This document shows positions 1 to 23,607 of a DNA stretch of 23,607 nucleotides, one piece after another. The first letter of the stretch is position 1. Each line of letters opens with the position of its first letter. The notes beneath the pieces were generated by a model, which was given only the letters and a program-made list of their open reading frames with translations, had not been told where the DNA came from and searched no databases. The stretch covers positions 1 through 23,607 of IMG/VR virus record IMGVR_UViG_3300031957_001947; one strand, written 5' to 3'. A program made the translations under genes and the position numbers. The stretch comes from a virus.

Positions 1-2
1 TG

Positions 3-122
3 GACGCAAGGTTCGCCAGCGAAAGAGACACACTATTAGTAAGAAGCCAAAGCCAGTCTTTCGGCAGGAAGTTCGGTCGCAATCAGTTCCCTTACACGCC
101 TCTCGTAACTTATGAAGGGTAG
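3..122 (+). CDS. C-terminal fragment of a phage structural protein, possibly tail tubular protein A (gp11-like)
   Basis: A reading frame is open from the window edge (first full codon at 3) to a TAG at 120-122, giving the last 39 residues of a protein. The end reads FGRKFGRNQFPYTPLVTYEG, and before it lies a helix-like stretch with DARFASERD. The stop is followed by AAA and then the ATG of the next gene, the same junction seen at 3804-3812, which favours this frame over the other open frame. Identity is inferred mainly from position: the gene directly upstream of a gp12-like nozzle gene in T7-like phages is the gp11-like adaptor. An alternative is the C-terminus of the major capsid protein. 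Confidence is moderate that it is coding and low for the product. Confidence 0.45.
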   Translation, partial: DARFASERDTLLVRSQSQSFGRKFGRNQFPYTPLVTYEG

Positions 123-125
123 AAA

Positions 126-761
126 ATGAAGTCAGGCATCTACAAAATAACTTGTGGTAAGAGGTTCTACATAGGATCCTCCAAGGACACAGCGGTCAGG
201 TGGCAGAACCACCAGTCGGCTTTGCGTCGTGGGAAACACGACAATAACTTTATGCAAAACCTTTGGAACAAGACGAGAGGACACGGCTTCAAGTTTGAGG
301 TTCTTATGGCTTGCGCACCAGAGATGTTGCTTGACCGAGAGCAGGAACTTATTGACCACTACTGGGGGGACAAGAACTTTATGAACCTCAACCCAAAGGC
401 AGACAGACCGCGTGGGTGGAAGGGTCGCAAGCGTGGTGCTTGGATGCAGAGCGAGGCTTACCGCAACAAGATGAGCGAGGCTACAAAAGGCAAGAAGAAA
501 ACCGAGGCAACGAAGACAAAGATCTCCCAGACAAGAAAGGAAAAAGGTTTAGTCCCCACCCCAGAGGCACTCGCCAAGGCACACGAGAAAAGTAGAAAGG
601 CGGTCTATGTTGTTATGAATAATAATGAGAGGCTCGCATTTGCCTCTGTGAGCGAGGCAAGAAAAACAATAGGGGTAGGAGCCACAACAATAAACGAGTG
701 GCTCAAAGGACGCTCTATGGGCTTCACACGAAAAGGAATAAAGGAGATCGGTTATGCCTAA
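126..761 (+). CDS. Free-standing GIY-YIG homing endonuclease with NUMOD DNA-binding modules
   Basis: This 211-residue protein starts with a GIY-YIG nuclease domain: GIY at residues 4-6, YIG at 15-17, Arg25, a catalytic-type glutamate in DREQE (70-74), and the NLNP tail motif at 88-90. A NUMOD3-like basic repeat follows at about 113-141 (NKMSEATKGKKK, then TKISQTRKEKG), and an IENR1/NUMOD1-like helix-turn-helix at about 170-200 (ASVSEARKTIGVG, TTINEWLKG). Such enzymes make a site-specific break in an allele lacking the gene, so the gene is copied in. There is no intron. The gene sits between two structural genes and its last 8 bases overlap the start of the nozzle gene, so both are probably translated from one late mRNA. 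The start is fixed by the immediately preceding stop; no strong ribosome-binding site is visible. Confidence 0.9.
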   Translation: MKSGIYKITCGKRFYIGSSKDTAVRWQNHQSALRRGKHDNNFMQNLWNKTRGHGFKFEVLMACAPEMLLDREQELIDHYWGDKNFMNLNPKADRPRGWKGRKRGAWMQSEAYRNKMSEATKGKKKTEATKTKISQTRKEKGLVPTPEALAKAHEKSRKAVYVVMNNNERLAFASVSEARKTIGVGATTINEWLKGRSMGFTRKGIKEIGYA

Positions 762-3150
762 TCAGCAAAAGACAAAACAGTTTTTATTTGTCCCCGGAGT
801 TTTGGAGAAGCCATTTGCCGAAGGGGCTTCCAACATTAGCAACCTACGCTATGACGGCTCCCGCTATTGCTGGGTAAATGACCGAGGTTTCGTAGATTAT
901 TTTTACCCAGACGATCCGGGGACAGCCTCACCAGTAACCCGAGATGTCTATTCTATTTATTCTTGGAAGGCACCCGACGGCATTTCCTACATTTTGTTTG
1001 AGGAAGATGACGGAGCAGGCTTTCTAACACTCAAAGTTATTGCAGGTCAAAAGGTTATTACTCTACAAACCAAGAGAAGCAAGCCGTCAGCAGGAGACCC
1101 CGGCAGTCAGTTCGCTCCTATTGGACGCTACTGTTTTATTTTCAACGGTGTTGATGAGCCACTACTTTACCGAGGTGGGAACTCAATAAGAACTGCTTTC
1201 TTCCACAACAGACCAAAGCCACCCACACCTGTTTCAGTTCCCGGTTCTATTCACCCCCAACTTGGGGACGCAGCCAGCGGTGAAATGGTTTTCAACATTG
1301 CACAAAAGGACGCAGCCATTTCCGCTCTACCAAAGACACAGGGCTACGGTGTTGCGGCTACTCCTTTCAGGGCTGACCCAGCGTCAGTCGCTTACTTCAC
1401 AGATGACCAAGAGAACCTATTTGAGTATGCTGTTTCTTTTGTAAGCGACACAGGAGCAGAGAGCCCCTTGTCTCCTTATTCACCACAGGCTACATTCTCT
1501 ATGATAGGTGGCGTCCAAAGAACAGCAGCCACCGACGGTGCTCGCTACTTTATGGCTCTCACAGACATTCCCGTAGGAGCCGAGGGCACAGCCAAGCGAA
1601 GGCTCTACCGCACAGGCAACCAGCAGGACGGCTTAATAGGAGCAGGCAGAACGCTTCGCTTCTTGGCTGACATTGAGGACAACATAACAACAACTTATTT
1701 AGATTGCCTACCCTCCTCTGCTTTGGGATCACAAGCACCAAGTCTAAACGACAGCGATGTCTTTCCCACTGGCATTCGTTTAGCCGAGGCATTCAAAAAC
1801 TATTTAGTCTTTGCTGGTAGTAGAGAGAATGGAAGCACCCTTTATTTCAGTGAGGCAGGAAAACCTGAACAAGTCCCAGCCCTCAACAGAATAGACCTTG
1901 GAGGTAGAAAGGGTGGAGACATTACAGCACTACACGCAAGCAATAATGTTCTTTATGTTTTTAGAGAGTCAGCAATAGACCTTCTTATTACAACCAACAA
2001 CAGCGCTCTACCTTTCAAGGTTGAGGCTTACATAACCACAGTAGGAACTCTTTCACCAAACACAATAGAAGATGTCCCCGGTTTAGGAACGGTCTTCCTT
2101 GGAAGCGACAGACAGTTCTACGCAGTAACAACAACAGGAACCTACCAAGGAACACAAGCACTAACAAGACTTTCCGCAGCAAGGGACAGCGACATTTCGC
2201 AGACGGTAAAGAGAATAAGTAAGTTCTCCCTACCCAGAGCAACAGCAACCTACAACCAGAAAGACCAAGAGTATTGGTGCCACGCTCCACTTGACGGAGA
2301 CGCAGAAACAACAAAAGGTTTTGTCTTCCACCAGAAGAACGGTGCTTGGTCATTCAGGGACAACATTCCAGCAGGTTGCTTTACACAAATAGAAGAAGGC
2401 TGGACTGCTTTTGGATCAAACGGAAACAGGTCAGGTCTTCCTATTATTAGCGGAACTTCGTCCGGTTCAGCCAACTCTGGCATTATGGTTTGGTGTGGAG
2501 CAAAGGGCGACGGCTACATAGATAATGGACAAGACCCAAGGACAAGAGACACCGGCTTACCCAGTTGGGAATACGAGACAACATGGCTTTCCTTGGGCGA
2601 TCCCAACACAACAAAACAAATAGATTCGGTCTTTCTTTACATCTACCGAGACACAGGGGGCGGTGGGAAGATGACCTTCGCCGCCGACTGGAAGGCGTTA
2701 GTTGCCCAAACTGACGCGTCGGTCAGTTTAGAAACTACTTTCACAACCGCAAATGTAGAAAACTCTAATGCCGGTGTTTATGGAACTGCGGTCTATGACG
2801 ACCCGTTCTCTCTTGCCAACATTAGCGATGCAGACAAAAATAGATTTGCTTCCCAAGAGATCGCCGTGGTAAGAATAGACAACCCTTATGGTGGCAACCT
2901 CCTACCGCAATACCAAGCGACCGAAGCCTCTGCTGGGGAACCACTACCCCCACCCTTTACCGACCGCACCTCTCCCCTTGACGGGCAGCCACGCTGGGTG
3001 AAGTTTAGAATAAAGGGAACTGGGGAAGCAATCCAGTTAGTTGGCTTCTCTATTGACTACACTATTGACGGAGAGAAGAAACAACTGTCCGCCATTTCAG
3101 GCACACCTGACTCACCGTCGGGCACAGCAATAAGGATTATGGGACTCTAA
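754..3150 (+). CDS. Tail nozzle / tail tubular protein B-like protein (gp12-like)
   Basis: This 798-residue protein is very close in length to T7 gp12 (about 794), the nozzle of the short tail. It lies after a possible gp11-like gene and before the ejection-protein genes, as gp12 does. The sequence is soluble, beta-rich and full of Gly, Thr, Asn and aromatic residues, with no signal peptide or membrane segment, as expected for a beta-propeller and platform structure. The N-terminus (LFVPGVLEKPFAEGASNISN) resembles the opening of phage nozzle proteins. The start is supported by AAGGAG at 741-746, seven bases upstream of the ATG and inside the 3' end of the homing endonuclease gene. Its stop is fused to the next start (TAATG). 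The assignment rests on length, composition and synteny, not on a diagnostic motif. Confidence 0.65.
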   Translation: MPNQQKTKQFLFVPGVLEKPFAEGASNISNLRYDGSRYCWVNDRGFVDYFYPDDPGTASPVTRDVYSIYSWKAPDGISYILFEEDDGAGFLTLKVIAGQKVITLQTKRSKPSAGDPGSQFAPIGRYCFIFNGVDEPLLYRGGNSIRTAFFHNRPKPPTPVSVPGSIHPQLGDAASGEMVFNIAQKDAAISALPKTQGYGVAATPFRADPASVAYFTDDQENLFEYAVSFVSDTGAESPLSPYSPQATFSMIGGVQRTAATDGARYFMALTDIPVGAEGTAKRRLYRTGNQQDGLIGAGRTLRFLADIEDNITTTYLDCLPSSALGSQAPSLNDSDVFPTGIRLAEAFKNYLVFAGSRENGSTLYFSEAGKPEQVPALNRIDLGGRKGGDITALHASNNVLYVFRESAIDLLITTNNSALPFKVEAYITTVGTLSPNTIEDVPGLGTVFLGSDRQFYAVTTTGTYQGTQALTRLSAARDSDISQTVKRISKFSLPRATATYNQKDQEYWCHAPLDGDAETTKGFVFHQKNGAWSFRDNIPAGCFTQIEEGWTAFGSNGNRSGLPIISGTSSGSANSGIMVWCGAKGDGYIDNGQDPRTRDTGLPSWEYETTWLSLGDPNTTKQIDSVFLYIYRDTGGGGKMTFAADWKALVAQTDASVSLETTFTTANVENSNAGVYGTAVYDDPFSLANISDADKNRFASQEIAVVRIDNPYGGNLLPQYQATEASAGEPLPPPFTDRTSPLDGQPRWVKFRIKGTGEAIQLVGFSIDYTIDGEKKQLSAISGTPDSPSGTAIRIMGL

Positions 3151-3806
3151 TGAAACTCTACCCAAACACCAACCGAATAGAAGACGGACACAGCGTAGAA
3201 AGTCCTACGCTCAATAGCGAACTGCGAGAGATCTTTCAGTTAGGCAACGGTGGTTTAGATGAAAAAAACATCAAACCCGGTGATGCTACTTTTGATTCGG
3301 GCAACGGTCTAACAAGCAGGAACTTTGCCGCAAATGCTTGGAACGAATACTTTACATTTGGAGGGGCAGTTTCTCCTACTCCTTACGACATTGACCCAGA
3401 CAACACAACAAGGGGGGACATTGCTTTTCAGTTCTACGACAGTGGCACTACTCGTTATGGTGCTGGTTTTGTTATGGGACAAACCCAAATAAAATACAGG
3501 ATTGCTATGAACAAAGCAGCAAGCACAAGTGATCTTGGAATGCGTAATGGCTGGACAGAACTGGCAACCTCCCACAGGTTTGCCGTAGAAATAAATGGAC
3601 AAAGGGTAGGGGAAAGTGAAATGGTTGGCGAGGCTCCTGCTGGCTACTGCAACATTCCTTTTTATTTCTACCACACAGGAGGCGCAATCCAAATGCGTTT
3701 GTTAGTTGAGGTTCCCGGTTACAGCGAGAACCAAGCAGAGCGAGGAGAGGCTTACAGGTTTCGCATTGTGCGAGACTACACATTTGGCATCATAAGGAAG
3801 CGTTAG
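3150..3806 (+). CDS. Tail-appendage-like protein 1 of a three-gene set
   Basis: This 218-residue beta-rich protein has an N-terminal segment, residues about 10-43 (IEDGHSVESPTLNSELREIF, then a GN-rich turn and LDEKNIKPGD), typical of tail fibre or appendage proteins that plug short variable domains onto a tail. The body (about 55-200) is an Asn/Gly/Tyr-rich sandwich, and it ends on a strand, YTFGIIRKR, resembling the end of the next gene's product. The start codon overlaps the stop of the nozzle gene (TAATG), so the proteins are translationally coupled. A receptor-binding or fibre role is inferred from position after the nozzle gene and from composition. No enzymatic motif was recognised. Confidence 0.55.
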   Translation: MKLYPNTNRIEDGHSVESPTLNSELREIFQLGNGGLDEKNIKPGDATFDSGNGLTSRNFAANAWNEYFTFGGAVSPTPYDIDPDNTTRGDIAFQFYDSGTTRYGAGFVMGQTQIKYRIAMNKAASTSDLGMRNGWTELATSHRFAVEINGQRVGESEMVGEAPAGYCNIPFYFYHTGGAIQMRLLVEVPGYSENQAERGEAYRFRIVRDYTFGIIRKR

Positions 3807-3809
3807 AAA

Positions 3810-4685
3810 ATGGCAAGACAAACATTAGATCCTTTGGAGGAAGGCGGACACATAACCGCTGCTAAAATAAATGATGCCTTTGGTGCGTCAGGCGCAACAG
3901 GCTTGGTGTCAAATGTTACAGGCGACCAAGTAGCACAGGGAGGCATTACAGGTAGAGCGTGCAACACTGGTGTAAGAATAAGTTCTTCTTCTGCGAGTAG
4001 AGGAAACGGAAACCCTTGGTTTGGTGGTGAGGCTCTTGCTGGTTCAGGTGTAAATAACTTGACCCTTGTTGCCCCCGGAGACATCATAACAGGAACTTCT
4101 TACACATTCATTCAGTCAGGCGGCAACGACATGCAGGTTGATCTATCTGACGAAATAGCCGACAGTGAGAACGGAGACTTTGTTCTTATTGAGTTTAGTG
4201 GTCAAGCACATTTCTTTCATTTATTAGCAGGCTCTACTATCACCGACACCGCTGGCGTAGTCCCCGGCACAGCGCCTTCTTACACAAGCGCAGAGGCAGA
4301 CATGAAGTTGGTAGTTACTTTGGGTGCTTCTACGGTTGATGTTCCTCACGCAACTATCCCCGGCAACGACGCTTCCTTTGGCACAATGTTAATCAACGGT
4401 GCCTACACGACAACTTACGGTAGTGGAAACCTTTGCCCAACATTACCAAATGTTATTCCTTATGCGAATGAAGATGATGTCAATAACACAGGTTCAGGGA
4501 CTTTTAGATCTTTTCACCTTTCCTGCATCGTGCCCTTGGACGGCACACAGAGCGTCCTAACAGCCAAGGCGGCAGTTAGACCGGGGCAGTCTATTGGTGG
4601 CTCCCCAGCGCCATTCAGCGACCCCATAGCCCACATTCTACAAGCAACCTTTACTGCTCGCGTTATTCGCAAAGGAAATAAATAA
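3810..4685 (+). CDS. Tail-appendage-like protein 2 of a three-gene set
   Basis: This 291-residue protein is rich in Gly, Ser, Thr and Ala and predicted mostly beta. Its N-terminus, LEEGGHITAAKINDAFGASG (residues 8-27), matches the pattern of the flanking genes: a Gly-containing turn, then Ile or Val, a small residue, and an Asn- or Glu-capped helix. The C-terminal strand (ATFTARVIRKGNK) echoes the end of the preceding protein. It begins three bases after the upstream stop and its own stop is fused to the next start. Probable role: an adhesin or fibre subunit, possibly co-assembling with its neighbours. This is inference; no motif gives a function. Confidence 0.55.
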   Translation: MARQTLDPLEEGGHITAAKINDAFGASGATGLVSNVTGDQVAQGGITGRACNTGVRISSSSASRGNGNPWFGGEALAGSGVNNLTLVAPGDIITGTSYTFIQSGGNDMQVDLSDEIADSENGDFVLIEFSGQAHFFHLLAGSTITDTAGVVPGTAPSYTSAEADMKLVVTLGASTVDVPHATIPGNDASFGTMLINGAYTTTYGSGNLCPTLPNVIPYANEDDVNNTGSGTFRSFHLSCIVPLDGTQSVLTAKAAVRPGQSIGGSPAPFSDPIAHILQATFTARVIRKGNK

Positions 4686-5524
4686 TGGCTTACACACCTA
4701 CCACAGTTGTCGCAGGCAACACCGTTGATGCTTCTGTTATTGAAGGAAACATTGCTGACTTTCGTAGAGAAATAAACAGCGCTGCCAATCTTTTAACGGA
4801 CACGGACTTCAACGCGGCTACATTGGAAACGAGGCACATTGCCCCACCAGAGTTTATGGCACCCAGCCTTCGTCAGTTGGAGTGGCGTGGTGAGAGTGGA
4901 GGAATAAAAGTTATTACAAAACCAAGTGCGACATTTGACGCTATGCTTGATCAAGCCGTTGTGAATCCCGGTGGCACCTACCCAGACCTACCTTCAACAA
5001 CACCAGCACAAGCACCAGAGAACTCTGGCATTAGCCGAATGCTTCACCAAGACAATGCTAATGCTTCTACTTACAACACAACAGGCAAGCCCTACCTACC
5101 CGGTCTTGCTCTTTCAGTTAGAATAGATAAGGCTTGTGAAGTTATGGTTAGAGTAAAGTTTTGCCAAAACAATCTACCCGGTCAAGCAACTGGAACTTCA
5201 CCACAGCAACATAAAGAAAGAGCAAACGCACAGCCCTACACACTTGTTATTACTGAACCAGACGGAACAGAGGTAGAACCAAATGTTACGCTGCGTAGAA
5301 ACATAAGGGTAGGACACACATCAAACCTACGAGAACTTTACATAACTTATCAGTTCGCAGTCTCTTCCGCCAACACAGGCACCTACCACTTTGGCATTAG
5401 AGGATCACTACGACCAACACCCAACACGAGTGATTACCCACAGGCTTCTCGTGGAAAGTTTGAAACACCTATTTCACTTTCCGGTAAGAGCGAGTTCGCT
5501 GTTGAGTGGTGGAATAAAGAATAG
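4685..5524 (+). CDS. Tail-appendage-like protein 3 of a three-gene set
   Basis: This 279-residue protein opens with VVAGNTVDASVIEGNIADFR (residues 8-27), then an Asn-Ser turn and LETRHIAPPEF (about 47-57). It has the same module order as the first protein of the set: Gly turn, helix, then an ...NI/HI...P element. The rest is polar and beta-rich with several Pro/Asn/Thr stretches and ends SGKSEFAVEWWNKE, so its C-terminus differs from those of its two neighbours. The start overlaps the upstream TAA. Its TAG stop lies inside the first copy of a repeated leader element, so a new expression unit may begin just after it. A tail or receptor-binding role is inferred. Confidence 0.55.
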   Translation: MAYTPTTVVAGNTVDASVIEGNIADFRREINSAANLLTDTDFNAATLETRHIAPPEFMAPSLRQLEWRGESGGIKVITKPSATFDAMLDQAVVNPGGTYPDLPSTTPAQAPENSGISRMLHQDNANASTYNTTGKPYLPGLALSVRIDKACEVMVRVKFCQNNLPGQATGTSPQQHKERANAQPYTLVITEPDGTEVEPNVTLRRNIRVGHTSNLRELYITYQFAVSSANTGTYHFGIRGSLRPTPNTSDYPQASRGKFETPISLSGKSEFAVEWWNKE

Positions 5525-5554
5525 ACAAAACATTTATTTTATGGAGACCCACTT
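5519..5554 (+). promoter_or_regulatory. Leader element, copy 1 (candidate phage promoter plus ribosome-binding site)
   Basis: The 13-base string GAATAGACAAAAC at 5519-5531 is followed by ATTTATTTT and then GGAGAC at 5543-5548, seven to eight bases before the ATG at 5555. The same 13 bases, followed by TTTTATTT and GGAGAC, occur at 14168-14198. Most neighbouring genes are directly fused, so a conserved spacer of this length is exceptional. GGAGA serves as the Shine-Dalgarno sequence. The A/T-rich part may be a promoter for a phage-encoded RNA polymerase, or an mRNA leader. Which one cannot be decided from the window. Confidence 0.45.
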
Positions 5555-6202
5555 ATGATCGCAACCATCAATCCAGCATTGGAGTTATTCTTCTTCCTTT
5601 GCTTTCACAGCCTTCCTCACCTTGGTCTTGCTCCCCTTGTGGTGGGGGCTATTATTATGGCAGGCACCGCCATCGCAACGGCAGGAACATCTGCCGCTAT
5701 TGGCGCTCTTCCCACCAAGACGGAAAAAGAAATCAAAGCACAGAAGGAAGCGCTTGGAAAAGAAATAGCAAGAACACCCGGACTTACAGAAGCCGAGCGT
5801 GAAGAGTTTTCTGCTATGGGAACCGCTGCCGTAGCAGGTGCGGAAAGAGAACTTTATTCCCGCGCAACAGAGTTGGCTGCCCTTGAAGGTCTTACGGGTG
5901 CTGACCTCGTTGCTCTACAAAGAGACATTGCCGAACAGCAGACGGCTCGTAGGGCAGATGTCGCAGCACAGGTTCGCCAGTTAGAGTTGGCTGCTCGCCA
6001 GCAAAAAGAAGAAGAATACAGAAGGCTCCAACAGGCAGCACTACAAAGCGAGTTGGCGAGAAAGGGTGCGGTCATGCAGGGTGTCCAGCAAACCGGTGCA
6101 GCAGCACAGGACTTCGCTACTATGGTTACGCTTTATGAAAGCAAATACGGTAGTGGTGGTGGTGCCGTGCCCGAATCAGTTATGATCGGGGAGGAAGCAT
6201 AA
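5555..6202 (+). CDS. Internal virion (ejection) protein, gp14-like
   Basis: This 215-residue protein begins with about 50 hydrophobic residues (Phe/Leu-rich at 10-22, LVVGAIIMAGTAIATAG at about 28-44). A long Ala/Glu/Gln/Arg-rich helical segment with coiled-coil character follows (about 55-180), then a Gly-rich turn. Length (T7 gp14 is 196), N-terminal membrane segment, helical body and position before two much larger helical proteins fit a gp14-type ejection protein, which in T7 leaves the virion at infection and contributes to a channel across the outer membrane. The start at 5555 is chosen because GGAGA lies at 5543-5547. An internal ATG at 5657 would remove the first 34 residues and is a weaker alternative. 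The stop is fused to the next start. Confidence 0.65.
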   Translation: MIATINPALELFFFLCFHSLPHLGLAPLVVGAIIMAGTAIATAGTSAAIGALPTKTEKEIKAQKEALGKEIARTPGLTEAEREEFSAMGTAAVAGAERELYSRATELAALEGLTGADLVALQRDIAEQQTARRADVAAQVRQLELAARQQKEEEYRRLQQAALQSELARKGAVMQGVQQTGAAAQDFATMVTLYESKYGSGGGAVPESVMIGEEA

Positions 6203-8517
6203 TGCCTACTGGAAAAGAAATAAGTTACAATAACTTCATGCTTCTTATGAACTTTGCTGACACAGAGTTCAATAGAATCTACAAGACGCTCCTTGAAGCA
6301 GAGATGCTAAACCCCGGTGCTGCTACTGCACTACTACAAGACATTCGTGCGCAAGAGATCTCCATTAGAGAAGAAAGAAAAGATCTTTCTCGCATCTTTG
6401 CCGAGGGAATGAAAATAGATGCTGAAACCTTACAACAGATCCAAAAGGCACAGTTGGACTTGGAGTCAGCAAGAGCAAGAACAGAAGCAGACATAAAGAT
6501 CCAAAGTTCAAAGGCGGCTATGCAAAAGGAAGAGATCCTTGCCGACCTACGCACCTCGTTTGAAGAAGAGCGACAGACAGCACAGGGTAGGGGAAGCAAG
6601 GCTGCTTTCACAAGAGGCGAGCGAGAGCAGGATGTCCTAAACTCTACACCCAGAGACGCGCGAGCCCTACAACCAGCAACAAAGGAAGCAGCAAAGGCAC
6701 AGTTAGAGCGTAGAGCAAACGACCTACTCAACGAAGTCTTTGCCCCTGAACTTGCTAAAACAACAGACGCCTATGAAAAGACTGCTATGCTTGACGCGGC
6801 AAAGGCACAGGTGAAGTCAGGTCTTACAAACTTTTCTCGTGTTGGAACCTACCAGACGCAACTTGGGGACGAACTTTCCAAGGCTATTGACGAGGCTGCG
6901 GACAACGCATTCAAAGCCCGTGAGACAGACGCCGCCAAGCAGGTCAAGGAACAGGAAAAGAAACAAGAAGAACTTCTAAACGAAGTTGATGCTGTTGGTG
7001 CTGGCACGGTTGATTTCGGCACAGACCTTTACCCAGCACTAAAAGTAAAGGCTATGCAGTTGGGCATCCCAGAAGCCCAAGCAGAAACCGTCCTTGCTCG
7101 TGTTGGAACAGAAGCCCCTACCTACAACGACATAGTTGTTGAGGCTGCTGTGAATGCTCGTCAGTTGCCTTCTATGATGAACAGCATTATTGAGCAAAAC
7201 ACAATCAACGGCGAGACTTATTCTTATGTTTCAGGTTTAGAAATAGATCCTGCCTTGGCTGGCTTTGACACACCAGAGAAACTACGCGAGGGTTTGAAGA
7301 ACAACGACCCAGCAGCACAGGAACTTTACAACAAAGTTCTTGCCATGCAGCCTTCACAGATCAGGCTACTACAAGAGGGCGACTACCCACGCCGCCTCTA
7401 CGAAAACGAACTTGACGCAATCAAGTTAGACCAACAGCGCAGACAGACAAAACAAAAACTAATGGAAGGACAGGACATAAATGTCCTTGACATTCACAAT
7501 AAGGCTATGAGGATCTGGCAAGACCTTTATGGCGCAAAGACACCAAAGATGGATGTCCGTAGAACTGCGCAAAGAATCCGTGAAACTTATGAAGACGATG
7601 AAGTAGCAGATGTGCTACGCACGATCGCAAAGGAAGACGGTTTCTCCGCAAGACAAATAAATAAACTTGATAAGACTATTCGTAAAATGGAGCGTGCTGA
7701 AACAACTGCGGAGTTGGCTGCACTACGACGCGAAGCAAATAAGGTTCGTGTTGGTGGTCTATCAGAAATAAAGTTTAGAGTTCAGGGTGAAGACTACACA
7801 CTACCCGAACTAAAAAGAGAAGTTGATCGTCAGTTTGAGGCTGGGGAATACACAGACGAAAGGCAGAAGGCTGCCTTTGATCAGTCAATAAACATTTTAG
7901 AAAGGGCTGTTGAAGAAGGAACTCTTTCCCGTCGTGCTATTCGCCAGACACAAAGAGCATTTGACTTTATGGCGGAAGATGTTTTGAAGAAGGAGGAGGA
8001 GCCAAAGGAGGAGCCACCGGCACGCCCCGGTCGTGGTCTTCCTATTGACATGCCAGAAGAGGTTCCGGGTGTAGGTCAGGTTGAGGAGCCAAGCGACGAA
8101 GAGAAAGTTCTTGTTGCTGCTTTCCAAGGCGGAATGACTTCACCAACAAATAACCCTAATGGCGTTGGCGATCAGGCTCGCCCTGCTGCTATGAACAAGG
8201 TTGGCAAGGGTGTTCTTTCTATGGCGAATGTTGCCATGGCTGGTCAGGGCGGGGGGCTTGACGACCGCAGAGAAGTCGCAAGAGAAATAGCAAAGAAAAC
8301 TTTGGAGGAGCAGGGTGTTTCACCCGAGACAATCCAGCGAGCAGAGAAATACAAAAACCAATACGCAACTCTTTACCGTTTGACGGAAGACCAAAGCAGG
8401 ATCACTATGGACGACCTGTCCAAAATAGACCCACTCGTAAATAAAGATGTGGAACTTGCTACGGCAGCGTCCCTCTTTGGAACGGTTGATGCTGCTTTCC
8501 CAGACGAACAAGCATAA
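6202..8517 (+). CDS. Internal virion (ejection) protein, gp15-like
   Basis: This 771-residue protein compares with 747 for T7 gp15. Residues about 20-590 are almost entirely charged amphipathic helix with coiled-coil stretches (for example 60-135 and 480-560). A Pro/Glu-rich linker follows at about 593-635 (EEPKEEPPARPGRG, then a second acidic Pro-rich part), then a smaller helical C-terminal domain. No membrane segment or enzymatic motif is seen. It is placed between the short gp14-like and very long gp16-like genes. In T7 the gp15-gp16 complex forms the periplasmic conduit for the entering genome; the same role is inferred here. The start overlaps the upstream TAA, and the next gene begins 11 bases after the stop behind an AAGGAAA site. 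Confidence 0.65.
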   Translation: MPTGKEISYNNFMLLMNFADTEFNRIYKTLLEAEMLNPGAATALLQDIRAQEISIREERKDLSRIFAEGMKIDAETLQQIQKAQLDLESARARTEADIKIQSSKAAMQKEEILADLRTSFEEERQTAQGRGSKAAFTRGEREQDVLNSTPRDARALQPATKEAAKAQLERRANDLLNEVFAPELAKTTDAYEKTAMLDAAKAQVKSGLTNFSRVGTYQTQLGDELSKAIDEAADNAFKARETDAAKQVKEQEKKQEELLNEVDAVGAGTVDFGTDLYPALKVKAMQLGIPEAQAETVLARVGTEAPTYNDIVVEAAVNARQLPSMMNSIIEQNTINGETYSYVSGLEIDPALAGFDTPEKLREGLKNNDPAAQELYNKVLAMQPSQIRLLQEGDYPRRLYENELDAIKLDQQRRQTKQKLMEGQDINVLDIHNKAMRIWQDLYGAKTPKMDVRRTAQRIRETYEDDEVADVLRTIAKEDGFSARQINKLDKTIRKMERAETTAELAALRREANKVRVGGLSEIKFRVQGEDYTLPELKREVDRQFEAGEYTDERQKAAFDQSINILERAVEEGTLSRRAIRQTQRAFDFMAEDVLKKEEEPKEEPPARPGRGLPIDMPEEVPGVGQVEEPSDEEKVLVAAFQGGMTSPTNNPNGVGDQARPAAMNKVGKGVLSMANVAMAGQGGGLDDRREVAREIAKKTLEEQGVSPETIQRAEKYKNQYATLYRLTEDQSRITMDDLSKIDPLVNKDVELATAASLFGTVDAAFPDEQA

Positions 8518-8528
8518 GGAAATAATAA

Positions 8529-11500
8529 ATGGCTGAACCCAGAGACATAACCACTCCGGTTCGTGTCGCCGAACCACGGCAGACAAGACCGGGGTTGCCC
8601 TTTGAGCAAGCAAAAGAAGAGTTAGTCCAAGAGTCGCTGCTTCGCAAAGAAGAAGTAGAAGGGCTTGACCCACGCAGAGCAGAGGACATTCCTCGCATAG
8701 AAGAACTAACCGAAGAAGCCATAGCCATAGCAGATGCGCCAAGAGAGATCACAGGCGAAGCGAAGGTTGCTCCGGGTGCTTTTGAGCCTGCCGCTGACTT
8801 TATTGGTGGTGCTCTTGGTGCTATTGATGTCTTCAACCTTGGACTTTCCAAGGTGGGTGATGCGCTAAAAACAAAAGAACTTATTTCCAAAGAAGAAAAA
8901 GCAAAGTTAGAAAACAAGTTCCAAAACGAGTTTATTCCAAAAGCCTATGACGACTTTATGCAGAACCACCCAAACTCTAATGTAGGGTTTGAAGACTTCA
9001 AAGCCCAAATGATTGAAGCAGGTGGCACAACAGGTCGCGCTCTTTATGATGTCAATGAAGGCTACTTCCAGTCCTTTGCCCCGATCCTTGAAGAATACAT
9101 TTTAGGTTTTTCACCAGAGGAAGACAGCCCCTTTGCTGGCACAGTAAGGGAACGCACTTATGCGAATGTCCTACGCGACCTGCTTCTTATTGAGGCTGGT
9201 GTTACAGCAGCAGGCGAAGAGATCCTTGCTGACGGTCTTATCCAAAACTTTTACAAGCCTGTCTTCGGTGCTTTCGGTGCGGAGTTCAGCGATGTTGAAG
9301 GACTAAAATACAACCAAACCTTTGGCGAGCGTTGGGCTGAAAACTTAAAAGAAGCAAGAGGCATTGAAGAACTCGCAGAGGAATACACAGAAACAGTTGC
9401 CAAAGCCAGCATTCCAGCCATCGCTGCTGCGCAGTTTGCGGACAAAGAAGATGTTGATGCTGTTGCCGAAGGTCTTGGTGATGTCGCTTGGTTCGTTGGG
9501 CTTGGTGCGTCCTTTGTTCTACCACTTGACCTTTACCTCGGCGCCGCTGCCAAGGCTGCCTACAAGGGCGCAGGCAAAGCCGCAAAGGGTTTCGCAAAGG
9601 CAGGAACAGAAGCAGCCTCACAGGCAGGCAAGACAAACCTCCGTGTAACACTCGCCGAAGAACTAAACCTAAACCCAGCCGACGCAAGAATCCAACTTGT
9701 AGAATCTGTTGCTACTGACCCACAGGCAGCCGACCTTGGTCTTCGTGTTGTCGTTGGCGACATAGAAAACATAACAGAAGCACAGTTGGCAAAGGCAACC
9801 GAGGCTGGTGTTGATCTAACAAACGCTTCACAGAGGCAAGAGGTTTTAGCAGAAGCAGGAGAAAAACTACAAGCCTTATTCCCAGTCAAGTCAAAAGACC
9901 AGTTGGTAAAAGAAGCCAAGGCTGCCGGGCTGGAAGGCGACCTTGCGCTGACAAAGGCAGACGAACTCTTTGATCTACAAAGAGAAATAAATGAAGTTGC
10001 AAAGGCTTTCAAAAATAGTGCTATTGACGGCGACAGGGTTGTTGCTATTGACAGGGTAGGCGACGATCTCGCTTTGCCCACAGAAAGACTGAACACAGCA
10101 AAGACCCTTCTTGGTGAGGTTGTTGCTATTGAGTTGGCTGGTCGTGCAACAGCAAAGGCAATCGCAGAAGGAAAGAAAACTTTTAGTGGCAAAAACCTAT
10201 TCGGCATTCCCGGCAATCTAACCATGCTTACACCAAGGGTTATTGTCCCAGAGATCATAGCAACTAAAACACTAAACACTTTCCGCAACTCTGCCCTTGG
10301 CGAACTATTAGTAAAGGTTTCCCAAGACATTAGGAACACAGGCACGGCAAACCCCGGAGACCTTACCGAGGTTCTACAAGAACTAAACACTCGCCTTTCT
10401 ATGTCAGGCTACAAAGCAGTTGAGGATCTACCACTCGGGCAACTCGCAGAGGCAGATGTCTCTCTTGTTGAAAAAGCAAAGATCCTAAATGAAATAAAAG
10501 CATTTGGCATAGAAGCCACAGCACGCGAGGTGAGCCCGTTTAGGCTTCTTTCCATGGACGACATAGAAAGACTTTATGCGGGAGCCAAGAAGACCATTAG
10601 AGAGCCTGTCAGGGGCACTCCTATTATTGAGGTGCCCTCCCGCATAGCGGACAAGGTAAGAGCAGCGGCAACCGTAGAGGAACTAAAAGAACTTACAAAG
10701 CCAGCACAACTACGACGCTCTGGTTTTGCCAAGGGTCTTTCAGCCACAACAAACGCTTTATTCCCAGACCCAATCAAAGCAAACAAATACTTTTCTTGGA
10801 AAGGTTTGTCTGGTGGTGTTGTTTATGACGACGCACTCAACACGCTACGCAACTCTCTTGGAAACATAGGCGATCAACTTGACTTTCAGTTGCGCCAACT
10901 TAACAAGGGTCGCAGCAAGTTGGGTGCTTATGCCGAACTACACAAGCGCGTCTTTATGGATCGTGCTACGCGACTGGAAGGAGACCCAAGCGATCACTTT
11001 GCAAAGTTTATTTATTCCGGTTTTGGTGTTGTGGATAATGACGCTGAACTTCTTGTAGCAGCAGGAAAGAAAACCTCTGCCGGCGCAGATCAGGTAAGAC
11101 AACGCAAAGCAGTTGCCAAGGCATTAGCCAACCCCGAGACACCAGCCGAGAAAGCCATTGCTGCTTTCGCAAAGATCGTTGATGAAACTTTCCCCGAGTT
11201 TGACGAAGGCTACTTTGAGTTCCTTGTTGGAATAAATAAAGTTTTGAGAGGACTTGACCTGCCAGACGCAAGGTGGGTTGTTGGGGATGATGTTGCCTCG
11301 CACCTTTCTAACTTGCTTGTTTCACAAAAGCGCGTCCAAATAGTAGAAGACTTTACCGACAGTGTTACACGCAACGCCCCAGCCTCTTGGGCGCTACGAG
11401 GAAAAGACATAGTTGGCAAGTCGCAGGCACAGGAAATAGACGAAGTGCTTGAAGGAATCCCAGAGGTAGAAATCTTTTTTCCCAAGGGCTTCTATGGTGC

Positions 11501-13913
11501 TGGCTCTCCTGTTGATCGCCAAACCATTATTGACACCGTTATTAGAACAAAGAACATTATTGAAGACGAGAACACAGCCTACAACATAGATCAGGCAGTT
11601 GTCATCATAGTCAATGCGCTTTCCCAAGACAACGCAAAGTTAGTCAGGGCAGCAGTAGAAGACCTTATTGCTTACAGCCAAGGTTCTATTCCTCAAAAGT
11701 TAGAAACACTTATCCAAGACTTTCTACAAAACACACGAACAGATGCCGGTGAAACCTTTGAGGACTTTATTAGGACTATGGTTGCACCCGGAATGGAAGA
11801 CCCACGCCTACTAATGGAAGCAACCGTAGAGGCAGCAAAGCGTTATTTGCAGAACACCCCCGGTGCTGGCAGGATCTTTGAACAAAGTTATTTGACTGAC
11901 ATAGGCAAACACTATGTAAGCAAAGAAGATCTTATTCGTTCTTTGGAGATCATAAAGCGCGACCTTGACGACGCAATCAACAAAGGGGCACCAACGCCAA
12001 GAGAGAGCGAGCCTGTTTCTTTCTACCAAGCGTTAGAAGATCTGCCGCTCTATGTCTTTGATTCAAAGGCTTCCATAAGGCAGGATGTTGCTGGGCTACT
12101 CAACGACAAGTCCTTAAATGTAAAGTTTGACTTTATCAATAAGGCTTGGCTAAACAGCAGCGACAACGAAAGGTTTGCCAACGAGATCATTGACGGCTTG
12201 GAAAATGTTGAGGACGGTGTTGAAGGTTTGATGAAACTTATTGACGAACTGGAAAAGGTTGTCCCCAAACTCCCAGACACACCAGCAGTCCAGCGCGTTG
12301 TGAATAGGCTTGCTGGCTTGGTAGGTCAGGGACGCCATGTTATTTCAAACATTCCCAGACACGCAAAGCAGGGTCTTCTCGGTGGCTTTATTGTCCCCAA
12401 CCCCATCTACCACACAGTCAATAACCTTTCCGCACCAGCACTAATGCACGACACCATTGGTGTTGTAGAAGCAATAAACGGCGTTGCTGATGTCGCGCTT
12501 GCTTTGCCCCGTGTGCTTGCTTCTTCGGTTGGCATAAGGACAGATGCGGTTGATGTCGTCAAAGCCCTCTACGGCTACAACAGGCGCGGCAACGAGGTCA
12601 TTGTTGGAGGCAGACCAGACGGCGTGTCCTACACCATTGACGATGTGGTAGAACTTATTACTAAAAACGGAATCAACCAAACGCAGGTGTCTATTGAGGT
12701 TCAGCGACAGGCAGTAGAAACTCTTGTTAGTTGGACTGGAAAGAACTTCCAAAACACAACCCCCAGTTTTAGAAACAAGGTTAGAGAGTTTATTAGCAAC
12801 TTTGTGAGTTCTGACAAGCCAAACATCTACAATGAGTTTTCCAGCGCCAACGATCTTTATTACAGAACCGGTGTGCTGCTTCGTGCTCTACGCAGAGGGC
12901 AAACAGAAGCAGAGGCAGTTGATCTCGCACGCACCTCGCTCTATGACTACGGCAAACTTACACAGTTAGAGAAGGACTTTGTTACAAAGGGTTTTTGGAT
13001 TTATTCTTTCTGGCGTCAGTCTATTCGCCAAACAGTTGTTTCTGCCATCAACAACCCACGACGCCTTGCCAACAACTACAAGTTAGGCAAGGGTGGCTAT
13101 GACCCAGACGCACAAGACAACGAACTACAAGAACCGTTTATGTCGCAATACCAAGACAAAAGAATCTTTGTTGGAACCCTGACTGACCCAGAGAGCCAAC
13201 AGAAGTGGAACTATTATTTTGGTGATCTACCTATGTTGGGTGGAATAGACACGGTTGTCAATAGCGTTGCCAACTTTGGTGCTCTTGCGAAGGTGGTTCG
13301 CTCTATGGATCTAACAAACATGAGATCTCTTCTAACCAGCGTAAGCGAAGGTGGCGAAGTTGCGGGTCAAATGTTTAGAGACTTTATTCAAAAGGCACCT
13401 CCTTATTGGCGCATCGCTGCTGAACTTGCGACAGAAAAAGAACTTACTTTTGGCGAGTTCAGCAAAGAAGGCACCTATGTCAATCCAGCCTATTTGATGT
13501 TTGCCGAGGCAACTGGCACTTGGGACAAGGCGGTTTGGATGTTTGACCTACAACCTGTTTTCCCACCACGAGAGGGCAAGCCTACTTTCCACGGAAGCGA
13601 GTGGCGCATCAACCCAGACAACAACCAAGCAAGAAAGAACTTTCTACACGCCCGAAACTTCTTCCTGCTTTCAGGTTTAGACAGAAACGCACGAGAGATC
13701 GGCAGCATTATTTCGCCCGCCATTATTGAGGAAGCAGGACGCTTTGAGCCGGGTGAGAAAGAGCAGTCTGTCTTGCCTGCTGAAACAGTCGGCATTCCCG
13801 GTGCCTTCTCTGCTTTTGCGGAAGGCATAGGCATCTACAAGGTTGAGGAAGCACCGACGGAACTTGTTGTTCAGCCTCGCATAGAGCGAGCAATCAAAGA
13901 GGAACTTGAATAA
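8529..13913 (+). CDS. Giant internal virion (ejection) protein, gp16-like, 1794 residues
   Basis: This is the largest gene in the window, well above T7 gp16 (1318 residues). It is mostly helical and charged. A hydrophobic Ala/Gly-rich stretch lies at about 318-360 (WFVGLGASFVLPLDLYLGAA followed by an AAK-rich helix) and could insert in a membrane. Near residues 1470-1500 the sequence SLYDYGKLTQLEKDFVTKGF, then WIYSFWRQS, matches a pattern recurrent in large phage ejection and polyvalent proteins: a tyrosine, LT..E, then an aromatic-rich WxR segment. No lytic transglycosylase motif (Glu-Ser...GLMQ type) was found at the N-terminus, where T7 gp16 has one. It is inferred to enter the cell with the DNA. 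AAGGAAATAATAA precedes the ATG, and its stop is fused to the next start. Confidence 0.7.
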   Translation: MAEPRDITTPVRVAEPRQTRPGLPFEQAKEELVQESLLRKEEVEGLDPRRAEDIPRIEELTEEAIAIADAPREITGEAKVAPGAFEPAADFIGGALGAIDVFNLGLSKVGDALKTKELISKEEKAKLENKFQNEFIPKAYDDFMQNHPNSNVGFEDFKAQMIEAGGTTGRALYDVNEGYFQSFAPILEEYILGFSPEEDSPFAGTVRERTYANVLRDLLLIEAGVTAAGEEILADGLIQNFYKPVFGAFGAEFSDVEGLKYNQTFGERWAENLKEARGIEELAEEYTETVAKASIPAIAAAQFADKEDVDAVAEGLGDVAWFVGLGASFVLPLDLYLGAAAKAAYKGAGKAAKGFAKAGTEAASQAGKTNLRVTLAEELNLNPADARIQLVESVATDPQAADLGLRVVVGDIENITEAQLAKATEAGVDLTNASQRQEVLAEAGEKLQALFPVKSKDQLVKEAKAAGLEGDLALTKADELFDLQREINEVAKAFKNSAIDGDRVVAIDRVGDDLALPTERLNTAKTLLGEVVAIELAGRATAKAIAEGKKTFSGKNLFGIPGNLTMLTPRVIVPEIIATKTLNTFRNSALGELLVKVSQDIRNTGTANPGDLTEVLQELNTRLSMSGYKAVEDLPLGQLAEADVSLVEKAKILNEIKAFGIEATAREVSPFRLLSMDDIERLYAGAKKTIREPVRGTPIIEVPSRIADKVRAAATVEELKELTKPAQLRRSGFAKGLSATTNALFPDPIKANKYFSWKGLSGGVVYDDALNTLRNSLGNIGDQLDFQLRQLNKGRSKLGAYAELHKRVFMDRATRLEGDPSDHFAKFIYSGFGVVDNDAELLVAAGKKTSAGADQVRQRKAVAKALANPETPAEKAIAAFAKIVDETFPEFDEGYFEFLVGINKVLRGLDLPDARWVVGDDVASHLSNLLVSQKRVQIVEDFTDSVTRNAPASWALRGKDIVGKSQAQEIDEVLEGIPEVEIFFPKGFYGAGSPVDRQTIIDTVIRTKNIIEDENTAYNIDQAVVIIVNALSQDNAKLVRAAVEDLIAYSQGSIPQKLETLIQDFLQNTRTDAGETFEDFIRTMVAPGMEDPRLLMEATVEAAKRYLQNTPGAGRIFEQSYLTDIGKHYVSKEDLIRSLEIIKRDLDDAINKGAPTPRESEPVSFYQALEDLPLYVFDSKASIRQDVAGLLNDKSLNVKFDFINKAWLNSSDNERFANEIIDGLENVEDGVEGLMKLIDELEKVVPKLPDTPAVQRVVNRLAGLVGQGRHVISNIPRHAKQGLLGGFIVPNPIYHTVNNLSAPALMHDTIGVVEAINGVADVALALPRVLASSVGIRTDAVDVVKALYGYNRRGNEVIVGGRPDGVSYTIDDVVELITKNGINQTQVSIEVQRQAVETLVSWTGKNFQNTTPSFRNKVREFISNFVSSDKPNIYNEFSSANDLYYRTGVLLRALRRGQTEAEAVDLARTSLYDYGKLTQLEKDFVTKGFWIYSFWRQSIRQTVVSAINNPRRLANNYKLGKGGYDPDAQDNELQEPFMSQYQDKRIFVGTLTDPESQQKWNYYFGDLPMLGGIDTVVNSVANFGALAKVVRSMDLTNMRSLLTSVSEGGEVAGQMFRDFIQKAPPYWRIAAELATEKELTFGEFSKEGTYVNPAYLMFAEATGTWDKAVWMFDLQPVFPPREGKPTFHGSEWRINPDNNQARKNFLHARNFFLLSGLDRNAREIGSIISPAIIEEAGRFEPGEKEQSVLPAETVGIPGAFSAFAEGIGIYKVEEAPTELVVQPRIERAIKEELE

Positions 13914-14173
13914 TGCAACTTACTTTTGGCGCAATAAACCTGAAAGACATTTCTATTCTTGTTGGAATGCTTATGGCTTCCACAGGTTTCTACTTCTCTA
14001 CCACCTACCGTTTAGCGGACTTGGAAGAAGCAGAGCATAATGTAGAGGTTGAACTTGCGGAGACGCAGGACGAGGTAAGCGAAATGAACTACCGTCTAAT
14101 AAGGATTGAGGAAAATGTAGCCTCTATGAAAGAGATGCTTTACAGAATAGAGAATAGCCTTATTAGCGAATAG
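13913..14173 (+). CDS. Small membrane-anchored coiled-coil protein (holin- or spanin-like candidate)
   Basis: This 86-residue protein has one clear membrane segment at about 13-30 (ISILVGMLMASTGFYFS), then an acidic coiled coil at about 34-84 with regular hydrophobic spacing (NYRLIRIEENVASMKEMLYRIE). The RLIRIEENV stretch recalls the helix of XhlA-type hemolysin/holin accessory proteins, although there the membrane segment is C-terminal. The ATG is fused to the stop of the giant ejection protein. Possible roles are a lysis accessory (holin or inner-membrane spanin) or a small virion or membrane factor. The topology is directly visible; the function is not. Confidence 0.6.
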   Translation: MQLTFGAINLKDISILVGMLMASTGFYFSTTYRLADLEEAEHNVEVELAETQDEVSEMNYRLIRIEENVASMKEMLYRIENSLISE

Positions 14174-14205
14174 ACAAAACTTTTATTTATTAGGAGACTT
14201 TCATA
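14168..14205 (+). promoter_or_regulatory. Leader element, copy 2 (candidate phage promoter plus ribosome-binding site)
   Basis: GAATAGACAAAAC at 14168-14180 is identical to copy 1 at 5519-5531. It is followed by TTTTATTTATTA and GGAGAC at 14193-14198, seven bases before the ATG at 14206. As in copy 1, the TAG inside the element is the stop codon of the upstream gene. TATTAGGAGA loosely recalls the initiation region of T7-type promoters (TATAGGGAGA), but this is resemblance only. Confidence 0.45.
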
Positions 14206-14640
14206 ATGGCACAGACCACATCACAGAAACTTTTGAGAAGCGTTTCGTTTGATGTTTCTTCATCAACGGGCGTTCAAAGTGCTTTCCAAGTAGGCAAGGC
14301 GGGTTCCGTTGCGATCCCCCTTTATGGCTCAAAGGCGACCACGAAGATCATTCCGCTTTATGCGATTGCTCGTGTGTCCTCTATTGCTTCTTCGGCAAGC
14401 AAACTAACTATGGCTATTAGCAGCGATGCGAGCGGCGATGTTCTTATTTACCCAGACACACAGGACACTATTGCTCTTGGTAAGACCACAACTACAAAGG
14501 GTCTTGCTTCTTATGCTTTTGATCTTCCTTTCATTGACACAAGCGGAAGCGAAGTAACCTTTTATGTTTTTTGGAAAACAGACACAGGAACCCTAACAGT
14601 TGATTCCTTTGAACTCTTCTACTCGCAGGAGCAGGACTAA
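14206..14640 (+). CDS. Unknown beta-rich virion-like protein
   Basis: This 144-residue protein has no membrane segment and a strongly alternating Ser/Thr/Ala/Val/Tyr composition, as in a small beta-sandwich. It shows features such as LYGSKATTKIIPLYAIARVS at about 38-57 and a C-terminal strand run (VTFYVFWKTDTGTLTVDSFE). Cysteines are absent. It is preceded by the second leader element, suggesting strong or separately controlled expression as for an abundant virion component. Its stop is fused to the start of another beta-rich protein and the two may be partners. Candidates are a head decoration protein or a fibre-associated protein. No family was recognised. Confidence 0.6.
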   Translation: MAQTTSQKLLRSVSFDVSSSTGVQSAFQVGKAGSVAIPLYGSKATTKIIPLYAIARVSSIASSASKLTMAISSDASGDVLIYPDTQDTIALGKTTTTKGLASYAFDLPFIDTSGSEVTFYVFWKTDTGTLTVDSFELFYSQEQD

Positions 14641-15374
14641 TGCCAGCAACAAAAATCAGTTGCGGTAGGGTAATAGGTAGTGGTGTTTCGGCTGACAGTC
14701 CAGCAGGAGACGGCTCGCAGGACACCTCCGCTTGGGCTATTCTAACAACAAGCGACATCGCCAGCACCTCTGACCCTAACAACTTGGAAACAAGCAAATC
14801 TATGTCAGGCAACGAGTTTCAGTTTAGAGGCACAGCGCCAGTAGGTTCCAACCTTGACAACCCAAATGACGGCTGCCTCTACCGCTTTGCTCTCAAAGAC
14901 CCAGCAACAGGAGCAACCCTTTCTGCTGGCTCTGGCGATGTCGTAGGTGTTGAGTTCTACTTCCAGTTTGGAACAAATGTTCCTAACGCTCAAAATGAAA
15001 TGTTTTTTACCGGCGTTTATGACGGAGGCACGCAGGGTTCCTTTGCTGGCTTCAAGCGGGATTCTTCGCAAACCCGTTTGTCTTATGGCTCCTACACCAG
15101 CACATCCAAGCAAGCCTTCACACACAGTAGCAACTACGCTTACAGGACAAGCGTTCTTTTAGCAGACGACAGCGCTGATGCTTCTGCGGTTGCTGGCTTG
15201 CCTGCTATTGTTGTCTTTGACGACCCCGGCTCACCTGCTCGTGTTGGTAGTGCTGTGTCCGGTTCGCAGACAACCACTATTGCGGCAGGAGGAAACCTCG
15301 CTCTCGTCTTTGCTGGCGATGTTGATGTAACTGTTTATTACCGTTTGGTCTTCCCACCAAGCAGCCCATTCTAA
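14640..15374 (+). CDS. Unknown beta-rich virion-like protein
   Basis: This 244-residue protein is dominated by Ser, Gly, Thr, Ala and Asp, with predicted strands throughout and no long helix. Its start is coupled to the preceding gene (TAATG). The segment VVGVEFYFQFGTN at about 100-112 and the closing strands (LALVFAGDVDVTVYYRLVFP at about 220-239) look like a jelly-roll or immunoglobulin-like edge. There is no signal peptide or catalytic motif. It is probably a structural or decoration protein made together with its upstream neighbour, and the product cannot be named. Confidence 0.55.
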   Translation: MPATKISCGRVIGSGVSADSPAGDGSQDTSAWAILTTSDIASTSDPNNLETSKSMSGNEFQFRGTAPVGSNLDNPNDGCLYRFALKDPATGATLSAGSGDVVGVEFYFQFGTNVPNAQNEMFFTGVYDGGTQGSFAGFKRDSSQTRLSYGSYTSTSKQAFTHSSNYAYRTSVLLADDSADASAVAGLPAIVVFDDPGSPARVGSAVSGSQTTTIAAGGNLALVFAGDVDVTVYYRLVFPPSSPF

Positions 15375-15388
15375 AAGGAAAATAACTA

Positions 15389-15679
15389 ATGCCCGACGAA
15401 AACAAAGAAGACATGGTTTCCATTCCAAAGTCTTTATTTACTGCGCTTATGGAAGCGCTTGTTGGTAGTGAAACTGTCCCAGCACAAATGGAAGAAAGCG
15501 CCGAAGCACAGAAGGCTTATGACGCCCTAATGGGTGAAAGAGCGGCAGCCAGAGAGGCTGACCTTGATGTGAGGTCTGGTGCAGCGGCTTTGGAATACGG
15601 TGATGTGGAAACTACTATTGACGATCTCCTTGGTGTGGAACAGACCCGAGCGCTAATGGAAGAGCAGGAGGAAAAATGA
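15389..15679 (+). CDS. Small acidic protein of unknown function upstream of the holin-like gene
   Basis: This 96-residue acidic helical protein is rich in Glu, Ala and Asp, with no cysteine and no membrane segment. Helices are likely at about 14-25 (KSLFTALMEALV) and 35-60, and it ends EEQEEK. An AAAAGGAAAATAACTA leader precedes the ATG. The last codons overlap the ATG of the holin-like gene (ATGA), implying translational coupling. It was not recognised as any family. Possible roles are a regulator of the coupled membrane peptide or a minor virion protein; neither is supported beyond context. Confidence 0.55.
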   Translation: MPDENKEDMVSIPKSLFTALMEALVGSETVPAQMEESAEAQKAYDALMGERAAAREADLDVRSGAAALEYGDVETTIDDLLGVEQTRALMEEQEEK

Positions 15680-15861
15680 GAAATGCTATTGACAAAGGAC
15701 TTTCTAAAATCGTCTCGCGCAAGTTGCTCGTTTGGATTACTGCTACTGCTTTGGCAGCAACCGGCTTCCTCACCAGCGGAGACTGGGTTATTCTTTCAGC
15801 CATTTACATTGGCTCCCAAGGAGTTATTGATTCCATCGTTAGGCTCAAAGGAGGAAAGTGA
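15676..15861 (+). CDS. Holin-like two-helix membrane peptide
   Basis: This 61-residue protein has a basic N-terminus (KGLSKIVSRK), a hydrophobic helix at about 17-32 (LLVWITATALAATGFL), a short polar turn (TSGD), a second hydrophobic helix at about 37-55 (WVILSAIYIGSQGVIDSIV), and a basic tail (RLKGGK). This is the size and hairpin topology of small phage holins, which permeabilise the inner membrane at lysis. It lies between virion genes and the terminase region, as the T7 holin (gene 17.5) does. It overlaps the upstream gene by ATGA and the downstream gene by TGATG. No endolysin is adjacent, so holin remains an inference from topology and position. Confidence 0.55.
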   Translation: MRNAIDKGLSKIVSRKLLVWITATALAATGFLTSGDWVILSAIYIGSQGVIDSIVRLKGGK

Positions 15862-16001
15862 TGTCCCTTTACAGAAACATAAACAAGCGGAAGAAAGCAG
15901 GAACAAGCAGATCCAAGTCCCGTTCTACCATAGACCCGAAGACCTACGACAAGATGAAAAAGAAGAAAGGTGGCTTCGCACCTAAACGGAAAAAGAAATA
16001 A
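15861..16001 (+). CDS. Highly basic mini-protein 1 (46 residues)
   Basis: The frame from the ATG at 15861 to the TAA at 15999-16001 encodes 46 residues, of which about 20 are Lys or Arg. It has a Ser/Arg patch (GTSRSKSRS, 14-22), DPKTYDKMKKKKGG at 25-38, and the ending PKRKKK. GGAGGAAAG just upstream is a good ribosome-binding site. Its start overlaps the holin-like stop (TGATG) and its stop overlaps the next start (TAATG), strong evidence that it is translated. It probably binds DNA or RNA, like the other two basic proteins in this cluster; it could be packaged with the genome. No family was recognised. Confidence 0.65.
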   Translation: MSLYRNINKRKKAGTSRSKSRSTIDPKTYDKMKKKKGGFAPKRKKK

Positions 16002-16153
16002 TGCCTATTCGCAAAACAAAGAAAGGCTACAAAATAGACAAGACCAAAGGTTATTCCAAAACAAAGAAGGAGGCAACCAAAAGGCTTCGCGCCATCAAGG
16101 CTTCCCAATCAAAGAAGAAAGGAGGAGGCTATGGCAAAGCCAAGAAAAGGTAA
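16001..16153 (+). CDS. Highly basic mini-protein 2 (50 residues)
   Basis: The frame from 16001 to the TAA at 16151-16153 encodes 50 residues with about 21 Lys/Arg. It opens MPIRKTKKGYKI, continues YSKTKKEATKRLRAIKASQS (18-37), a segment that reads as an amphipathic helix, and closes KKKGGGYGKAKKR. It overlaps its neighbours at both ends: one base upstream (TAATG) and 23 bases downstream, where the next start (16131) lies within its last eight codons behind AAGAAAGGAGGAGG. A nucleic-acid-binding role is likely from charge; the specific function is unknown. Confidence 0.65.
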   Translation: MPIRKTKKGYKIDKTKGYSKTKKEATKRLRAIKASQSKKKGGGYGKAKKR

Positions 16154-16400
16154 AGCAAAAGTCAAGGTCGTCAAAAACAAAAAGACCGGTAGAACTAAAA
16201 AGGTTTCCTACGGTCAGGCTGGCAAAGCAAAGGGCGGTGGTCGTCGTGTGAAGCCGGGAACAAAGAAGGGCGATTCTTATTGTGCTCGTTCTTATGGAAT
16301 AAAGAAGCGCTTGTCAAAGAAAAAGCAGAACGACCCGAACACGCCCAACAACCTTTCTCGTAAGCGTTGGAGATGTAAAGGCAAAAAGTCTATGAAATAA
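16131..16400 (+). CDS. Highly basic small protein with a conserved Cys-containing C-terminal motif (DUF6321-like)
   Basis: This 89-residue protein is mostly Lys, Arg and Gly up to residue 45. It then carries a structured-looking motif: GDSYCARSYGIKKR at 47-60 and NDPNTPNNLSRKRWRCKGKK at 67-86, with Cys51 and Cys82. I recall a small domain of this type (DUF6321) from marine phage proteins; I am moderately sure of that name. The two cysteines could bind metal or pair. GGAGGAGG seven to eight bases upstream fixes the start at 16131, inside the previous gene. With its two basic neighbours it forms a coupled set that may bind or condense nucleic acid, or line the capsid interior. Confidence 0.7.
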   Translation: MAKPRKGKAKVKVVKNKKTGRTKKVSYGQAGKAKGGGRRVKPGTKKGDSYCARSYGIKKRLSKKKQNDPNTPNNLSRKRWRCKGKKSMK

Positions 16401-16465
16401 AGTCTTTACAAACTTTCTATGACTATTTACTCCATAGCAAGTAGAATGCTATTAGGAGGTTTGTT
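16401..16465 (+). promoter_or_regulatory. Intergenic regulatory region before the sigma-like gene
   Basis: This 65-base gap is one of the few real spacers in the late unit. It holds TTTACAAAC at 16405-16413, similar to the core of the leader elements; a perfect inverted repeat ATAGCA/TGCTAT at 16434-16439 and 16447-16452 with a 7-base loop; and AGGAGG at 16454-16459, a strong ribosome-binding site for the ATG at 16466. A weak sigma-70-type promoter (ATGACT at 16419-16424, 17-base gap, TAGAAT at 16442-16447) would start transcription almost at the ribosome-binding site. The inverted repeat could be an operator or a translation-controlling hairpin. All of these are tentative. Confidence 0.35.
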
Positions 16466-16861
16466 ATGAAGAAAAGAACTTATGGTTCAAAGACTATGCG
16501 ACAGAAGAGAGCAACACACACGGACAGGTTGAATGCCTGCCAGACTTGGCACGAGGTAGAGAGCCTGCCGTTTTATGACGACTGGATCAAAACAGTTCCA
16601 ATAAACTTGGACTGGATTCAAACCCAGCCTTACCTTTCGCAAGTGGAACCAGACAGCAGACTACGCTACGAAGAACTTTGTGATGAAATAGACGACTGCC
16701 TAAACGACCGTGAAAGATCTGTGTTTTATTCAATAGCAGAGGAACGCAAGTCGCTTCGTCTCCTCGCAAAAGAAATGGGCTGCTCCCACCAGACAGTCCA
16801 AAACATCTACAAGAAGGCAAAGAACAAACTACAAAAAAGGTTGGAAGACTGGCGTGCCTAA
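16466..16861 (+). CDS. Sigma-70 region-4-like helix-turn-helix protein, possible late-gene regulator
   Basis: This 131-residue protein has a C-terminal part, about 75-130, that closely follows sigma factor region 4: a conserved-type CLNDRERSVFYSIAEE helix, then SLRLLAKEMGCSHQTVQNIY (96-115) as the helix-turn-helix, then a basic KKAKNKLQKRL helix. No region 2 is present, so it is not a full sigma factor. The N-terminus (1-70) is basic and then aromatic, with no recognised domain. Proteins of this shape just upstream of terminase genes (ArpU/RinA-like) activate late transcription in some phages; a small-terminase DNA-binding role is an alternative. AGGAGG at 16454-16459 fixes the start. The following gene overlaps its stop. 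Confidence 0.65.
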   Translation: MKKRTYGSKTMRQKRATHTDRLNACQTWHEVESLPFYDDWIKTVPINLDWIQTQPYLSQVEPDSRLRYEELCDEIDDCLNDRERSVFYSIAEERKSLRLLAKEMGCSHQTVQNIYKKAKNKLQKRLEDWRA

Positions 16862-17081
16862 AAAAATAGACAGAACAGTAGCAGAAAGACAAAGGCGCTA
16901 CAAGCAGCGCCACTATGTAAGAGAAACCCTTCGCCTAAAAACACACCGTCTATTTGAACAACTCTACAAAAAGGTTACACCCTACCATCTGTTTGACCGA
17001 ATAGAGGAGGATTTGACAAACCTTTTTATTAGTGAAGGTTCTACGACTGAACTTGACGACGAGCCTGCCTCGCAAGAATAA
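16854..17081 (+). CDS. Small protein of unknown function, GTG start
   Basis: This 75-residue protein starts at a GTG (16854) that overlaps the end of the sigma-like gene by 8 bases, with GGAAG about eight bases upstream. The N-terminal half is very basic (RTVAERQRRYKQRHYVRE at 7-24) and probably helical. The C-terminal half is acidic (RIEEDLTNLF at 49-58, TTELDDEPASQE at 64-75). The layout suggests a nucleic-acid-binding helix plus an interaction tail. It could be a terminase accessory protein or a regulator acting with its upstream neighbour. No family was recognised. Confidence 0.5.
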   Translation: MPKKIDRTVAERQRRYKQRHYVRETLRLKTHRLFEQLYKKVTPYHLFDRIEEDLTNLFISEGSTTELDDEPASQE

Positions 17082-17117
17082 CAGGCTTTTAGTCGGGTCA
17101 ATAACGGAAGGGTCAAA

Positions 17118-17360
17118 ATGAAATCAACACAAGCAAAACGCGCCATCTCTTCTATTAGGAAGGGAGACATAACCAAGACGCTTGAAAACATTATTTCCGC
17201 TCTTATTGAGAAGTTTGACGAAGAAGACTGGAAGAGCGCGAAGGTGCAGGATCTTATTTCTTTGCTTGTTCTTTACCGAGGAACGCAGTTGGAAGACGCC
17301 AACGGTTCCTCTGCCCTTGACACTTGGCTTGTTTCAGTTTCTAAAAAAACTAATAAATGA
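17118..17360 (+). CDS. Candidate small terminase subunit
   Basis: This 80-residue helical protein is close in length to T7 gp18 (89) and lies directly before the large terminase, whose ATG overlaps its stop (ATGA). This is the usual coupling of small and large terminase genes. Helices are likely at about 4-14, 17-35 (ITKTLENIISALIEKFDEED) and 43-54 (VQDLISLLVLYR). The N-terminus is basic and there is no obvious helix-turn-helix. GGAAGGGTCAAA precedes the ATG. Small terminases are poorly conserved, so the call rests on size, position and coupling. Confidence 0.45.
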   Translation: MKSTQAKRAISSIRKGDITKTLENIISALIEKFDEEDWKSAKVQDLISLLVLYRGTQLEDANGSSALDTWLVSVSKKTNK

Positions 17361-18865
17361 ATCCAGCCATAGACAAGGTGCTCTCCGATCCGGTGGAGTT
17401 TGTTTCTCGTCTTCGCATAAAAGACAAGAAGGGCAAATACAAAACTTTTGGGAATGTTCTAACGGACGAGCAGATCCAAATAATCCAAGCAATCACCGAC
17501 CCAGAAATAGACCGCATCGCTATTGTAAAAGCGCGACAACTCGGCATTACGACCGCGTGTCGTGCTGCTTTATTTTGGGAAACCTACACGAGCAACCGTT
17601 CCATAAACTCGGCACTCTGCTCTAATAAACTCGGTTCCGCAACAGAACTTCTAAAAATAGACAAGCGTTTCCTAAATAACCTACCAAAGCCTCTTCGTAG
17701 AACCTGTGCCGAGCGTGTTGATCGCATGGTCTTTCCCAGCACGGACAGCACCATTCTCGCTGTGTCCGCACAAGGCGACGGACATAACCGAGGCTTCACC
17801 TTCAACCACGCACACGCCAGCGAGTTTGCTTTCTACGACCACCCAGAAGAGTTCTTGGCTTCGCTTATTGCTTCTACCAACGACGGCAAGATTATTTTGG
17901 AAAGCACAGCCAACCACTACGGAGACGCGCTACACAACATAGCAAGAACGAATCACTATGACGAAAGGTGGAAAGTTATTTTTCTTCCTTGGACTACCTT
18001 CCCACAATACTCGCTGAAACTACCAAAGGGCGGAATAGAGTGGGACGCGAAAGAACTAAAACTAATGGAAGACTTTTCGCTCACACCCGAGCAGGTCTAT
18101 TGGCGTCGTAGAAAGATCGGTGAAATAAAAGACGAGCGTTTATTCCGCCGTGAGTTCCCTCTTACTATTGAAGAGGCTTACTCGTTGAGCGAAGAGAACT
18201 ACTTTGCCGAAGAACATTTCCAGCATTTAGACATAGTAGAAATAGGGCACAGTCCTATTCAGGTCATAACCGAAAGAGAAACCAGCGATGTTTATGTTTG
18301 CGGTGTTGATCTTGCTGCTGGTGTAGGGGGCGACTATTCGGTTGCTACTGTTGTTTCTAAACTTACAAGTGCCCCAGTTGCTATTCTTTCGTCTAACAAA
18401 ATGTCCATCCACGATTTCACAATAGCGACTATGAACCTTGCCAAAAGGTTTGATGCACAAATAGTTTTTGAAAACAACCACGGTGGCGGGCAGTTCCAAG
18501 AGATTCTAAACAATAACTCTTGGCGGAACTGGAAGTCATTTACGACAACAGCAAAGTCAAAGATGATGCTCTATGACTGCCTGCGAACCTACTTGGAAGA
18601 AAACCTTATTGCTTATTTAGACCAGCCTACTTATGCTGAAATGAGAAACCTTGTGAAGGATCCAAAGGGTCTTGCTCCAAAGCACCCACCGGGTTCCCAC
18701 GACGACCGTGTTATTTCTTATGCCCTTGCTCTCTACCACCTACAAAGTGTTTCCACACCTCGCACAGACTACGACAAGTGGATCGCACAGGTCAAGCGAG
18801 AGCAAAGAACGGCAAACAAAATAAACCCACTTATGAGAAACCACCCTCTAAAAAGGAGACGCTAA
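17357..18865 (+). CDS. Terminase large subunit (packaging ATPase and nuclease)
   Basis: This 502-residue protein powers DNA translocation into the prohead and cuts the concatemer. The ATPase domain has a Walker A variant KARQLGITT (58-66), a Walker B region ending HASEF (153-157), and the coupling motif LESTAN (181-186). The RNase H-like nuclease has GVDLAAG (316-322, Asp318), FENNHGG (371-377, Glu372) and PPGSHDDRVISYALA (444-458, Asp449/Asp450). All motifs are present in order and at normal spacing, so the enzyme looks intact. The Walker A lacks the second Gly of the classical form, a known feature of terminases. It is coupled upstream to the small-terminase candidate by ATGA, and the portal ATG follows its stop directly. 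Confidence 0.95.
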   Translation: MNPAIDKVLSDPVEFVSRLRIKDKKGKYKTFGNVLTDEQIQIIQAITDPEIDRIAIVKARQLGITTACRAALFWETYTSNRSINSALCSNKLGSATELLKIDKRFLNNLPKPLRRTCAERVDRMVFPSTDSTILAVSAQGDGHNRGFTFNHAHASEFAFYDHPEEFLASLIASTNDGKIILESTANHYGDALHNIARTNHYDERWKVIFLPWTTFPQYSLKLPKGGIEWDAKELKLMEDFSLTPEQVYWRRRKIGEIKDERLFRREFPLTIEEAYSLSEENYFAEEHFQHLDIVEIGHSPIQVITERETSDVYVCGVDLAAGVGGDYSVATVVSKLTSAPVAILSSNKMSIHDFTIATMNLAKRFDAQIVFENNHGGGQFQEILNNNSWRNWKSFTTTAKSKMMLYDCLRTYLEENLIAYLDQPTYAEMRNLVKDPKGLAPKHPPGSHDDRVISYALALYHLQSVSTPRTDYDKWIAQVKREQRTANKINPLMRNHPLKRRR

Positions 18866-20593
18866 ATGGGACTCAACCAAAAAGAACTTTATTACCTAAC
18901 TTCCCAGCATAGAGAATACTGGGACAGACAGAGAGAAAGAATGTCTGCCTACACGAGCGCCTACAAGTGCTCTATGTTTGGCAGCGAAAGAGACAATGCC
19001 TTCAACAGAAATAGTTTTATTTCCGTAGAGACAGCGGACGCTTATGCCTACATTGAGGGCTTTATTGCTTCGCTTTATTCCAAGGCACCAGCCCTAACCG
19101 TAGGTGCTGACGCACAGAACAAGGGCGACCCAGAGGTCGTTGAGGCTGTCGTCAATCGTTTCCTCTACGACAAGATTGACATTGTAGAACAGGGACTACG
19201 CTACGCACTTCTTTACCCTTATTCGTTTTTCAAAATGGGTGTGCTTGACCGAGACAAGGTTATTGATTCGGTTGCTATTCGCGCCGTTCATCCTTGGGAT
19301 GTTGTCGTTGATTTTGAGGCAGAGGACTTTGCTGCTTCCCGTTTCATAGGACACCGCTACTTCCTGCCCTACAACGAGGCAAAAGAAAAGTTCCCAAGTG
19401 TCAAGTTCAACCCTGTCGCAAAGGAGGAATACTTACGCTATGTTGAGTCTGCCAAGGGTTCTGTCGGCTACGAGAACGCCGACTATGACGCTGCTGTTGC
19501 TGGTTTTGATGGAAGTAAGTTGTTGTCTTATGTTGAGATCTACGAATACTACGACCTCATGGAAGACGAACTTATTTTCTATTCCCCGTCAGCAGAGCGT
19601 CAAAACAAGATCATAGACACAGTAAGCCCTATTCCTTTCCGCAAGCAGGACGGTTCGCCCTGTCCTCCCCTTGCTCCTATTTACCTTTCCTATTCCCCAG
19701 AGGCACCGCTCAAAGGCTTCTCCTCTATGGCAAGGATCTACGACCAACTCTACGAAATCAACAACCTACGAACCGTTTGGGCTAATGGTCTTCGCAGAGA
19801 CGCACGCATTTATGTCGCACAGAAGGGAGCGCTTGACGAAGAGGGCAAGGCTATTCTTGCCCAGAACATAGACCAGTCGGTCGTTGAGTTGGATGTGCCA
19901 CCTGACAGCGATGCTCGCAATGTTATTGTCCCGCTCGCCACAGCCACCTACTCGCCTGACTATTCTATTTACAAGGCCGAGATCCGTGCTGACCTTGACC
20001 GTGGTTCAGTTATGGCTCCTTTCACCAGAGGCGTAGCGACACAGGCAAGCGCCACAGAGATCGCTGCTCTAACTTCTTATGCGAATAGTGAAATAGGAAG
20101 GCTTGCTCGCTTCTTCCACAGGGCTATTGAAATGTGTGGAGAGATCTACCAGTCTCTTATTTTCCACCTTCTTATGACTGGCGAGGAAGCAGACGAGACA
20201 AGAGAGGTTGTTCTTATTGACTACAAGCCCCGTGTTATTTCACCAGAGGCTTTCTCCGGTAAGTTCCGCTACTCTTTTGCCGACCAGTCCTCTTCGCCTA
20301 TTACAACAGCGGTGAAGAAGGCAACCATTATGCAACTTATTCCTACGCTTGGGGAACTGGGAGCACCACCAGAGGAACTACTTTCTTACATTATTAGCAC
20401 CTTTGATTTGCCCGAATCCTTTATGAAGACGCAGGCAGCCGAAGCACCCGGAGGCGTAGCGCCCGGTCTAAACGAGGACGAAGCCCCAGCCGAAATGGGT
20501 GAGGCAGGACTGCCTGTCGGTGGTGGTAGAGCCGCTGCTGCTATTAGAAGCGAAGGGCAGGAGCAGATCGCAACGCAGATGGAGGAAGCCTAA
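18866..20593 (+). CDS. Portal (head-tail connector) protein
   Basis: This 575-residue protein compares with 536 for T7 gp8. It forms the ring at one capsid vertex through which DNA enters and leaves and on which the terminase docks. The opening (LTSQHREYWDRQRERMSAY) and the ETADAYAYIEGFIASLY helix (about 53-69) resemble podovirus portals. A conserved-looking GSVMAPFTRGVATQASATEI at about 380-400 precedes long helices that would form the stem and crown. The tail (about 525-575) is Gly/Ala/Glu-rich and probably disordered. AAAAGGAG precedes the ATG, which directly follows the terminase TAA. The call combines sequence character, length and its position after the large terminase. Confidence 0.85.
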   Translation: MGLNQKELYYLTSQHREYWDRQRERMSAYTSAYKCSMFGSERDNAFNRNSFISVETADAYAYIEGFIASLYSKAPALTVGADAQNKGDPEVVEAVVNRFLYDKIDIVEQGLRYALLYPYSFFKMGVLDRDKVIDSVAIRAVHPWDVVVDFEAEDFAASRFIGHRYFLPYNEAKEKFPSVKFNPVAKEEYLRYVESAKGSVGYENADYDAAVAGFDGSKLLSYVEIYEYYDLMEDELIFYSPSAERQNKIIDTVSPIPFRKQDGSPCPPLAPIYLSYSPEAPLKGFSSMARIYDQLYEINNLRTVWANGLRRDARIYVAQKGALDEEGKAILAQNIDQSVVELDVPPDSDARNVIVPLATATYSPDYSIYKAEIRADLDRGSVMAPFTRGVATQASATEIAALTSYANSEIGRLARFFHRAIEMCGEIYQSLIFHLLMTGEEADETREVVLIDYKPRVISPEAFSGKFRYSFADQSSSPITTAVKKATIMQLIPTLGELGAPPEELLSYIISTFDLPESFMKTQAAEAPGGVAPGLNEDEAPAEMGEAGLPVGGGRAAAAIRSEGQEQIATQMEEA

Positions 20594-21102
20594 TGCCTAT
20601 GTATGAGTGGGTGGGTGTAGAGACAGGTCGCTCGTTTGAAATGATCTGTTCCTACAAAGACCGACCGGAAAAGATGTTTGACCCAGAAACAGGCGAGGAG
20701 TTTAGACTAAAACTTTCTGCTCCCAACTTTTCCAAATCAAACCTGAACTCTTGGGCTGACGGTCTTTCGCATAAAACTTACTATGATCCAAAGTTGGGTC
20801 AAACTATTTTTGGTGAGGCTCATAAGGAACAGGTTCTAAAAGCAAGAGGTCTTGTTAGAGAATCGGATCTTCCAAAAGGTTTTATTGAAGAGAGAATGGA
20901 AAACACCATTCGCGCACAGGAAGAGGCAGACAAGCAGAGTGATCAGTTTGTAGAAAGACTAAAACATTATGGCTTGGACAAGCAAGGTGAAGACACCGGT
21001 GCTCGCATCAAAGCCACAGAGGCTTTCTGGGCGGAACAGGTTCCGCTTGGAGACCTATGTAATAACCCCGAAAACTATGGCGTTGAGCCGAAGGAGAACT
21101 AA
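20593..21102 (+). CDS. FmdB-like zinc-ribbon-derived protein lacking all four cysteines
   Basis: This 169-residue protein has an N-terminus (1-46) that matches the FmdB/putative regulatory zinc-ribbon pattern: MP.YE at 1-5, G..FE (12-16), a P..F.PETG turn (25-34), and the closing SAPNF (42-46). In FmdB-type ribbons, Cys pairs occur at the positions that here are Gly8, Thr11, Asp30 and Thr33, so metal binding is presumably lost. The remainder (50-169) is polar and helical, with an acidic/charged helix at about 98-130. It sits between the portal and a scaffold-like gene, overlapping the portal stop (TAATG), suggesting a head-assembly or minor virion role. Fold assignment is by pattern; function is unknown. 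Confidence 0.6.
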   Translation: MPMYEWVGVETGRSFEMICSYKDRPEKMFDPETGEEFRLKLSAPNFSKSNLNSWADGLSHKTYYDPKLGQTIFGEAHKEQVLKARGLVRESDLPKGFIEERMENTIRAQEEADKQSDQFVERLKHYGLDKQGEDTGARIKATEAFWAEQVPLGDLCNNPENYGVEPKEN

Positions 21103-21103
21103 A

Positions 21104-21661
21104 ATGGCAGACATGTTAGAAAGCACACCAGAGGGTCGTGCTATGGGAGCAGCCAAGCAGGCTATTCCCCTTATTGAGGAAGGACAGGCATTTATGGACG
21201 AGAGCCTTGGGGCGGTTACACCAACCGGCACCTACTCTGCTCCTCGTCTTGCGTCCGTAGCAAAACTAATCAATAAGTTTGCTGGGATCGTAGAGGCACC
21301 TATTTCAGTCCCAACCGAGTTTGAGGCTGTAAAGAACGCGCCTATGCCTATGGATCTTGTAAAGGGTCTTATGGGAATCAAGTCAGCAGTAGAGGCTTTT
21401 GCTGCCGCTATGCCCGAAGAGGTTGGCGACTTGGAGATCCCAGAGATCAGCGAGTTGGTAAGTGATGCTGATGTTGCGCTCGCCGTAGCACAGATCGGCA
21501 AGGTTATTGACTCAAAGGAGTTTCAGCGTTTTCTACGAACCGAAGAGCCAACTGTGGCTGTCGGCGTAGAGGTAGAGGTTGAGCCAACACCCGAGCCCGA
21601 GGAAGAGCCAGAGGCAGCCGAGGATGTTGATGAAGAACTTGCGATCATGGAATCGCTTTAA
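21104..21661 (+). CDS. Unknown protein with a highly acidic tail, between portal and scaffold genes
   Basis: This 185-residue protein starts at the ATG at 21104, supported by AAGGAG at 21091-21096 and by the upstream stop at 21100-21102. The same frame is open further upstream, but that stretch lies inside the preceding gene and reads like noise. Residues 1-145 are Ala-rich and helical (AAKQAIPLIEEGQAFMDESL, 16-35; SAVEAFAAAMPEEVGDLEIP, 94-113). Residues 147-184 are strongly acidic with Glu-Pro repeats (VEVEVEPTPEPEEEPEAAED). It could be a head-assembly chaperone or scaffold partner, by position and charge. No family was recognised. Confidence 0.6.
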   Translation: MADMLESTPEGRAMGAAKQAIPLIEEGQAFMDESLGAVTPTGTYSAPRLASVAKLINKFAGIVEAPISVPTEFEAVKNAPMPMDLVKGLMGIKSAVEAFAAAMPEEVGDLEIPEISELVSDADVALAVAQIGKVIDSKEFQRFLRTEEPTVAVGVEVEVEPTPEPEEEPEAAEDVDEELAIMESL

Positions 21662-21680
21662 CAAATAGGAGAAATAAACC

Positions 21681-22463
21681 ATGAACGACACGAAGCACTC
21701 TAACGCGCCCGTAGAGGCGTCCAAAGAACAAGCCGAGGTCAAGGCACCAGAGAATAAGTCAAACGCCCCACAGGGGCAAGAGAGCGTTGCACAGCAGGCG
21801 TTCTCCCTTGACGCTCTGCTTGACAAGCACCTACCCGGCGAAGAGTTCAAGCAGGACAAGCACAAGGGCGTTGATTACAATAAGGTTTTAGAGGAACTTC
21901 CCAGCGATGCGAAGAAGTTGATCCAAAACCTACGAGAAGACTACCGTAAAAAGACAACGGATTTGAGCCGTAAGAAGAAGGACTTGGAAGCCCGAGAGCA
22001 GAGCCTTCTTTCCAGCCACACTGAAAGCCAACTGCGTAAGGCTATGGAACTGCCCGAGGACTTGGATCTTTATGACCCAGAGGGTTTGAAGACCTTCATT
22101 CAAGCCAAGGCAGCCGAGGAACTAAATAAACTTTTAGAGCCAGCCAGAAAGGATCTCACACAGTCAAAGAGGATTGAAGAGGTCAAGCGCTTTGAGCGAG
22201 AGCACCCAGACATCAAGGACTATGCCGACGACATAAAGACCCTCATCAAAGACCGTGGGTTGAAGATTGAAGAGGCTTACTACCTTGTGAAGGGTCGCCA
22301 GACAAAGGGTTTGCTGGAAAAGAAGGAAGAGGAACTACGAGCCTACAAGCAGGCAGCCAGAGACAACGGCTACAAGGTTTCAGTTGGAAAGCCAACTTCA
22401 CAGAGTAAGCCAAAGTTCAAAAGCGCGTGGGATGTTTATCGCCACCTGAAAGAGCGAGGCTGA
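21681..22463 (+). CDS. Scaffolding-like protein
   Basis: This 260-residue protein is compatible with a capsid scaffold (T7 gp9 is 307). It has a disordered polar N-terminus (1-40), then charged helices including a coiled-coil-prone run at 84-108 (LREDYRKKTTDLSRKKKDLE), helices at about 135-175 and 180-225, and a basic C-terminal tail (KPKFKSAWDVYRHLKERG, 243-260). A small basic C-terminal helix is typical of scaffolds, where it contacts the coat protein. AATAGGAGAAATAAACC precedes the ATG. It is the last gene of the rightward unit. A coat-protein gene would normally follow at once but does not. Confidence is moderate, as scaffolds are recognised mostly by context. Confidence 0.65.
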   Translation: MNDTKHSNAPVEASKEQAEVKAPENKSNAPQGQESVAQQAFSLDALLDKHLPGEEFKQDKHKGVDYNKVLEELPSDAKKLIQNLREDYRKKTTDLSRKKKDLEAREQSLLSSHTESQLRKAMELPEDLDLYDPEGLKTFIQAKAAEELNKLLEPARKDLTQSKRIEEVKRFEREHPDIKDYADDIKTLIKDRGLKIEEAYYLVKGRQTKGLLEKKEEELRAYKQAARDNGYKVSVGKPTSQSKPKFKSAWDVYRHLKERG

Positions 22464-22485
22464 CTTTACAAAGGTTTTGTTTAGT
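22464..22485 (+). promoter_or_regulatory. Possible degenerate copy of the leader/promoter element after the scaffold gene
   Basis: ACAAAGGTTTTGTTTA at 22468-22483 resembles the core ACAAAACTTTTATTTA of the leader element at 14174-14189, differing at three of sixteen positions. It begins five bases after the scaffold stop and is followed by no rightward start codon with a ribosome-binding site. If it is a promoter, its transcript would meet the terminator about 50-90 bases downstream. The match could also be chance in A/T-rich sequence. Confidence 0.25.
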
Positions 22486-22501
22486 GATGGGTCGCCCCAT
22501 C
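22486..22501 (+). other. Small GC-rich hairpin after the scaffold gene
   Basis: GATGGG and CCCATC form a perfect 6-bp stem with a TCGC loop. The bases after it (GTCTTCTTTACTTTC) are pyrimidine-rich but not a T-run, so it is a weak terminator at best. It could also protect the 3' end of the late mRNA or be a structural element of a short RNA. Confidence 0.5.
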
Positions 22502-22537
22502 GTCTTCTTTACTTTCATTCATAGACATAATCTCCAC

Positions 22538-22575
22538 AAAAGCCCTCCTTGCGTGAATCAAGGAGGGCTTTTTTT
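22538..22575 (+). terminator. Strong rho-independent terminator of the late transcription unit
   Basis: A perfect 14-bp inverted repeat has left arm 22538-22551 (AAAAGCCCTCCTTG), loop CGTGAAT, and right arm 22559-22572, followed by T residues to 22575, giving seven T in a row from 22569. It ends the rightward virion/packaging unit and lies between that unit and the leftward operon. Read on the other strand, the arm ends in TTTT, so it may also stop leftward transcription, less efficiently. Confidence 0.92.
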
Positions 22576-22576
22576 A

Positions 22577-22605
22577 TGAGGCGAATAAGGCGTCTAATCG
22601 CCTCA
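22577..22605. repeat. Inverted repeat overlapping the end of the HNH gene
   Basis: TGAGGCGA at 22577-22584 and TCGCCTCA at 22598-22605 are perfect 8-bp arms around a 13-base loop. The right arm includes the stop codon of the leftward HNH gene. An inner GGCG/CGCC pair (22589-22592 with 22599-22602) offers a competing smaller hairpin. On the leftward strand the repeat is followed by an A-run, not a T-run, so it is not a standard terminator by itself. It could stabilise the 3' end of the leftward mRNA. Confidence 0.55.
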
Positions 22606-23085
22606 CTCTACGACATGGAGAATCTTTTTTGCTGCTTTGTAGGCGGCGTGTGCTTCCTCTTGGGTGTCAAAGTGCCCGAGGTAGGTTGTCTTGCCGTTCT
22701 TTGTTATGCGAGCCATCCAAGAGTTCCTGCTCTTTACGAAGGTTGTTCCTGTGGCTTTTGTGTTCCAAGCGTTCTCTTGGCGAGTAACCCAGCGTAGGTT
22801 CTCAACACGGTTGTCTTTCCTGTCGTGGTTTATGTGGTCTAACATTTTTTTATTCTTCGTGTTTGGAATAAATGTCTTCGCAATAAGGCGATGAACATAG
22901 CAAACTTTCTGCTTGCCCCCCACAGACAAGGTTACGATTGAATAACCTTCTGTGTGCTTTTGGGGTTTTAGCATTTTCATTTCACCACCTCTTCGGTAGT
23001 TGTAAGAATAAATGTTTCCTTTCCTGTCTGCCCCGTAGTTTGGGAAACCGGGGATGTCTGTGATCTCTTTGCTTTCATTATTCAT
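22603..23085 (-). CDS. NUMOD4-HNH-AP2 homing endonuclease
   Basis: This 160-residue protein has three modules. A NUMOD4-like DNA-contact segment covers about 8-50 (ITDIPGFPNYGADRKGNIYS at 8-27). An HNH_3-type nuclease covers about 63-108: YVHRLIAKTF, then MLDHINHDRKDNRVENLRWV at 81-100 with His84, Asn86/His87 and Asn96, ending QENAWN. An AP2-type DNA-binding domain covers about 115-152: SWMARITKNGKTTYLGHFDT then EEAHAAY. This is the standard build of phage free-standing HNH homing endonucleases, and all key residues appear intact. TTAGGAGAAATAAAA before the start overlaps the stop of the upstream Api92-like gene. It is encoded opposite to the late genes, immediately after their terminator. 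Confidence 0.92.
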   Translation of the reverse strand: MNNESKEITDIPGFPNYGADRKGNIYSYNYRRGGEMKMLKPQKHTEGYSIVTLSVGGKQKVCYVHRLIAKTFIPNTKNKKMLDHINHDRKDNRVENLRWVTRQENAWNTKATGTTFVKSRNSWMARITKNGKTTYLGHFDTQEEAHAAYKAAKKILHVVE

Positions 23086-23096
23086 TTTTATTTCTC

Positions 23097-23501
23097 CTAA
23101 TCTAATAATGTGAAGACATCGCTGTCTGTTGTGAATGTTGTTGTGCTGGTTGGTTCAGTTGGAGGCGTGGAAAGATCAACCTCGTTTCCGTCCTCATCAA
23201 CCCAAACAACCTCTTCTTCTTCATAGAAAATGTTTCCATCTTCGTCATCGTCGTTTCCGTTGTAGGTTCCACACCAAGAGTTCAGCGGTTCAAAGAAAGC
23301 GTGGCTGACTTTGTAGCCCTGCTTTATGAGGAACTGACTTGTAGTAAGTGGAGGACAGTTGCGAGACTCAAAATAAAACTCAATAAAATCTTCGCTATTG
23401 CTACGAACTTCAAAGTTCTTTCCTTCATAATCATAAATGCTTGGCTTTTCCAAGCCGTTAGGAATGTTGATCCTAACTGTGTTCTTTACCCAGTTTGCCA
23501 T
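23097..23501 (-). CDS. Api92-like protein (DUF1281-type ferredoxin-fold family) with acidic insert
   Basis: This 134-residue protein begins MANWVKNTVRI, the family-type opening (usually MANW with a Cys next), and contains FFEPLNSWCGTYNGN at 69-83, matching the family's aromatic-Glu-Pro ... Cys-Gly pattern. Residues 84-109 are strongly acidic (DDDEDG, EEEE, VDEDGNEVD), and the tail (111-134) is Ser/Thr-rich. Members occur on phages and plasmids; their role is unsettled, so none is assigned. AAGGAGAACTAAA precedes the start, and the upstream gene's stop lies within that leader. It is the middle gene of a compact leftward operon. Confidence 0.55.
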   Translation of the reverse strand: MANWVKNTVRINIPNGLEKPSIYDYEGKNFEVRSNSEDFIEFYFESRNCPPLTTSQFLIKQGYKVSHAFFEPLNSWCGTYNGNDDDEDGNIFYEEEEVVWVDEDGNEVDLSTPPTEPTSTTTFTTDSDVFTLLD

Positions 23502-23502
23502 T

Positions 23503-23607
23503 TTAGTTCTCCTTTACTTGTGCGTTGAAACGCTTGACTAACTTTCTGTAACGGTAGTTTAGAGACTGCTCTGTCTTTACGCCGCAAATAGCAAGGGCAA
23601 CTTCCTT
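23503..23607 (-). CDS. C-terminal end of an unknown leftward gene (partial)
   Basis: Reading leftward, a frame is open from the window edge to a TAA at 23505-23503, giving 34 residues that end RKLVKRFNAQVKEN. The stop is one base before the next ATG and overlaps that gene's ribosome-binding region, as expected in a compact phage operon. The fragment is basic and could form two helices (EVALAICGVKTEQSLNYRYR resembles a helix-turn-helix spacing). The length is too short for identification. Confidence 0.5.
   Translation of the reverse strand, partial: KEVALAICGVKTEQSLNYRYRKLVKRFNAQVKEN

Follow-up and report, generated by a model that had tools for sequence, protein, structure and literature searches.

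A run of three overlapping basic genes before the terminase gene

The window analysed here is the whole 23,607-base virus sequence, and all window coordinates refer to its full length. Upstream of the terminase gene it carries three consecutive genes for small, highly basic proteins, hereafter P1, P2 and P3, which are arranged with their neighbours as follows.

15676–15861, + strand: 61-aa membrane-type protein (best match the holin family phrog_4237, E = 0.16, not significant)
15859–15863, + strand: TGATG, in which the stop of the upstream 61-aa gene overlaps the P1 start
15861–16001, + strand: P1, 46 aa, net charge +17, family phrog_25774, two helices predicted
15999–16003, + strand: TAATG, in which the P1 stop overlaps the P2 start
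16001–16153, + strand: P2, 50 aa, net charge +19, assigned to an undescribed family with a consensus of about MPIRKTKKGWKIDNVPGYSKTKKEAEKRLRAVKASQ
16131–16153, + strand: 23-base overlap of P2 and P3, with AGGAGGAGG directly 5' (16120–16128)
16131–16400, + strand: P3, 89 aa, net charge +32, DUF6321-related and by profile comparison homologous to DUF5754/Tlr6F, with invariant C51, C82, R53 and W80
16466–16861, + strand: 131-aa protein with a helix-turn-helix (HTH) of sigma-70 region 4 type (PF04545, E 1.5e-6, above the cut-off), between the basic set and the terminase gene
17357–18865, + strand: terminase large subunit (phrog_2, E 6e-21)
18866–20593, + strand: portal-like protein, weakly assigned (phrog_156, E 0.014; SU10 portal, E 0.17)

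The preliminary description had pointed to three frames of 46, 50 and 89 residues packed with Lys and Arg and linked by TGATG, TAATG and a 23-base overlap, and all of these junctions were found. Lys and Arg together made up 41%, 42% and 38% of P1, P2 and P3, compared with 4.5–20.4% in the 20 other tabulated plus-strand genes of the window, whose net charges ranged from -64 to +5. Shine-Dalgarno-like GGAGG sites could be read upstream of P1 (15850–15854) and P3 (within 16120–16128); P2 lacks a good site of this kind and looks translationally coupled.

The comparison set for pN/pS was confined to the terminase relatives L004–L007, relative to which the changes in P1–P3 were mostly synonymous, with small counts. 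Against L005, the synonymous and non-synonymous substitutions numbered 5 and 1 in P1, 3 and 2 in P2, and 21 and 6 in P3, corresponding to pN/pS values of 0.05, 0.18 and 0.08 that likewise rest on small counts. Furthermore, L3, N6, R10, G14, S16, R17, K19, T23 and M32 of P1 and G7, C51, R53, W80 and C82 of P3 were invariant in all 43 rows of the respective alignments; since non-basic residues are among them, conservation goes beyond charge. The presence of C51 and C82 in 43 of 43 sequences also bears out the conserved-looking two-Cys motif noted earlier in the third protein. Overlapping alternative frames are open too, which speaks for the reading that P1–P3 are meaningless open frames within AAG-rich DNA, but the mostly synonymous change, the conserved non-basic residues and the hundreds of relatives described below refute it and leave it a practically negligible probability. 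P1, P2 and P3 are confirmed as genuine genes with relatives elsewhere, not chance open frames.

The gene upstream of P1 had been called holin-like; its product is indeed a small membrane-type protein, but the holin match is weak. Tight coupling of the basic set to this gene did not hold up among relatives: P1 lies behind a different coil/TM gene in L012–L014, and the P1-type gene of T7-like pelagiphages sits between the scaffold and capsid genes. The sigma-70 region 4 type HTH gene has same-place counterparts in terminase relatives, even in those lacking the basic set, and its product might be a small terminase or a late regulator. Homing-endonuclease-type genes were observed near both window ends, one of GIY-YIG type at 126–761 (+; E 9e-6) and one of HNH_3 type with an AP2-like tail at 22603–23085 (-; E 5.8e-14). 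A near-identity search of the window in phage records gave no match, and the terminase relative listed first by tblastn, Roseobacter phage CRP-7, shared 26% identity.

P1 and P2 belong to separate families

P1 matched phrog_25774 at E 2e-15, its residues 1–45 aligning with positions 1–41 of the 42-position profile, and this nearly full-length match places it in the family. phrog_25774, of unknown function, comes from phages of Pelagibacter, Roseobacter, Methylophilales and Synechococcus, covers nearly all of P1 and recurs beside P3-type genes, whereas its members in T7-like pelagiphages lie between scaffold and capsid genes and P1 here lies before terminase. The consensus of the P1 family starts with SLYxNINKRKKAGTSRSKxKST. 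At least 475 relatives were confirmed in IMG/VR, and 29 of the 50,697 phage records searched matched a P1-type query when E values up to 5 were allowed. Comparison with the 'GLYxNI' genes (profile M9) gave a profile similarity of 86.7%, spanning 12 columns only.

It had been suggested that these small genes are missed by annotation, which applies to some of the P1-type matches in phage records, located under no CDS, but not to all. Coding matches without an annotated CDS, or only partly under one, were seen in HTVC010P (L190, 3501–3569), Gjalp (hit H98) and P60 (L189, 3501–3596, partly covered by gp45), and they are probably genes that annotation missed.

For P2, there was no Pfam hit and no significant PHROG hit, and tblastn against phage records found nothing. 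Restriction of P2 to close relatives was nevertheless ruled out by 69 IMG/VR loci, 63 of them beyond the close relatives, and by sequence P2 is a member of an undescribed family. One subgroup (L262, L264, L265 and L266) carries a C-terminal GCSCHSKR, which is a possible metal or disulphide site.

P3 connects DUF6321 with the Tlr6F/DUF5754 proteins

P3 scored 16.7 bits (E 0.012) against Pfam PF19846 (DUF6321), below the cut-off of 28.5 bits, and is therefore termed DUF6321-related rather than a member. A profile built from P3 and its close relatives found S-CREM2 gp137 (domain E 5e-10), itself above the Pfam cut-off for DUF6321. P3 and DUF6321, whose cyanophage proteins include S-RIM2 SWUG_00084 and S-CREM2 gp137, share a CAR...W.C core, more fully [YF]CAR...W.C, to which the invariant C51, R53, W80 and C82 of P3 belong (43/43). 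P3 is a stand-alone protein of 89 aa, whereas the cyanophage members examined are longer and have additional segments ahead of this part. The leading tblastn matches of P3 in cultured phage records had 59–71% identity across 48–64 residues. With E up to 0.1 allowed, P3 matched 47 phage records, and it had relatives on at least 597 IMG/VR stretches. A search of 84,980 genomes of bacteria and archaea confirmed P3-type sequences at just 37 places. Judging from the record titles, nearly all of these 37 places are on metagenome-assembled or single-cell contigs, which suggests that the P3-type gene is viral. Two database names in these families are not supported by the sequences that bear them: a DUF6321-type protein is labelled 'RecA-like recombination protein' (Greip gp45; L191, 3015–3266), and a P1-type protein 'Gp59-like DNA recombinase' (Venkman gp69; L192, 1325–1465). 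The names 'DNA recombinase' and 'RecA-like' on such genes are doubtful.

The tie between P3 and Tlr6F was the most interesting result. Tlr6F, equated with PF19058 in PMC12220804, was described in 2015 as a conserved protein of almost all polinton-like viruses, of several virophages and numerous giant viruses, and of some phages, without detectable similarity to any domain of known structure or function (PMC4642659). DUF5754 and DUF5872 proteins are both listed in PMC12085832 for CpV-BQ1, which infects a haptophyte alga. Our literature search returned no paper on DUF6321 and none on the function of DUF5754, DUF5872 or Tlr6F.

P3 had no match to Pfam PF19058 (DUF5754) at E up to 1 and thus stands outside Tlr6F/DUF5754 in the strict sense. 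hhalign aligned the P3 family with DUF5754/Tlr6F over 74 columns at 92.4% probability (E 5.3e-7), compared with 0.2% and 0.4% when the equally basic P1 family was run against each of the two families as a control. A profile grown from a DUF5754-type cluster reached P3 at 8.4e-5 after 4 rounds; such expansions, of four rounds from Tlr6F to P3 and three rounds in the other cases, may drift. Intermediates between P3 and Tlr6F (L176, L141, L135 and L162) carry YCARS inside an otherwise Tlr6F-like chain. Tlr6F-type chains read ARHxC...YWSCKxW and P3 reads YCARS...RKRWRC, but the two share the same neighbours, namely P1- and P2-type genes. A neighbouring gene belonging to the DUF5754 cluster (representative 48 bits, cut-off 27.4) was found in 17 of 70 P1-centred clusters. 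A DUF5754 scan of four cyanophage records gave no signal (0/4), but as its control gave none anywhere either, this carries no information; gp63 of CRP-7 is DUF5872-type, its 27.3 bits falling just short of the 27.5 required. Taken by profile homology with negative controls, P3 can be placed in the Tlr6F/DUF5754 superfamily in the broad sense.

Predicted structures of P1 and P3

P3 is probably the most structured of the three proteins; AlphaFold2 gave it a confident small fold (mean pLDDT 90.2, pTM 0.75) of two strands (residues 10–15 and 22–27) followed by helices (45–59, 63–67 and 72–79) and containing the two conserved cysteines. For P1, two helices were predicted (pLDDT 85.1, pTM 0.43). Foldseek against the PDB gave no match for P3 at E <= 0.001 and none at all for P1, a sequence search of solved structures found none for either, and VIA-align returned 0 of 93 chains at Z 2 or more. 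No DNA-binding fold was matched in these structure comparisons. The absence of PDB matches means that the fold offers no functional hint, and a new fold is not proven thereby. In BFVD, none of the three proteins matched by P3 at E <= 0.001 carries a functional name, and a match in the giant virus CeV-01B was weak; Foldseek also gave a weak match to an S-CAM7 'DUF6321 domain-containing protein' (E 0.25, probability 0.96). Solved structures searched with the Tlr6F-type alignment yielded only weak, unrelated matches.

P1, P2 and P3 are one arrangement of exchangeable modules

The distribution of the set was followed in 20 terminase relatives. Both P1 and P3 were present in 10 of them (L001, L004–L008, L012–L014 and L020), and in L002 and L003 the contig end cuts inside the basic set. 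None of the set was found in seven relatives that cover the place (L009, L011 and L015–L019), and one, L010, stops short of it. The concern that the genes might be absent from relatives was therefore answered in a mixed way, with at least part of the set in 12 of 20, and the seven stretches without any module mark P1–P3 as dispensable rather than essential. What lies in the middle varies. The closest relatives have P2 there, L008 has a basic gene of 31 aa, and L013, L014 and L020 carry a 62-aa gene of 'KHSKHHS' type, which recurs in P-SCSP2 as one of five tiny genes that separate scaffold from capsid; L012 has no middle gene. P1–P3 type families swap for one another between relatives.

Co-location was examined in 160 IMG/VR loci grouped into 125 clusters and, for P2, in 63 loci grouped into 27. 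The P1 and P3 scans used the best 80 of several hundred relatives each, so these samples are biased toward close relatives. A P3-type or Tlr6F-type gene lay within 276 bp of the P1-type gene in 41 of 70 clusters. P3-type genes had a P1-like 'GLYxNI' gene nearby in 23/55 cases (20 at distances up to 320 bp, the other 3 at about 2.2 kb), and a Tlr6F-type gene was on the same retrieved stretch as the P2-type gene in 16/27. Modules are fused into one chain in S-RIM2 and L075. The cyanophage fusion proteins of phrog_727 type, encoded in the vicinity of neck and terminase genes, likewise join several of these modules, but as one long protein, whereas separate coupled mini-genes are found here. A short EF-hand-like piece fused to the GLYxNI module was observed beside DUF6321-type genes in L057 (3715–4008), L061 (222–551) and L066 (3687–3980); the EF-hand matches were weak in L057, the one tested of the three. 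P1, P2 and P3 are one arrangement of a modular stock of short basic proteins shared by marine phages.

The modules recur beside head genes

HTVC011P and HTVC021P carry their P1-type gene between those for the scaffold and the major capsid protein; in S-TIP28 it lies immediately 5' of terminase, and in Venkman two genes intervene before terminase. In P-SCSP2, the interval from scaffold to capsid holds five small genes of this type. A P22-type coat gene directly preceded the P3-type gene (offset -1) in 9 of 55 loci, and the record of Vibrio phage 1.036 ends just past its P3-type gene and starts near terminase. P2-type genes followed the major capsid gene in 11/27 loci (gap 793 bp or less), preceded terminase by about 510 bp in 7/27, and lay near a portal-like and/or unlabelled gene in a further 7/27, of which 5 have a portal assignment, a weak one (E 6e-4).

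Head labels were assigned with profiles of our own, for which PHROGs-labelled genes together with the terminase and portal of the window served as seeds. A labelled head gene was found within 100 bp in 26 of 152 loci against 8.2 expected by random placement, about threefold, and within 1 kb in 70 of 152 against 48.1, a modest excess; on 63 of the 152 loci no head gene was labelled. A PHROGs tally, based on 150 near genes (of 225) and 116 far genes (of 198), showed no more than a modest difference between near and far neighbours; the far genes had been sampled to 150 before those on the minus strand were dropped. The near neighbours (n = 150) included 5 holins and 3 primases. This modest difference indicates that the bias is one of immediate adjacency inside an already structural region.

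A DUF6321-bearing protein reported from cyanophage virions

S-CREM2 gp137, a protein of 490 aa with a DUF6321 domain above the Pfam cut-off, is encoded between the small and large terminase genes. In PMC10665884, its ORF137 (108049–109521) appears in the virion table with 4 unique peptides and 4.1% coverage; at this coverage of a 490-aa chain, the peptides may fall outside the DUF6321 domain. The authors allow for purification carry-over of other, non-structural proteins in the table. Immediately 5' of gp137, the lysine-rich gp136 of 237 aa (L197, 43302–44015) is in that table as well, with 8 peptides and 24.1% coverage. S-SZBM1_192 carries the same DUF6321 domain and is absent from the 30 virion proteins in Table 1 of PMC9146016, as far as that source was available. 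Since highly basic chains probably give few usable tryptic peptides, absence from a virion list is weak evidence. No module was found in 14 scanned small CDS of the P-SS2 structural proteome, and the accessible parts of the P-SCSP1u cryo-EM and P-SSP7 purification papers make no mention of such proteins, whichever modules these two phages may carry.

Possible functions of the basic modules

A joint role in the head or in packaging, as the preliminary description had proposed, is favoured rather than established: genes for capsid, portal, scaffold and terminase are repeatedly the neighbours of the P1–P3 families, which also adjoin one another or Tlr6F/DUF5754 genes and have a DUF6321-bearing counterpart in S-CREM2 virions. 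We give about an even chance to a specific form of this role, in which P1–P3 are late-made, genome-contacting head or packaging modules that stay with the head DNA. The three proteins would probably be made together late in infection via their coupled starts, bind nucleic acid through their charge, act during genome packaging and remain with the DNA inside the head. Genome condensation or a capsid-interior location, both named in the preliminary description, may form part of this. Counting against this reading, S-SZBM1_192 does not appear in its virion list, seven relatives do without any of the modules, the head-gene excess is modest at 1 kb, a few near neighbours are holins or primases, 63 of 152 loci are without a labelled head gene, and no DNA-binding fold was matched. 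The genes, the selection on them, their family ties, their co-location and their closeness to head genes are results of the present analysis; DNA contact, timing and head residence we infer from charge, coupling and gene neighbourhood, and presence in virions is suggested by analogy with one relative, S-CREM2 gp137. That detection also argues against P1–P3 assisting head assembly or packaging, as scaffold, terminase or connector cofactors or as phage RNA/DNA binders, and leaving before the virion completes. Such early departure would go with identical gene neighbourhoods and agrees with the missing S-SZBM1_192 in the available part of its virion list; on balance, it appears somewhat improbable.

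Disruptins are cationic lysis proteins, exemplified by gp28 of phage phiKT. A similar weakening of the outer membrane by P1–P3 could be imagined from the genes that precede theirs in the window, CRP-7, CRP-212, Vibrio phages and HTVC024P/HTVC010P, which encode either small membrane proteins or a peptidase M15, and from the holins among the nearest neighbours (5/150). However, the genes keep no constant lysis-cassette place and are often found among head genes, sitting amid scaffold, capsid and terminase genes in T7-like pelagiphage, P22-type and Kyanoviridae loci; homologous Tlr6F/DUF5754 proteins occur in polinton-like and giant viruses of eukaryotes, and P3 is predicted to be folded rather than an amphipathic peptide. 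The lysis link is weak, and we regard this function as unlikely. A very unlikely alternative is that the late-region location is incidental and that P1–P3 are late regulators or host take-over proteins binding the nucleoid, ribosome or RNA polymerase. The proteins are very basic, short and easily exchanged, and a sigma-70 region 4 type gene comes next, but neither the head-gene location in several phage groups nor the S-CREM2 virion hit would be expected of such proteins. The takeover of host nucleic acids that had been considered earlier found no support.

Returning to the genome-contacting head modules, a role of the P1–P3 families in handling the packaged genome is now testable. The tie between P3/DUF6321 and Tlr6F, the head-region neighbours and one virion detection together provide a functional idea that can be tested in phages that can be grown. 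As a more tentative extension, to which we assign a confidence well below even, DUF6321, Tlr6F/DUF5754 and the P1 and P2 families may be genome-handling virion modules common to tailed phages, polinton-like viruses, virophages and giant viruses, with Tlr6F being a protein associated with the packaged genome. If this were true, the function of the long-unexplained Tlr6F of eukaryotic viruses could be worked out in cultured marine phages.
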